Part shown: positions 1 through 64,000 of the stretch, piece by piece
Numbering within the stretch: position 1 is the stretch's first letter
How the letters are laid out: every line of letters starts with the position of its first letter
Assembly: GCA_022652815.1 (NCBI GenBank)
Contig: JALCRR010000005.1
Span: 1-64,000, forward strand
Source: Oscillibacter sp.
GTDB taxonomy: Bacteria; Bacillota; Clostridia; Oscillospirales; Oscillospiraceae
DNA: 64,000 nt
Direction of reading: 5' to 3'
Position numbers and translations under genes: made by a program
Notes under the pieces: generated by a model
The model's database searches: none
What the model was told of the DNA's origin: nothing
Seen by the model: the letters and a program-made list of their open reading frames with translations, nothing else

Positions 1-974
1 TCTCCGGCTATGCGCCGGTGTCTATGCTGCGGGACTATGCCGCGGAAGTCGCCGTCTATACCCGGGGCCGCGGCAGATTGTTTTGCATGAATGCCGGATA
101 CCGTCCCTGCCACAACGAGGCCGAGGTGGTGCAGTCCATCGGCTATGATGCGGAGCGGGACGTGGACAACCCTGCCGACTCCGTCTTTTGCAGCCACGGC
201 GGCAGCGATGTGGTTCCCTGGAGGGAGGTCGCCGCCCGCGCCCATATTCCCCCAGTGTGGCAACCACAACAGGAACAGACGGCAATGGACGAACAGACGC
301 CGCAGACTGCCCGCTCGGCGGTGCCGTCCGGGACCTTTGAACAGGACAAGGAATTGCAGGCGATTTTCGAGCGAACCTACGGCCCGGTCAAGCGCCGGGA
401 CTTTCAGCTCCAGACACAGGTCAGATCGGATGCAGGGGAAACGAGAACCATTCGGCCCCAGACCATGGGGCCGGAATATCTGCTGGTGGATGGCTATAAT
501 GTGATTTTTGCCTGGGATGAGCTGAATGCAGTAGCCCGCGATAATCTGGATGCTGCCAGAAAAAATCTGATGGATCTTCTAAGTAACTATCAAGGCTTTC
601 ACAAGTGCATCGTCATTCTGGTGTTTGATGCCTATAAAGTGCCGCATGGCACCGGTGAGGTCAGCCGCTATCACAATATCACCGTGGTGTATACCAAGGA
701 GTCCCAGACGGCGGATGCTTACATCGAAAAGGCAACCTATGAGATTGGACGGGAGCATCGCGTGCGCGTGGTCACATCCGACGGGGCAGAGCAGCTGATT
801 ATTCTGGGCCATGGGGCTTTGCGCATCCCCGCCTCTGCATTCCATGAAGAGCTAGAGACGACGAAGGGGCAGATTGCAGCGATTCTTTCCAAAAATAACC
901 AATCCGGAAAGACCCGGGCTGTCCAGGCGGCATGGGAAAAGGCAGACGGCGACAAGAAGGAAAAATTGCCCTAA
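1..974 (+). CDS. C-terminal part of a TetM/EF-G-like translation GTPase fused to a YacP-like NYN (PIN-like) domain; 5' end outside window
   Basis: Frame stays open to the window edge (SGYAPVSMLRDYAAEVAVYTRGRGRLF resembles TetM/EF-G C-terminal domains); C-terminal half has YLLVDGYNVIFAWDEL..ILVFDAYKVPHG..VVYTKESQTADAYIEK..VRVVTSDGAEQ, typical of YacP/NYN. Confidence 0.75.
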   Translation, partial: SGYAPVSMLRDYAAEVAVYTRGRGRLFCMNAGYRPCHNEAEVVQSIGYDAERDVDNPADSVFCSHGGSDVVPWREVAARAHIPPVWQPQQEQTAMDEQTPQTARSAVPSGTFEQDKELQAIFERTYGPVKRRDFQLQTQVRSDAGETRTIRPQTMGPEYLLVDGYNVIFAWDELNAVARDNLDAARKNLMDLLSNYQGFHKCIVILVFDAYKVPHGTGEVSRYHNITVVYTKESQTADAYIEKATYEIGREHRVRVVTSDGAEQLIILGHGALRIPASAFHEELETTKGQIAAILSKNNQSGKTRAVQAAWEKADGDKKEKLP

Positions 975-1083
975 ACGAGATTTTTCCTCAAGAAAACGTT
1001 TGCGTTTTTGAAAGAATGGCCTTATAATCGTGGCACAAGAAAAAGCGCGGTTGAGCCGCGAAATACAGAAGGGAGCATGGATT

Positions 1084-1584
1084 ATGAGTAAGAAAAAGGA
1101 TCTGTCTGAGATGCTGGAGCCGATGGCCGAAGCAGTCAGCAAGGCTGCTGCGGCTGTTTCCGAGGCTGCCGAGCCCACTGCCAAAGCTGCACAGGAGCAG
1201 CTGGAGAAGGCTGCCAAGGCAGCAGAACCCACTGTGGAAGCTGCCAAAAAACAGCTGAGAAAGGCCGCCAAGGCCGCAGAGCCCACTGTGGAAGCAGCCA
1301 AAAAGCAGCTGAAAAAGGCTGCTAAAGCCGCAGAGCCCACCGTCAAGGCCGCCAAAAAGAAGCTGGATGAAACCGGCAAGGCTGCCGCCGCAGCTCTGGT
1401 TCCCGAGGTCATGGTTCAGTGGAATGGCCATGAGGTCGCCTGCGCGGATCTGGTGGAGCAGGCCAGAAAGGCCTACCGTGCCGAGCACAAGAATGTCATC
1501 CGGTCCTTCAAGCTGTATATTAAGCCGGAGGACGGCTGCGCCTATTACGTCATCAACGACGCGGCGGGCAAGATCGACCTGTAA
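1084..1584 (+). CDS. Ala/Lys-rich 18-aa-repeat protein with C-terminal DUF6465-like domain
   Basis: ATG at 1084 after GAAGGGAG; four KAAEPTVEAAKKQLRKAA-type repeats then VPEVMVQWNGHEVACADLVEQARKAYRAEHKN..LYIKPEDGCAYYVIND. Confidence 0.7.
   Translation: MSKKKDLSEMLEPMAEAVSKAAAAVSEAAEPTAKAAQEQLEKAAKAAEPTVEAAKKQLRKAAKAAEPTVEAAKKQLKKAAKAAEPTVKAAKKKLDETGKAAAAALVPEVMVQWNGHEVACADLVEQARKAYRAEHKNVIRSFKLYIKPEDGCAYYVINDAAGKIDL
1168..1383 (+). repeat. Four tandem 54-bp (18-codon) coding repeats
   Basis: Units start at 1168, 1222, 1276 and 1330 (AEPTxxAAxxxLxKAAKA); last unit degenerate. Confidence 0.85.
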
Positions 1585-1592
1585 GGCAATCA

Positions 1593-1628
1593 AAGAAGGC
1601 GGGTACCCTTTTGGGTACCCGCCTTCTT
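1593..1628. terminator. Bidirectional intrinsic terminator
   Basis: Perfect 16-bp stem AAGAAGGCGGGTACCC-TTTT-GGGTACCCGCCTTCTT between convergent genes. Confidence 0.85.
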
Positions 1629-1635
1629 ATTTGCA

Positions 1636-2619
1636 TTATTTTCCGTAGCCCTTTGCGGGAAGAAGGTCGCGGCTGGACAGGGCATCCACTGCCAGCTGAA
1701 CAAGCGCCATGGGCAGCGGCTTTCCGCCAATGCACAGAGGCGCGGGTGCCTGCAGCGTATTGCTGCCGTAATACATGGCATGGTCGATTGCCCGGTTTGC
1801 ATCAGAGAATGCGTTGGAAATCGGGGCTTTTGCGGCTGCATCAAAAAGAAGGCTGATGACCTCGCCGAAGGCTCCGAACGTGCCGGTGCCCTGCAAAAGT
1901 GCATCGTATTCCGCAGGGAAGCTGTTCACCGTGGAGAGCAGGAGACCGTCATAGCAGCCGGCGTTCAGCAGAGCGGTGGGATCACCCTCTGCACCCCGCA
2001 GCAGCATCAGCTTGTCTTTCAGCAGGCCGGACTGAGCCATTTCGTCGCCGCCGCCGGAGTCCTTGCCCAGAATGAGGTTGGAAAAATAATCAGCAAGGCG
2101 GGATACTACTTCGGGAGCTACCAGAGCCCCTGTGATCTGGGGCAACTGATAGAAGGCTGTGGGCAGACCTAGTTCCAGAACTTCGCCTAGGGCTGCCTCT
2201 TGTGCCGCCGAATCCGTCATGCCGTTGGGGACGCAGATGACAAATCCCTCCACACCGAGAGCGGCCATGGCCGCTGCGTCGTCGGTAAGACCGGAGGTCT
2301 CCCGTAGAATTTCGCACCAGCGGCGAATGGCGGAGATGGTTTGCGCAGTGTCGCCTTTTAGCGCGCCTAGCAGCATCCGAAATCTGCCGAAGGAAAATCC
2401 AGCAAGGAAGTGACGCACGATGGCCTCTTGATCCTTTTCGGGGAGAATCCACCCGTCACCAGTGGAGCCGGGAATTAAAACGCCTTGACAATGGGGATAG
2501 ACCCGGGCCAGCATGGCGTCCATCCGGGCAAAATCCAGACTGCCGTCTGCACGGTAGTAGGTTAGGGGAGGGAACCAAAGACGGGGGAACTGTTCTCTTA
2601 ACATTTGAAATGCCTCCAT
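1636..2619 (-). CDS. Dihydrodipicolinate synthase / N-acetylneuraminate lyase family protein
   Basis: LWFPPLTYYRADGSLDFARMDAML..GVLIPGSTGDGWIL..; DapA-family TIM barrel. Confidence 0.75.
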   Translation of the reverse strand: MEAFQMLREQFPRLWFPPLTYYRADGSLDFARMDAMLARVYPHCQGVLIPGSTGDGWILPEKDQEAIVRHFLAGFSFGRFRMLLGALKGDTAQTISAIRRWCEILRETSGLTDDAAAMAALGVEGFVICVPNGMTDSAAQEAALGEVLELGLPTAFYQLPQITGALVAPEVVSRLADYFSNLILGKDSGGGDEMAQSGLLKDKLMLLRGAEGDPTALLNAGCYDGLLLSTVNSFPAEYDALLQGTGTFGAFGEVISLLFDAAAKAPISNAFSDANRAIDHAMYYGSNTLQAPAPLCIGGKPLPMALVQLAVDALSSRDLLPAKGYGK

Positions 2620-2782
2620 TCACTGTTTGGGACGAATCGTAATTCCTTTTTACCACGTTTTTCCACTGGGTGTCAATTAAAATTAATGGGGATGTTCCCA
2701 TCCGGGAGTCTGTGGTATAATCAAACAAAAAGATTCCGAAGGATTTGCTGATTGGGGCGCCGCGGAGAAAGAGGATACTTAC

Positions 2783-3442
2783 TTGGAAATTGTTTACAGT
2801 GATGAGGCTCTGGTTGTGGGCATTAAGCCGGCGGGCGTCCTCTCCACCGATGAACCCAGCGGGATGCCGGAGCTGGTGCGAAAGGAGCTGGGCAATCCGG
2901 ACGCGGACGTGCGGACGGTGCACCGCTTGGATCAGGTGGTCAGCGGCTTGATGGTGCTGGCGCGGACCACGGAAAGCGCATCCCGCCTGTGCATCCAGAT
3001 TTCGGAGCGGAGCTTCGGCAAGGAATATCTGGCGGTCATTCACTGGCGGCCGCACGACCTTTCCGGCACGTTTACCGATCTTTTGTGCCGGGACCCGGAG
3101 GAGCGCAAGACCTATACCACCAATAAAATGGCCAAGGGCGTGCAGAAGGCCGTGCTGGACTATGAGGTAATGGCATCCAGACAGGGACTTTCTCTGGTGA
3201 AAATCCATCTGATTACGGGCAGAACCCATCAGATTCGGGCGCAGTTTTCCTCCCGGGGTCTTCCGCTGGTGGGGGACCGAAAGTACAGCCGCCTGAGCGA
3301 TGACTGCCCCATTGCCCTGTGGTCCCATGAGCTGCGCTTTGCCCATCCGGTGACCGGGGAAGAACTGCACTTTGTCCATGAACCGCCGGAAATCTGGCCC
3401 TGGACGGCGTTTTCCGACGAGCTGGGAGGCGGCGCAACATGA
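2783..3442 (+). CDS. RluA-family RNA pseudouridine synthase
   Basis: TVHRLDQVVSGLMVLARTTESASRL and LITGRTHQIRAQFSSRGLPLVGD motifs; TTG start. Confidence 0.85.
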   Translation: MEIVYSDEALVVGIKPAGVLSTDEPSGMPELVRKELGNPDADVRTVHRLDQVVSGLMVLARTTESASRLCIQISERSFGKEYLAVIHWRPHDLSGTFTDLLCRDPEERKTYTTNKMAKGVQKAVLDYEVMASRQGLSLVKIHLITGRTHQIRAQFSSRGLPLVGDRKYSRLSDDCPIALWSHELRFAHPVTGEELHFVHEPPEIWPWTAFSDELGGGAT

Positions 3443-4482
3443 AACGGGTGCGGGAACTGGACACCGTGCGGGTACTTGCCATGTTCGCCATCATATTGCT
3501 GCACGTTACGGCACCCTATACGGCGCTGGAAAGCAGGCTCTCCGTTGGCGGAATGAATCTGGCGTTCCTTTTGAACCAGGCGGTACGGTTTGCCGTGCCG
3601 ATGTTTCTGTTTCTCTCCGGTGTGGTGCTGGGACTTTTGGATCGGGAGATGCGCTTTGCACCGTTCTGGAAACGGCGGCTTACAAAGATTATTCTGCCGT
3701 ACCTCTTCTGGTGCGCGGTTTACTGCGCGCAGGGGACGGGCTTTGAAAACATTTCCGCTTCGGGCTTCGTTCGGGGCGTGGTACTGGGCAGATTTGCGCC
3801 GCACCTCTATTTTGTGGTGGTCATTTTGCAGCTGTATTTGGTGCTTTTCCCGCTGCGGCGGCTGCTGAAAACCCACCGGGGGGTGACGCTTACCGTCTGC
3901 GCAGCGGTGACGCTGTTTTTCCTGGCTGCCATCACCCTGCGCCAGTGGGGAATTTCCCTGCTGCCCGCGTCCTTTGCGCCCTATGCGTGGATTTGCTTTC
4001 CCACCTGGCTTTTCTACTTTGCGGCGGGATTGTCCATGGGAAAAGAACGACTCCAAAAGGCGGCGGCGTTCGGAAAGAAGTATTTTGTTCCGCTGCTTGC
4101 AGTGACGATCCTTCTGATCGTGCCGTTCGCGTGGTGCGGGCGGAAGCTGGGGACGTACGCCTCCTCCGCACGGCCAGAAATTTTGCTTTGGATGCCGGTG
4201 GTATTTCTGCTGTTTCTCGGCGCGGCGGGGCTCGTCCGGGAGGGCAGATGGCTGGACCGGGGAATTGCAAAGCTGTCGGCGTGCTCGTATACGGTCTATT
4301 TGAGCCATGTGTTCTTTCTGGTGCTGCTGCGCAGAACGGAGCGTTTTGATGGCGGAATGCGGGGCATGCTTGCCCTGTTCCTCTGCACCTGCGCGGTGTC
4401 CATCGGATTTTCCCTGCTGGTGCAGGCTCTTTCCGACTGGCTGGGGAATCGAAAAGAACGGAAAAACGCCGCCCTCGTTTGA
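3439..4482 (+). CDS. Acyltransferase 3 family membrane protein
   Basis: KRVRELDTVRVLAMFAIILLHVTAP N-terminus, multi-TM; ATGA overlap with the upstream gene. Confidence 0.8.
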   Translation: MKRVRELDTVRVLAMFAIILLHVTAPYTALESRLSVGGMNLAFLLNQAVRFAVPMFLFLSGVVLGLLDREMRFAPFWKRRLTKIILPYLFWCAVYCAQGTGFENISASGFVRGVVLGRFAPHLYFVVVILQLYLVLFPLRRLLKTHRGVTLTVCAAVTLFFLAAITLRQWGISLLPASFAPYAWICFPTWLFYFAAGLSMGKERLQKAAAFGKKYFVPLLAVTILLIVPFAWCGRKLGTYASSARPEILLWMPVVFLLFLGAAGLVREGRWLDRGIAKLSACSYTVYLSHVFFLVLLRRTERFDGGMRGMLALFLCTCAVSIGFSLLVQALSDWLGNRKERKNAALV

Positions 4483-4493
4483 GGGCGGCGTTT
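4464..4493. terminator. Bidirectional intrinsic terminator
   Basis: AAACGCCGCCCTC-GTTT-GAGGGCGGCGTTT. Confidence 0.85.
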
Positions 4494-4499
4494 CGTCAT

Positions 4500-6107
4500 T
4501 TATCGTTCCAGCTTTTTGGCAAGGCGGAGCAGTTTGTCGCCCATGGGAAGTTCCCGAAGCTGAGAATCCGCAAAGCAGTGCAGCCGCAAAATCAGATAGC
4601 CGTATGCTGCCACGGAGAGAAGGAGCGACACTGCAAGTCCCACCACGGCGGGAAGCAGCAGCGTGACCAACCGATAGCTGCCCCAGGTGACAAGGCCCAT
4701 GCCGGCGGCGGAGACCAGCGGTACGCCAAAGGTCCGGCCAATGCGCCAGCGGTAGCCCAGTTTTTGGCACAAAGACCGGCAGTTGAGCAGCGACACCAGC
4801 AGCGGAAACGTGACATTGCCGATGACCAGCGCATAGACGCCAAGGCTTGTAAACCACAGGAGCCCCGCTGTCAGAGCAACATGGATGGCAAGGGAGATCA
4901 CGCAGTGCTCCACCGGCGTGCGCATATAGTCGCAGCCCTGCAAGATGGCGGTGGTGATGGTGGAGAGGGCGTAAAATATCGCGGCGGAGGAGCCGGTCTG
5001 CAAGAGACTTGCGGCAACGGGCTCCAATGCACCAAGTGACGTAAACGGAAAGAGAATGGGGTGGGCCAGCAGCGCAAGTCCCACGGCAGAGGGAATGGCG
5101 ATGGCCATGTTCAGCTTCAGCACCGCCGTGATTTTGCGGTGGAGTTCCTTCCGGGAACCGGCAACCTTGGCCGAGACGATGCTGGGCACGGCGGAGGCGG
5201 CCATGGCGGTTGCCACCGAGACCGGCAGGTTGACCATCAAGTTGTACTGTGTGTTGAAGATGCCTTGCAGGGCACTGACGTCCCCATCGGAAAAGCCCTT
5301 GAGCGCCATGATGTTGCCGAACACAAAATCGTCCAGCGTGTAACCGATCTGATAGATGGTCTGGCTGAGAATGACCGGCAGAATCGTCAAAATCAACTGA
5401 CGGAAGATGGTGGAGTGCTCCTCCAAATCTCCGCCTAAAGTGCGGGAGCGGCGCTGGGAGCGGAAAAAGAGAAAGAGAACAAAGACAAGACCAGTCACGG
5501 CACCGGCGAGGGTGCCTAGTGTGCCGCCGGCGGCACCGTAAGCATTGGCGTTGGCGCTGTCTGCATAGATGCGCATGAGCTGCCACGCCGCAAGAACGCT
5601 GACGAAGGCGTTCATGATCTGCTCTAAAATTTGGGAGATGGCCGTGGGCACCATGTTGCCGTGGGCCTGGAACCAGCCGCGGAAGGTACCCAGCAGCGCC
5701 ACCACAAAGGTGGTGGGCGCCAGAATCCGCAGGGGCAGGGCAAGACCGGGGCGGTGATAGAGTGCTTCCAGTCCGTCAGCTCCCAGCAGCAGGGCAATGG
5801 CGGCGAAGGTGCCCATGCCGAGGGCAAGCAGGGCGGCATCCAGAAAGACGCGCTTCGCGTTTTTGTCATCGTCCCGGGCAACCCGGGCGGAGACATTTTT
5901 GGAAACAGCCAGCGGCATAGAGCTGGAGGACAGCGTCAGGGCGATGTTGTAGATGCCGAACGCCACGGAGTAGATGCCGTTGCCGGCATTGCCAAGCAGG
6001 TTGGCCATGGGAATCCGGTAAAGAAAACCGATGATTTTGGTTATAATGCCGGCTGCTGCCAGAATGGAACCCTGCACCAGCATATTTTTTTCGCTGTTTT
6101 TTGCCAT
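4500..6107 (-). CDS. Polysaccharide biosynthesis / MOP-superfamily flippase (SpoVB/MurJ-like)
   Basis: MAKNSEKNMLVQGSILAAAGIITKIIGFLYRIPMANLLGNAGNGIYSVAFGIYNI, multi-TM. Confidence 0.8.
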   Translation of the reverse strand: MAKNSEKNMLVQGSILAAAGIITKIIGFLYRIPMANLLGNAGNGIYSVAFGIYNIALTLSSSSMPLAVSKNVSARVARDDDKNAKRVFLDAALLALGMGTFAAIALLLGADGLEALYHRPGLALPLRILAPTTFVVALLGTFRGWFQAHGNMVPTAISQILEQIMNAFVSVLAAWQLMRIYADSANANAYGAAGGTLGTLAGAVTGLVFVLFLFFRSQRRSRTLGGDLEEHSTIFRQLILTILPVILSQTIYQIGYTLDDFVFGNIMALKGFSDGDVSALQGIFNTQYNLMVNLPVSVATAMAASAVPSIVSAKVAGSRKELHRKITAVLKLNMAIAIPSAVGLALLAHPILFPFTSLGALEPVAASLLQTGSSAAIFYALSTITTAILQGCDYMRTPVEHCVISLAIHVALTAGLLWFTSLGVYALVIGNVTFPLLVSLLNCRSLCQKLGYRWRIGRTFGVPLVSAAGMGLVTWGSYRLVTLLLPAVVGLAVSLLLSVAAYGYLILRLHCFADSQLRELPMGDKLLRLAKKLER

Positions 6108-6267
6108 GATTCCACTCCTTTTCCACATCTTTTATCCCATAACGACATATTGTAAGCTGAACGAACAGCAAAAGTCAAGCCTTCGGCCCTGTTCACAGAA
6201 GGTTTTCACTTTTTTTAGGAAGCATGATATAATAAGAATTATTAAAGAGACATCGGAGGACTTGACC

Positions 6268-7263
6268 ATGCGGAAATTTTTCAGATCCATTGTCCATGCG
6301 CTGGAGGGTGGGGAACGTGTTGTTCTGGTGAGTATTTTGACTTCCAGCGGTTCAACGCCACGGGGAACCGGCGCCATGATGGCCGTGTTCCAAGACGGAA
6401 GTATTACCGGAACCATCGGCGGGGGGAATGTGGAATTTACCGCCCAGAAACGGGCTGCCGAGCTGCTGGAGTCCGGCGGTAAAGACGAGGTCAATGCCTA
6501 CCGCTTTGTTCCGGGTGATGCAGCCAGCCTCGGCATGGTTTGCGGCGGCGATGTGACCGTACACCTCCAACTGCTGACCCCGGAGAACAAGTCCGCGATT
6601 ACCGTTTTCCGGGCGCTGATCGATGCCTCTGGGAGCAATACAGGCGCGTGGCTGGTGCGCCATTTGGACGGCGCAGAGGTCACGCAGATGCGCTGCGCGG
6701 TCACCGCTGACCGGGAAAATGCACAGTTGGCGGTACTTTTGCAGGACAAGCCCCTCCTCACCGCGGACGGCTGGTTTTCTATCCCGGTGGAAAGACCCGG
6801 CTGCGTCTATATTTTCGGCGGAGGCCACGTCTCCCAGGCGCTTGTGAACGTGATTGCCCCAGTGGGCTTCCGGACGGTGGTGCTGGATGACCGGGAGGAG
6901 TTTGCGGACAAGGCGCGGTTCCCGCTGGCAGATCGAACCCTGTGCGGCAGCTTTCTGGAGCTGTGCAAGGCCATTGCCGTGACGGAGGATGACTACGTGG
7001 TTATCATGACCCGGGGACATCAAGCGGATTACGAGGCGCTTTGCGGGACACTGCGATCGGGCGCGAAGTACCTCGGATGCATCGGCAGTCGGAAAAAGCT
7101 GGCTTTGTGCCGGGAGCGGCTGATGGAGGCAGGCTATACGCCGGAAGAATATGCCCGTGTCCATGCGCCCATCGGCCTTGCCATTGGTGCCGAGACTCCG
7201 GAGGAGATCGCCGTTGCCATCGCCGCAGAACTGATTGCCGTGCGATCCGGCGTTCAAAGATGA
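6268..7263 (+). CDS. XdhC/CoxI family protein
   Basis: LVSILTSSGSTPRGTGAMMAV..GTIGGGNVE and C-terminal Rossmann YIFGGGHVSQALV..CIGSRKKL. Confidence 0.85.
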   Translation: MRKFFRSIVHALEGGERVVLVSILTSSGSTPRGTGAMMAVFQDGSITGTIGGGNVEFTAQKRAAELLESGGKDEVNAYRFVPGDAASLGMVCGGDVTVHLQLLTPENKSAITVFRALIDASGSNTGAWLVRHLDGAEVTQMRCAVTADRENAQLAVLLQDKPLLTADGWFSIPVERPGCVYIFGGGHVSQALVNVIAPVGFRTVVLDDREEFADKARFPLADRTLCGSFLELCKAIAVTEDDYVVIMTRGHQADYEALCGTLRSGAKYLGCIGSRKKLALCRERLMEAGYTPEEYARVHAPIGLAIGAETPEEIAVAIAAELIAVRSGVQR

Positions 7264-7374
7264 TAAAATCCGCTTTATGCCGCCATATCTTGCATTCTTC
7301 ATAAAATCTGTGTAGAATAGGTACAATTTCAATCCCCTGCGGATTTTCTGCGGGAAAAACAGGAGGAATTGCAT

Positions 7375-7881
7375 ATGCCCCGGATCAGCAAGGACAACTA
7401 CTATCTGGACATCGCCGAAACCGTATTGGAGCGCGCAACCTGCCTGCGCCGGGTATATGGCGCCATCATTGTCAGCAACGATGAGATCATCGCCACCGGC
7501 TACAACGGTGCGCCCAGAGGCCGCGCTAACTGCACGGACTTGGGGTACTGTTACCGGGAGCGGATGCAGGTGCCCAGAGGACAGCGCTACGAATTGTGCC
7601 GCAGCGTTCACGCCGAGGCCAACGCGATTATTTCCGCCTCCCGGCGGGATATGGTGGGCGCGACGCTGTATCTGGTTGGCAGAGACGCCCAGACCGGCGA
7701 ACTGTTGAGCGACGCGACCTCCTGCGCCATGTGCCGCCGGCAGGTCATCAATGCAGGCATTGAAAAGGTCGTGATTCGCCGCACCGCCTCGGAATTTGAA
7801 GTCGTGCCCGTGTCTGACTGGGTCAATCAAGAGGATGACCACTTGAGCCCCGAACAGCCGGATTTTATGCCCCGGCAGTAA
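7375..7881 (+). CDS. dCMP deaminase family (cytidine/deoxycytidylate deaminase)
   Basis: CSNDEIIATGYNGAPRG-like region, HAEANAI and CAMCRRQVINAGI zinc motifs; RBS AGGAGG. Confidence 0.85.
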   Translation: MPRISKDNYYLDIAETVLERATCLRRVYGAIIVSNDEIIATGYNGAPRGRANCTDLGYCYRERMQVPRGQRYELCRSVHAEANAIISASRRDMVGATLYLVGRDAQTGELLSDATSCAMCRRQVINAGIEKVVIRRTASEFEVVPVSDWVNQEDDHLSPEQPDFMPRQ

Positions 7882-7924
7882 CTTCGGGTACGGCGGCAAG
7901 CTGCCGAAAGAAAGGAAGAATTCC

Positions 7925-10228
7925 TTGAAAGCTGAACTCATCACATTTTTCCACATTCACCACTACGGCGCTTATTTGCAGGCCTGCGCCACCCAACGCA
8001 CCGTGGAAAGCCTTGGATGGGAATGTGAGATTCTAAATTATTATGTCAACCAAAACAACGCCCTCTTCCGGAAACCCACCGGAATTGGCAGTGCGGCGGC
8101 TGACGCCCATACGGCACTGCATTATGCGCCGCTAAAGGAGCGCTATGAGCGCTTTGAGGCGTTTGCACAGCAGAATTTGAATATTGGAAGTCACCGCTAC
8201 GAGAACCTAAACGAGCTGCGGCAAAATCCTCCGGCGTGCGATGTGCTGCTCTCCGGTAGCGACCAGATCTGGAACCCGAAAATTTTCCCAGACGGCCATT
8301 TTGACCCGGTATTTTTCGGCGCGTTTGCGCCCAATCGCAAGATCGCCTATGCGCCGTCCTTCGGAATTCCCCACATTCCCGACAGCATGGAAGATGAGCT
8401 GAAGGGTTATCTTGAGGCGTTTTCCCACGTTACCGTCCGGGAACAGCAGGGGCAGAAGATCGTCCGGGAAATCACCGGGAAAGAGGTTCCCGTGGTGCTG
8501 GACCCGACGCTGCTGCTGACACGGGAGCAGTGGAGCGCCCACGCCGCAGCGATGGATTTGCCGGAAAAATATATTCTGGTTTACTGCATCAGCAAGCCTG
8601 GCGCACTGGCACCCTATCTTGAGCGGCTGGCGCAGGAGACGGGACTGCCTGTGGTGCAGCTTTGCGGCATTCGCCAAAAGGTCTGCCCCAAGGCACAGCG
8701 CATTCTCTCCGCCGGTCCGGCTGAATTTTTGGGATTGTTCCGGGGAGCCAGCTACGTTTGCACAAACTCCTTCCACGGCACAGTTTTTTCCGTGCAGTTT
8801 GGAAAGCCGTTCTTTACGGCGGTGGCACCCATGGAGATGGCTGCGCCGGAATCCTCCCGGACGTACAGCCTGCTTTCTTCTCTGGGTCTTGAAAAGCGGA
8901 TTATTGGCAAGGGCGACTCTGCCGGCATTGATGATCCCATTGACTGGGCTGCCGTGGAGGCACGCCTGACCGAGCGCCGGGCGGAATCTTTGAATGATCT
9001 GCGGTGCGCGCTGGAAAATCAACCGTTGGAAAACCGCGGAGAAGAAAATCCTGCGATTCGGGAAAATCCCCTGCCGCGGCTTGCCTCCCGCAGCACCTGC
9101 ACCGGCTGTACGGCCTGCGCCAACGGCTGCCCCAAGGATGCAATTACCATGACGCGGGACAAGGAGGGCTTTGCCTATCCGGAGGTTGACGGCGCGAAAT
9201 GCGTTCGCTGCGGACACTGCACCGCAATTTGCCCCATTCTGCATCCCCGGGAGGCAGCACCGCTGCCGGCGGTGTATGCAGCCTGGAACAAGGACGACAC
9301 CATTCGCAAGGACTCCACCTCCGGCGGCATGTTTTCCGTTCTGGCAGAGGATACGCTGGACATGGGCGGCGTGGTATTTGGTGCGGTTCTGGACAACAAG
9401 ATGCATCTGCGGCACACGGCGTGCTTTAAAAAAGAGGATCTCCGCCATCTGCGGGGAGCCAAGTATGTCCAAAGCGATCTGGGGGAAACGTTCCGGGAAA
9501 TTCGCGAATTGCTGAAGGTGCGCCCAGTGCTGTTTTCCGGCACACCGTGCCAGGTGGACGGCCTGTACCGGTTCCTCGGCTCCAGACCGGAAAATCTGAC
9601 GACGTGCGACCTGGTGTGCCACGGCGTGCCCTCTCCCGGCGTGTGGGAGGATTATATCGCCAATTTGCAGGCGCAGAAGAAAAAGTCTTTGCAGACAGTC
9701 CGGTTCCGTAACAAGGTCACGGGCTGGATGGACAGCCACTTTACGCTGCTCTATAAGGACGGCTCCGTAGATTCCGCGCCGCTTTACCATACGGAGTATG
9801 GCCGGGCGTTTGGCAGATCGCTCTTCCTGCGGCCCAGCTGCTTCCACTGCCCCTACACCTCCATGACTCGGCCGGGGGATTTTACCCTGGGCGACTTCTG
9901 GGGACTGAAGCCGGACGAGCTGCCGGATCAGCAGGAGAAGGGCGTTTCTTTGCTGCTGGTGAATACGCCCCACGCAAGCCATATTTTTGACCATCTGTCC
10001 ATTGGACGAAAGGTGTTTTCGCCAGAGCGCGCCATCGCGGGCAATCCGCGTCTGGCTTCGCCCACGGCGTTCTGCCCGGATCGGACGGCATTTTTTGCCG
10101 CCTATGCACTGGAGGACTTTCCGGCGGTTCGGAAAAAGTTCTTCCGTATGCCGCCGCTTCCCGTACAGGCGGCATCCCGCATTCTTTCGCCCGAGCTAAA
10201 GGCAAAGCTGCGCAAGCGATTGAAGTAA
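7925..10228 (+). CDS. Fused polysaccharide pyruvyl transferase + 2x[4Fe-4S] ferredoxin + coenzyme F420 hydrogenase/dehydrogenase beta-subunit-like protein
   Basis: N-terminus ITFFHIHHYGAYLQACATQRTVESLG..LLSGSDQIWNP..VLDPTLLL; middle STCTGCTACANGCPKDAI..CVRCGHCTAICP; C-terminus SGGMFSVLAEDTL..LFSGTPCQVDGL..DLVCHGVPSPGVW. Confidence 0.85.
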   Translation: MKAELITFFHIHHYGAYLQACATQRTVESLGWECEILNYYVNQNNALFRKPTGIGSAAADAHTALHYAPLKERYERFEAFAQQNLNIGSHRYENLNELRQNPPACDVLLSGSDQIWNPKIFPDGHFDPVFFGAFAPNRKIAYAPSFGIPHIPDSMEDELKGYLEAFSHVTVREQQGQKIVREITGKEVPVVLDPTLLLTREQWSAHAAAMDLPEKYILVYCISKPGALAPYLERLAQETGLPVVQLCGIRQKVCPKAQRILSAGPAEFLGLFRGASYVCTNSFHGTVFSVQFGKPFFTAVAPMEMAAPESSRTYSLLSSLGLEKRIIGKGDSAGIDDPIDWAAVEARLTERRAESLNDLRCALENQPLENRGEENPAIRENPLPRLASRSTCTGCTACANGCPKDAITMTRDKEGFAYPEVDGAKCVRCGHCTAICPILHPREAAPLPAVYAAWNKDDTIRKDSTSGGMFSVLAEDTLDMGGVVFGAVLDNKMHLRHTACFKKEDLRHLRGAKYVQSDLGETFREIRELLKVRPVLFSGTPCQVDGLYRFLGSRPENLTTCDLVCHGVPSPGVWEDYIANLQAQKKKSLQTVRFRNKVTGWMDSHFTLLYKDGSVDSAPLYHTEYGRAFGRSLFLRPSCFHCPYTSMTRPGDFTLGDFWGLKPDELPDQQEKGVSLLLVNTPHASHIFDHLSIGRKVFSPERAIAGNPRLASPTAFCPDRTAFFAAYALEDFPAVRKKFFRMPPLPVQAASRILSPELKAKLRKRLK

Positions 10229-10543
10229 GACAACGGCCTCCGGTCTGATGACCGGGGGCCGTGCTGCAAAATCGAAGCATTTTGCCCATTTTATGAAAAA
10301 ATAACGAAGTACTTTTGAAAACGGGAAAAGATATTATGCACAATTTGAATTGATTTTTTTGGTGAATTTGATAAGATAAAAACATAAGGAATCGGAAACC
10401 GATGCCAATGCGGGCTTTTGAACAATGACTGTTCAAAAGGCCGATTCTTTATACCCAAAATCAGAAAGTTACCGATCTCTCCCTTCATTCGGTCCTTTCT
10501 TACAAGCGATGAGATTTGCCTCCTTGTCGCGTCAGCATTCACA

Positions 10544-10574
10544 AAAAGCTCCGCCTGCCAGGACGGGGCTTTTT
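10544..10574 (+). terminator. Terminator-like hairpin inside the DUF1697 gene leader
   Basis: AAAAAGCTCCG...CGGGGCTTTTT stem followed by GTTGTTT. Confidence 0.5.
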
Positions 10575-10691
10575 GTTGTTTCGGGACAGGATTGTGCGGT
10601 TGCGGGAATCATGGAGGACTGCTATAATAGCGGCATTGCAGAAGATCTTTCACGACGGACGGAAAATCAAAGTGGAGGGGGTGTCACAGCG

Positions 10692-11231
10692 ATGAAACGG
10701 TACATTGCATTTTTGCGCGGGATTAATATAAGCGGTAAAAACAAGGTGCCAATGGCGGAATTGAAGAACACCTTTGAGACGCTCGACTTTCTTGAAGTAA
10801 AGACATATCTGAACAGCGGGAACGTGATTTTTTCCAGCAACGAAGATGACATGATGAATCTTACAAGCAGAATTAGGGTCATGCTAAAAAGCCGGTTTGA
10901 ATTTGACATTCCCGTTTTTGTGATGCCGAAAGATGACCTGGAAACGCTTTTGCACCATGCACCTGCGTGGTGGGGAAGTGAGAATCAAGAAATCTATGAT
11001 AACTTGATTTTTATCATGCCGCCGGCTACGTTTGCCGAAGTGTTCAATGAAATGGGTGAACCGAAGGAAGGCTTAGAAAAGATAGAAGCATACAAAAATG
11101 CGATCTTCTGGTCATTCAGCAGAAAAGACTACCAGAAAACGAACTGGTGGTCAAAGACGGCAAGCGTAAATATCAAAAACAGTCTGACGATCCGAACGGC
11201 AAACACCATTCGGAAGATCGTTGGAATGTAA
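10692..11231 (+). CDS. DUF1697 domain-containing protein
   Basis: MKRYIAFLRGINISGKNKVPMAELKNTFETLDFLEVKTYLNSGNVIFSS; RBS-like GGAGGGGG upstream. Confidence 0.85.
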   Translation: MKRYIAFLRGINISGKNKVPMAELKNTFETLDFLEVKTYLNSGNVIFSSNEDDMMNLTSRIRVMLKSRFEFDIPVFVMPKDDLETLLHHAPAWWGSENQEIYDNLIFIMPPATFAEVFNEMGEPKEGLEKIEAYKNAIFWSFSRKDYQKTNWWSKTASVNIKNSLTIRTANTIRKIVGM

Positions 11232-11273
11232 TCGCCGTTCAACTTTCCCGTTTGCCCAGTTGATGATAAAAAT

Positions 11274-11311
11274 TTAAGGCATCACCGTTCATGCGAACAG
11301 TGATGTCTTAA
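11274..11311 (+). terminator. Intrinsic terminator
   Basis: TTAAGGCATCACCGTTC-ATGC-GAACAGTGATGTCTTAA (two imperfect positions). Confidence 0.65.
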
Positions 11312-11342
11312 AAAACATCCATATTGGTGAGCCGCTAAAAAA

Positions 11343-11600
11343 TTAGTCGGTCACGTAGGGCAGCAGAGCGATCTGACGAGCGCGCTTGATGGCCTCGGTC
11401 AGCTGGCGCTGATGCATAGCGCAGGTGCCGGTGGTTCTGCGGGGCAGAATCTTGGAGCGCTCGGAAACGAAACGGCGCAGCTTAGCGGCATCCTTGTAGT
11501 CAATGGACTCGCACTTCTCGGCGCAGAACTGGCAGACCTTACGGCGCTTGCCGCGGTTCATGGGGCGAGAGGGGCGTGCATTATCACGATCAAAAGGCAT
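11343..11600 (-). CDS. rpsR: 30S ribosomal protein S18
   Basis: [64 protein letters not shown]. Confidence 0.97.
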
Positions 11601-11644
11601 GGAAACGTTCCTCCTTTATTATCAAAATGTGCGTTTTTCACGCA

Positions 11645-12103
11645 TCAGAACGGCAGTTCGCCGTCCTCTTCACTGATTTCGGCAAAATCGGAATGCCCGT
11701 CCGACGGGGCGGCAGCAGATGCGCCGCGGCTTGCCGGAGCAGAATAGGCGGGGGCGGAGCCATAAGAGGAATCCGCATTGTCTCGCTTGGAATCACCGAA
11801 ATACACGTTATCGGCAACAACCTCGGCCGAGCGGCGTTTGCCACCCTCCTTGTCGGTCCAGTCGCGAATCTGCAGGCGGCCTTCCACAACGGCCATACGG
11901 CCCTTGGTGAAGTACTTGCTGACAAACTCGGCGGTGTTCCGCCAGGCAACGATGTCGATAAAGTCCGTCTCCTTCTCGCCGCCCTGGGACTTGAAATCCC
12001 GGTCAACAGCCAGAGAGAAAGACGTGACGGCCGTACCGCTCTGTGTGCGGCGCAGCTCCGGGTCGCGGGTTAGGCGACCCATGAGAATAATCTTATTGAG
12101 CAT
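11645..12103 (-). CDS. ssb: Single-stranded DNA-binding protein
   Basis: MLNKIILMGRLTRDPELRRTQSGTAVTSFSLAVDRDF; acidic tail SDFAEISEEDGELPF. Confidence 0.97.
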   Translation of the reverse strand: MLNKIILMGRLTRDPELRRTQSGTAVTSFSLAVDRDFKSQGGEKETDFIDIVAWRNTAEFVSKYFTKGRMAVVEGRLQIRDWTDKEGGKRRSAEVVADNVYFGDSKRDNADSSYGSAPAYSAPASRGASAAAPSDGHSDFAEISEEDGELPF

Positions 12104-12116
12104 ATCGATCCGCTCC

Positions 12117-12413
12117 TTATTCGCCCTTTAGGGTGATCAAGGAACGCATGATGCCATCGGTAATGCCGAGGACACGGTCCAGCTCCTTCGGGAAATCGGG
12201 CTCGCTGGTGAAGCTCATCAGCACGTAATAGCCGTCATCCTTGAAGTTGATCGGGTAGGCCAGCTTGCGGTTGCCCCACTCTTCCACTTCAACTGCGGAA
12301 CCATTCTGTTCAGCCAGGGTCTTGAACTTCGCCACCAGAGCAGCGATGCCTTCCTCACCCTGTGCAGGGTCGATGATGTAAACGACCTCATAATTGGCAG
12401 AAAGTTTTGCCAT
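12117..12413 (-). CDS. rpsF: 30S ribosomal protein S6
   Basis: AKLSANYEVVYIIDPAQGEE..VEVEEWGNRKLAYPINFKDDGYYVLMSF; RBS AGGAGG before ATG at 12413. Confidence 0.96.
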   Translation of the reverse strand: MAKLSANYEVVYIIDPAQGEEGIAALVAKFKTLAEQNGSAVEVEEWGNRKLAYPINFKDDGYYVLMSFTSEPDFPKELDRVLGITDGIMRSLITLKGE

Positions 12414-12516
12414 TTTTTGCACCTCCTTTTGGACTAATGGCCCTCACTTACCTGTGAGAGCAAGGATTTGCCTGCATACTGCAAGCTTTCTTATTATAAC
12501 GGATTTTTTGCAAATG

Positions 12517-13062
12517 TCAAGAATTATTTCCACTTTCGATGTTTTTTGAAACCATCCAGGGGCGAAGCGCATGAATACGGGGCAGGTAATGCAGCAGCAG
12601 ACTGCCGAGCAGGTAGCAGGCGATTGCCTCGCCAAGACCCACCGTAAACGCGTTAAAGGCATAGGCGGCCCAGAAAGCCTGTCCGTCCAGCGTGCAGAAA
12701 TAGGCGATTTCGGCGCCCACAATCACCATGTTGCAGATGACCGGCGGCAGGGGGGCAAGCCATCTGTTTTTGATTTTGGACGTCCAGATGGCGGCTAAAA
12801 GGGTTGCCAGCGTGCCGAAAATCCAGTCCAGCACATAGGGCGAGCCCAGCAGATTGGCCAAAAAGCAGCCCACGGCAAGGCCGGGAATGGCGGCGGGGAA
12901 GAAGAACGGCAACACGGTCATCGCTTCGGCCACACGAAGCTGAACGCCGCCGTACTGCGGGATGGGCAGAAACAGGGTCAAAGCCGCGTAGATGGCGGCG
13001 ATCACCGCTGCTGCTGTGATCTGACGGGTAGAAAAACGGGATGCATTTCCAGAATTGGGCAT
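12517..13062 (-). CDS. queT: QueT-family transporter (queuosine precursor ECF S component)
   Basis: AAVIAAIYAALTLFLPIPQYGGVQLRVAEAMTVLPFFFPAAIPGLAVGCFLANLLG. Confidence 0.85.
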   Translation of the reverse strand: MPNSGNASRFSTRQITAAAVIAAIYAALTLFLPIPQYGGVQLRVAEAMTVLPFFFPAAIPGLAVGCFLANLLGSPYVLDWIFGTLATLLAAIWTSKIKNRWLAPLPPVICNMVIVGAEIAYFCTLDGQAFWAAYAFNAFTVGLGEAIACYLLGSLLLHYLPRIHALRPWMVSKNIESGNNS

Positions 13063-13158
13063 AAAAAAACCTCCATTTTTTGTTTAGAGAACGGCGGGAG
13101 TTCCCGCCGAACGAACGCCAGACACGGCGCTTGGACAGGGTGTGGATAACCTGTCGGG
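13063..13158 (-). promoter_or_regulatory. Structured 5' leader of queT; candidate preQ1-type riboswitch
   Basis: Transcript predicted to begin near GACAGG-UUAUCCACAC-CCUGUC (13134-13155), then CGGCGGG-AACU-CCCGCCG hairpin, CUCUAAACAAAAAAUGGAGG and the ATG of queT. Class not verifiable by eye. Confidence 0.5.
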
Positions 13159-13162
13159 GAGC

Positions 13163-13192
13163 AGTATAGCATAGATCGGCATAAAAAGTAAA
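13163..13192 (-). promoter_or_regulatory. Sigma-A-like promoter for queT
   Basis: Minus strand TTTACT-18 nt-TATACT immediately upstream of the leader. Confidence 0.6.
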
Positions 13193-13222
13193 GGGGGAAT
13201 TGCCGCACGGCAATTCCCCCTT
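13191..13222 (-). terminator. Intrinsic terminator after anti-sigma gene
   Basis: AAGGGGGAATTGCC-GCAC-GGCAATTCCCCCTT followed on minus strand by TACTTTTT. Confidence 0.8.
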
Positions 13223-13243
13223 GCAAAATTCGGTTTTTTATCT

Positions 13244-14047
13244 TCAGTCGGGATACACCGCGATGGCACACAGCGTGGTGGCGGCTTGATCGTCCGCGCT
13301 CACGGCATCGGAGGCGTTCAGCGCGGCAATCACCGCGTCAAAATCCTGCTCACTCAGCTCGTAGAGCGTGTAGACCTCGCCGGTGTCGGCGTCCGTTTTC
13401 TCGGCGCCTTCAAAGCCGTCCAGCGCGGTGCCGACTTGCGATGCGGGTAACCATGCCCAGCGGGCATATGTCCCTGCGCCATTGAATTCCCCACCCGAAG
13501 AGGCACCCGCGTCCAGCGCGGTTCCGGAGGTCAGCGCGGGTTGGACAGATGCTTCTTCAACATCGGAGCCTGCCGGAGCACTTTCCGCAATATTTGAAGA
13601 GGACTTCAGCGCACTTTCCGGAATGCCTGCGGTATTTGCTTCGCTGCTTGCGGCATAGCCCTCAATAGAGGCGGTATCGGCAATGGAAGCTGTTGTGGAG
13701 GCGGCTGAATTCCCGGCTCCGCCAATGGCCATCCAGAAAATGCCGATGCCAACAGCCACAGCAAGACAGGCCACCCGGGGCAGCCAGATTTTTGCCCACT
13801 GGCCGGCAGTCCGCTTTCTCGGCGCCGCATCAGACCGGATGGCGGCCATCACGCCGTCGGCAAGTCCGGCGGGAACATCCACATCCTCATCCGGAAAAGC
13901 GTCCCGCATGAGAAGAATTTCATTCACATAGGCCTGACAGCCGGGACAGGTTTGCAGATGGCTGCGCACCTTTGCAGCTTCTTCCGCCGTGCATTCCCCG
14001 TCGACAAACGCATCCAGCAGGGCGGCATATTCTTCACAGTATTTCAT
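13244..14047 (-). CDS. Anti-sigma factor with N-terminal zinc finger (zf-HC2) and one TM segment
   Basis: [66 protein letters not shown]; overlaps the sigma gene. Confidence 0.85.
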   Translation of the reverse strand: MKYCEEYAALLDAFVDGECTAEEAAKVRSHLQTCPGCQAYVNEILLMRDAFPDEDVDVPAGLADGVMAAIRSDAAPRKRTAGQWAKIWLPRVACLAVAVGIGIFWMAIGGAGNSAASTTASIADTASIEGYAASSEANTAGIPESALKSSSNIAESAPAGSDVEEASVQPALTSGTALDAGASSGGEFNGAGTYARWAWLPASQVGTALDGFEGAEKTDADTGEVYTLYELSEQDFDAVIAALNASDAVSADDQAATTLCAIAVYPD

Positions 14048-14688
14048 TTGCAGCCCTCCCTTTCTGCTTTTTTGGACGGAGAGTCCGCAAAAAAGTTCCC
14101 GTTTTTCACTAAAAATTCGCGAAGAAGTTTTCGCCCTCTGCTGATTCTGGATTTTACCGTGCCCAGCTCCAGCTCCAGCGTGTCGGCAATTTCATCGTAG
14201 GACAGCTGCTCCAACTCCCGCAGCACCAACACCGTCCGGTAATCCTCATGTAAGGAGGAAAGCCCCTGCTCGATGGCGCTGCGCAGCTCTTTGCGTTCCG
14301 CTTCCGATTGGGGTGTGGCGCCGGGATCGGCCACATCCAGATTCAGCTCCTCATCGTCCAGAGACGGGCCGGCAGCGGACCGATGCCGCTGCTCCTTGCG
14401 CAAAAAGTCCATGCAGGCGTTGCTGGTCAGGCGGTAAAGCCAGGTTGAAAAACTGGCGTCACCCCGGAAAAAGGGGAGACCCTGCCAGACGGAAAGAAAC
14501 GTCTCCTGGGCACATTCCTGTGCGTCGTTCGGATTGCCGCACAGGCGCAGACACAGGGCGTAGACCTTCCTTTCATACTTGTGTACGAGCGATTCAAATG
14601 CATCGTAATCGCCCCGTTTTGCCGCTGCAATCCATTGCTCTTCTTCACCGGGACATAACCCCGGAGGCGTCTGAACGTCTGAATTCAT
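14044..14688 (-). CDS. ECF-type RNA polymerase sigma factor
   Basis: [72 protein letters not shown] and a region-4 HTH. Confidence 0.9.
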
Positions 14689-15713
14689 CGCAAATCCCTT
14701 TTAATTCCTTTCGTAATCCGGTACAGATCCTCCAGCGTGTTCATCTGAACGATCTGCTCCTTATAATAATTGGCGTGCGAGACGCCCTTGAGATACCAGC
14801 AGTATTGTTTTCGGGCTTCCAGCAGGGCGATCTTCTCGCCCTTTTGCTGCGCCGCCAGCTCGATCTGCCGCACGGCAGTATCACAGCGGTCAGCAAGCGG
14901 AGGAAGCGGGGGGACGGGCTTGCCGTCCAGCACCGCCTGCGCTTGGGAAAAAAGCCAGGGATTGCCAAAGCAGCCCCGCCCGATCATGGCCATGTCGGCG
15001 CCGGTGAAGTGCAGGATCCGGGCTGCATCCTCCGGCGCAAAGATGTCGCCGTTGGCAATGACGGGAACGTGGACGGCCTCCTTCACGGCGCGGATGCAGT
15101 TCCAGTCGGCTTTGCCGCCGTACATCTGCGCCCGGGTGCGGCCATGAACCGTCATGGCGGAGACGCCGGCACTTTCCAAAGTCTGGGCAAATTCCACACA
15201 GTTGCAGTGGCCCATGTCCCAGCCCCGGCGGAATTTCGCCGTCACCGGAACGGAGACGGCCTTGACCACGGCCTCCACAATGCGCCCGGCCCTTTCGGGG
15301 TCTTTCATAAGAGCCGAGCCGTCGCCGTTGTTCACGATCTTTCCCATGGGACAGCCCATGTTGATGTCCAGAATGTCCGCACCGGAGGTCTCCAGCGCAA
15401 GCTGCGCCGCTTCTGCCATGCAGACGGGGTCGCTGCCGAAAATCTGCACCGCACAGGGATGCTCACCCGGAAAGGGCACCAGCAGCGACTGCGTTTTTTT
15501 ATCGCGGAAGCACAGCGCCTTGGAGGAAATCAGCTCCGTACAGGTGTAACCGGCGCCCAGTTCCGAACAGATCTGCCGGAAGGACGCATCGGTGACACCG
15601 GCCATGGGAGCCAGCGCCAGTTTGGATTCAATGTTTACGGTTCCAATTTGAATGGGGAACACCGCCTTTGCTCTGATTCTCACATAGTTTACCACAGTTG
15701 CGCCAAATTGCAA
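14685..15713 (-). CDS. tRNA-dihydrouridine synthase (DusB-like); start codon uncertain
   Basis: [57 protein letters not shown]. Confidence 0.9.
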
Positions 15714-15749
15714 ATGGGATGTTTCCTGCCTCTTTTGGGAGAACGTCCC

Positions 15750-15778
15750 TTGAACATCCGGGCATCTTGGAGTACACT
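15750..15778 (+). promoter_or_regulatory. Sigma-A-like promoter for mtnA
   Basis: TTGAAC-17 nt-TACACT. Confidence 0.55.
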
Positions 15779-15821
15779 AAAGCCAACGAAAAATACAAAC
15801 GATGATAGAGGAGATATACTT

Positions 15822-16895
15822 ATGAGCGAAGAGACCCGGAAAGTCACCCATGTGGAGAATATCCGCTATGACCGCAAGCTTGAGGCGCTGTATATCATTG
15901 ACCAGACGCTCCTGCCCGGCCAGGAAAAGGAAATCCGCCTGCAGACAGCGGAGGAGATGTATGACGCCATCAAAAAGCTGAAGATTCGGGGAGCCCCGGC
16001 CATCGGCATCTGCGCGGGTTACTGCATGTATGTGCTGGCCAAGTCCATCCGTACAGAGGATCGGCAGGTGTTTTTCAGAAAACTCAGCGAGTATGGAGAG
16101 TACCTCAATTCCTCCCGCCCTACGGCGGTCAACCTGAGCTGGGCCATCCGCACCATGATGCAGGTGGCGGTGGAGCATCTGCACGACACCCGCGGACAGA
16201 TGCTGGACGCCCTGTATGAGACGGCAGTGGACATCCATCGGGACGACATCGAAAAGTGCGCAAAGATTTCCGAGTACGGCCTGTCCCTTTTGCATGAGGG
16301 TGACGGCGTTTTGACCCACTGCAACGCAGGCCCGCTGGCAACCTCACGCTACGGCACCGGGCAGGGCCCGCTGCTACTGGCCGCGGAGCGGGGGATGAAC
16401 ATCAAGGTGTTTGCCGACGAGACCAGACCGCTTTTGCAGGGCGCACGCTTGACCTCTTATGAGCTGCAGCGCGCCGGTGCGGATGTGACGCTGATCTGCG
16501 ACAATATGGCGTCCATCGTGATGAAAAACGGCTGGGTGCAGTGCTGCATGGTCGGAACCGACCGCATCGCCGCCAACGGCGACATTGCCAACAAGATCGG
16601 CACATCCGGCGTCGCCATTCTGGCCAAGCACTATGGCATCCCGTTTTACGTGCTGGGGCCCACGTCCACCATCGATATGGACTGCCCGGATGGAGACCAC
16701 ATCCCCATCGAGCTGCGAGACCCCGAGGAGATCAAGAACATGTGGTATAAAGAGCCCATGGCGCTCCCGGAGGTCAAGTGCTACAACCCATCCTTTGACG
16801 TTACGAGCCACGAGCTGATTACCGCCATCATCACGGAAGGCGGCATCTGCCGCCCACCGTTTGACAAGAGCCTAAAAAAGCTGTTTAAAAAGTAA
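15822..16895 (+). CDS. mtnA: S-methyl-5-thioribose-1-phosphate isomerase
   Basis: [85 protein letters not shown]. Confidence 0.93.
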
Positions 16896-16973
16896 GCATT
16901 TTTAAGCCTGCCGGGTATACAGGCACAAAACATTCCGAAAACCGGGCGAAAGCCTCCGGGCTGACGGGAGAAT

Positions 16974-17006
16974 AAAAAGGAAGCAGCATACGCTGCTTCC
17001 TTTTTT
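16974..17006. terminator. Bidirectional intrinsic terminator
   Basis: AAAAAGGAAGCAGC-ATAC-GCTGCTTCCTTTTTT. Confidence 0.85.
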
Positions 17007-17029
17007 ATGGATCAAAATATCGGAATATA

Positions 17030-17380
17030 TTATTTCAGCTTTTCAACAGCGGCCCGGGCCTCAATAATTTTCTGAAACTCTTCATCCAGATGAGAGTAGT
17101 CCTGGTGGCGCAGAGGCTCCACAATCTCGCAGATTGCGTTGAACAGCGGCGTCAGACCAAGATTGCCCGCCACGCCCTTGAGCGTGTGGGCTGCGTCAAA
17201 CGCGGCGGAGTAATTCTTTTCGTCAAGGGCTGTTTCCAACGCAACAAATTCCGGGTCGGTGAGGAACATGTTCAGGCACTCGGCATACAGGGCCTCATCG
17301 TCCAAAAACCGTGCCATTGCACCTTTCATATCGGCGCCATAAGCACGCAATCGTTCGGTCAGTTCACTCATTGAGGACAC
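17030..17380 (-). CDS. Orphan Hpt (histidine phosphotransfer) domain protein
   Basis: AAFDAAHTLKGVAGNLGLTPLFNAICEIVEPLR Hpt signature. Confidence 0.85.
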   Translation of the reverse strand: MSSMSELTERLRAYGADMKGAMARFLDDEALYAECLNMFLTDPEFVALETALDEKNYSAAFDAAHTLKGVAGNLGLTPLFNAICEIVEPLRHQDYSHLDEEFQKIIEARAAVEKLK

Positions 17381-17387
17381 CTCCCTG

Positions 17388-17732
17388 TTACTTCAGAACG
17401 ATCAGAGCAACTAGCTCAACAGGTTCGTCTGTGCGGTTTTCCAGACTGTGGCTCTCGCCGTATCCGGTAGCGGTGACGTCGCCGGCATGAACCGTAACTT
17501 CCGTCCCGTTATCATTGAACACGGCCTCGCCCTTGAGAATATAATAAAACTCCGTCTCATCCTTATGAGCATGGTAACCAATGGAGCATCCAGGATTCAC
17601 CGTGATCTGGGAAAAGAGACGCGCATGATCGTACATCTGCTCTTTTGTGGCCAGATCCTTCATGTGAATGAGACCCTTGCCGCCTTGAACGGCACCCTCT
17701 CTGCGGGGACAATGATCGGATAGCTGATACAT
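17388..17732 (-). CDS. Cupin domain protein
   Basis: VNPGCSIGYHAHKDETEFYYILKGEAVFNDNGTEVTVHAGDVTATGYGESHSLEN. Confidence 0.85.
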   Translation of the reverse strand: MYQLSDHCPRREGAVQGGKGLIHMKDLATKEQMYDHARLFSQITVNPGCSIGYHAHKDETEFYYILKGEAVFNDNGTEVTVHAGDVTATGYGESHSLENRTDEPVELVALIVLK

Positions 17733-17899
17733 TTTTCAAGCCCTCTCTTTCAAGACCGCTGCATGGTCCGCTCTTGCGCGGTGCAGCGGCAGGTGATAAA
17801 ATAATAAAATACCGAAAAACGAAAACGGTTTTATTCAAAAATATCATAGCATAATCGACTTCTAAAAGTCCACTGTTAGTTCGTAAAAAGGAGAACTTT

Positions 17900-18973
17900 A
17901 TGAAAAAGACTTCACTGCTGGCCGCCTTTTTACTCCTGCTGAGTCTGACCGCCGGATGCGGGACACAGGCGCCGGCGGCCGCATCTTCTTCCGCTTCCGG
18001 CACGGAAACGCTGCAAATGGAGCGCCTTTGTCTGGAGCTGCCCCGCTCTTGCGCGGAAAAACCCGATGCGGTGGACGCCTTTTGCGAAAGTCTGCGGGGG
18101 GCGCTTAAAGACCACGGCGTAGATGTGGGCAAGGTGACCGTGACCTTTGGCACCTCTGAAGCGGCTACGGCGCAGGCATTGGAAGCAGGTGGCGTGCAGG
18201 CGGCGGTTCTGTCCGGGGAGAGCTATGTAAAATACGGCAGCGGGTCACTGGTAGTGGCGGCGGGAGATGTTTTGAACGAGCGGGACGACGGCGACAGCAC
18301 TGACCCTGCGGTCTGGAACGGCGAGGAAGCACTGACCGCGCAGCGGCAGACGCCAAGAGCGGGCTTGCGGACGCTGCTGGCGGCGGGGCCGTCGGACTAT
18401 GGCGCGCAGCTGGCACGCCGGGTGCAAAACGGGAAAACGCCATCCTGGACAGAGCTGGATCATGCCGCGTGGGGCGTGCTTGCCGGGGACACCGCCATGG
18501 CGTCCCAATGGCTGGAAGACAACTACGAGGGCAATACGATAGAGGATCTCTCCACTGTGACGACGTTCGATACATACGCAGACCTGCTGTGGGCACTGGC
18601 CAACGGGGAAGTGGACGCGGCGGTATTACCGGAGGATATGTTTTTCTACTGCGTTGATCTGGGCATGTGGACGGCACCGGCTTTTGAACCTGTGGAAAAT
18701 AGCGCGTCCCGCGGCCTTGGCCGCGAAAATCCAATGTGGGACGAGGTAACGGTACTGGGGGTTTCGGAGCGGTACTTTACGGCGGTGATGGCGGTGTCCG
18801 TCACCGATCAGACCGTGTCGTCAAGCACATTTACGGCGGCGCTTCAGGCGGCGCTTCTGAATTTGAGCCAGTCCCATCAAGAGGTGCTGGCAGAAGCCGG
18901 ATTGCCTGCCATGGTCGGAGTCACGGACGATCAGTTCGATGGAATGCGCCGGGCTTTGGCGGGGGAGAAATAA
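17900..18973 (+). CDS. PhnD-like solute-binding lipoprotein
   Basis: Lipobox LSLTAGC; TVTFGTSEAATAQALEAGGVQAAVLSGESYV phosphonate-binding-like fold. Confidence 0.6.
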   Translation: MKKTSLLAAFLLLLSLTAGCGTQAPAAASSSASGTETLQMERLCLELPRSCAEKPDAVDAFCESLRGALKDHGVDVGKVTVTFGTSEAATAQALEAGGVQAAVLSGESYVKYGSGSLVVAAGDVLNERDDGDSTDPAVWNGEEALTAQRQTPRAGLRTLLAAGPSDYGAQLARRVQNGKTPSWTELDHAAWGVLAGDTAMASQWLEDNYEGNTIEDLSTVTTFDTYADLLWALANGEVDAAVLPEDMFFYCVDLGMWTAPAFEPVENSASRGLGRENPMWDEVTVLGVSERYFTAVMAVSVTDQTVSSSTFTAALQAALLNLSQSHQEVLAEAGLPAMVGVTDDQFDGMRRALAGEK

Positions 18974-18979
18974 GAAAAT

Positions 18980-19927
18980 ATGTGGATTTTTTACACGTTA
19001 ATTATCCTTGTGCTTGCCGCATTTGCCGGGGCCATGACACTTTTCAAGTACGCGGTGGTGCGGGTGGCAAACCATACACCGGAGGATCAGATCGACGAGT
19101 TTGAACGCGAGCGCGGCATGGATGTGACCCTCCTCCACCGGGGCGTCTCCTGGTATCGGGCACAACCGCGGGAGACCATTTCTATCACCAGCTTCGACGG
19201 GCTGCGTCTGGCAGCGGATTATATTCCCGCCGAGGGAACTTCACGGGGCCGAGTGCTGCTGTTTCACGGCTATCACGGCGGTATTGAGGACTATTCGGCG
19301 GCGCTGCCCTATTACCATTCGCTGGGCTTCGATCTGCTGATGGTGGACGAGCGCGCCCATGGGCGCAGCGAGGGAAAATACATTGGCTACGGCGTTTTGG
19401 AAAAGCGGGACTGCTGCGCGTGGGCACAGGAGGCCGATCGGCGCTGGGGAGAGGCACCGACATTTCTGGCAGGTGTCTCCATGGGGGCAGCAACCGTGCT
19501 GATGGCGGCGGAAGAGCCGCTTCCTGCGGACGTGCGGGGCATCATTGCCGACTGCGGGTTTACCTCGCCCAAGGAGGAAATCTGCTATGTCATGCGGCAG
19601 GATCTGCACCTGCCGGCCTATCCCATGTATTGGTTGGTAAACGGACTTTGCCGGCTGCTGGCGGGATACGGGTTTGACGACTGCTCCACGGAGCGCACAC
19701 TTGCGAAAAGCAACATTCCGGTTCTGCTGATCCACGGGGAGGCGGACACCTACGTTTTACCCGAGATGTCCAGAAAATCCTATGCCGCCTGCCGGGGAGA
19801 GAAGCATCTTTTGATGATTCCCGGCGCCGGGCACTGTCAGGGCTATCTGACGGATGCGCAGGGATATGAGCGGGAGCTGAAGCAATTTTTGCTCACCCAT
19901 GCGGTAAATGTGACCGCGGAAATCTAA
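18980..19927 (+). CDS. Alpha/beta hydrolase
   Basis: RVLLFHGYHGGIEDYSAAL..DERAHGRSEGKYIGYG..LAGVSMGAATVLMAA..PVLLIHGEADTYVLP..GAGHCQGY. Confidence 0.9.
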   Translation: MWIFYTLIILVLAAFAGAMTLFKYAVVRVANHTPEDQIDEFERERGMDVTLLHRGVSWYRAQPRETISITSFDGLRLAADYIPAEGTSRGRVLLFHGYHGGIEDYSAALPYYHSLGFDLLMVDERAHGRSEGKYIGYGVLEKRDCCAWAQEADRRWGEAPTFLAGVSMGAATVLMAAEEPLPADVRGIIADCGFTSPKEEICYVMRQDLHLPAYPMYWLVNGLCRLLAGYGFDDCSTERTLAKSNIPVLLIHGEADTYVLPEMSRKSYAACRGEKHLLMIPGAGHCQGYLTDAQGYERELKQFLLTHAVNVTAEI

Positions 19928-19966
19928 AACAAAAAGCGAGCTGACGTGTCAGCTCGCTTTTTGTTT
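19927..19966. terminator. Bidirectional intrinsic terminator
   Basis: AAACAAAAAGCGAGCTGA-CGTG-TCAGCTCGCTTTTTGTTT, perfect 18-bp stem. Confidence 0.9.
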
Positions 19967-20576
19967 ATATAGATGTTACGATGTCACGCACCATACGGGC
20001 AGTCATGCCCCAGATCGTATGGCCGGCATAGTGCCAGACGGGGACATCCACGTTTCCCCGCGCCCAGCGGTAATCGGCGGGGATGCCGACAGCCTCATAG
20101 GGGAAGTCCGCGGGTACCACGGGTTCAAGTGCATAGTGCCAAGGTTCCGGCTGGGTGTTCTGAAAAAACGTCACCGGAACGGTGAAAGCCTCCGCCACTT
20201 CGGCGGGAGAGGGGCGGAGGAGGGCATAGCCCGCTGCGTCCACAAGGCCAATCACCGGCTGAAGAAGAAATCCGGCCTGAGAGCAGATGAAATCCGACTG
20301 TCCCAGAACGGTGATATGCGACTGGGGAATGGCCAGTTCCTCCTGCGTTTCCCGCAGGGCACATTCCACGGCGGATTCGCCCGCTTCTGCCCGTCCGCCG
20401 GGGAAGCAGACCTCGTTTGGCTGACGACCCAGCGCGGCGGCGCGCATCTCAAAAAGCAGGTGAAGCCCGTCCGGCTTTTCCACCAGTGGGCAGAGCACCG
20501 CGTAGTGATGCCGGGCACCCATGAGAGCGGGGATATGGTCGCCCCAGCGATCCTTAAAATCCTCTGCCGTCATCAC
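19965..20576 (-). CDS. NUDIX hydrolase (CoA pyrophosphatase-like)
   Basis: FPGGRAEAGESAVECALRETQEELAI Nudix box. Confidence 0.9.
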   Translation of the reverse strand: MMTAEDFKDRWGDHIPALMGARHHYAVLCPLVEKPDGLHLLFEMRAAALGRQPNEVCFPGGRAEAGESAVECALRETQEELAIPQSHITVLGQSDFICSQAGFLLQPVIGLVDAAGYALLRPSPAEVAEAFTVPVTFFQNTQPEPWHYALEPVVPADFPYEAVGIPADYRWARGNVDVPVWHYAGHTIWGMTARMVRDIVTSI

Positions 20577-21454
20577 AGCAGCATGGTCAGCGCACTTTCC
20601 CGAATGGACAAATCCACCAAAGGAAGGCTAGGGGCATACTCGCCATCCAGAGACCAGGGCAGCTCCTCCTCCGGCTCCACGATGACATGGGAGACGTGAC
20701 GGAAGATGATGCCCTCGTCCTGATAGTGCTGATTCATCAGAGCCAGCAGCAGATTTTGCAGGGCGAGAGGGGACTTGGGATTGGGAATCAGCAGCATTTC
20801 AAATTTGCCGTCGTTGAGCACCACGTGCTCCGAATCGAACTTCATCAGTCCGCCGATGGAAGTGGTGTTGCACACGGCACCAAAGAGGTATTCGCCGTCT
20901 AGCACATCACCGTCGGCATTGATTTTTACTTTGTAGGGGCGAAGGGTGTTTAGATCCTTCATGCCCTCCAGAATATAGGCAAAATGACCCAGTGCGTTTT
21001 TAGAGGACTGGGAGACGTTATAAGAGGTCTTGGTAAAGGCACCGAAGGAGGCAACATAGACGAAGCTACGGTCATTCCACTGGCCTACGTCCATGGGCTG
21101 CTTCCGGTTTTCCGCAATAGCCAGTGCGGCCTTGACCGGGTTGGACGACAGGTGGAGACTGGCTGCAAAGTCGTTGGTGCTGCCCCGGGGCAGATAGCCC
21201 AGCAGCGGCGGCTTTTCCAGCTGCATCAGGCCGCTGACAGTCTCGTTCAGTGTGCCGTCACCACCGGAGCAGACCACAAGGTCGTAGTGAGGACCCTCGG
21301 CAATAGCGGTGCGGGTGGCATCGCCGCGCTCGGTGGTGTTGTGAATCCGGACAAGATAGCCCGCCTCGGAGAAAATGGAAACCGCGTCAAACAGCGGTGC
21401 GCGGGACTGTTTTTTGCCCGCCATAGGATTGATAATCAGTAAGAGCTTTTTCAT
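20573..21454 (-). CDS. Diacylglycerol/lipid kinase family protein (DagK/YegS-like)
   Basis: LLIINPMAGKKQSR..DLVVCSGGDGTLNETVSGLM..GYLPRGSTNDFA. Confidence 0.92.
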   Translation of the reverse strand: MKKLLLIINPMAGKKQSRAPLFDAVSIFSEAGYLVRIHNTTERGDATRTAIAEGPHYDLVVCSGGDGTLNETVSGLMQLEKPPLLGYLPRGSTNDFAASLHLSSNPVKAALAIAENRKQPMDVGQWNDRSFVYVASFGAFTKTSYNVSQSSKNALGHFAYILEGMKDLNTLRPYKVKINADGDVLDGEYLFGAVCNTTSIGGLMKFDSEHVVLNDGKFEMLLIPNPKSPLALQNLLLALMNQHYQDEGIIFRHVSHVIVEPEEELPWSLDGEYAPSLPLVDLSIRESALTMLL

Positions 21455-21589
21455 AGGATACTCCTTAAGGTGTTTCGAAAGAAACGGTTCAAATCATGTT
21501 AAATTGGAGTATTGTGTAGTATAGCACCACAAAAACAGGATTGCAATTCCCCTTTAAGACGTGTAGAATTATTTTTACACAAGGGGGCG

Positions 21590-22846
21590 ATGACAGACAT
21601 GAAGAAGGACAGCCGTTACTGGAAAGTCGGCTTGACTGTTTTCTTAACGGTGAGCGCAATCCTGCTGTTTTACGATACGCTGTTTGGCTCCCGTGCCATG
21701 GTGAAGTTTGGAGTCAAGCTGTTCAACACCCTCAAACCGATCCTGTTTGGCGCCATGATTGCCTATCTGCTCACCCCTGTCATTAACTTTTTCGAGAACA
21801 AACTGTTCCCGGAGAGCCTAAAGCGCGCAAAGCTAGGGGGCAAGCTGTGCTCCATCGGACCGAGGGTCGTCAGTCTGCTTTTGACATGGATTGCGATCTG
21901 CGTGCTGGCCTACCTGCTGCTGCTGTTTCTGATTCCGGAACTTTATAGGAGCATTGTGCAGCTGTTTAACAGCCTGGAGACCTATTACAATACCATCAAC
22001 AACTGGATCAACAGCCTGCTGGAGAAGAATCCGGCTGTGGAAGCCTGGGCTTCCGGCAAGATCGAGGCCTATTACAACGACCTCGTGAACGTACTGAGCG
22101 AAAAGGTGCTGCCCCAGACTCAGCAGATTATGACGGCCGTCTCCGGCGGCATCATGACGGCTTTGATATTTTTCAAAAACCTCATTGTCGGAGCCATCGT
22201 CTCCGTCTATCTGCTGTCCACCAAGGAACGCTGCGCCGCCCACGGAAGAAAGCTGATCTATGGTCTGCTGAATGCGAAGCAGACACCGTGGGTATTCCGG
22301 GGCATTCATCGCATGGATGCCATTTTCTCCGGGTTTGTCCGGGGAAAACTGCTGGATTCGCTGATTATCGGCGTGATTTGCTTCATTCTCAGTGAGGCAC
22401 TGCATTTCCCGTATGCTCCGCTGGTTTCCGTGATTATCGGCGTCACCAACATTATTCCCTTCTTCGGCCCGTTTTTGGGCGCAATCCCCAGCCTGTTCTT
22501 GATTTTGCTGGTTTCTCCGCTGAAGGCGCTGTACTTCCTAATCTTTATTATTGCCCTGCAGCAGGTGGACGGCAACATCATCGGCCCCAAGATCTTGGGC
22601 AATACCACGGGGCTTTCCTCCCTGTGGGTAATTATCGCCATTCTGGTGGGCGGCTCCTTCTTCGGCATCCCGGGAATGTTCTTTGGTGTGCCCGTGTGCG
22701 CCTGCTTCTATTCTCTGCTGACATTCCTGGTGGAACAGCGCCTGCGCAAAAAAAATCTGCCGGTGACCACCGACGCATATCAAACGGAGACACCGGGGGA
22801 AACCGCAGAAAATCATTCCGAAATCGTGAACTCAGAAGAAAAGTAA
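21590..22846 (+). CDS. AI-2E family transporter
   Basis: FNTLKPILFGAMIAYLLTPVINFFENKL..GVTNIIPFFGPFLGAIPS..QQVDGNIIGPKILGNTTGLSSLWVI. Confidence 0.9.
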   Translation: MTDMKKDSRYWKVGLTVFLTVSAILLFYDTLFGSRAMVKFGVKLFNTLKPILFGAMIAYLLTPVINFFENKLFPESLKRAKLGGKLCSIGPRVVSLLLTWIAICVLAYLLLLFLIPELYRSIVQLFNSLETYYNTINNWINSLLEKNPAVEAWASGKIEAYYNDLVNVLSEKVLPQTQQIMTAVSGGIMTALIFFKNLIVGAIVSVYLLSTKERCAAHGRKLIYGLLNAKQTPWVFRGIHRMDAIFSGFVRGKLLDSLIIGVICFILSEALHFPYAPLVSVIIGVTNIIPFFGPFLGAIPSLFLILLVSPLKALYFLIFIIALQQVDGNIIGPKILGNTTGLSSLWVIIAILVGGSFFGIPGMFFGVPVCACFYSLLTFLVEQRLRKKNLPVTTDAYQTETPGETAENHSEIVNSEEK

Positions 22847-22864
22847 AATTGCGTGAAGTTTTTC

Positions 22865-22893
22865 TTGCTTTTTTAGGTCGGAACGTGTACAAT
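22865..22893 (+). promoter_or_regulatory. Promoter of oligopeptide ABC operon
   Basis: TTGCTT-17 nt-TACAAT; predicted TSS about 22900. Confidence 0.6.
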
Positions 22894-23011
22894 ACTGGCC
22901 TGTGGGTATGTTATAAAAATAACAATCCACGGGCTGTATTTTAAAATTGAATAGAGCCGGAAATCTGTTGGGCCGACCGAAAACACGGCGGCCACAAAAG
23001 GAGAAACGATC

Positions 23012-24565
23012 ATGAAGAAGCGGATCTTAGCATTCCTGCTTCTGATTGCCCTCTTGAGCACTGTACTCAGCGGTTGCGGAGACGGCAGCTCACAGGCGGG
23101 ATCGGAAGCGACACAGACAGGCGGCTCTACCGGAGAGAGTGTCCAGGGTGGAGAAATCACCGTGGGCATCGCTCAAGACCTGGACGACAGTCTTGACCCT
23201 CACAAAGCGGTGAAGGCAGGAACTCGCGAAATTCTGTTCAATGTATTTGAAGGGCTGGTTAAACCCACGCCTAACGGAGATTTGGAGCCTGCAGTTGCCG
23301 AAAGCTATGTGATATCCGATGATGAGCGGACGTATACCTTCACCTTGCGTGAGGGTGTTCAGTTTCACAACGGGGAGACGGTGACTGCGGACGATGTTGT
23401 TTATTCCATCGAACGCTGCGCCGACGCATCAGAGGGAGAGCCTCTGGTGGCGGCGTTTTCTGTTATCCAGTCGGTAGAGGCAACCGATGACCACACGGTG
23501 GTCATCACACTCAGCGAACCCGACAGCGACTTTTTATCCTATCTGACAACAGCCATCCTGCCGCGGGATTATGCGGATGAGGACACGGCACCGGTAGGCA
23601 CCGGCCCGTTCAAATTCGTTTCCCGCACGGCACAGGATGCAATCGTACTGGAGAAGTTTGACGGATACTGGGGAACGCCCGCATATCTGGACAAGGTGAC
23701 CTTTAAGATTATTGAGAATGCCGACGCACTGGTCTTGTCTTTGCAGAGCGGAGCCATTGACCTCTGCCCGCATCTGACAGCGACCCAGGTCAGCCAGCTC
23801 TCTGGGGACACCTATCAGATTCTAGAGGGTACCATGAACCTGGTGCAGGCCATGTACTTGAACAATGCCGTGGAGCCCCTCAATAATGAGAAGGTTCGTC
23901 AGGCCCTTTCCTATGCGGTGGACAAGCAGACGGTCATGGATATGATCGCCGACGGCCACGGCAAGGCTGTGGGCTCCAGCATGTATCCCACGTTTACCAA
24001 GTATTTCGACGATTCCTTGACGGATTACTATACCCAGAATATCGACAAGGCCAAGGCACTTCTTGCCGAGGCGGGCTATCCCGATGGATTTGCACTGGAG
24101 ATCACCGTACCGTCCAACTATCAGCCCCATGTGGATACGGCGCAGGTGCTGGTGGAGCAGCTGAAAGCCATCGGCGTCAACGCCACCATCAAGCTGGTGG
24201 ACTGGAACACCTGGGTTTCCGACGTTTACACGGGCCGGAATTACCAGGCAACCGTAGTGGGCGTGGATGCGTCCAACATGACGGCCCGGGCAATGCTGGA
24301 ACGGTTTGTCTCGGACAATGGCAAGAACTTTATCAACTATAACAACCCGGACTATGACGATCTTTTCCGCCAGGCACTGGCGGAAAAGGACGATGCCGCC
24401 CGCACCGAAATTTATCGGCAGATGGAAGCCAATCTGACGGAGCACGCGGCCAACGTCTACATCCAGGATCTGGCCGATCTGGTGGCCATCCGCAGCAATC
24501 TTGCGGGCTATCAGTTCTATCCGATCTATGTGATGGATCTGGCGTCGGTCCACTTTGTCCAGTAA
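23012..24565 (+). CDS. ABC transporter substrate-binding lipoprotein (oligopeptide/dipeptide type)
   Basis: Lipobox STVLSGC; SBP_bac_5 features DSLDPHKAVKAGTREILFNVFEGLVKPTPNGDLEPAVAESY. Confidence 0.9.
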   Translation: MKKRILAFLLLIALLSTVLSGCGDGSSQAGSEATQTGGSTGESVQGGEITVGIAQDLDDSLDPHKAVKAGTREILFNVFEGLVKPTPNGDLEPAVAESYVISDDERTYTFTLREGVQFHNGETVTADDVVYSIERCADASEGEPLVAAFSVIQSVEATDDHTVVITLSEPDSDFLSYLTTAILPRDYADEDTAPVGTGPFKFVSRTAQDAIVLEKFDGYWGTPAYLDKVTFKIIENADALVLSLQSGAIDLCPHLTATQVSQLSGDTYQILEGTMNLVQAMYLNNAVEPLNNEKVRQALSYAVDKQTVMDMIADGHGKAVGSSMYPTFTKYFDDSLTDYYTQNIDKAKALLAEAGYPDGFALEITVPSNYQPHVDTAQVLVEQLKAIGVNATIKLVDWNTWVSDVYTGRNYQATVVGVDASNMTARAMLERFVSDNGKNFINYNNPDYDDLFRQALAEKDDAARTEIYRQMEANLTEHAANVYIQDLADLVAIRSNLAGYQFYPIYVMDLASVHFVQ

Positions 24566-24615
24566 GCCACAAGTTTAATACCGGCGGAGCATCCGCCGGT
24601 TCATGAAAAGAGGCG

Positions 24616-25575
24616 ATGACCATGAAGTATGCAGCGCGGAAAATTTTGATGCTGCTTGTTACCATGGTCATCGTCTCTTTTCTGGCATTTCTGGCATTTT
24701 CTCTGATTTCCGGCGACCCTGCCACGGCAATGCTGGGTACGGAGGCAACGCCAGAAAAGGTGGCGGCGCTGCGGGAGGAACTGGGACTGAACCGACCTCT
24801 GCTGGCGCAGTACGGCACATGGGTGCTGGGCTTTTTTACGGGAAATCTGGGGACATCGTATAGCTATCGGATGCCGGTCAGCTCGCTGATCGGGCAGAAG
24901 CTGCCCTTGACGCTGGCCTTGAGCCTTTTGAGCTTTCTTTTGATTCTGGTGGTTGCGGTGCCGCTGGGGATTCGCTCGGCCAGACAGTCTGAAAGTCGAC
25001 TGGACGGGGTACATACTGCGCTGAATCAACTGTTTATGGCGCTGCCGCCGTTTTTTACGGGGATTTTGCTGACGTGGCTGTTCGGCATTTTGTTGCACTG
25101 GTTTACGCCGGGCAAGTTTCCAATATTTTCCGAGCACCCGGGACTGTTTTTCTGGAATCTGCTGTTTCCCGCTATCGCCGTGGCAATTCCCCGAATTGCC
25201 ATGACGGTGCGGATGCTGCGCTCCACCATTCTCCATGAGATGAATCAAGACTATGTGCGCACGGCCATCTCCCGGGGAAATGACCGCGTGGGCGTTTTGT
25301 ACCGCCACGTGCTGAAAAACGCCATGGCGCCGGTCATCGCGTTTCTGGCCCAGACCATGGCCGAGGTGATTGCCGGCAGTATTGTGGTGGAGCAGGTTTT
25401 CGCAGTGCCCGGACTGGGGCGGCTGCTGCTGGCTTCCATCGGCAACCGGGACTGGCCGGTGGTGGAGGTCATTGTGGTCATTCTGGCATTCTGGGTGGTT
25501 CTTGCAAATACCATCGGCGATCTTCTTTCACAGCGGATCGACCCGCGGCTGCGGCTGGGGGGTGACGCGCGGTGA
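24616..25575 (+). CDS. ABC transporter permease (DppB/OppB-like)
   Basis: LISGDPATAMLGTEATPEKVAALREELGLNRPLLAQYGTWV..YVRTAISRGNDRVGVLYRHVLKNAMAPVI. Confidence 0.9.
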   Translation: MTMKYAARKILMLLVTMVIVSFLAFLAFSLISGDPATAMLGTEATPEKVAALREELGLNRPLLAQYGTWVLGFFTGNLGTSYSYRMPVSSLIGQKLPLTLALSLLSFLLILVVAVPLGIRSARQSESRLDGVHTALNQLFMALPPFFTGILLTWLFGILLHWFTPGKFPIFSEHPGLFFWNLLFPAIAVAIPRIAMTVRMLRSTILHEMNQDYVRTAISRGNDRVGVLYRHVLKNAMAPVIAFLAQTMAEVIAGSIVVEQVFAVPGLGRLLLASIGNRDWPVVEVIVVILAFWVVLANTIGDLLSQRIDPRLRLGGDAR

Positions 25576-26387
25576 ATCGAAACAAGAAGGGCTATCTCCG
25601 GGCGGGACTGATTTTGACGTGTGTGCTGTTTGCCTTGATTCTGCTGGGATTTTTCTGGACGCCCTACGATCCCACCGCCATGTCCGGAAGCGAAAAGTTT
25701 CTGGGGCCGTCGCTCCGGCACATTATGGGCACGGACAATTTCGGCCGGGATATTTTCAGCCGTGTGCTCAAGGGCGCGGGCTTAACCGCCGTGATTGCCC
25801 TTTCCACCGTGGCCATCGGCGCGGTGTGCGGCACCATTGTGGGCGCACTGACCGGCTATTTCGGCGGCAAGGTGGACGCCGTTTTGATGCGCTTCAACGA
25901 CGCCATGACCGCGTTTCCCAGTATGCTTTTGGCGCTGGTGCTCATCAGCGTTTTGGGCAGCGGAAAATACAACGTAATTCTTGCGCTGGGTATCGTTTTT
26001 ACGCCCAGCTTTGCCCGTGTGACCCGCTCGGCCTATGCCTCGCTGCGGGATGCAAACTATGTCAAAAGTGCCCGACTCATGGGCGCGGGCAGAGCCCGGA
26101 TTCTCTTTGTCCACCTGCTGCCTAATACCATGCAGGTGCTGCTCCCGGCTTTGACCATCGGCTTTAACAACGCCGTGCTGGCGGAGGCCTCCATGAGCTA
26201 TCTCGGCATCGGCGTCACGCCACCGGATGCGTCCTTGGGCTATATGCTCTCGGAGGCACAGAGCATGATCGCCTCCGCCCCGTGGTACGCCGTGGGGACG
26301 GGACTGATGATCGTGCTGCTGATTTTCGGCGTGGGACTGATCGGCGAGGGCTTGCAGCGGCGGAACGGAGGACAGCGCTATGCTTGA
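25572..26387 (+). CDS. ABC transporter permease (DppC/OppC-like)
   Basis: HIMGTDNFGRDIFSRVLKGAGLTAVIALSTVAIGAVCGTIVGALTGYFGG. Confidence 0.9.
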   Translation: MNRNKKGYLRAGLILTCVLFALILLGFFWTPYDPTAMSGSEKFLGPSLRHIMGTDNFGRDIFSRVLKGAGLTAVIALSTVAIGAVCGTIVGALTGYFGGKVDAVLMRFNDAMTAFPSMLLALVLISVLGSGKYNVILALGIVFTPSFARVTRSAYASLRDANYVKSARLMGAGRARILFVHLLPNTMQVLLPALTIGFNNAVLAEASMSYLGIGVTPPDASLGYMLSEAQSMIASAPWYAVGTGLMIVLLIFGVGLIGEGLQRRNGGQRYA

Positions 26388-27186
26388 AATCAAGGACCTC
26401 CATGTCAAATTTCACTCCCGGGAACGGGAGGCCGTCAGCGGCGTCAGTCTGACCATCCGCAACGGCGAAATTCTCGGCCTTGTGGGCGAATCCGGCTCGG
26501 GCAAGACGGTTACAGCCATGAGTGTGGCGGGGCTATTGCCCCGGCGCTCCTGCGACTATTCCGGATCCATCGAGCTGGATGGTACGGAGCTGCTTCATGC
26601 GGATCGGACGCTCCTGCGCAAGATGCAGGGCAAGGAGATCGGCGTGGTCTTTCAGGAGCCCATGAGCGCCATGGACCCGCTGATGAAAATCGGCGAACAG
26701 GTGGGGGAGACGCTGCTGCTCCACCACCCGGAGATTTCCAGCGAAGATCGGTATTACTGCGCACTGGCCGCCATGAGGGAAGCGGAGCTGCCTAACCCCG
26801 AGGACACTTACGGGCGGTATCCCCATGAACTTTCGGGCGGCATGCTTCAGCGAGCCATGATTGCTGCGGCAATCATCTCCCGGCCAAAGCTGCTGCTGCT
26901 GGACGAGCCGACCACGGCACTGGATGTGACCATTCAGGCGCAGATTTTGGAGCTTTTGAAGAAGCTGAACCGGGAACACGGAATTTCCATGCTCTTTATC
27001 TCCCACAACCTAAACGTGGTGCGTAAGCTCTGCTCCCGAGTGGCTGTGATGCAGAAGGGAATTCTGGTGGAGGAGGGACAGACGGAGGACGTGTGGGAAA
27101 ATCCGCACCATCCGTATACCAAACGGCTGATTGCCGCCATTCCCACAAGAACGAAGAAGGAGGCACCCGACCATGACAAATTCTGA
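26380..27186 (+). CDS. ABC transporter ATP-binding protein (DppD-like)
   Basis: Walker [14 protein letters not shown]; signature [14 protein letters not shown]; Walker [13 protein letters not shown]. Confidence 0.92.
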
Positions 27187-27910
27187 TCTGGTGCTCTCCG
27201 TCAGCCATGTGACCAGCGGTTACAGCGAGGGCGGTTTTTTAAGCAAAAGGGCGCGCCGGGAAATCCTCCACGATGTGACGTTTGACGTGCACCACGGCGA
27301 AATTCTGGGACTCGTGGGCGAGTCCGGCACCGGCAAGACCACCTTGGCCCGCACCATTTTGGGTATGGTAAAGCCCGATGCGGGGACGGTGACCCACTAT
27401 ACCAAACGGCCACAGATGATTTTTCAAGACCCGTACAGCTCCTTGAATCCGGCCTATACCGTGGCGTGGATTCTGGAGGAGCCGCTGCGGATTTTCGGAA
27501 AGTACGATGCCCCGGAGCGTAAGCGCCGGGTTGCGGATATGCTCGCCCGGGTGGAGCTGCCGGAGGAATGTCTGCGGGCAAAACCGGAAGAGCTTTCCGG
27601 CGGGCAGCGACAGCGGGTCAGCATCGCAACGGCTTTGATTCAGCGGCCCCGGTTTTTAATTGCGGATGAACCTGTCAGCGCATTGGATGTGACCATTCAA
27701 GCGCAGATTTTGAAGCTTTTGAAAGAACTGCGGGACGAGTTTGACCTGTCCTACCTGTTTATTTCCCATGATCTCAACGTGGTCTATCAGCTCTGTGACC
27801 GAGTGCTGGTGATGAAGTCCGGCGCAGTGGTGGAGCAGGGAACCGTGGATGACATTTTCGATCATCCAAAAAATGAGTATACCAAGCAGCTGCTGGCGGC
27901 AGCGGAGTAA
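27173..27910 (+). CDS. ABC transporter ATP-binding protein (DppF-like)
   Basis: Walker [14 protein letters not shown]; signature [26 protein letters not shown]. Confidence 0.92.
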
Positions 27911-27911
27911 G

Positions 27912-29012
27912 ATGAAAGCTTTTTTTGTAAGACATCGAAAACTGCATATCTGGCTGCTGGCGGAGCTTGCCCTGCTGGCGGTCTTTCTTGCCGTGCGGGG
28001 AAACCGGACATGGATGAATGCGCTGGCCACTCATGTGACCACGCCCCTGCGCCGGGCAATCGGCAGCCTTTGCTATCGGGTGAATTTTTCCGTGGCGGAG
28101 GCGCTTTGCGTGATCCTTGTCGTATTTTCTGCAATCTATATTACGGTCAGTATTGTGAAAATCGTGCAGGGACGGGGAAAACGGCTTCGAAAGGCATACG
28201 CCGCCGCGCTGGGCGCGGTATGCATCGCCTTGACCATTTACGGCGGTTTTTGCTTTTTATGGGGTGTGGATTACTATACGGACAGCTTTCAAGATCGCTC
28301 CGGTATTCGAGCTTCGGCCGTATCCACAGAGGATCTGACGGCGGTGACGCAGTATTTTGTGCAGCAGCTCAATGCCGCGGCGGACACGGTGGATCGGGAT
28401 GCGGACGGCCTTTTTGCCGTGCCGCGGGAGCAGATTCTCGCGGAAAGCACAAAGGTCTATGGAGCCGTGAGCCAAGAGTTTCCGTTTTTGGTATTTGACG
28501 ATCAAGTTCCCAAATCCATTTACTTTTCCCGCACCATGAGCGCCCTTGATTTTACAGGGGTTTACTGTCCCTTTACCGGGGAATCCAACGTGAATGTGGA
28601 CTCTCCGGCCTGCATGCTTCCCTCCACGATTGCCCACGAGCTGGCGCACCAGCGCAGCATTTCCTCGGAGCAGGAGTGCAACTTTCTCTCCATCCTTGCC
28701 TGCACCACCTGCGGCAAGGTGGATTACAACTACTCCGGCCTCCTGCTGGGCTATATCCATCTGGGGAACGCCCTGTGCAAGGCCGACAACGATGCCTGGA
28801 AGGCGGTCTACGATTCTCTCGATGCCACCGTAAAAGCCGACTTGATGAATAATAATGATTACTGGAAGCAGTTTCAGTCCGGCGCGGTGAAAAAAGCGTC
28901 CAACAAGGTTTACGACAGCTTTCTGAAGAGCTACGGTGAGACGGCAGGTTTGCAGTCCTACGGGACAGTGGTGGATCTGCTGGTGGATTACTACCGGGAT
29001 GCGGCAAAATAA
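27912..29012 (+). CDS. DUF3810 domain-containing membrane protein
   Basis: TM N-terminus; PSTIAHELAHQRSISSEQECNFLSILAC metallopeptidase-like HExxH-type region. Confidence 0.7.
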   Translation: MKAFFVRHRKLHIWLLAELALLAVFLAVRGNRTWMNALATHVTTPLRRAIGSLCYRVNFSVAEALCVILVVFSAIYITVSIVKIVQGRGKRLRKAYAAALGAVCIALTIYGGFCFLWGVDYYTDSFQDRSGIRASAVSTEDLTAVTQYFVQQLNAAADTVDRDADGLFAVPREQILAESTKVYGAVSQEFPFLVFDDQVPKSIYFSRTMSALDFTGVYCPFTGESNVNVDSPACMLPSTIAHELAHQRSISSEQECNFLSILACTTCGKVDYNYSGLLLGYIHLGNALCKADNDAWKAVYDSLDATVKADLMNNNDYWKQFQSGAVKKASNKVYDSFLKSYGETAGLQSYGTVVDLLVDYYRDAAK

Positions 29013-29046
29013 AAAAGAAGCGGAGCATATGCTCCGCTTCTTTTTT
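29011..29046. terminator. Bidirectional intrinsic terminator
   Basis: AAAAAAGAAGCGGAGC-ATAT-GCTCCGCTTCTTTTTT. Confidence 0.9.
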
Positions 29047-29049
29047 TAT

Positions 29050-29649
29050 TCAGATATCCTGCCGGCCTTCCAGCGCGCGCATCAGTGTGGCATCGTCGGC
29101 AAATTCCAAGTGACCGCCCACGGGAATGCCGTAAGCAAGGCGTGTGACACGGACGTCGAAATTCTTTAGGAGCCGGGCAATGTACATTGCCGTGGCTTCC
29201 CCCTCCGTGTCAGGATTGGTGGCCATGATGACCTCCTTCACGTCGCCCTTCGCCACCCGGCTCACAAGGGACTTGATGGCAATGTCATCGGGACCCACAT
29301 GGTTCATGGGGGAAATCACACCGTGAAGCACATGATATTGGCCGTTGTATTCCCGGGACCGCTCCATTGCCGCCACGTCCCGGGGGTCAGCCACCACGCA
29401 GATCACCGAGGCGTCCCGCCGGGGAGAGGAGCAGATGGGGCACAGGCCGCCGGCGGTGAAGTTCTGGCACACGGGACAGCAGGTGACGTTCTTCTTGGCG
29501 TCCACAATCGCATCGGCAAATTCCCGAGCCTCCGTCTCCGGCAGACCCAGAACGAAAAACGCAAGGCGTTGGGCGGATTTTCCGCCGATACCCGGCAGCC
29601 GTGCAAACTGCTCCACCAGCTTTTCCAGCGGTGCGGGAAAATACTCCAT
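29050..29649 (-). CDS. recR: Recombination protein RecR
   Basis: LEKLVEQFARLPGIGGKSAQRLAFFVL..CPVCQNFTAGGLCPICSSPRRD..VATNPDTEGEATAMYI-like Toprim. Confidence 0.96.
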   Translation of the reverse strand: MEYFPAPLEKLVEQFARLPGIGGKSAQRLAFFVLGLPETEAREFADAIVDAKKNVTCCPVCQNFTAGGLCPICSSPRRDASVICVVADPRDVAAMERSREYNGQYHVLHGVISPMNHVGPDDIAIKSLVSRVAKGDVKEVIMATNPDTEGEATAMYIARLLKNFDVRVTRLAYGIPVGGHLEFADDATLMRALEGRQDI

Positions 29650-29664
29650 ACTAAGTAACTCCTT

Positions 29665-30636
29665 TTATCCCAGGTTCATGGCGAACAGCGCCGCAGCGCC
29701 GCCGGTGTGGACAAAGACCAGATTGTCCTCCTCGCCAAAATAGCCGGATTGCAGCTGTTTGAGCATTCCACTCCAGGCTTTGCCGGTATAAACGGGATCC
29801 AGAAGAATGCCCTCCATCCGGGCAAGCTCCTCGATGTAGGGGGTATCCTCCGCATTGGGCACGGCATAGCCAGCCCCCACATGAGAGACCATCTCAAAAT
29901 CGTCTTTCTCCCGCTCAAAGCTGCAATCCAGAATTTCTGCGGATTCTTTGGCGAGCTGGGGTACGATCTCGGAGAAGGGATCCGTGTCCACGGCGATGCC
30001 GGTGACCTTGACGCCCGGCTGGAAGAGCTTCGCGCCCAGCAGCAGGCCGGCCGTGGTGCCGCCGGAGCCGGTGGCGGAGACGATATGTCCAACTTTGATG
30101 CCGGCAGCCAACGCCTGCACAGTAAACTCCCGCACGCAGTTGACGTAACCCACAGCGCCCAGCGGGTTGGAGCCGCCGCAGGGGATGTAATAGCACTTGT
30201 GACCCTGAGCTTCCAGCTCCGCGCCCACACGGTGCATTTCGGCATAGATGTCGTCATAGGAATCCGTGTCCATCATGCGCACATCGGCGCCGTAGATGTC
30301 GTCCAGCACCAGATTGCCCTTGTGCTCGGTGACGCCGCGCTTTTTCAGAATGAGGATGGGCTTCATGCCCAGGCGAGAGGCGCACGCCGCCGTCAGCATG
30401 GCGTGGTTAGACTGGGCCCCGCCGGTGGTGAACACGACGTCACAGCCCTGCTCCTTGGCATCCGCCAGCAAAAATTCCAGCTTACGGACTTTATTGCCGC
30501 CCAGTGCAACGCCGCACAGGTCGTCCCGCTTGATCCAAATGTTTTTTCCATACTTTTTGCTGATGTTTTCCAGCTTATAAAAGGGCGTGGGATAGACGCC
30601 GAGAACCACTCGGGGAAGATCATGGATGTTTTTCAT
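29665..30636 (-). CDS. PLP-dependent D-cysteine desulfhydrase / ACC deaminase family
   Basis: IWIKRDDLCGVALGGNKVRKLEFLLADA..TTGGAQSNHAMLTAACA..SGGTTAGLLLG. Confidence 0.85.
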   Translation of the reverse strand: MKNIHDLPRVVLGVYPTPFYKLENISKKYGKNIWIKRDDLCGVALGGNKVRKLEFLLADAKEQGCDVVFTTGGAQSNHAMLTAACASRLGMKPILILKKRGVTEHKGNLVLDDIYGADVRMMDTDSYDDIYAEMHRVGAELEAQGHKCYYIPCGGSNPLGAVGYVNCVREFTVQALAAGIKVGHIVSATGSGGTTAGLLLGAKLFQPGVKVTGIAVDTDPFSEIVPQLAKESAEILDCSFEREKDDFEMVSHVGAGYAVPNAEDTPYIEELARMEGILLDPVYTGKAWSGMLKQLQSGYFGEEDNLVFVHTGGAAALFAMNLG

Positions 30637-30678
30637 TAAAATACCTCACAAAAAATTATGAATGTTGAAATGGGCAGT

Positions 30679-31323
30679 TTATCCCCGCAGCTGCTGAATG
30701 CGGGCGGGAATGTCGCTGGCCTTGTAAACGGCGCTGCCGGCCACAAGCACGTTGGCACCGGCTTCAATGCAGGTGCGGCAGGTGTCAGGGGCCACGCCGC
30801 CGTCTACCTCCAGCTCACACGCGGGGTTGTGCTGCTCGATCAGCTTGCGGATGGCCTGCACCTTGGGCATCTGGTCGGCCATAAAGCTCTGGCCGCCGAA
30901 GCCCGGCTCCACCGTCATTACCAGAATCAGCTCCACATCCTTCAAAAACGGCAAAACCGCCTCTGCCGGCGTTTTCGGCTTCAAAACCACGCCGGCTCGT
31001 TTGCCGCAGGCGTGGATTTTGTCGATAGCCGCCTGAATATTCGCCTCCGTGTCGGATTCCACATGAACCGTGACCAGATCGGCACCGGCTTTGCAGAATT
31101 CCTCCACATAGCGAACCGGCTGCATAATCATCAGATGAACATCCAGTGGGAGCTGCGTCACCGGACGGATGGATTTCACCACGGGAATGCCGATGGTAAT
31201 GTTGGGGACGAACATCCCGTCCATCACGTCCACATGGACATAATCGGCGGTGGCAATTTTTTGAATATCCCGATCCAGATTTGCAAAATCGGCGGAGAGA
31301 ATGGACGGCGCAATTTTAACCAT
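30679..31323 (-). CDS. rpe: Ribulose-phosphate 3-epimerase
   Basis: KIAPSILSADFANL..DYVHVDVMDGMFVPNITIG..MTVEPGFGGQSFM..LEVDGGV. Confidence 0.95.
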   Translation of the reverse strand: MVKIAPSILSADFANLDRDIQKIATADYVHVDVMDGMFVPNITIGIPVVKSIRPVTQLPLDVHLMIMQPVRYVEEFCKAGADLVTVHVESDTEANIQAAIDKIHACGKRAGVVLKPKTPAEAVLPFLKDVELILVMTVEPGFGGQSFMADQMPKVQAIRKLIEQHNPACELEVDGGVAPDTCRTCIEAGANVLVAGSAVYKASDIPARIQQLRG

Positions 31324-31384
31324 AAAAAAGCCTCTTTTCTTTCTTTAAGCCCGGCAACGGCAGCGGACAGGCGCTTGACCCGCG

Positions 31385-31490
31385 GTGGCGGCGGGGCTGT
31401 CCGGGGCATACAATGCCTTGAGCGGATGAGAGCGTCCCGCGGCAACCAGACGCGGCTGCTTCGCCCCAGTCGGGGCGCCGCCGCTTTTTT
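31385..31490. other. GC-rich multi-hairpin element (rpe 5' leader on minus, or possible + strand ncRNA ending in T6)
   Basis: GGCGGCG/CGCCGCC closing stem (31387-31393/31476-31482), inner GGCAT-ACA-ATGCC, CCGCG/CGCGG and GCCCC-AGTC-GGGGC hairpins, TTTTTT at 31485-31490. Confidence 0.5.
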
Positions 31491-31548
31491 GAATAGGAGG
31501 CCGGGAGGACTTTGCCTTCCGGCCTCCACCCTGTCTATTGTTGCTATT

Positions 31549-31577
31549 ATTGTAGCAAACCCGCCCTGTAAAAGCAA
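31549..31577 (-). promoter_or_regulatory. Sigma-A-like promoter for rpe
   Basis: Minus strand TTGCTT-17 nt-TACAAT; implies a leader of about 220 nt. Confidence 0.55.
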
Positions 31578-31618
31578 CCTGCGTCTGCTGGAAACAAAAA
31601 ATATTTTGTAAAGCACGC

Positions 31619-31671
31619 TTGACATTTGGCGTTCGGCGTGCTACGGTATGCGTGTAAAGCGAACTTTACAC
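31619..31671 (+). promoter_or_regulatory. Promoter plus palindromic operator for XRE-type regulator
   Basis: TTGACA(31619)-17 nt-TACGGT(31642); perfect GTGTAAAG-CGAA-CTTTACAC at 31652-31671. Confidence 0.7.
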
Positions 31672-31711
31672 ATTTGCGGACGGGATTACCCCAAAGACAA
31701 AGGAGATTCCT

Positions 31712-31924
31712 GTGAAAAATCATATTGAAGAAGAGCGAAAGGCCAGAAATATGACGCAGCAGGCGCTGGCGCAGGCACTGGGCGTTTCCCGGCAGACCAT
31801 TATCTCGCTGGAAAGCGGAAAATATAATCCGTCCATTCTGCTGGCCTACCAGATTGCAAAAATTTTTGACCGCCATATTGAGGAAGTTTTCATATTTGAG
31901 GAGGATTCGGGACGTGTTTTGTAA
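31712..31924 (+). CDS. XRE-family HTH transcriptional regulator
   Basis: [49 protein letters not shown]. Confidence 0.9.
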
Positions 31925-32342
31925 AAATTGGTCATTAAAGCGGCAGCTTCAGATTGCATTGGGTTTTGGCGCAGTGGGCTGCGTATGTCTGGCTGCGGCA
32001 TTGCTGATGCCGCAGGACAGTTATCTGCGGGGATTTCTTCTGGGCTGCGGCAGTGCGCTGCTGGCGTTCGGCGTGATTCGTACGCTGATGCTGCGGAAAA
32101 AGCTGCGCTCCCCGGAGGAGGCTACGGAGTATGAGGCCCAGCAGCGGGACGAGCGGATGTCCTTTATCCGCAGTAAGTCCTGTGCCATGACACTTTTCCT
32201 GTCCATGGGACTGGAGTATGCCGGCGGCATTGCCGCATTGATTGCAGGGCAACGGATTTTGGGCATGGTTCTTTGCTGGGTCGTTGTGGGACAGGCGGTT
32301 TTAAGGCTCGTTTTCGAGAAATATTACCAGAAAAAATATTGA
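31914..32342 (+). CDS. Small membrane protein co-encoded with XRE regulator
   Basis: GTG start overlapping the XRE gene; four predicted hydrophobic stretches. Confidence 0.6.
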
Positions 32343-32466
32343 AAAAAGCGGAGGGAACGGCTTGCCCTCCGCTTTTTATATAATTTCATAAGTGTTGCAA
32401 AAGCATCTTTACAAATAAGAATATTATGATAATCTAATATTACAATCAATGATTGAGGTGCTGCTT

Positions 32467-32778
32467 ATGGAACAAACAACGCAAAACCGGTTAAACTACG
32501 AGGAACAAAGCGCCCTTTTGAAGGCACTGGCAAACCCGGTCCGGCTACGCATCGTTCACGGCCTGCTTCGCACCGGATGCCACAATGTCAGCTGCATGGA
32601 ACGGGGAACGGGCATGAGCCAGTCCTGCGTTTCCCAGCATCTGCAAAAATTGCGGGCTGCGGGAATCGTGGAGGCCGAGCGTTCCGGCAACGAGGTCTAT
32701 TATCATGTCGCTTCGCCGGAGGCAGCCCGCGTGGCTGCGGCTTTGTTCGGAGAGGAGGACGGAAGCTATGTCCTATGA
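32467..32778 (+). CDS. ArsR-family transcriptional regulator
   Basis: ALLKALANPVRLRIVHGLLRTGCHNVSCMERGTGMSQSCVSQHLQKLRAAGIVEAERSGNEVYYHV. Confidence 0.9.
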   Translation: MEQTTQNRLNYEEQSALLKALANPVRLRIVHGLLRTGCHNVSCMERGTGMSQSCVSQHLQKLRAAGIVEAERSGNEVYYHVASPEAARVAAALFGEEDGSYVL

Positions 32779-33589
32779 TGTTCTGGTAATTGGAGGCGGT
32801 CCGGCGGGACTTTCCGCTGCGATCAACGCTCACGCCCGGGGAAAATCGGTGCTGGTGGTTAGTAACCCGCTGGAGGAAAATCCCCTTTGGCGCTCTGAAA
32901 AAGTGGACAACTATCTGGGGCTGCCAGCGATGACGGGTGCGGAACTGCTGACCGCGTTTCAAAAACACGCGGAAAGCGCCGGGGCCACATTTAAGGTAGG
33001 TCGCGTGCTGAATGCGGCAATGATGGGAAACGAGTGGTATGTCAGCATCGGCAGCGATGTGGAAGAGGCACGCACCGTGGTTTTAGCCGCCGGCGTGGCG
33101 CGGGGAAATAAGTTTCCCGGCGAGGAGGAATTCCTGGGCCGCGGCGTGAGCTACTGTGCAACCTGCGACGGAATGCTCTACCGGGAAAGACCGGTTGCGG
33201 TGCTTGGCTGGGCGGATTCCGCCCGGCAGGAGGCGGACTTCCTTACTTCCATCGGCTGTCAGGTTTCGTTCTTTGAAAAGCCAAAGACCTGTGAGATCAA
33301 AGGCGACAAGACAGTGGAGAGCGTTACTTGCGACGGAAAGACCGTGCAGGCGGACTGCGTATTTATTCTCCGCCCGGCGATGCCGCCTACGGATCTGTTT
33401 CCCGGACTTTCCATGGACGGCGGCTTTGTGGCGGTGAATCGCCAGATGGCCACGAATCTGCCGGGGTTGTTTGCGGCAGGTGACTGCACCGGAGGACCGC
33501 TGCAGGTGTCCAAAGCGGCAGGCGAGGGTCTGATCGCGGGACAGAGCGCTGCCAGATGGATCGATAAAAAACAGCGCGAGAATCAATAG
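32768..33589 (+). CDS. Thioredoxin reductase-like FAD protein lacking canonical NADPH motifs
   Basis: DVLVIGGGPAGLSAAINA, redox CATCDG, FAAGDCTGG; GWADSA in place of GGGDSA, no HRRxxxR. Confidence 0.85.
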   Translation: MSYDVLVIGGGPAGLSAAINAHARGKSVLVVSNPLEENPLWRSEKVDNYLGLPAMTGAELLTAFQKHAESAGATFKVGRVLNAAMMGNEWYVSIGSDVEEARTVVLAAGVARGNKFPGEEEFLGRGVSYCATCDGMLYRERPVAVLGWADSARQEADFLTSIGCQVSFFEKPKTCEIKGDKTVESVTCDGKTVQADCVFILRPAMPPTDLFPGLSMDGGFVAVNRQMATNLPGLFAAGDCTGGPLQVSKAAGEGLIAGQSAARWIDKKQRENQ

Positions 33590-33629
33590 TCATTTCATAA
33601 AAATATAAAGATATAAAGGAGAAATTACA

Positions 33630-33947
33630 ATGGGCTTACAGCATATGAAAACTTCTGAATTTGACGCGGCGGTGTCCGCTGCACCCCTGGCAATGATTGA
33701 CTTCTGGGCTTCTTGGTGCGGCCCCTGCAAGATGCTCTCTCCCACCATCGAGGCGTTGGCGGGACAGTACGACGGCAAGGTGCTGGTCGGCAAGGTCAAT
33801 GTGGACGAGGAACCGGATCTGGCCCGGCAGTTCGGCGTCATGAGCATTCCCACGGTGGTGTTTTTGAAAAACGGCCGGGAGTTTGACCGCAAGGTGGGCC
33901 TAATGCCTGCCGACGCCTTTACTGCAGTTCTGGACGAGAACCTGTAA
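33630..33947 (+). CDS. trxA: Thioredoxin
   Basis: MIDFWASWCGPCKMLSPTIEALAGQY..VGKVNVDEEPDLARQFGVMSIPTVVFLKNG. Confidence 0.95.
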   Translation: MGLQHMKTSEFDAAVSAAPLAMIDFWASWCGPCKMLSPTIEALAGQYDGKVLVGKVNVDEEPDLARQFGVMSIPTVVFLKNGREFDRKVGLMPADAFTAVLDENL

Positions 33948-33958
33948 ATATGAAACAT

Positions 33959-33991
33959 AAAAAAGTGCCGCCCATCGGGCGGCACTTTTTT
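33959..33991. terminator. Bidirectional intrinsic terminator
   Basis: AAAAAAGTGCCGCCC-ATC-GGGCGGCACTTTTTT. Confidence 0.9.
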
Positions 33992-33995
33992 GCGC

Positions 33996-35888
33996 TTATT
34001 TCATCAGCAGTTCGCAGACCAGATCGGTATAGCCGGAGGGATCGTCCAGCGGCAGACCCGCAATCAGCAGAGCCTGATCGTACAGCAGCGTCGCGTACTT
34101 CTTCGCGGTGGCGGTATCGTCGGCAACGGCTTTGGACAGTGCCGCAAAGGCGGGATGCGCGGTGTTCAGCTCCAAAATCCGGTCAGCCTTGACGGGGTGT
34201 TCCGGCTGAACCGCATTGAGGTACTTCTCCATCTCAAAGCTCAGCCCCTCGCCGGCGCTGAGGCAGACGGGGTGGGACTTCAGCTTGTCGGAGGCCTTGA
34301 CCTCCTTCACGCCGTCGCCCAAGGCTTCTTTCACAAAGTCGAACACGGCCTTGCTCTCGTCGGCGGGCTTGTCCGCATCTTTCTGCTCATCGGATTTTTC
34401 CTCGGACTTGCCATCCAGAGCAGAGCGGAATTCCTTGTCCTTGTAGCTGTGCATGATCTGGGCGGCGAACTCGTCCACTTCCTCGGTGAAGTAGAGAATT
34501 TCCACGCCGTCATCCTTGAGCCCTTCAATCTGGGGCAGCTTGTCAATGACGGAGACGTTTTCGCCTGCGGCGTAGTAGATTGTCTTCTGATCCTCTTTCA
34601 TGCGGGAGACATACTCGTCCAGAGAAACCAGCTTCTTTTCCGTGGAGGAGTAGAACAGCAGCAGATCCTGCAGGGCATCCTTGTGTGCGCCGTATTCGCC
34701 CACCACGCCGTACTTCAGCTGGCGGCCGAAATTTTTCCAGAAGGTCTCATAGCCGGGACGGTCATCCTTCATCATCTTGACAAGCTCGGCCTTAATTTTC
34801 TTTTCAATGTTGGCGGCAATGACCTTCAGCTGGCGGTCATGCTGCAAAAGCTCTCTGGAAATGTTTAGGGAGAGATCGGGGGAGTCCACCACGCCGCGGA
34901 TAAAGCGGTAATACTCCGGCACCAGATCGGCGCATTTGTCCATAATCAGCACGCCGTTGGAATAGAGCTGAAGACCTTTTTCATAATCCTTGGAATAGAA
35001 ATCGAAGGGGGTGGCGCCCGGAATGAACAGCAGGGCTTTGTAAGTCACGGTGCCCTCGGCGGAGACCGCAATGACACTCTGGGGGTCCGTATAGTCGGAG
35101 AACTTGTCGCGGTAGAATTTGTCGTACTCCTCCTTCTTGACGGAGGACTTGCGGCGCTGCCAGATGGGAACCATGGAGTTCAGCGTCTCCACCTCGCGGT
35201 AGCTCTCGTACTCCGGCTTGTCGTCAGGGGAGCCTTCCTTCTTGCGGGACTTGGTGACCTCCATGCGGATGGGGAAGCGGATGTAGTCGGAATAGCGGCG
35301 GATCAGATCTTGAAGCTTCCACTCCTGCAGGTATTCGCCGTAATTTTCGTCATCCGTGTCGGGCTTCAAGTGCATGACAATGTCGGTGCCCACGGAATCC
35401 TTGTCGCATTCCGTGATGGTGTAGCCGTCCACGCCGGAGGACTGCCACTGATAGGCCGTGTCAGAGCCGAATTTCTTCGTGGTGACGGTGATCTTGTCCG
35501 CGACCATGAAGGCGGAATAGAAGCCCACGCCGAACTGACCGATGACGTCGGTGTTCTTTGCGTCGTCGCCCACCTCCTGCTTGAACTTGAAAGACCCGGA
35601 GGAGGCGATCACGCCCAGATTGTTCTCAAGATCTTCCTTGTCCATGCCGATGCCGTTATCACGGACGGTGATGGTACGCTCATCCGGGCTGACGGACAGA
35701 TCAATGTGAAAATCCTTTCGGGTCATGCCCACGGAGTCGTCCGTAAGGGCTTTGTAGCTCAGCTTGTCGCAGGCGTCAGAGGCATTGGAAATGATTTCCC
35801 GCAGAAAAATTTCCTTGTGGGTGTAGATGGAATTCACCATCAAATCCAAAAGACGCTTGGACTCCGCTTTAAATTGTTTCTTTGCCAT
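33996..35888 (-). CDS. htpG: Molecular chaperone HtpG (Hsp90)
   Basis: KQFKAESKRLLDLMVNSIYTHKEIFLREIISNASDACDKL..DNGIGMDKEDLENNLGVIASSGS..GQFGVGFYSAFMVAD. Confidence 0.97.
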   Translation of the reverse strand: MAKKQFKAESKRLLDLMVNSIYTHKEIFLREIISNASDACDKLSYKALTDDSVGMTRKDFHIDLSVSPDERTITVRDNGIGMDKEDLENNLGVIASSGSFKFKQEVGDDAKNTDVIGQFGVGFYSAFMVADKITVTTKKFGSDTAYQWQSSGVDGYTITECDKDSVGTDIVMHLKPDTDDENYGEYLQEWKLQDLIRRYSDYIRFPIRMEVTKSRKKEGSPDDKPEYESYREVETLNSMVPIWQRRKSSVKKEEYDKFYRDKFSDYTDPQSVIAVSAEGTVTYKALLFIPGATPFDFYSKDYEKGLQLYSNGVLIMDKCADLVPEYYRFIRGVVDSPDLSLNISRELLQHDRQLKVIAANIEKKIKAELVKMMKDDRPGYETFWKNFGRQLKYGVVGEYGAHKDALQDLLLFYSSTEKKLVSLDEYVSRMKEDQKTIYYAAGENVSVIDKLPQIEGLKDDGVEILYFTEEVDEFAAQIMHSYKDKEFRSALDGKSEEKSDEQKDADKPADESKAVFDFVKEALGDGVKEVKASDKLKSHPVCLSAGEGLSFEMEKYLNAVQPEHPVKADRILELNTAHPAFAALSKAVADDTATAKKYATLLYDQALLIAGLPLDDPSGYTDLVCELLMK

Positions 35889-36070
35889 GGAAAATGCACT
35901 CCTTTTTCTTTTTTTATAACAGAGGAAATTATAGCACTATGAACAAAACAAAGAAATTACTTTTTTGTAAACTTCACGGTGAAATGGTTGCCGCCGCCGG
36001 ATTTTGCGTGTAGAATTGTCACAATACGAAAAAGACGGCGCACCGCGCCGATGCAAAGGAGCACTTCAGT

Positions 36071-36499
36071 ATGGGATTTTTCCGGAAAATCGGAAATGCG
36101 TTTGTCCGCTTTATGTACGGACGCAACGGCATGGACCAGATGAATCTGGCGCTGATCTGGGTTTGCCTAATTGTGGACGTTGTGGCGATGTTTGCGGGGA
36201 AAGCCTCGGCAGTGGCAGGTACCATTTTGTACTATGCCGGCATCATCCTGTGGATCTGGGCCATCTTTCGGATGCTGTCCAAGAATCTTTACAAGCGGCG
36301 GGAGGAAAACAGCAAGTACCTCGCCCTAACATGGAAAATCAAAAATTCCGGAAGCGGTGCCCGCGCTCGCCATGCAGACAAGGACCATAAGTATTTTACC
36401 TGCAAAAACTGCAAGACGATCTGCCGGGTTCCGGTGGGCAAGGGAAAAATCGAGATTACCTGCCCAAAGTGCGGCGCAAAAATTCAAGGAAAGACCTAA
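36071..36499 (+). CDS. Membrane protein with C-terminal zinc ribbon
   Basis: Two TM segments and [28 protein letters not shown]. Confidence 0.7.
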
Positions 36500-36518
36500 A
36501 AAGAGAGGATCAACCAAT

Positions 36519-37292
36519 ATGCAGGATTTGCAAAACAAGTATCACATTCATTGTGCGCCCGGAGATGTGGGTCGCTACTGCATTCTGCCTGGCGATCCGG
36601 GAAGAGTGCCCTCCATCGCCGCACTATTTGACGATGCGCACCTTGTGGCACAGAACCGGGAGTTTGTGACCTATACCGGAACCCTGCTGGGGGAGAAGGT
36701 CAGCGTCTGCTCCACCGGCATCGGCGGACCCAGCGCCTCCATCGCCATGGAGGAACTGGTCAAATGCGGTGCGGACACCTTTATCCGCTCCGGCACCTGC
36801 GGCGGCATTGACCTTGCTGTTCAGTCCGGCGACATTGTGGTGGCCACCGGCGCCATTCGCTACGAACACACGAGCATGGAGTATGCACCCATCGAATTTC
36901 CCGCCGTGCCCGACTTTGATTTGACCGGCTGTCTGGTGCAGGCAACCAAAAAGCTGGGCTATCCGCTGCATACCGGCGTCGTCCAGTGCAAGGACAGTTT
37001 TTACGGCCAGCACTCTCCGGCGCTTTCCCCGGTCTCCTATGAGTTGCTTGCCAAGTGGGAGAGCTGGAAGCGGCTCGGTGTCAAGGCAAGTGAGATGGAG
37101 TCCGCGGCCTTGTTTGTGGTGGCGGCAGCTCTCGGCGTCCGCTGCGCGTCCTGCTTCCATGTGGTGTGGAATCAAGAGCGGGAAAAGGCTGGCCTGGACC
37201 AGAACATGAGCGAGGACACCACCGCTTCCGTCAAGGTCGCTGTGGAGGCACTGAAGCTGGCAATCCAGCAGGACCGGGAAAACAGAGCGTAA
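36519..37292 (+). CDS. Nucleoside phosphorylase (uridine phosphorylase-like)
   Basis: [67 protein letters not shown]. Confidence 0.88.
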
Positions 37293-37304
37293 GTTTTTTA
37301 TCTT

Positions 37305-37340
37305 AAAAGACGCGCACTGCAAAAGCAGTGCGCGTCTTTT
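37305..37340. terminator. Bidirectional intrinsic terminator
   Basis: AAAAGACGCGCACTGC-AAAA-GCAGTGCGCGTCTTTT. Confidence 0.9.
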
Positions 37341-37346
37341 AAGCGG

Positions 37347-38159
37347 TCATTTTCCCATCATATGCACATTCAAATGATTGTAGGTCATTTCCACGTTTGC
37401 CTGAGTAAAGGCCACGCGGATGTTCTCGCCTAATGCAAAATAAGCGGGCCAATAGTCCTCTGTCTTGCACCAGCAGTAGATGCTGTATTCAATGGAGTTT
37501 TCTCCGTAGTTGGAAAGATAGACGCTGGCCGCCGGATCGGGGAGAATCTGCGGGATGCTTGCGATTGCCTCGCGGCAGGCATCTTTCACGGTTTGCGTTG
37601 GCGCGTCATACGAGGCGGTCACTTTCCAGCAGATGCGGCGGCGACCAAGAGCCGTATAGTTGCTCATCTTAGAGTCAGACAGAACTTTGTTCGGAATGGA
37701 CACCATAATACCGTCCAGCGTCAAAAGCCGCGTGTGATTGAGCGTGATCTCCTCCACCGTGCCGGAGGTTCCGTCTGCTTCAATGAAATCGCCAATGGTG
37801 AAGGGATGAGACGAGAGAATAACCAGCCCGCCGGCCATATTGCCGAGAATGCTCTCTGCTGCTAGCGTGACGCCCAGCGAGCCGACAGACAACAACGCCA
37901 CCAGCGAGGACGAGTCAATGCCCATTTCCCCAATGACAATGACGATGGTGATCAGATACAGCAGCCCCTTGATGCCCGAGGCCAGATATTTCTGCACGCG
38001 GGAATCCAGCCTAGACCTCCCCAGAAGCTTTTTGGTTACCCGCAGGATGATGCGAATGACAATCAGGCAGATGATGAGCGTTAAAAGAGCAGAAAATAAA
38101 TCACCTACCGTAATTCTGCCGATTCCAATATTTTTTTCGGCCAGTTCGGAAAAAGACAT
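37347..38159 (-). CDS. MscS-family mechanosensitive ion channel
   Basis: GSLGVTLAAESILGNMAGGLVILSSHPFTIGDFIEADGTSGTVEEITLNHTRLLTLDGIMVSIPNKVLSDSKMSNYT. Confidence 0.92.
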   Translation of the reverse strand: MSFSELAEKNIGIGRITVGDLFSALLTLIICLIVIRIILRVTKKLLGRSRLDSRVQKYLASGIKGLLYLITIVIVIGEMGIDSSSLVALLSVGSLGVTLAAESILGNMAGGLVILSSHPFTIGDFIEADGTSGTVEEITLNHTRLLTLDGIMVSIPNKVLSDSKMSNYTALGRRRICWKVTASYDAPTQTVKDACREAIASIPQILPDPAASVYLSNYGENSIEYSIYCWCKTEDYWPAYFALGENIRVAFTQANVEMTYNHLNVHMMGK

Positions 38160-38423
38160 AACAGCAGCTCCTTTGTAGATCAATTTCATTTCTAATAGCA
38201 TCATAAAAGAACAAATCCCAAAAGTCAACGCGACTTCTGTGCATTTCAGATTATCAGAAAAACTGCTGACCTATCATCGAAGAACAATACTAACCATCCT
38301 TTTCCAAAAGATGCTATGCTATTGCACAGAGAGAAGAGAAGAACCAAAGCATTTCTTGTGCAAAACAACAACAAACGGCGCGTGAACCGTCAACAAAAGA
38401 ATGAGGAGTAAGGAGAAAAGTCT

Positions 38424-39869
38424 ATGGAAAACAACCTACAGAAAAAGAGCAGCGGAGCTGCCCTAATCCCGTTCCTAGTTTTCATCGTCATTTACCTCGG
38501 TGCAGGTCTGATCTTGCAGGCGCAGGGCGTCGAAATGGCATTCTACCAGTTCCCCTCTGTCACGGCAATGTTTATCGCAGTTCTGGTCGCCTTCTGCATG
38601 GGCAAGGGCTCCATTAATGAAAAGTTTTCTATCTTTGCAAAGGGCGCCGCCAATGAGAACGTCCTAACGATGCTCATTATCTATATTCTGGCCGGCGCAT
38701 TTTCCAGCGTGGCAGCCGCCATGGGCGGACGCGATGCCACGGTAAACATGGGCCTTTCCCTGGTTCCGGTACAGTTCTTGGCTGCCGGCATCTTTGTGAT
38801 TGCGGCATTCATGGGCACGGCAACCGGTACCTCCATGGGCACGGTTTCCGCAATTATCCCCATCGCCGTGGGCGTTGCCGACAAGGGCGGACTGAGCCTG
38901 CCTCTGGTTGTCGGTGCCTGCGTGGGCGGTGCCATGTTCGGCGACAACCTGTCCATGATCTCCGATACGACCATTGCAGCAACCAAAACACAGGGCTGCG
39001 AAATGCGGGACAAGTTCAAGGTCAACTTCCTCATCGCTCTGCCCGCAGCAATCGTGACCATCATCGTTTTGCTGGTTGCAGGACGACCTGAAACCGTGAC
39101 CGCCATCGGCGATCTGTCCTATAACTTTGTCAAGATCATTCCCTATCTGGCCGTGTTTATTTTGGCTCTGGTGGGCATGAATGTGTTCCTGGTTTTGACC
39201 ATCGGCATTTTTACCGCCGGCATCATCGGCATGGCGACCAGCTCCCTGGGCCTGTTCGACTTTGCACAGGCAATCTGGAGCGGCTTCACGGGCATGAACG
39301 AAGTGTTCTTCCTAACGCTGTTCTGCGGCGGCATGGCCGAACTGATTGCACACAACGGCGGCATTGCATGGCTGATCGAGAAGCTGCGCCACATGATGAA
39401 GGGCAACAAGTCCGCCCAGATCGGCATTGCCGCACTGGTTTCTCTGGTTGACTGCGCAACGGCAAACAACACGGTGGCTATCGTCGTCAGCGGCAATGTG
39501 GCACGGGATATGAGCCACGAGTACAAGGTGGATCCCCGCCGCACCGCATCCCTTTTGGATATTTTCTCCTGCATTCTGCAGGGCGTCATTCCCTATGGCG
39601 CACAGCTTCTGGTGGCAGCCAGCTTGACTACGGCTTACGGCATTGCTATGAGCCCAGCCGAGATCGTGCCCTATATGTGGTACTGCTGGATTCTGGCGAT
39701 TTTTGGAATTCTGTCCGTCTTTGTCCCATTCGCCGACGGCGTGTGCCGCAAGAATCCCTGGAACTGGGAGTATGATGTGGCTGAGTCCGGTGTGGAGGCC
39801 AAGAAGGCCGCTATGGCAGCAGCCCAGGCTGCTGAAAGACCCATTTCCAACGTAGACGTTGAAGCCTAA
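38424..39869 (+). CDS. Na+/H+ antiporter NhaC family protein
   Basis: Multi-TM; FMGTATGTSMGTVSAIIPIAVGVAD..GGAMFGDNLSMISDTTIAAT NhaC signature. Confidence 0.88.
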   Translation: MENNLQKKSSGAALIPFLVFIVIYLGAGLILQAQGVEMAFYQFPSVTAMFIAVLVAFCMGKGSINEKFSIFAKGAANENVLTMLIIYILAGAFSSVAAAMGGRDATVNMGLSLVPVQFLAAGIFVIAAFMGTATGTSMGTVSAIIPIAVGVADKGGLSLPLVVGACVGGAMFGDNLSMISDTTIAATKTQGCEMRDKFKVNFLIALPAAIVTIIVLLVAGRPETVTAIGDLSYNFVKIIPYLAVFILALVGMNVFLVLTIGIFTAGIIGMATSSLGLFDFAQAIWSGFTGMNEVFFLTLFCGGMAELIAHNGGIAWLIEKLRHMMKGNKSAQIGIAALVSLVDCATANNTVAIVVSGNVARDMSHEYKVDPRRTASLLDIFSCILQGVIPYGAQLLVAASLTTAYGIAMSPAEIVPYMWYCWILAIFGILSVFVPFADGVCRKNPWNWEYDVAESGVEAKKAAMAAAQAAERPISNVDVEA

Positions 39870-39893
39870 TTTTAGAGGAACCGATAAACCGAT

Positions 39894-39930
39894 AAAAAGC
39901 AGCGCCCGACTTTGTCGGGCGCTGCTTTTT
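39894..39930. terminator. Bidirectional intrinsic terminator
   Basis: AAAAAGCAGCGCCCGAC-TTT-GTCGGGCGCTGCTTTTT. Confidence 0.9.
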
Positions 39931-39940
39931 ATGTAATAAG

Positions 39941-40933
39941 TTAAATGGAAAAGCCGTCCATGGGGCCGTCTGTATCATAACGGCCTAGCCGCTGATGAAC
40001 TCCTTCGGTATAGACGAGGGAATCTTCAACGCTGCTGCGCAGCAGAGAGACAAACTGCTCTCCCAGCGGCGAAAGCTTGGCATACTTTGATTGGATCCAG
40101 CCCAGGCGAATGGGACTGGCGCTGTCCAACGGAATAGATAGAACGCGGGGATCCGCCAGTTCCCGCGCCAAAAGGCCGCTGCCTGTGGTAAAAGCATTAG
40201 TGGCGGCTAGCACGTTCATGGCGGTAGCTCGGTTGTTGACGTTGATGCACTGCGCCGGTTTTTGGAAAGAGAGCATCTGGTACTCTTCTGAAAAATCCAC
40301 GGCAACGCCTTGATCGTGCTCGAAAGATACATAGGGGTAACCTGTCAGTTCACCCTCTGTCAGCGACTTACGCAGAGACAGGGGATGACCGCGGCGAAGA
40401 TATACGCAGGGAGAGACGGAGGCCAACTCGTGAAATTCAATTTCCCGGGCATCCATCAGCCGACGAATGATTTTTTCGGTCAACTCGGTCAGAAAAATGA
40501 CGCCGACATCCGCCCGGTGATCGTAAACATCATCAATGACCATGTCCATGCCGGTCTCTTTAATGGTGTATCGATAGCGATTTTCTTGATTTTGCGCCAG
40601 AAAACGCAGAAAGGCGGCTTCCGTAAAGGGATAACGCTGGGTGGAGACACAGAAGCGGATGGGTGCGGAGGTTCCCCGGCTCTCACCGTACAGCGTTTCG
40701 ATTCGCTGCTTTTGCTGAAGAAGGGAGACGGCATAGCTCAGAAATTCCTTGCCCTCGGGGGTGAATTCCACGCCTCGATTGCTTCGCTCAAAAAAACGGA
40801 TGCCCAGCTCTTCCTCCAACTCCTTGACCGCGGTGGAAATACCGGACTGCGAGAGAAACAGCTTGTGGGCGGCCTTGTTGATGGAGCCGCACTTGGAGAT
40901 TTCAACCACATAGACCAACTGCTGAAATGTCAC
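39941..40933 (-). CDS. LysR-family transcriptional regulator
   Basis: MTFQQLVYVVEISKCGSINKAAHKLFLSQSGISTAVKELEEELGIRFFERSNRGVEFTPEG. Confidence 0.95.
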   Translation of the reverse strand: MTFQQLVYVVEISKCGSINKAAHKLFLSQSGISTAVKELEEELGIRFFERSNRGVEFTPEGKEFLSYAVSLLQQKQRIETLYGESRGTSAPIRFCVSTQRYPFTEAAFLRFLAQNQENRYRYTIKETGMDMVIDDVYDHRADVGVIFLTELTEKIIRRLMDAREIEFHELASVSPCVYLRRGHPLSLRKSLTEGELTGYPYVSFEHDQGVAVDFSEEYQMLSFQKPAQCINVNNRATAMNVLAATNAFTTGSGLLARELADPRVLSIPLDSASPIRLGWIQSKYAKLSPLGEQFVSLLRSSVEDSLVYTEGVHQRLGRYDTDGPMDGFSI

Positions 40934-41284
40934 AAAAACCCCTCCCAGCGATAGATCGGATGTCTACATTATAGAGACAAATACAGGAGAAGTCAAATAG
41001 TTATCAAAAATATCGTTAACAGATACAAGAAAACGAAGACTAACACCTTTTGGAAGAATGCGGTATATTATATGTAGAAAGTTGATAAAGCAAGCGCACG
41101 TAAAATAAAACTGATTAGACAAAAGACCCAAAGAATCGTCAATGTTTGATTGAAATTCGGTTTTCCTCTTTTTCTCTATTTTTTCAAAACGCACATCAAA
41201 AACAAGATAACAACACGAACTCAGTACACATAGAAAAGACACGAGGCCCGCCATGCGGACTCAAAACAGAAAGGAAAGAGATTT

Positions 41285-42481
41285 ATGAACAACGAAAAGA
41301 AAATGGGCTTTGCTACCCGCCAGATCCATGTAGGCAAGATTCAGGACGCCACCGGCGCGCTGTGCACCCCCATCTATCAGACCTCCACCTTTGAATTTGA
41401 CTCTGTGGAGCAGGGCGGTGCCCGCTTTGCAGGCGAGGAGCCGGGCTATATTTACTCCCGTCTGGGCAATCCCTCTTTGACGCAGGTCGAGATGAAGCTT
41501 GCCTCCTTGGAAAACGGCGAGGCCGCTCTGGCCACCGCTTCCGGCATGGGCGCCATTTCTTCCGCACTGTGGACCTCCGTGGTTGCAGGCGACGAGATTC
41601 TGGCTAGCGACACCCTGTATGGCTGCACGTTCGCTCTGCTGAATCACGGCATGACCAAGTTTGGCGTTGACGTGAAGTTCATCGACATGGTTAATGTGGA
41701 GAACTTCAAGAAATATCTCTCCCCCAAGACCAAGGTCGTTTATTTCGAGACACCCTGCAACCCCACGCTGAAGGTTCTGGACATTCAAGCGCTGGCTGAG
41801 GCTGCTCACAAGTACAATCCCGCCATCCGCGTGATCGTGGATAACACGTTCTGCTCTCCGTACCTCCAGCGTCCGCTGGATCTGGGCGCCGACGTGGTTG
41901 TCCACTCCGCCACCAAGTATATCAACGGCCACGGTGATGTCATCGCGGGCTTTATCATCGGCAAGGAAGATTTCATCGGCCAATGCCGTATGTTTGGCCT
42001 GAAGGACATGACCGGCTCTGTCATGAGCCCGTTCAACGCATTCTTGATCGCCCGCGGCCTCAAGACGCTGGATATTCGTATGCAGCGCCACTGCTCCAAC
42101 GCCCACAAGGTTGCGGAGTTCCTGCACGGCCATCCCGCTGTTGCCAAGGTTTCTTATCCCGGCCTGCCTGACTTTGCCGGCTATGAAGTGGCCAAGAAGC
42201 AGATGAAGGACTTCGGCGGCATGATGTCCATCGAGCTGAAGGCTGACCGCGCAAGCGTCGCCGCCGCTCTGAATAAGCTGCAGCTGTGCACCATCGCTGT
42301 TTCTCTGGGCGATGCCGAGACGCTGGTTGAGCACGCCGCATCTATGACCCATTCTACATACACCGCTGAAGAGTTGGCAGCTGCAGGTATCCCCGAGGGC
42401 TTGGTCCGTATCTCCGTCGGCCTGGAAGATCCCGAGGATATCATCGCCGATCTCAAGAGCGTGCTGGACACCCTAATCTAA
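41285..42481 (+). CDS. Trans-sulfuration PLP enzyme, methionine gamma-lyase-like
   Basis: GFATRQIHVGKIQDATGALCTPIYQTSTFEF..YSRLGNPSLTQVE..VVHSATKYINGHGDVIAG. Confidence 0.9.
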   Translation: MNNEKKMGFATRQIHVGKIQDATGALCTPIYQTSTFEFDSVEQGGARFAGEEPGYIYSRLGNPSLTQVEMKLASLENGEAALATASGMGAISSALWTSVVAGDEILASDTLYGCTFALLNHGMTKFGVDVKFIDMVNVENFKKYLSPKTKVVYFETPCNPTLKVLDIQALAEAAHKYNPAIRVIVDNTFCSPYLQRPLDLGADVVVHSATKYINGHGDVIAGFIIGKEDFIGQCRMFGLKDMTGSVMSPFNAFLIARGLKTLDIRMQRHCSNAHKVAEFLHGHPAVAKVSYPGLPDFAGYEVAKKQMKDFGGMMSIELKADRASVAAALNKLQLCTIAVSLGDAETLVEHAASMTHSTYTAEELAAAGIPEGLVRISVGLEDPEDIIADLKSVLDTLI

Positions 42482-42564
42482 TTTTTCATTCGGAAAAATC
42501 CCTTCACTTGCCGCCTCTTCCGTCTGCCAACAAGACGGGAGGGGCGGCCCCTTCTATCCATAGG

Positions 42565-42599
42565 AAAACGCCCCTGCCCAATTTGGGCAGAGGCGTTTT
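42565..42599. terminator. Intrinsic terminator
   Basis: AAAACGCCCCTGCCCA-ATT-TGGGCAGAGGCGTTTT. Confidence 0.75.
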
Positions 42600-42729
42600 G
42601 CGATTGCCGGTACTTGGAAAGCTGACGCGGCCGGGGGAGAGAGAACTGCACACGTTCTTTGCAGCAATGCGTGAGTTAGGCCTAAAAGTCCACCTTAAAT
42701 ATGGGCGGAAGCCGGCCTGCATTTGTAAA

Positions 42730-44052
42730 TCAAGATTCGGAGGTCTGCGCGGCGGCATCCTTTTGTGCTTGAAGCTTTGCAACTTCCGAAAGGGACTGTC
42801 CTGCTGCGCTGAGATCGGCAGAGAGAACCGGGTCGACGGGAACGGCAAGATACATACTGTTGCCGTAGACATAGGCACCGGAGGTGACGCCGATGACCTG
42901 TCCGTAGACATTCAGCAGGGCACCGCCGCTGGAGCCTTGAGAGATGTCGGCTGTGCTCATAATGCAGGGTAGCTGATAGCGCTCTACCACCCGGCTGGGA
43001 TCACTGACGATGCCGGAGGAAATGGAAAGCCCCAGACCCAGCGGGTTGCCCAATGCATACACCGTATCGCCGGTGTGCAGTTCGGTCGTTCCCACCAGAT
43101 CCAAATGTGCAAAGCCAGAGGTTTTTACATTTTTGTTGGAAGTGGTGGAGACGCGAATCACGGCGATGTCGATGTCCTCGTCATAATAAATCACATTGGC
43201 CACGGGATAGATCTCGCCGGTGGACAGGGTGGCCGTCGCATAGATGTTGTCCTTGATTGTGTGGTAATTTGTGACGGCCAGGCCGTCTTCGGAAATGAAG
43301 AAGCCGCTGGCATTTCCAGAGGGGGTCTGGGCATCAAAGTAGTCTTGAGAGGAAAAGGTGTCCAGCTGGAACATGGCTGCGGTGCAGCGGTCGGAAATCT
43401 GCCGGGCAGTCAGCTGCGTATTCAGCAGCCCCAGCGCATTGCATGTGGAGCGGGCAACTATGCCTTTACTAATCAGCCGCTGCACTACGGTTTGGCTACC
43501 GGAGCGATAGGAAAAGATCAAAGCGGAGCAGGCCAGTTCAAAAAGGTCACCCCGAGTAAAATTTCCCGTGGAATAATCCTGCGCGGTCAGACCGATATGC
43601 CGGGCAAACTCAGCTGCCCCCGAAACGGTAAAATCACCCTGCGCATCATCGTAACCCAGCATCCGAAGCAGCATGGCACAAAAGGCGTTGCCGGAGACGG
43701 CGGCATTGGGCGAGAATGCGGTGTCCGACGTACCGGTGACCCAGCCGACGGCATAGGCGTATGTAATGGTACTTTTTGCCCACGCAGGCAAATCCTTGAA
43801 AGGAGCCGAATAGCCGCCTTTGGCGGCAACGGACGCATCTCCACTCAGTCGAACCAGCACGGCGGCAGCCTGCGCACGGGAGGCGGGACCTGTGAGGGCG
43901 TATCCGCTTTGCCCGCCGGTGCCGTTGACAATGCCCAATGTAGAAAGCGTGTCGGCAGCGCGGGTCTGCTCTCCGGAAAGGGCAGAGACCGCGGGAACTG
44001 CGGCAATCAGCATCACGACTGCACACAAGCACGCTAAAATCCTTTTTTTCAT
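42730..44052 (-). CDS. Secreted S1C-type (trypsin-like) serine protease with N-terminal SLH-like repeats
   Basis: Signal peptide; FKDLPAWAKSTITYAYAVGWVTGTSDTAFSPNAAVSG SLH motif; TNYHTIKD, DEDIDIAVIR and QGSSGGALLN triad regions; no PDZ apparent. Confidence 0.85.
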   Translation of the reverse strand: MKKRILACLCAVVMLIAAVPAVSALSGEQTRAADTLSTLGIVNGTGGQSGYALTGPASRAQAAAVLVRLSGDASVAAKGGYSAPFKDLPAWAKSTITYAYAVGWVTGTSDTAFSPNAAVSGNAFCAMLLRMLGYDDAQGDFTVSGAAEFARHIGLTAQDYSTGNFTRGDLFELACSALIFSYRSGSQTVVQRLISKGIVARSTCNALGLLNTQLTARQISDRCTAAMFQLDTFSSQDYFDAQTPSGNASGFFISEDGLAVTNYHTIKDNIYATATLSTGEIYPVANVIYYDEDIDIAVIRVSTTSNKNVKTSGFAHLDLVGTTELHTGDTVYALGNPLGLGLSISSGIVSDPSRVVERYQLPCIMSTADISQGSSGGALLNVYGQVIGVTSGAYVYGNSMYLAVPVDPVLSADLSAAGQSLSEVAKLQAQKDAAAQTSES

Positions 44053-44206
44053 GCAATTACCTCCGAAAATTTCCAAACTTTCTTGATTGTATCACTGAAT
44101 CAAGGACTTTACAAGGCAAAGCGCTGGACACTTCACCGAGATTCTGATAAAATCAGAGAAACAGTCTGCGGACTGAAATCAACTTATCATAGAGGAGCAA
44201 GTTAAA

Positions 44207-44863
44207 ATGGAGTTAAAAGACATCTTGAAACGAGTGGACCATACGCTGCTCTCTCAGACGGCAACCTGGGAAGAAATCCGTACCATCTGCGATGACGGCA
44301 TTTCCTACGGCTGCGCCTCGGTTTGCATTCCGGCCTCCTACGTAAAGGCTGCTGCCGCGTATGTGGCGGGGAAAATCCCAGTGTGCACGGTAATCGGCTT
44401 TCCCAATGGCTACGATACCACCGCTGCAAAATGCTTTATGGCAGCCGACGCCATCGAAAACGGCGCGGCGGAAGTGGATATGGTCGTGAACCTCGGCTGG
44501 GTCAAGGACAGCAAGTGGGACGAGGTGCTCTCCGAGCTGAAAGCCGTGAGAAAGGCCTCTGAGGGGCACATTCTGAAAGTCATCATCGAGACCTGCTTCT
44601 TAACAGAGGCAGAGAAAATCCGGCTGTGCGAGATCGTCACTGCCTCCGGCGCGGATTATATCAAAACCTCCACAGGCTTTGGCGGAGGCGGTGCAACCCG
44701 GGAGGACGTGGCTTTGTTTGCCGCGCATGTGGGGCCAAATGTGAAGATCAAGGCTGCCGGCGGCATCGCAGGGCTGAAGGATGCTGAGGATTTCATCGCC
44801 CTGGGCGCAGACCGTCTGGGCACGTCCCGCATTGTCAAAGCCGTAAAAGCAATGGAAACATAA
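44207..44863 (+). CDS. deoC: Deoxyribose-phosphate aldolase
   Basis: [68 protein letters not shown]. Confidence 0.95.
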
Positions 44864-44878
44864 AAGGAGAAAAAACTG

Positions 44879-45604
44879 ATGTCTACACCTCATAACAGCG
44901 CCCAACAGGGCGCATTTGCAAAGACCGTTCTGATGCCCGGAGATCCCCTGCGGGCAAAATTTATTGCCGAGACCTTTTTGAAGGACGCAAGGCTGGTCAA
45001 CGATGTCCGCGGCGTGCAGGGCTATACCGGAACCTACGAGGGAACGCCGGTATCTGTGATGGCGTCCGGCATGGGCATGCCATCCATCGGGATTTATTCC
45101 TATGAGCTGTTCCAGAATTACGATGTGGACAACATTATCCGCATCGGCTCTGCGGGAGCAATGGATAAGGATTTGAAGCTACGGAGCGTGGTGGCGGCAC
45201 AGGCCGCCTGCACGGATTCCAATTTCCTGCATCAGTATAATCTGCCAGGCGTGTTTGCCCCCATCGCAGATTATACGCTGCTGGAAACCGCCGTGGCTGA
45301 GGCTCGGCAGGCGGAGCTCCCCATCACGGTGGGCAATGTGCTGTCCTCCGATATTTTCTATGATGCATCCGGACGGACACTGGACTGGACCAAGATGGGT
45401 GTTCTGTGCGCGGAAATGGAGTCCGCCAGCCTTTACGCAAACGCCGCCTATACCCACAAGCGTGCGCTGGCGCTGCTGACCATTTCCGATAACATCGTTA
45501 CCGGCGAGGAGTTGCCGCCGCTGGATCGCCAGAACAGCTTCACCCAGATGATCGAACTTGCCCTGCGTGTGGCTGTCCGCATGGCGGAAAAGAGCGGAAA
45601 ATAA
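44879..45604 (+). CDS. deoD: Purine-nucleoside phosphorylase (DeoD type)
   Basis: KTVLMPGDPLRAKFIAETFL..VRGVQGYTGTYEGTPVSVMASGMGMPSIGIYSYELF..AEMESASLY. Confidence 0.95.
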   Translation: MSTPHNSAQQGAFAKTVLMPGDPLRAKFIAETFLKDARLVNDVRGVQGYTGTYEGTPVSVMASGMGMPSIGIYSYELFQNYDVDNIIRIGSAGAMDKDLKLRSVVAAQAACTDSNFLHQYNLPGVFAPIADYTLLETAVAEARQAELPITVGNVLSSDIFYDASGRTLDWTKMGVLCAEMESASLYANAAYTHKRALALLTISDNIVTGEELPPLDRQNSFTQMIELALRVAVRMAEKSGK

Positions 45605-45680
45605 GCCGATTTTTACGGAAAATGTAAAAAAATTACGATTCCCGACACATATAATGGAAAATTGCGCTGCTTATGCGGCT

Positions 45681-45718
45681 CAAGAAAAAAGACATCCGTA
45701 AGGATGTCTTTTTTCTTG
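45681..45718. terminator. Bidirectional intrinsic terminator (deoD / tRNA-Leu)
   Basis: CAAGAAAAAAGACATCC-GTAA-GGATGTCTTTTTTCTTG. Confidence 0.9.
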
Positions 45719-45746
45719 AGCAATGCCAGCGGACGTTGCTCCGATA

Positions 45747-45831
45747 TGGTGCGCCTGAAGGGACTCGAACCCACACGTCTTGCGACACAAGAACCTAAAT
45801 CTTGCATGTCTACCAATTCCATCACAGGCGC
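45747..45831 (-). tRNA. tRNA-Leu (anticodon UAG), CCA encoded
   Basis: Minus strand GCGCCTGTGATGGAATTGGTAGACATGCAAGATTTAGGTTCTTGTGTCGCAAGACGTGTGGGTTCGAGTCCCTTCAGGCGCACCA; acceptor GCGCCTG/CAGGCGC, anticodon loop TTTAGGT. Confidence 0.95.
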
Positions 45832-45928
45832 AGATGAATTTATTGAAATTATACCACAGTCTCGCCTCTTGAACAATAGGGAAAAGTACCGTATAATAAA
45901 AATATTCATTTGGAAAAGAGGATCTGCC

Positions 45929-46771
45929 ATGACCACACCCCGCGTTGCAGCTATCCATGATATGTCCGGCTTTGGCCGCTGCTCTTTGACGGTGGCCATT
46001 CCAATTCTGTCTGCCATGGGTGTGCAGTGCTGCCCGCTGCCTACGGCGTTTTTGTCCACCCACACGGGCGGATTTTCTAATTTTACCTTTCTGGATATGA
46101 CAGATGAAATGGCAAAGGTGTCCGAACACTGGAAGTCCTTGAATTTGACGTTTGACGCCATATACAGCGGCTTTCTGGGGAGCGAGCGGCAGATCGGCGT
46201 TGTCGCGGATTTTATTCGGATGTTTCGTACCCCCGAGAACCGGATCATCGTGGACCCTGTCATGGGCGACGGCGGCAGAGTGTATCAGACCTATACGCCG
46301 GCCATGTGCGCGGGAATGGCACGTCTTGCGGATATGGCAGATGTAATTACGCCCAACCTGACAGAGGCAGCCTTTTTGCTGAACGTACCGTACGAAACCT
46401 TGCGCGGCGAGAAAGCTCTGCGCGTAGCGGTGGAGCATTTGAGCCTGTCCGGACGGCGGTCCGTTGCACTGACAGGTGTTTCCTTAACTGCGGGAAAGAC
46501 GGGCGCCCTGTGCTTTGACGCTGCAAATGGACGCACGGATGCGGTACAGACGGATTTCGTGGCCCACGAATTTCACGGAACAGGTGATGTGTTTTCCAGC
46601 GTATTGACCGGTGCACTGGTGCGGGGAGATTCCCTGCGGGATGCGGCGGCGCAGGCTGCCGAATTTGTCCGGGCATGCGCGGAGCGCACAGCTACGGAGC
46701 AACTCCCATTGCGGGAAGGCGTGGATTTTGAACCTCTGCTTGGTCGTCTGACGAAAAAAGAGGACGATTGA
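45929..46771 (+). CDS. Pyridoxamine/pyridoxal kinase family
   Basis: RVAAIHDMSGFGRCSLTVAIPILSAMGVQCCPLPTAFLSTHTGGF..IVDPVMGDGGRVYQTY..HEFHGTGDVFSSVLTGAL. Confidence 0.9.
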   Translation: MTTPRVAAIHDMSGFGRCSLTVAIPILSAMGVQCCPLPTAFLSTHTGGFSNFTFLDMTDEMAKVSEHWKSLNLTFDAIYSGFLGSERQIGVVADFIRMFRTPENRIIVDPVMGDGGRVYQTYTPAMCAGMARLADMADVITPNLTEAAFLLNVPYETLRGEKALRVAVEHLSLSGRRSVALTGVSLTAGKTGALCFDAANGRTDAVQTDFVAHEFHGTGDVFSSVLTGALVRGDSLRDAAAQAAEFVRACAERTATEQLPLREGVDFEPLLGRLTKKEDD

Positions 46772-46785
46772 TATGCAAAACACTG

Positions 46786-46823
46786 AAAAGAGGATCTCGG
46801 GCTTTGCCCGGGATCCTTTTTTC
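46786..46823 (+). terminator. Intrinsic terminator
   Basis: AAAAGAGGATCTCGGGC-TTT-GCCCGGGATCCTTTTTT. Confidence 0.8.
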
Positions 46824-46884
46824 ACGGGTTATTCCGCAGGCAGAGGACAAGCTGCAGCCAATTATCCGGCAGGAGCCAAAAACC

Positions 46885-46979
46885 AAAATTCGACAAAATT
46901 CGCGCAAATTCTGTGCTATTGTTACAAAAGAACCAGCAAAACACGAAAAAAGACGAAATAAGTCGAAAAAAGTCGTAAG
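46885..46979 (+). promoter_or_regulatory. Array of 10-bp-phased 0A-box-like repeats upstream of the Spo0A_C gene
   Basis: 46885-46914: AAAATTCGAC AAAATTCGCG CAAATTCTGT; 46940-46979: AACACGAAAA AAGACGAAAT AAGTCGAAAA AAGTCGTAAG. TTCGACA (46889-46895) is the reverse complement of TGTCGAA. Confidence 0.65.
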
Positions 46980-47063
46980 TGGATGTTTGCAGACGCAGAT
47001 GGGCGTATTTGCTCGATTGGCAATGGAACGCGCTAAAATATCAGACAAAAGGGGTAATTTTCC

Positions 47064-47426
47064 ATGACTGCTGATCAACTTGCCCGGGAACTGGGCATTC
47101 CAGGAAACTACACCGGCTACCGGCAACTGATTCTTGCTATGGAGCTGGCCACTGAGGATGAAAACCGTATTTTGAATATTTATCGGGATATTTACGGTGA
47201 AATTGCGCAGCAAAACCATACAACAGCAAGGAGCGTCGAGAAAAATATTCGGACTGTGCTGCGGGCGGCATGGCAGCGCGGACCGCATACCCGCCGGAGT
47301 TATGAGCGGATTGGAGGCTATTCCTGCATGGAAAAGCCCGTGACCAGCGAATTTCTCGATATTACGTCGGAATATCTGCGGAAGAATCAATCGATCGGCG
47401 AAGAATCGCTGGCGCAAAACAAATAA
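47064..47426 (+). CDS. Stand-alone Spo0A C-terminal DNA-binding-domain protein (no receiver domain)
   Basis: ELGIPGNYTGYRQLILAMELATEDENRILNIYRDIYGEIAQQNHTTARSVEKNIRTVLRAAWQRG..KPVTSEFLDITSEYLR matches the Spo0A_C layout. Confidence 0.85.
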   Translation: MTADQLARELGIPGNYTGYRQLILAMELATEDENRILNIYRDIYGEIAQQNHTTARSVEKNIRTVLRAAWQRGPHTRRSYERIGGYSCMEKPVTSEFLDITSEYLRKNQSIGEESLAQNK

Positions 47427-47565
47427 TTGAAGCCAAACGGCAATCAAGGCGGCAGGGGAGACCCTGCCGCTTATTTCTGCGCAAAAATCCAGTTGCCAGC
47501 GGTGAAAAAAGGAGTATGATGGAGAAAATACTTCTTTTAAGAAGGATGCGGGAGGGAAATGACCG

Positions 47566-48285
47566 GTGTTTTATGTGATGCCTGTGATGAATGTTCTGGC
47601 CGTTTACGTGCTGGCGGCGGTGCTGCCGGCGGTATTTCTGATGCGCTATATTTACAAGCAGGATACCGTGGAAAAGGAACCGACGGGTCTGCTGGTCTCC
47701 CTCATCTTGATGGGCGTGCTGGCGGCGCTGGCCTCGATGCTGCTGGAATCCATCGGGGAGACGCTCCTTGCGGCGCTGGTGGACGCCAACAGCCCCTTCT
47801 ACACGGTGGCGCTGGCCTTTTTGGTGGTTGCCGTGGTGGAGGAGGGCACCAAGCTCTTTTTCTTGAAGCGGCGCACCTGGCGCGACCCCAATTTCAACTA
47901 CCGGTTTGACGGCGTGGTTTATGCGGTCTTTGTCTCGCTGGGGTTTGCGGCCTTTGAAAATATCGAGTATGTATTCAACTACGGCCTTGGCGTTGCCGTA
48001 CCCCGGGCACTGTTGGCCATTCCCGGACATATGGGCTTCGCTGTATTTATGGGCTGCTTTTACGGGCGGGCTAAATTATGCGAGGATTGCGGCAATTCGG
48101 TTGGAAAGATCGCAAACCTGTTGGCAGGATATTTGAGCGCCATCGTGCTCCACGGCTTTTACGATGCCTGCGCGATGAACGGCAGCGGAGAGGCAACGAC
48201 TGCCTTTGTGGTATTTGTCATGGTGATGTATGTTGCGGTGTTCCGCCGCATCAAGCGGGAATCGAGGACGGATATTCCGGTATAA
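47566..48285 (+). CDS. PrsW-family intramembrane metalloprotease
   Basis: KQDTVEKEPTGLLVSLILMG..VAVVEEGTKLFFLKRRTWRDPNFNYRFDGVVYAVFVSLGFAAFENIEYV; GTG start. Confidence 0.9.
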   Translation: MFYVMPVMNVLAVYVLAAVLPAVFLMRYIYKQDTVEKEPTGLLVSLILMGVLAALASMLLESIGETLLAALVDANSPFYTVALAFLVVAVVEEGTKLFFLKRRTWRDPNFNYRFDGVVYAVFVSLGFAAFENIEYVFNYGLGVAVPRALLAIPGHMGFAVFMGCFYGRAKLCEDCGNSVGKIANLLAGYLSAIVLHGFYDACAMNGSGEATTAFVVFVMVMYVAVFRRIKRESRTDIPV

Positions 48286-48287
48286 GG

Positions 48288-48315
48288 AAACGGACGGGCA
48301 AAAGCCCGTCCGTTT
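48288..48315. terminator. Bidirectional intrinsic terminator
   Basis: AAACGGACGGGC-AAAA-GCCCGTCCGTTT. Confidence 0.85.
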
Positions 48316-48322
48316 TGTCGTT

Positions 48323-48865
48323 TTAGCCTTCCATATGCCGGCCAAGAAAGGCCGCAATGGTCTGCGCCAGTTTATACTCGGTCTCCCCGGTGGGAACCAT
48401 GGGGTCGGGGGAGATCATCAAGACCAGCCCCAGAAGGTCACCTTCCGAGAGGATGGGCGCTGCGATAGAGGTCAGCAGATGCTCGCCGCCATCTACAACC
48501 GGGAGTGCTTCATCAGCGGGCTGCCGCTGATAAATTTTGCGGCTTTCCATGATTTGCTCCAGTTCCGGGGTGATGCGCTTGCCAAGCATCTCTCGCCGAC
48601 CGCCACCGGCCACGGCAATTACCGTGTCTCGGTCTGTCACCGCGCAGATCAGTCCAGTGGATTTGTTCAGCGTTTCGCACAACTGGGAGGCGAACTCCTC
48701 AACGCCTCCCAGCAGGGAATACTTCTTAAAAATAACCTCGCCATCCCGGCTGGTGTAAATTTCCAGAGGATCACCCTCGCGGATGCGCATAGTCCGGCGA
48801 ATTTCCTTCGGGATCACGACTCTGCCAAGGTCGTCAATGCGGCGCACAATACCTGTTGCCTTCAT
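48323..48865 (-). CDS. spoVT: Stage V sporulation protein T (AbrB-type regulator)
   Basis: MKATGIVRRIDDLGRVVIPKEIRRTMRIREGDPLEIYTSRDGEVIFKKYS plus C-terminal GAF-like domain. Confidence 0.92.
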   Translation of the reverse strand: MKATGIVRRIDDLGRVVIPKEIRRTMRIREGDPLEIYTSRDGEVIFKKYSLLGGVEEFASQLCETLNKSTGLICAVTDRDTVIAVAGGGRREMLGKRITPELEQIMESRKIYQRQPADEALPVVDGGEHLLTSIAAPILSEGDLLGLVLMISPDPMVPTGETEYKLAQTIAAFLGRHMEG

Positions 48866-49162
48866 ATTCTGATTTTCCTTCCTCAGAAAAAATTTGTATG
48901 AAATCCATTCGCTGCCATCAATCGCTGCTCACTTGCTCTGCTGCGTTTTCCATATTATTTGCAGGCAAAAAATAGTTATGCGTAAACATCGCGGCGGATG
49001 CTTTGGAAATATCTTCATGGCCCATTTGCGTTTTTGCACCTTTCCATGTGGAACATGCGATTTTCGGCGAATTGCATCTTGCGTGAATCTGAAAAACTGG
49101 ATATACTGATTTTTAATTTCATAACCGATTTTTTGAAAAAATCCGCGAAAGGATGAACTGCT

Positions 49163-50440
49163 ATGACCGCATATCCGAAAATGACCCGTGAGGAGCTCCA
49201 GAAGGAGTATGCCGCTGTTTCTCAGAAGTTCCAGAAACTGAAGGAGCAGGGCCTGAAGCTGAACATGGCCCGGGGCAAACCCGGCAAGATTCAGTTGGAC
49301 ATGGTATCTGATATTTTTGACGTTTTCAAGACTCCAGAGGACTATGTTTCCGATGGCGTGGACTGCCGCAACTACGGTGAACTTTCCGGCCTTCCCGCAG
49401 CCAAGCGGCTGTTTGCGGAGATTTTGGGCTGCAAGCCCGAGCAGGTGTTCGTCGGCGGCAACGCCAGCTTGCAGCTGATGTACGACACCATCTCCAAGGC
49501 CGTGACCCACGGCATGCTTCACTCCGAAAAGCCCTGGGGCAAAGAGGAACACATCAAGTGGCTGTGCCCCGCCCCCGGCTATGACCGCCATTTCAAGGTG
49601 ACGGAGAGCTTCGGCTTTGAGCTTGTCACCATCCCCATGACCGCAGATGGCCCGGATATGGACGCTGTGGAGCAGGCCATTAAGGACTCGTCCGTCAAGG
49701 GCATGTGGAACGTCCCCAAGTATTCGAACCCCCAAGGCATTGTCTATTCTGACGAAACCATTCGCCGCATCGCCTCCATGAAGCCCGCTGCACCGGACTT
49801 TATGCTGATGTGGGACAACGCCTACTGCATCCACGAGCTGGAAGGCAACTTTTTGCCCTTCAAGGATATTTTGAGCGAGTGCGCAAAGTACGGCAACGCC
49901 GATATGGTGTTTGAGTATGCCTCCACCTCCAAGGTGACGCTGCCCGGCGCCGGCATCTCCTGCATGGCCTGCAGCGAGGCCAACATGGCGTATCTCACCA
50001 AGCTCATGGGCATCCAGATCATCTCCTACGACAAGGTCAACCAGCAGCGCCACGTCCTGTACCTCAAGGACCGCGCCCACACGCTGGAGCTGATGAAGCG
50101 CCACGCGGGCGTCCTGGGCCCCAAGTTCCGCGCTGTCACCGATACGCTGGACCGCGAAATCGCTCCGCTGGAGATCGGCTCCTGGACCCATCCCAAGGGC
50201 GGCTACTTTGTCTCCTTTGACGGCATGACCGGCACGGCCAAGCGCACCCTTGCCCTGTGCAAGGAGGCGGGCGTCACCATGACCGGCGCAGGCGCCACGT
50301 TCCCGTACGGCGTGGACCCCAACGACTCCAACATCCGCATCGCGCCGTCTCTGCCCCCGGTGGAGGAGCTCACGAGCGCCGTGGCCGTATTCTGCGTCTG
50401 TGCAAAGATGGCGGCCATTGAGAAGCTGCTGGAAAAATGA
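49163..50440 (+). CDS. PLP-dependent aminotransferase (Aminotran_MocR-type, aspartate aminotransferase-like)
   Basis: LNMARGKPGKIQLDMVSDIFDV..DCRNYGELSGLPAAKRLFAEILG..YASTSKVTLPGAGISCMA. Confidence 0.85.
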   Translation: MTAYPKMTREELQKEYAAVSQKFQKLKEQGLKLNMARGKPGKIQLDMVSDIFDVFKTPEDYVSDGVDCRNYGELSGLPAAKRLFAEILGCKPEQVFVGGNASLQLMYDTISKAVTHGMLHSEKPWGKEEHIKWLCPAPGYDRHFKVTESFGFELVTIPMTADGPDMDAVEQAIKDSSVKGMWNVPKYSNPQGIVYSDETIRRIASMKPAAPDFMLMWDNAYCIHELEGNFLPFKDILSECAKYGNADMVFEYASTSKVTLPGAGISCMACSEANMAYLTKLMGIQIISYDKVNQQRHVLYLKDRAHTLELMKRHAGVLGPKFRAVTDTLDREIAPLEIGSWTHPKGGYFVSFDGMTGTAKRTLALCKEAGVTMTGAGATFPYGVDPNDSNIRIAPSLPPVEELTSAVAVFCVCAKMAAIEKLLEK

Positions 50441-51306
50441 ACTACTTCGGCGATGTTTACCGCCCGCCCTCCGAGGCGTACAGCTTGATCGTCCAGGTGA
50501 CTTACGGCTGCAGCCACAACACCTGCGCCTTCTGCAGCATGTACAAGGCAAAAAAATTTGCCGTCCGGCCCCTTGACGAGGTGCTGGCGGATTTCCGCGA
50601 GGCACGGCAAACCTACTCCCGGGTGAACCGGATCTTTTTGGCCGATGGCGACGCGCTGGTGCGCAGGGCCTCGGAGCTGGAGATCATTCTTGACACCATC
50701 CGGGAGCTGTTCCCGGAGTGTGAGCGCGTCACCAGCTATGCCTCTCCCGCCGCCATCCGCATCCGCACGGATGAGGAGCTGCGGCGTCTGCGCGATAAGG
50801 GCTTGACCATGGTCTATATGGGTCTGGAGTCCGGCTGCGACGATGTTTTAAAGCTTATGCGCAAGGGTCACATGTCCCAGGAGATCATCGCCATGGGCCA
50901 AAAGGTCCGGCAGGCGGGCATCGCCCTGTCTGTCACGGCCATCACGGGCCTTGGCGGTCCGGCACTGATGGAACGTCACGCTGTCGAGACGGCAGAGGCC
51001 TTTAACGCCATGAACCCCGAGTATATCGGCATGCTCACGCTGATGGTGGAGCCGGGAACCCCACTTTACGACTGGGTTTCCGACGGGAGCTTTCAGCTGC
51101 TCACGCCGGGGCAGGTTCTGCGGGAGACGCAGCTGCTAGTGGAGCATCTGGACAGTCCCAACAGCGTGTTCCGCATGAACCATGCGTCCAACTATCTCTC
51201 ACTGCGCGGCACGCTGAATCAAGATCAAACCGCCATGCTGGAATCCATCCGCCAGGCGGAGCAAAATCTCTCCTGCCTGAAGCCGGAGGCGTGGCGCGGA
51301 CTCTAA
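50437..51306 (+). CDS. Radical SAM protein
   Basis: VQVTYGCSHNTCAFCSMYKAKKFAVRPLDEVLADFREA; ATGA overlap with upstream aminotransferase. Confidence 0.88.
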   Translation: MNYFGDVYRPPSEAYSLIVQVTYGCSHNTCAFCSMYKAKKFAVRPLDEVLADFREARQTYSRVNRIFLADGDALVRRASELEIILDTIRELFPECERVTSYASPAAIRIRTDEELRRLRDKGLTMVYMGLESGCDDVLKLMRKGHMSQEIIAMGQKVRQAGIALSVTAITGLGGPALMERHAVETAEAFNAMNPEYIGMLTLMVEPGTPLYDWVSDGSFQLLTPGQVLRETQLLVEHLDSPNSVFRMNHASNYLSLRGTLNQDQTAMLESIRQAEQNLSCLKPEAWRGL

Positions 51307-51318
51307 ACAAAATAAAGG

Positions 51319-51349
51319 GAACGGAGAATGCGTTGCATTCTCCGTTCTT
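51319..51349 (+). terminator. Intrinsic terminator
   Basis: GAACGGAGAATGC-GTT-GCATTCTCCGTTC followed by TTT. Confidence 0.75.
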
Positions 51350-51441
51350 TCGCATTTTGTAACAAATTTTGCACAGTGATGAAAAAGTCCTTGCCAGTTT
51401 GTATCTGAGCCGATATACTGTGAAAAGACTGGGGGAGAATT

Positions 51442-52725
51442 ATGAAGAAAACAGGAACATTCTACCGACCCGAGCATGCCCGTATCAGCTCGAAAACAAC
51501 GGTTCAGCTTTGTGGGGACATTTTGATGATGAATGACCCGCGCCTAATGAAACATGGAGAGCGGGTCGCCTGGATTGCTCATACCATGCAGCAGATGCTG
51601 CCGCAAGCGCAGCGGCTGGATGAAAAAAATCTGCTGCTTTTGTGCCTTTTCCATGATGTGGGAGCCTATAAAACGGAAGAAATCAATCGAATGATTGAGT
51701 TTGAAAGCAGCCGCGTGCAGGCACATTCCATCTATGGCTATCTGTTTCTGAAGTATTTTACGCCCCTTCGCCCAGTGAGCGAGGCGATCCTCTATCACCA
51801 TTTGCCCCACAGCCAGTTTCCGAAGCTGACCACGGACTGCCAGCAATATGCGGAGGTCATTCAGCTTGCCGACCGGGCAGATATTGCAATTTGCGGCGGC
51901 CAGACGAAAGAGAATCTGTATACCGCCCTGCGAGGAGAGCGTTTCAATGTTTTCTGGGCGGACATATTCCAAAAAACCGTGGAATCGACCCGCATTTTGG
52001 AGGAGATCCGTACAGGCGACTATGAGGGGCTTCTTTATCAGCGGCTTGCTGCTCTGGATTTTTCAGCCAGCGAGACAATGTCCTATCTGGAAATGCTGAT
52101 TCATACCATCGACTTCAAAAGCGAGTTTACAGCTGTCCACTCCGTGAATACCACGGTCATCAGTACCGTCCTTGCAGAGCTGATGAACCTGCCGCGCGAT
52201 GAGATTGAAAATATCTATTACGCCGCGCTGGTGCATGATATTGGGAAAATGGCGATTCCAGAGAAAATTTTGGAATACCCGGGACGCCTAACACCGGAGC
52301 AGATGATTGTCATGCGGGAGCATGTAGGCTATACGGAGAAGATGATCCACAAGATCCTTCCTCCGGAAATTACCCGGATTGCCATACGCCACCATGAAAA
52401 ACTGGACGGAAGCGGCTATCCGTACGGACTGACGGCGAAGGACCTGTCCGTGAGCGACCGGATCGTGGCAGTTGGCGATATTGCCAGCGCATTGTCCGGC
52501 CGGAGAAGCTACAAAGACAGCTTTCCCAAAGAGAAAACCTTAAATATTTTGACGCAGATGGAACAGGATGGACAGCTGGATTCAGACGTTGTACACACCG
52601 CAGTGGAGCACTACAATGAGATTTTCGCTGCAGTTTCGGCGGTGTCTGACCCGATTCTTGAGCACTATCACGCGATGCAGAAAGAATACAGCAGCTTGAT
52701 GAGTCAGCCTGCGTTTCAAGAATAG
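51442..52725 (+). CDS. Tandem HD / HD-GYP domain phosphohydrolase
   Basis: N-terminal CLFHDVGAYKTEE; C-terminal LVHDIGKMAIPEKIL..REHVGYTEKMI..IRHHEKLDGSGYPYGL. Confidence 0.9.
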   Translation: MKKTGTFYRPEHARISSKTTVQLCGDILMMNDPRLMKHGERVAWIAHTMQQMLPQAQRLDEKNLLLLCLFHDVGAYKTEEINRMIEFESSRVQAHSIYGYLFLKYFTPLRPVSEAILYHHLPHSQFPKLTTDCQQYAEVIQLADRADIAICGGQTKENLYTALRGERFNVFWADIFQKTVESTRILEEIRTGDYEGLLYQRLAALDFSASETMSYLEMLIHTIDFKSEFTAVHSVNTTVISTVLAELMNLPRDEIENIYYAALVHDIGKMAIPEKILEYPGRLTPEQMIVMREHVGYTEKMIHKILPPEITRIAIRHHEKLDGSGYPYGLTAKDLSVSDRIVAVGDIASALSGRRSYKDSFPKEKTLNILTQMEQDGQLDSDVVHTAVEHYNEIFAAVSAVSDPILEHYHAMQKEYSSLMSQPAFQE

Positions 52726-52757
52726 AAAAAGAGCTCCGGGAAACCGGAGCGCTTTTT

Positions 52758-53660
52758 CTATTCGCTTTTTGCCAGCAGGAAGATGGTGACGATGATGCAG
52801 GCAAAACCCACCAGACTGGCAACGGTGAACTGGGTTTTCAGCCAAACTGCGGAGAAAACCGCGGCAGCTACCGGCTCCGTTGCCGCCAGCATGGAGGATT
52901 TCACCGGGCCAATATCGGTGACCCCCTGCATAAACAGGGGAAACGCCACCAGAGAGCCGAACACGATGATGGCCACCAGCGCCAGCCACCCCTGCACTGG
53001 GAGATGTACCTCGTATGTCCAACTGCGAGCTGCCAGATTGACAAAAATCCCGCCGAAAAGCATGCCGAGGCCGGTGATGGTTTCCCGCCCCCACCGGGGG
53101 AGCAGCTTCCGGGGGAGAATCGTATAAATTGTCACGGCCACGGCGGTCATGATGCCCCAGAAAAGTCCCTTGGAGGAGATCGCCAGGTGCCCGGGATTGC
53201 CGCCGGTAGCCAGAATGTAAGTACCCGCCAGCGCCAGAACCAGCGACACGCTTTCCCGGCAGTTGGGCTTGCGCCGAATGCGCAGACAGGAGATCAACAT
53301 GATAAAAACAAGACTCAAATTCTGCAAAACAGTCGTGGTGGCCGCATTGGAATAGGAGATGGACGTCATGTAGGAATACTGGCACAAAGCCAATCCGCAG
53401 ATGCCGTAGAGTGCGATTTGCAGGACTTCCCGGGGTTGACGCCAGACGGCGGCAAAGGTTTCCCGACTGCGAACTGCTGCCGCAGCCGATAGCAGAATGC
53501 CTGCCGTCAGAAGCCGTACGCAGGTCAGCCACAGGGAGCTAACCTCGTAGTGCATAAAAAGATACTGCCCGCAGGTGCCCGAAAAGCCCCAGCACACGCC
53601 GCCGATGGTGGTGCATAGAACTCCCCGCAGGGTATGGTTTTTGGTGATTGTCTCGTTCAA
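52758..53660 (-). CDS. EamA/DMT-family transporter
   Basis: Ten-TM pattern with duplicated EamA halves; GGVCWGFSGTCGQYLF. Confidence 0.88.
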   Translation of the reverse strand: MNETITKNHTLRGVLCTTIGGVCWGFSGTCGQYLFMHYEVSSLWLTCVRLLTAGILLSAAAAVRSRETFAAVWRQPREVLQIALYGICGLALCQYSYMTSISYSNAATTTVLQNLSLVFIMLISCLRIRRKPNCRESVSLVLALAGTYILATGGNPGHLAISSKGLFWGIMTAVAVTIYTILPRKLLPRWGRETITGLGMLFGGIFVNLAARSWTYEVHLPVQGWLALVAIIVFGSLVAFPLFMQGVTDIGPVKSSMLAATEPVAAAVFSAVWLKTQFTVASLVGFACIIVTIFLLAKSE

Positions 53661-53696
53661 AGTGTTTCTCTCCCTTGATGTTAAAAAAGAACAGCA

Positions 53697-53730
53697 GAAG
53701 GTCCCGCCTTTGTGAGCGGGACCTTCCGAA
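53697..53730 (-). terminator. Terminator of pyr operon
   Basis: GAAGGTCCCGC...GCGGGACCTTC with A-rich + strand flank (T-tract on minus). Confidence 0.7.
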
Positions 53731-53741
53731 GATGTCGGCGC

Positions 53742-54167
53742 TTAGAAATGACGCTGCTTTTCCGCGTCGCAGTAGGCGCAACGGTAGGTGTGCTTCTCCG
53801 GGTCGTTCAAAAGGAAGATGGCGTCCAGCTGCGGCTCCGCCATGGTGATGCAGCGGGGGTTTTTGCAGTGGATGACGTTCACCAGCTTCTCCGGCAGGGC
53901 CAGATGCTTCTTTTCCACGCGCTTACCGTCGCGGATAATATTCACGGTGATGTTGGGGTCGATGTAGCCCAGTACGTCAAGATCCACTTCCATGGGGGAG
54001 TCGATCTTAATGATGTCTTTTTTGCCCATGCGGCCGCTCTTGGCGTTCTTGATGATGGCCACCTGGCAGTCCAGCTGGTCCAGATGCAGGTATTTATAGA
54101 TGTCCATGCTCTTGCCGGACTGAATGTGGTCCAGCACGACACCGTTTTGAATGCTGTCAATGTTCAT
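53742..54167 (-). CDS. pyrI: Aspartate carbamoyltransferase regulatory subunit
   Basis: NIDSIQNGVVLDHIQSGKSMDIYKYL..C-terminal zinc site CKNPRCIT..YRCAYCDAEK. Confidence 0.95.
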   Translation of the reverse strand: MNIDSIQNGVVLDHIQSGKSMDIYKYLHLDQLDCQVAIIKNAKSGRMGKKDIIKIDSPMEVDLDVLGYIDPNITVNIIRDGKRVEKKHLALPEKLVNVIHCKNPRCITMAEPQLDAIFLLNDPEKHTYRCAYCDAEKQRHF

Positions 54168-54180
54168 AGAATACGCCTCC

Positions 54181-55104
54181 TTAAGCCTTCAAGTCAAGCA
54201 GTTTCATAATGAGCGCCATGCGGATGAACTTGCCGTTGCGCACCTGACGGAAATAGGCGGCGCGGGGATCGTCGTCCACCGCCACGGAGATCTCGTTCAC
54301 GCGGGGCAGGGGATGAAGAATCGTCAGATCCTTTTTGGCAGGCACCAGCTTTTCCGGCGTCAGGACATAGGTGTCCTTCAAACGGATGTAGTCGGCCTCG
54401 TTGAAAAAGCGCTCTTTTTGCACGCGGGTCATGTACAGAACGTCCAGCTTGGGCATGACGGCTTCCAGAGAGGCGGTTTCCTCAAAGGGAATACCGTTTT
54501 TATTCAGCACGTTTTCCTTGAGGTAGTCGGGCAGCTTCAGTTCCTCCGGGGAGATGAACACAAAGTGAATGCCCGTCTCCCGGGACAGAGCGCTGGTCAG
54601 AGAGTGGACGGTGCGGCCAAACTTCAAATCTCCGCAGAAGCCGATGGTAAAATCGCAGAGCTTTCCCTTTTCCCGATGGATGGTCAGAAGGTCGGTCAGC
54701 GTCTGGGTGGGATGGTTGTGGCCGCCGTCACCGGCATTGATGATGGGAACCTCGCTGCGCTGGGCGGCTGCAAAGGGCGCGCCCTCCTTGGGATGGCGCA
54801 TGGCGATAATGTCCGCGTAGCAGCTGACCGTGTGAACGGTGTCCACCACGGTTTCGCCCTTGGCGGTGGAGGAGCTGTTGGCTGCGGAGAAGCCCAGCGT
54901 CTGTCCGCCCAGACCCAACATGGCGGATTCAAAGCTCAAGCGGGTGCGGGTGGAGGGTTCAAAAAACAGCGTTGCCAGCTGCTTGCCGTCGCAGACATGT
55001 GCATACTTGGCGGGGGAGTCGATGATGTCCTCCGCTGTGGCGATCAGCTCGTCGATTTCACCGGTTGTGAGGTCGGTAATGTCAATCAGATTGCGTTTTG
55101 CCAT
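54181..55104 (-). CDS. pyrB: Aspartate carbamoyltransferase catalytic subunit
   Basis: [56 protein letters not shown]. Confidence 0.97.
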
Positions 55105-55119
55105 TGATATCTTCCTTTC

Positions 55120-55758
55120 TTATGCGTGAATCCAGCTCTCATCGGAGGGATTGGCGCGGAACTGCTTCAGCCGGGCAATGTCCTCCGTGCGGATGCGGCC
55201 TTCGTCAGCGGCAATCTCGCACACAGCGTCAAAGTTGGACAGGGAGTGATTGATGATATTCGCCTCGGCCATGCGGTCAATGCCCTTTTGAAGGCCGTAG
55301 GTGAAGATGGACGCAACGCCCAGCACCTCGGCACCGGCTTCGCGCAGCACGTCTACCACTTCAATGCAGCTGCCTGCGGTAGAGATCAGATCCTCCACCA
55401 CGACGACCTTTGCACCCTTTTCCAGCTTGCCTTCAATCTGGTTGCCGCGGCCGTGATCCTTGTGGCCGGAGCGGACATAGCCCATGGGCAGCCCCATAAT
55501 GTGGCCGACGATGGCCGCGTGAGCGATGCCGGCGGTAGAGGTGCCCATCAGGACTTCTACCTCCGGGTAGTACTTGCAGATCAAATCCACCAGGCCATTT
55601 TCCACAGCCGTGCGGACTTCCGGTGCGGTCAGCGTTAGGCGGTTGTCACAGTAAATGGGGCTGTGAATTCCGCTGGCCCACGTAAACGGGTCATCCGGGC
55701 GCAGAAAAACGGCACCGATGGACAAAAGGTCGTGGGCGATTTCACGTTCAATGCTCAT
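55120..55758 (-). CDS. pyrE: Orotate phosphoribosyltransferase
   Basis: FTWASGIHSPIYCDNRLTL..GTSTAGIAHAAIV..VVVVEDLISTAGS. Confidence 0.95.
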   Translation of the reverse strand: MSIEREIAHDLLSIGAVFLRPDDPFTWASGIHSPIYCDNRLTLTAPEVRTAVENGLVDLICKYYPEVEVLMGTSTAGIAHAAIVGHIMGLPMGYVRSGHKDHGRGNQIEGKLEKGAKVVVVEDLISTAGSCIEVVDVLREAGAEVLGVASIFTYGLQKGIDRMAEANIINHSLSNFDAVCEIAADEGRIRTEDIARLKQFRANPSDESWIHA

Positions 55759-55790
55759 ATCTTCAAATCTCCTTTGATTTAATTAACGTT

Positions 55791-56504
55791 TTATTTGCCG
55801 AGAAAATCTTTCACGGCGCGGCGGTAGGCGGCAAGGGGGTCGGCAGCCTTCGTAATGGGTCGACCCATGACCAGATAATCACAGCCGTTGACGGCGGCGT
55901 TGGCCGGTGTCATAATCCGCTTCTGGTCACCGACCTCACTGTCCGCGAAGCGGATGCCGGGGGTGACGGTGAGGAAGCCGGCGCCGCAGCGCTCCTTGAC
56001 AAGGGCGGCTTCCAGCGGGGAGCAGACCACGCCGTCCAGGCCGTTCTTGGCGGCGTTTTGCGCATAGGAGAGCACGGTTTCGGCCATGGGCGTATCAATC
56101 AACAGCTCGTTTTTGAGCGCGTTGGAGTCCGTGGAAGTTAATTGCGTGACGGCAATCAGAAGGGGACGGGCGCCGTCCGGACGGGTCAGGCCCTCCAGCG
56201 CGGCGCGCATCATTTCGCCTGCGCCGGCTGCGTGAAGATTGACCATATCCACGTCCAACTGGGAGAGCACGGACATAGCGTGCCCTACGGTGTTGGGAAT
56301 GTCATGGAGCTTCAGATCGAGAAAAATCTTGTGGCCCCGGGCCTTGATTTCCCGTACCACATCGGGACCCTCAGCATAGAAAAGCTCCATGCCAATTTTT
56401 ACAAACGGCTTTTCGTCTGCGGGAAACTGGTCCAGAAACGCGAGGGTATCCGCTTTCGTGGGAAAATCCAGCGCGATCATGACATCTTTTTTTTGCATAT
56501 TCAT
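55791..56504 (-). CDS. pyrF: Orotidine-5'-phosphate decarboxylase
   Basis: [53 protein letters not shown]. Confidence 0.95.
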
Positions 56505-57415
56505 CGGTGAGCGCCTCCTGTCAGTTCGGTAATTCTGTCTACGCCCAGCGCATCGCAGACACCGGGCAGATTTTCAACAATTTGCTTGCAGGCATAGGGG
56601 TTGCGCAGGTTGGCAGCGCCAACCTCCACAGCGGTGGCTCCCGCCAGCATCATTTCGGCAACGTCCTCGGCGCTGCTGACGCCGCCGCAGCCGATGATGG
56701 GCAGCTTTACGGCCTCGTAGACGTCCCACACCATCCGCACAGCCACGGGAAACACCGCGGGGCCGGAAAGACCGCCGGTGCGGTTGGCAAGAATCGGCTG
56801 CCGGGTGCGCAGGTCAATCCGCATACCCAAAAGCGTATTGATGAGGCAGATGCCGTCGGCGCCTGCGTCTGCGCAGGCACGGGCAATTTCCGCAATGTCC
56901 GTGACATTGGGGGTCAGCTTCATAAAGACGGGCTTTTTTGTGACGGCCTTCACCGCCTTTGTAACCTCTGCGGCGGCGTTCGGGTCACAGCCGAAGTTCT
57001 TGCCGCCGGCATGGACGTTGGGGCAGGAGATGTTGACCTCCAGAATGCCCACCTGGGGGCAGGCATCTAGCTTGCGGCAGTTTTCCGCGTACTCGTCCAG
57101 AGAAAAACCGCCCACGTTGGCGATCAGCGGCCCACGGAAAATCTTTTCCATATTGGGAATTTCCTTGGCAATCACCGCGTCGATGCCGGGATTTTGCAGT
57201 CCCACGGCATTGAGCATTCCGGCGGGAGCCTCCGCAATGCGGGGCTGCTCGTTGCCGAAGCGGGGAGAGGCGGTGGTGCCCTTAAACGAAAAACTGCCCA
57301 GCAGATTGAGGTCGTACAACTCCGCAAATTCACGGCCATAGCCGAATGTGCCGGAGGCGGGAATGACGGGGTTTTTCAGTTCCACGCCGGCAAGGGAGAC
57401 ACTTAGATTTACCAT
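56501..57415 (-). CDS. pyrD: Dihydroorotate dehydrogenase B, catalytic subunit
   Basis: [74 protein letters not shown]. Confidence 0.95.
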
Positions 57416-58149
57416 ACGATCTCTCCCTTCTGAAATACCGGGCCATCTTTGCACACGCGCTTGGCACCGGAGACTGTGTGAATGGAGCAGCCCATGCAGG
57501 CACCAAAACCGCAGGCCATACGGGCTTCAAAGCTGAACTGGCCGTCGGAGAGCTGCGGCAGGACGGATACCGCCCGCAGCATGGGCGTTGGGCCGCAGAC
57601 ATAGCCGTAGTTGCATTCCGGCACAAAGCTCCGGATGCAGTCGGTCACATAGCCCTTGACACCGAGACTGCCGTCCTCCGTCGCTACAAACACGCGGCAG
57701 CCCAGGGCGGTAAAATCCTCCACATAAAAGACGTCCGCTGCCGAGCGGAAGCCCAACACGACAGTGGGGAACAATCCGCCGCCCACAAATTTGCGGGCAA
57801 GGCCATACAAGGGGGCAAGGCCGATGCCTCCGCCGATCAGAATGGGCTTTTCCCCGTGATTTTTGAGATCGAAGCCGTTGCCAAGCCCGGTCAAGGTGTC
57901 AAACTCCGTACCGGGCGCCGCGGTGACCAGCTCCCGCGTGCCTTGTCCGGCTGCACGAACCAGCAGCAGCACGCCGTCCTCTGTATAGCTGGCAACCGAA
58001 ATGGGTCGCCGCAGAAATTTTTCCGGCAGGGAGAGCTCCAGGAATTGGCCCGGATGCGTGAAGGCCGAGGCATCGCCCTCCAGCACCATTTCCCATACGT
58101 CCCGTGTCAGGCGGCGAGACTGCGCCATTTTTAAAACTGTTTTTTGCAT
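57409..58149 (-). CDS. pyrK: Dihydroorotate dehydrogenase B, electron transfer subunit
   Basis: HPGQFLELSLPEKFLRRPISVAS..GGGIGLAPLYGLA..C-terminal [2Fe-2S] ARMACGFGACMGCSIHTVSGAKRVCKDGPVF. Confidence 0.95.
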   Translation of the reverse strand: MQKTVLKMAQSRRLTRDVWEMVLEGDASAFTHPGQFLELSLPEKFLRRPISVASYTEDGVLLLVRAAGQGTRELVTAAPGTEFDTLTGLGNGFDLKNHGEKPILIGGGIGLAPLYGLARKFVGGGLFPTVVLGFRSAADVFYVEDFTALGCRVFVATEDGSLGVKGYVTDCIRSFVPECNYGYVCGPTPMLRAVSVLPQLSDGQFSFEARMACGFGACMGCSIHTVSGAKRVCKDGPVFQKGEIVW

Positions 58150-58160
58150 GAAAAGCTCCT

Positions 58161-59444
<1,284 letters not shown>

Positions 59445-59481
59445 AGGAAACTCCTTTCACGGTGATCGCTTCTGACAAATT

Positions 59482-59510
59482 ATTGTATCGGAAACCGCGG
59501 GACTTGTCAA
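59482..59510 (-). promoter_or_regulatory. Strong sigma-A promoter of the pyr operon
   Basis: Minus strand TTGACA-17 nt-TACAAT; predicted short leader (~30 nt). Confidence 0.85.
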
Positions 59511-59557
59511 CGGATTTGGCAGGGGGGAAGCGCACAAAAAGCAAGGTAAATTTTGCC

Positions 59558-59605
59558 GAGTTTTTGTATATACAAAGTGCAGCTGTCAAAATACGACAAA
59601 AACTC
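59558..59605. promoter_or_regulatory. Nested palindrome region between pyrC promoter and small ORF A
   Basis: TTTGTATATACAAA (59563-59576); GAGTTTTTGT (59558-59567) inverted with ACAAAAACTC (59596-59605); TACGACA (59592-59598). Confidence 0.55.
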
Positions 59606-59656
59606 CCATCGGAAAGTGTTAGGATAGGTGCATCCTTGTGCGGGAGGCACCATGAA

Positions 59657-59833
59657 ATGACGGAAAAGGAACTGCATTTTTTGGCTTTGTGCGCACCTTT
59701 GGAGGATGCCATTGACCTAATTGAAGGAGGTGAAACAGATGCTGCAGAGGCTTTGCTGCAGAGAATTCTGGTTCAGTGCTTTGATGACGGAGAGGAAGCG
59801 GCCTTCTGCTGCACACAAACAAAATCCGCTTAG
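59657..59833 (+). CDS. Small protein A (58 aa), paralogue of 60252-60404
   Basis: MTEKELHFLALCAPLEDAIDLIEGGETDAAEALLQRILVQCFDDGEEAAFCCTQTKSA; conserved paralogue downstream. Confidence 0.7.
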   Translation: MTEKELHFLALCAPLEDAIDLIEGGETDAAEALLQRILVQCFDDGEEAAFCCTQTKSA

Positions 59834-59862
59834 GCCGAACGGCCTTCATGAAATTTGCAGAA

Positions 59863-59889
59863 AAAAGAACGGCAATTTAGCCGTTCTTT
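59863..59889. terminator. Bidirectional terminator between small ORF A and the RHH gene
   Basis: AAAGAACGGC-AATTTA-GCCGTTCTTTT type hairpin overlapping the RHH stop codon. Confidence 0.7.
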
Positions 59890-60056
59890 TGCTGAAATGG
59901 AATTTCTCCGTGCAGTTCCTCAAAATCGGAAATGCACTTTCGAATCAGATACAAAATCTGCCCGTTGCCGCTGCGTCCTTCATAATGCGAGATATAATGA
60001 AGCTTTGCGTGGGTTTCTGCGTCAATTCGAATCCCAAGATGTTTGTTTTTTTCCAT
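59877..60056 (-). CDS. Ribbon-helix-helix (Arc-like) DNA-binding protein, 59 aa (missing from ORF track)
   Basis: Read by hand: MEKNKHLGIRIDAETHAKLHYISHYEGRSGNGQILYLIRKCISDFEELHGEIPFQQKNG; beta strand HLGIRIDAE followed by two helices. Confidence 0.8.
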   Translation of the reverse strand: MEKNKHLGIRIDAETHAKLHYISHYEGRSGNGQILYLIRKCISDFEELHGEIPFQQKNG

Positions 60057-60113
60057 GTCCGACCCCTCTGCCCAAAATAATGATATTTACTGTTGATTAT
60101 AAGAAAAATAGCC

Positions 60114-60147
60114 ATTATAATACGTAATATGTACTTAAAATAAGTAC
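60114..60147 (-). promoter_or_regulatory. RHH gene promoter (-10 TATAAT) with 17-bp palindromic operator over the -35 region
   Basis: Minus -10 at 60119-60114; perfect GTACTTA-AAA-TAAGTAC at 60131-60147. Confidence 0.65.
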
Positions 60148-60176
60148 GGTTATATTTTAAAAGAAATTGAGCAAAA

Positions 60177-60210
60177 TTCGACAGAATATTTAACTGACTT
60201 TTACTATAAT
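60177..60210 (+). promoter_or_regulatory. Promoter of small ORF B with 0A-box-like element
   Basis: TTCGACA at 60177-60183 and TATAAT at 60205-60210. Confidence 0.55.
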
Positions 60211-60251
60211 GGATATAGATTTGAGACTGGAAGACCGAGGGAGTGAACAGA

Positions 60252-60404
60252 GTGTCGGATGAAGAACTGTGCTATTTTGCCTTATGCGCTCCGCTGGAGG
60301 ATGCAGTTGACTTGATTGATGCGGGAAAGCCGCAGCAGGCAAAGATACTGCTTCAACGAATTCTTGCGCAGGCGAAAGAGCAGATGAAAAAAAACAGGTC
60401 ATAA
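60252..60404 (+). CDS. Small protein B (50 aa), paralogue of 59657-59833 (missing from ORF track)
   Basis: GTG start: MSDEELCYFALCAPLEDAVDLIDAGKPQQAKILLQRILAQAKEQMKKNRS; 23/39 identical by eye to protein A. Confidence 0.75.
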   Translation: MSDEELCYFALCAPLEDAVDLIDAGKPQQAKILLQRILAQAKEQMKKNRS

Positions 60405-60445
60405 AAAAGCACCGGGAGTCATCCCGGTGCTTTTCATTTGCACAT

Positions 60446-62176
60446 TTATTTTTTCAGTGAGGTTACCCAGCGTCCGTACTTTTCAATGTTGGCGGCGCAG
60501 TCGGCTTCGTCAGAACCCTTGGTGAGAATGTAAATCTTAATCTTCGGCTCCGTGCCGGAGGGACGCACCAGAATAGTGGTGCCGTCAGTCAGCTCGAAGC
60601 GCAGCACGTTGGAGCCCTTGAGTTCCATGGAGGACTTTGCGCCGCTTGCACAGTCGGTGACGGTGCCGTCAGCGTAGTCCTTGCGAACAGCAACCTTTAC
60701 GCCGCTGATTTCGGCAGGCGGATTTTCCCGCAGGGACTTCATCAGTTTTGCCATATCGGCAAGACCGTCCAGCCCCGGCATGACCAGATTGTGGGTCTTT
60801 TCGGCGTAGTAGCCGTACTTTTTGTACAGGGCTTCCAGTGCATCAAAGAGCGTCATGCCCTTGGAGGCATACCAAGCCGCCATTTCAGTGAGTAGCATGG
60901 AGGCGGTGACGGCATCCTTGTCCCGGACGTAGTCGCCCAGCATGTAGCCGTAGGATTCCTCGTAGGAGAAGATGACCTTGCCTGCGCCGGAGGACTCCAG
61001 CGCGTTTTTCTTTTCGGCCATAAACTTGAAGCCGGTGAAGGTATCGAAGCATTTTACACCGTTTTCCTCAGCCACCTTGCGGGCCATTTCGGTGGTTACG
61101 ATGGTTTTCAGTGCCACGGGATTGGCAGGCATTTTGCCGGCGCGCTTCATGGCACCGATTAGGTAGTCCAGCAGCAGAACGCCGGTCTGGTTGCCCGTGA
61201 CAGACTGGAACTCGCCGGACTTGTTGCGGATCATGATGCCCACGCGGTCAGAATCAGGGTCGGTGCCCAGAATGAAATCAATGTTGTTCGCCTTGGCAAG
61301 ATCGACGGCCAGATAAAAGCCCTCGGGATTTTCAGGATTGGGGGAAACCACGGTGGGAAAGTTGCCGTCAATGACCATCTGCTTCGGCTCACACAGAAGA
61401 TGCTTGATGCCCAGCGCTTTCAAGGCTTCCGGAACCAGCTTGTAGCCGCAGCCGTGAAACGGCGTGTAGACCAGCTTAAAGGTGTCGGCCACCTTGGCTA
61501 CGGTTTCCTTGTCGTTAATCATGGCGGTGACGTTGGCCATAAACTTCCGGTCGGTCTCGTCACCCATGGTTTCAATGTATCCGCGCTTTACCGCTTCGTC
61601 AAACGGCATGGCATGAATGCCGGAAAAGACGTCGATGGATTCCAGCGCCTTGGCGATGGCATCGGCGTGCTGGGGCGGCAGCTGCGCGCCGTCCTCCCAG
61701 TAGACCTTATAGCCGTTGTACTCCTTGGGGTTGTGGCTGGCGGTGACATTAATGCCCGCCTGGCAGTGATATTCCCGCACGGCAAAGGAGAGCTCCGGCG
61801 TGGGACGCAAAGAATCGAAAATCCGCACATGAATGCCGTTGGCGGCGCACACTTCAGCGGCGGCGCGGGCAAATTCCATAGAGTGGTTGCGGCAGTCCAT
61901 GCAGATGGCAACGCCGCGTTTGCGGGCAGCCTCGCCGCCTTCGGCAATCACCTGGCAAAAGCCCTGGGTGGCCCAGCGGATCACATGAATATTCATGTTG
62001 TGCAGACCCACGGCCATAGTGCCGCGGAGTCCGGCTGTGCCGAATTCCAGCGGGCCGTAAAACCGGGATTCAATTTCCTTGGGATCATTTCCGATGGTTT
62101 CCAGCTCGGCATGTTCGGCCTCAGTGAGAGCGGGACTCGCTAGCCACTTTTCGTATTCTTTCTGATAATTCATCAT
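60446..62176 (-). CDS. Phospho-sugar mutase (phosphoglucomutase/phosphomannomutase)
   Basis: LEFGTAGLRGTMAVGLHNMNIHVIRWATQG..GINVTASHNPKEYNGYKVYWEDGAQL..GTDPDSDRVG..VRPSGTEPKIKIY. Confidence 0.95.
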   Translation of the reverse strand: MMNYQKEYEKWLASPALTEAEHAELETIGNDPKEIESRFYGPLEFGTAGLRGTMAVGLHNMNIHVIRWATQGFCQVIAEGGEAARKRGVAICMDCRNHSMEFARAAAEVCAANGIHVRIFDSLRPTPELSFAVREYHCQAGINVTASHNPKEYNGYKVYWEDGAQLPPQHADAIAKALESIDVFSGIHAMPFDEAVKRGYIETMGDETDRKFMANVTAMINDKETVAKVADTFKLVYTPFHGCGYKLVPEALKALGIKHLLCEPKQMVIDGNFPTVVSPNPENPEGFYLAVDLAKANNIDFILGTDPDSDRVGIMIRNKSGEFQSVTGNQTGVLLLDYLIGAMKRAGKMPANPVALKTIVTTEMARKVAEENGVKCFDTFTGFKFMAEKKNALESSGAGKVIFSYEESYGYMLGDYVRDKDAVTASMLLTEMAAWYASKGMTLFDALEALYKKYGYYAEKTHNLVMPGLDGLADMAKLMKSLRENPPAEISGVKVAVRKDYADGTVTDCASGAKSSMELKGSNVLRFELTDGTTILVRPSGTEPKIKIYILTKGSDEADCAANIEKYGRWVTSLKK

Positions 62177-62185
62177 GCTGCCTCC

Positions 62186-62500
62186 TTATTTCTCATCTTC
62201 GCCGCCGGGGACACTTTCCAGCAGCCCACGGGCCTCTTCTTGACGGGAGGCAGGGACGAAAAGCCCGACGCCATAGGCGGAGGAGCCGAACAGCACCCGG
62301 GCAAATGTCCCGTCCTGCTGAGAGATTCGAACAACGGGAATATCGTAGGCCTCCAGCATATTCGCGGTCATATCGGCAAGGCTGCCCTCCGGCAGATTGG
62401 TCACCAGAGCAGGCTGCTCCGGCTTGCCGGTTTCATCTAAAGGCCAGTTTTCGGGCATACCCCGGCGGGCATGTCCCCAGACACCTTGATCGTTTTCCAT
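62186..62500 (-). CDS. Small protein, DUF2007-like (putative signal-transducing)
   Basis: LVTNLPEGSLADMTANMLEAYDIPVV..VLFGSSAYGVGLFVPASRQEEARGLLES. Confidence 0.6.
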   Translation of the reverse strand: MENDQGVWGHARRGMPENWPLDETGKPEQPALVTNLPEGSLADMTANMLEAYDIPVVRISQQDGTFARVLFGSSAYGVGLFVPASRQEEARGLLESVPGGEDEK

Positions 62501-62530
62501 ATCGAGACTCCTTTCGTACTTTAAAGAGAA

Positions 62531-63013
62531 TTACTTGTGATATTTGCTTCCAGCTTGAATCTGATAGGCCCGGTAGATTTGTTCTAACAGCATGATCCGC
62601 GCCAGATGGTGGGGGAACGTCATGGGAGACATGGAGAGCTTCACGTCGGCGCGCTGCTTGAGGCGTTTGTCCATGCCCACGCTGCCGCCAATCAAAAAGG
62701 TCAGCTGGGAGACGCCGCCCACGGCAAGTTCGTTCAGCTTTTCGGCAAGAGCGGGAGAGGACAGCTCTTTTCCCTCAATGCACAGCGCAATGATGGCTCC
62801 CGCTTTCGGAAGCTTCGCCTCCACGGCGTCCGCCTCCGTACTTAAGGCGCGATCAATCTCTCCCTGGGAGGGATTTTCCGGCAGCCGGGATTCCGGCAGT
62901 TCAATGATTTCAAGAGAGCAGAAACGGGAGAGCCGTTTCTCATATTCCGCGGCGGCTTCCAGATAAAACTTTTCCTTCAGCTTGCCGACGCAGAGAATGG
63001 TTATTCGCTGCAT
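62531..63013 (-). CDS. rlmH: 23S rRNA (pseudouridine(1915)-N(3))-methyltransferase RlmH
   Basis: ITILCVGKLKEKFYLEAAAEYEKRLSRFCSLEIIELPE..FLIGGSVGMDKRLKQRADVKLSMSPMTFPHHLARIMLLEQIYRAYQI. Confidence 0.97.
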   Translation of the reverse strand: MQRITILCVGKLKEKFYLEAAAEYEKRLSRFCSLEIIELPESRLPENPSQGEIDRALSTEADAVEAKLPKAGAIIALCIEGKELSSPALAEKLNELAVGGVSQLTFLIGGSVGMDKRLKQRADVKLSMSPMTFPHHLARIMLLEQIYRAYQIQAGSKYHK

Positions 63014-63786
63014 AGAGCGTCCTCCAATCCGAAGCCTCGGCTCAGCTCACTCCGGGGCGCAACGCTGACCCGGGAGGAAAGCCCCGCTCCTGTAAGCGCT
63101 GTTTCCACGGCTCGGCGTGCCATGGCGGGGGTATTGTTCTCCTCACTTAAGTGGGCGAGAATCAGTTCCTGCGCGCCAAGACGAACTTCCTGCGCGGCAA
63201 AGGCCGCGGCGGTTTCATTACTCAGATGCCCCGCTGTACCGAGAATCCGCTGCTTTAAATAATAGGGATACGGACCGGAACGCAGTGTCTCCACATCGTG
63301 GTTGGTTTCCAACATCAAAAGCCGGACGCCGGCAAGAACATCGGCGGCTTCTGCCGTCACATAACCCGTGTCGGTCAGAACGCCCAGATCGTCAAAGCGG
63401 TAATCTGCGGAGCCGGGCGCATCGTGGGAGGTAGGAAACGGCGTAATGGTCATCTTGCCCCAAGATAGAGACTCCCCCCAGCGAAAGGGGCGCAGGGACC
63501 TGCTGATGCCCGCAATGCGGGATTCCAGCCCGTCACAGGTCTGCATGCTTGCGCAAATGGGCACATCCCACTTTTTCACAATGGTGTTCAGACCGGAAAT
63601 GTGGTCGGAGTGGGTATGGGTGATGAAGATTGCGGAAAGGTCTGCAGGGGCAAGACCCAGCTCTTGCAGGGATGCCGTAATGCGCCGACAGGAGATGCCG
63701 GCATCCAGCAGGACATGGGTGTCGCCCCGGCTGATGAGCGCCGCATTGCCGGAGGAGCCGCTGGCCAGGGTATAAATCGTGGTCAA
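63001..63786 (-). CDS. MBL-fold metallohydrolase (WalJ/YycJ-like)
   Basis: TLASGSSGNAALISRGDTHVLLDAGISCRRI..FITHTHSDHISGLNTIVKKWDVPICAS. Confidence 0.9.
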   Translation of the reverse strand: MTTIYTLASGSSGNAALISRGDTHVLLDAGISCRRITASLQELGLAPADLSAIFITHTHSDHISGLNTIVKKWDVPICASMQTCDGLESRIAGISRSLRPFRWGESLSWGKMTITPFPTSHDAPGSADYRFDDLGVLTDTGYVTAEAADVLAGVRLLMLETNHDVETLRSGPYPYYLKQRILGTAGHLSNETAAAFAAQEVRLGAQELILAHLSEENNTPAMARRAVETALTGAGLSSRVSVAPRSELSRGFGLEDALCSE

Positions 63787-63814
63787 AAAAATCCCTCTTT
63801 ATGTAAGAATAAAC

Positions 63815-63868
63815 TGCGTCCGCAAGGGAGGCCGTCGACTTTGGTCGCCATCCTCCATCGCGGACGCA
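63815..63868 (-). terminator. Long imperfect hairpin, probable murA terminator
   Basis: TGCGTCCGC/GCGGACGCA outer stem with inner GGAGG/CCTCC. Confidence 0.5.
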
Positions 63869-63900
63869 AAAATAAAATGCTGTTTTCGGTGTGCCGGATG

Positions 63901-64000
63901 TTATCCGATATGGGCTTCCAGCTCGTCGTTTTCGCCGGGAATTTCCACTGCGCGAATATCGGCACCTAAGGAACGGAGCTTGTCCACAATGTTTTCGTAG
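63901..64000 (-). CDS. murA: 3' end of UDP-N-acetylglucosamine 1-carboxyvinyltransferase (partial)
   Basis: Hand-translated minus frame ..YENIVDKLRSLGADIRAVEIPGENDELEAHIG*; matches MurA C-terminus. Confidence 0.7.
   Translation of the reverse strand, partial: YENIVDKLRSLGADIRAVEIPGENDELEAHIG

Follow-up and report, generated by a model that had tools for sequence, protein, structure and literature searches.

In the window, as we call the whole 64,000-nt stretch of Oscillibacter sp. DNA analysed here, a gene that appears to encode a Spo0A DNA-binding domain without a receiver lies behind a run of 10-bp repeats resembling 0A boxes. Is this run of repeats a genuine control element, and if so, would it be read by Spo0A, by the orphan protein or by both?

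The gene is located as follows.

47064..47426, + strand: orphan gene for a stand-alone Spo0A_C protein (PF08769, phmmer, AlphaFold and Foldseek)

The first-pass annotation had described its product as a Spo0A_C domain and nothing more, a description borne out by both profile and structural searches. The 120-aa protein matches Pfam Spo0A_C (PF08769) with E = 4e-23 across residues 6–105. In the profile search that the annotation had proposed, the receiver models gave no match, and no Pfam or NCBIfam domain other than Spo0A_C was found. The frame is open over 122 codons and lacks an N-terminal receiver with a phosphorylatable Asp; against TIGR02875, the model for full-length Spo0A, the protein scores 55 bits (cut-off 200). 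By phmmer, it is related to the structures 1FC3/1LQ1 (5e-10), and these Spo0A effector-domain entries were the sole significant Foldseek matches of its AlphaFold model (mean pLDDT 93.7).

The recognition helix of the orphan reads VEKNIRT. It retains E213 and R217 and carries Lys in place of R214, all three of which we take, from the 1LQ1 work, to be DNA-contact residues of Spo0A. Among 96 orphans, the window protein alone has Lys at 214; E213 is conserved in 95 of them and R214 in 93. The second Spo0A_C gene of the genome encodes a full-length Spo0A (269-codon frame) with the canonical helix VERAIRH, and there are no others.

When the family was searched with proteins and profiles, 98 stand-alone Spo0A_C genes emerged, which were told from full-length Spo0A by score; such genes are common in this family. 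No close orthologue of the window protein was found in the genus, the sampled family, viral contigs or plasmids. The best pairwise match stood at 41% until L192, added later, became the nearest relative at 43% identity. In the first tree, the array-carrying orphans formed a clade (support 96/90), which left out the window protein, then on a long branch elsewhere. That placement was superseded once L192 was added: the rebuilt tree sets the window protein inside the array clade (96/92), a position that hinges on the inclusion of L192.

L192 adjoins a serine recombinase and an M23-SLH protein, and phage-type lysozymes lie near the clade members L094 and L053; no conserved operon partner was seen among the clade neighbours. 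A search of viral contigs with the L192, L060 and A2 proteins gave no useful match. Apparent phage matches (H5–H15; five records examined, four from phage collections and one plasmid) were discarded: they show canonical Spo0A effector domains with coding sequence ahead of them, and thus have the appearance of full-length spo0A genes of the host, in contigs that are unverified. Three further loci (L007, L057 and L059) hold another type of orphan (TNWKAVERNIR or similar), directly 3′ of a putative XRE-type regulator ORF, and their upstream regions are without arrays.

The window orphan itself has chromosomal neighbours and is not carried by a phage or prophage: pdxK (pyridoxamine kinase) lies on one side and a PrsW-like protease on the other, with spoVT beyond. 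The spoVT-like gene (48323–48865, − strand), which the protease gene separates from the orphan, scores 204 bits against TIGR02851, under the cut-off of 236. The long pdxK ORF, called from a TTG at 45662, overruns a tRNA-Leu gene (45747–45831, − strand), and the true kinase start is therefore probably the ATG near 45929. An RNA-family search gave no meaningful match.

Boxes upstream of the orphan gene

The upstream region contains the following features.

46791..46822, + strand: terminator-like hairpin and T-run 3′ of the pyridoxamine kinase gene, found by eye and not listed by a simple scan
46889..46895, − strand: single exact consensus 0A box TGTCGAA, upstream of the array
46941..46977, + strand: four 0A-box-like heptamers in 10-bp phase (46941 ACACGAA, 46951 AGACGAA, 46961 AGTCGAA, 46971 AGTCGTA)
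46991..47007, + strand: two weaker in-register units (46991 AGACGCA, 47001 GGGCGTA), from a two-mismatch scan, with G2, C4 and G5 kept
47034..47039, + strand: candidate −10 hexamer TAAAAT, proposed from the consensus
47047..47054, + strand: purine-rich, RBS-like AAAAGGGG, proposed from sequence

Because the terminator-like hairpin follows the upstream kinase gene, the array falls within the orphan's own intergenic region (46826–47063). Spo0A of Clostridioides difficile and Bacillus subtilis contacts G2, C4 and G5 of TGTCGAA (PMC3485338). The four tandem 10-bp units of the first-pass annotation were found where it had placed them, and three of them (46951, 46961 and 46971) hold these core contact bases; ACACGAA at 46941 lacks G2, and none of the four carries the consensus T1. 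An inverted second set of three units, claimed at 46885–46914, fared less well: two of its units miss at least two core bases, which leaves one real 0A box, the exact TGTCGAA complement at 46889–46895, and this box is not conserved across the clade. The weak units at 46991 and 47001 keep the array register and had been overlooked; the intervening register position, 46981, holds no box.

The intergenic region contains three in-register core sites, a number reached in 0 of 20,000 dinucleotide shuffles, with the motif picked post hoc, once the array had been seen. Across the 2.25-Mb genome, CGAA-N6-CGAA-N6-CGAA occurs once, at the array, and a reversed control pattern occurs twice; tandem RGWCGWA pairs number two overlapping at the array plus one elsewhere, against four for the control. 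Taken alone, these genome-wide counts are not significant against their controls. Likewise, TGTCGAA-N24–27-TANNAT is no more frequent across the orphan's own genome than its control.

The window heptamers start 33, 43, 63, 73, 83 and 93 bp upstream of TAAAAT. If this hexamer is the −10, the leader is short, with 24 nt between hexamer and ATG, and no exact box lies across it.

Box phase in related promoters

In the 200 bp upstream of the 98 orphans, 24 copies of TGTCGAA were observed against 2.4 expected, 22 of them on the + strand, and nearly all belong to the one supported clade. At least two in-register boxes occur in 10 of 18 clade promoters (the window included), compared with 2 of the 80 other orphans. 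The clade arrays are essentially same-strand, with boxes that start 33/34, 44, 53/54, 64, 74 and 84 bp upstream of the −10 hexamer, such that 28 of 31 clade sites fall at 3 or 4 modulo 10. When near-duplicates and array-less promoters are left out, a choice that selects for box count and not for phase, 22 of 25 boxes in 12 array-bearing clade promoters sit 33/34 + 10n bp upstream of the −10, as compared with a mean of 0.8 and a maximum of 5 in 2,000 shuffles. The window boxes at 83, 73 and 63 bp share the phase of the clade, provided that TAAAAT is the true −10; the hexamer was chosen by scan, and the chance of phase agreement with one hexamer is about 0.2.

Three loci fetched later from GTDB as a check (L194, L189 and L192) had no part in deriving this rule. 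It was repeated in two of them, with boxes at 64, 54 and 34 bp in L194 and at 34 bp in L189. L192 breaks it: this promoter has no array, and an inverted TGTCGAA lies in the −35/−10 spacer of what reads as a strong promoter. The clade members L033 and L047_475 also lack arrays. The conserved phasing that the annotation had asked of related promoters is therefore present in the architecture and not in the letter-by-letter sequence. Because the array recurs in related genes, at a constant spacing to the promoter, it looks like a real control switch. The pairing of a receiverless Spo0A_C gene with a phased array is real and recurrent; its function is what we infer below.

Two further features were observed in clade promoters. 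In L110, L120, L047, L005, L040 and L189, a TGTCGTA or CGTCGTA overlaps the −10, about 29 bp past the last array box (TGTCGTA in L110 and L120, for example TGTCGTATAAT); these boxes are possibly a second, repressing site. The leader of the L192 gene contains a long inverted repeat, GAGTGCTTTATAACC...GGTTATAAAGCACTC (L192:2421–2480).

Candidate readers of the boxes

At spo0A promoters from the same genus, the NGTCGAA box varies in its first position (T, C, A or G), and AGTCGAA thus lies inside the variation seen at presumed Spo0A sites. The isolated DNA-binding domain of Spo0A binds its targets without phosphorylation (PMC3485338). We consider it probable, on the evidence of sequence, that the region is a Spo0A-family-controlled promoter of a phosphorylation-independent effector, with both Spo0A~P and the orphan probably reading the boxes. 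The locus would then be a self-contained transcription-factor gene, a receiverless Spo0A effector joined to a phased 0A-type array promoter; because the receiver is absent, the effector should act independently of phosphorylation. Spo0A-family domains would be expected to line up head-to-tail on the array, one per 10-bp unit and on one helix face, and occupancy would extend down to the box 33/34 bp upstream of the −10, just 5′ of the −35 location. This geometry resembles that of activators, and activation upon a rise in Spo0A~P would therefore be the likeliest mode. The orphan, with E213 and R217 kept and Lys for R214, could itself occupy the array boxes and hold the state by autoregulation, or it might compete at Spo0A targets. 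That the array is bound, and by which protein, is inferred, as are the sign of control (from geometry only) and an effect on sporulation. Several observations count against this explanation: the degeneracy of the window array (no T1, and a first unit without G2), the candidate status of the −10, the short leader, the array-less L192 and the dependence of the tree placement on it, the array-less L033 and L047_475, and the fragmentation of one informative genome, G131.

The array could instead serve the Spo0A~P regulon and nothing else, with the orphan gene as a Spo0A target whose product does not bind its own promoter. We regard this as rather unlikely, although the boxes follow the Spo0A consensus and full-length Spo0A is encoded in 12 of the 13 array genomes. 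Tandem TGTCGAA (10 or 20 bp) also precedes non-orphan genes, among them spo0A in G086 (L162). Viral contigs contain tandem-box stretches, many of them near-identical (27 at 10 bp and 4 at 20 bp, with 8 for a 15-bp control), none of them beside Spo0A_C, and tandem boxes 26–28 bp before a −10-like hexamer are found there ahead of unrelated genes; tandem boxes would thus seem not to be unique to orphans. What argues against a Spo0A-only array is that arrays are concentrated in one orphan clade and are almost absent from other orphans, and that the metagenome-assembled genome G131 retains two orphans with three and four exact TGTCGAA boxes and yields no detectable full-length Spo0A. This case points to the orphan as reader as a hint only, because G131 is in 160 contigs and the absence of Spo0A is accordingly uncertain. 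Boxes in the subclade of L138, L139 and L194 drift to GTCGT, whereas the spo0A box of G033 is TGTCGAA, an argument that is weak because the spo0A box of G036 is TGTCGAT.

G131 differs from its genus in having no detected Spo0A and a split spoIVA: the spoIVA match (L305, G131:C49:1641–2341) consists of two overlapping pieces in different frames, from either loss of sporulation or assembly error. In both G131 and G359, spoIVB is followed by a recombinase, and the spo0A of G359 lies on another contig. In two viral contigs (L265 and L267), two TGTCGAA boxes 20 bp apart lie 33–35 bp before a −10-like hexamer and precede small membrane or lipoprotein-like genes, possibly Spo0A-responsive prophage genes.

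Autorepression, in which the orphan or Spo0A blocks the orphan promoter and keeps expression low, as at abrB, is to our minds similarly doubtful. The TGTCGTA over the −10 of several clade promoters (L110 and L120) and the inverted spacer box of L192 are positioned as repression would have it, but the dominant boxes stand clear of the core promoter, 33/34 bp or more upstream of the −10, and the candidate −10 of the window is free of an exact box. That the window array is without function, an AT-rich repeat that has decayed or arisen by chance, with the arrays of its relatives real, appears quite improbable: its units do lack T1, and the first G2, L192, the nearest relative, is array-less, and CGAA-N6-CGAA-N6-CGAA is no commoner genome-wide than the reversed control pattern, but none of the local shuffles matches its number of in-register core sites, its strand and phase are those of the clade, and the ORF is intact. 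In a more far-reaching proposal, a lineage of receiverless effectors would form a phosphorylation-independent, self-sustaining switch, a head-to-tail polymer on the array before its own gene. Such a switch could persist after loss of Spo0A and be partly prophage-borne, and at sporulation promoters it would compete with the Spo0A of the host or act ahead of it. We offer this as speculation that is unlikely to hold as a whole.

Relation to known systems

Receiverless Spo0A proteins were known; how they are controlled and what they read had been open. The promoter rule, with boxes placed 33/34 + 10n bp ahead of the −10 across related genes, links these proteins to 0A boxes in a concrete way that can be tested, and it lets one ask, in gut Oscillospiraceae and their prophages, whether a phosphorelay-blind Spo0A effector exerts feedback, either on itself or on sporulation.

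With Spo0A of B. subtilis and Clostridia (1LQ1), the window orphan shares the DNA-binding domain, the fold, G2/C4/G5 boxes and 10-bp tandem spacing. It differs in having no receiver, in its identity of about 31% and in R214K and A215N in the recognition helix; the orphan arrays are also longer and are sited before their own gene. The first-pass annotation was right that stand-alone Spo0A_C proteins exist, but they are known from more than annotations: receiverless spo0A homologues have been reported in human-gut phages and were proposed to act without host signals or the phosphorelay (PMC10294663). Like those, the orphans consist of the effector domain only, the proposed phosphorelay independence would apply to them equally and some clade members adjoin phage-type genes, whereas the window copy has chromosomal neighbours. 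The term '0A box' has no occurrence in the text of that report, and the phased array is therefore apparently not described there; in the open literature, which our search covered, no description of a phase-locked array before receiverless Spo0A orphans was found. The spo0A gene of B. subtilis is autoregulated through four 0A boxes, three downstream of Pv and one over the Ps −10 (PMC12090719). In both cases, the control region of a Spo0A-family gene itself contains 0A boxes, but the orphan boxes are same-strand, upstream and in register with the −10. The kind of protein is already known, and control through Spo0A boxes by a phase-locked array would be the new part.
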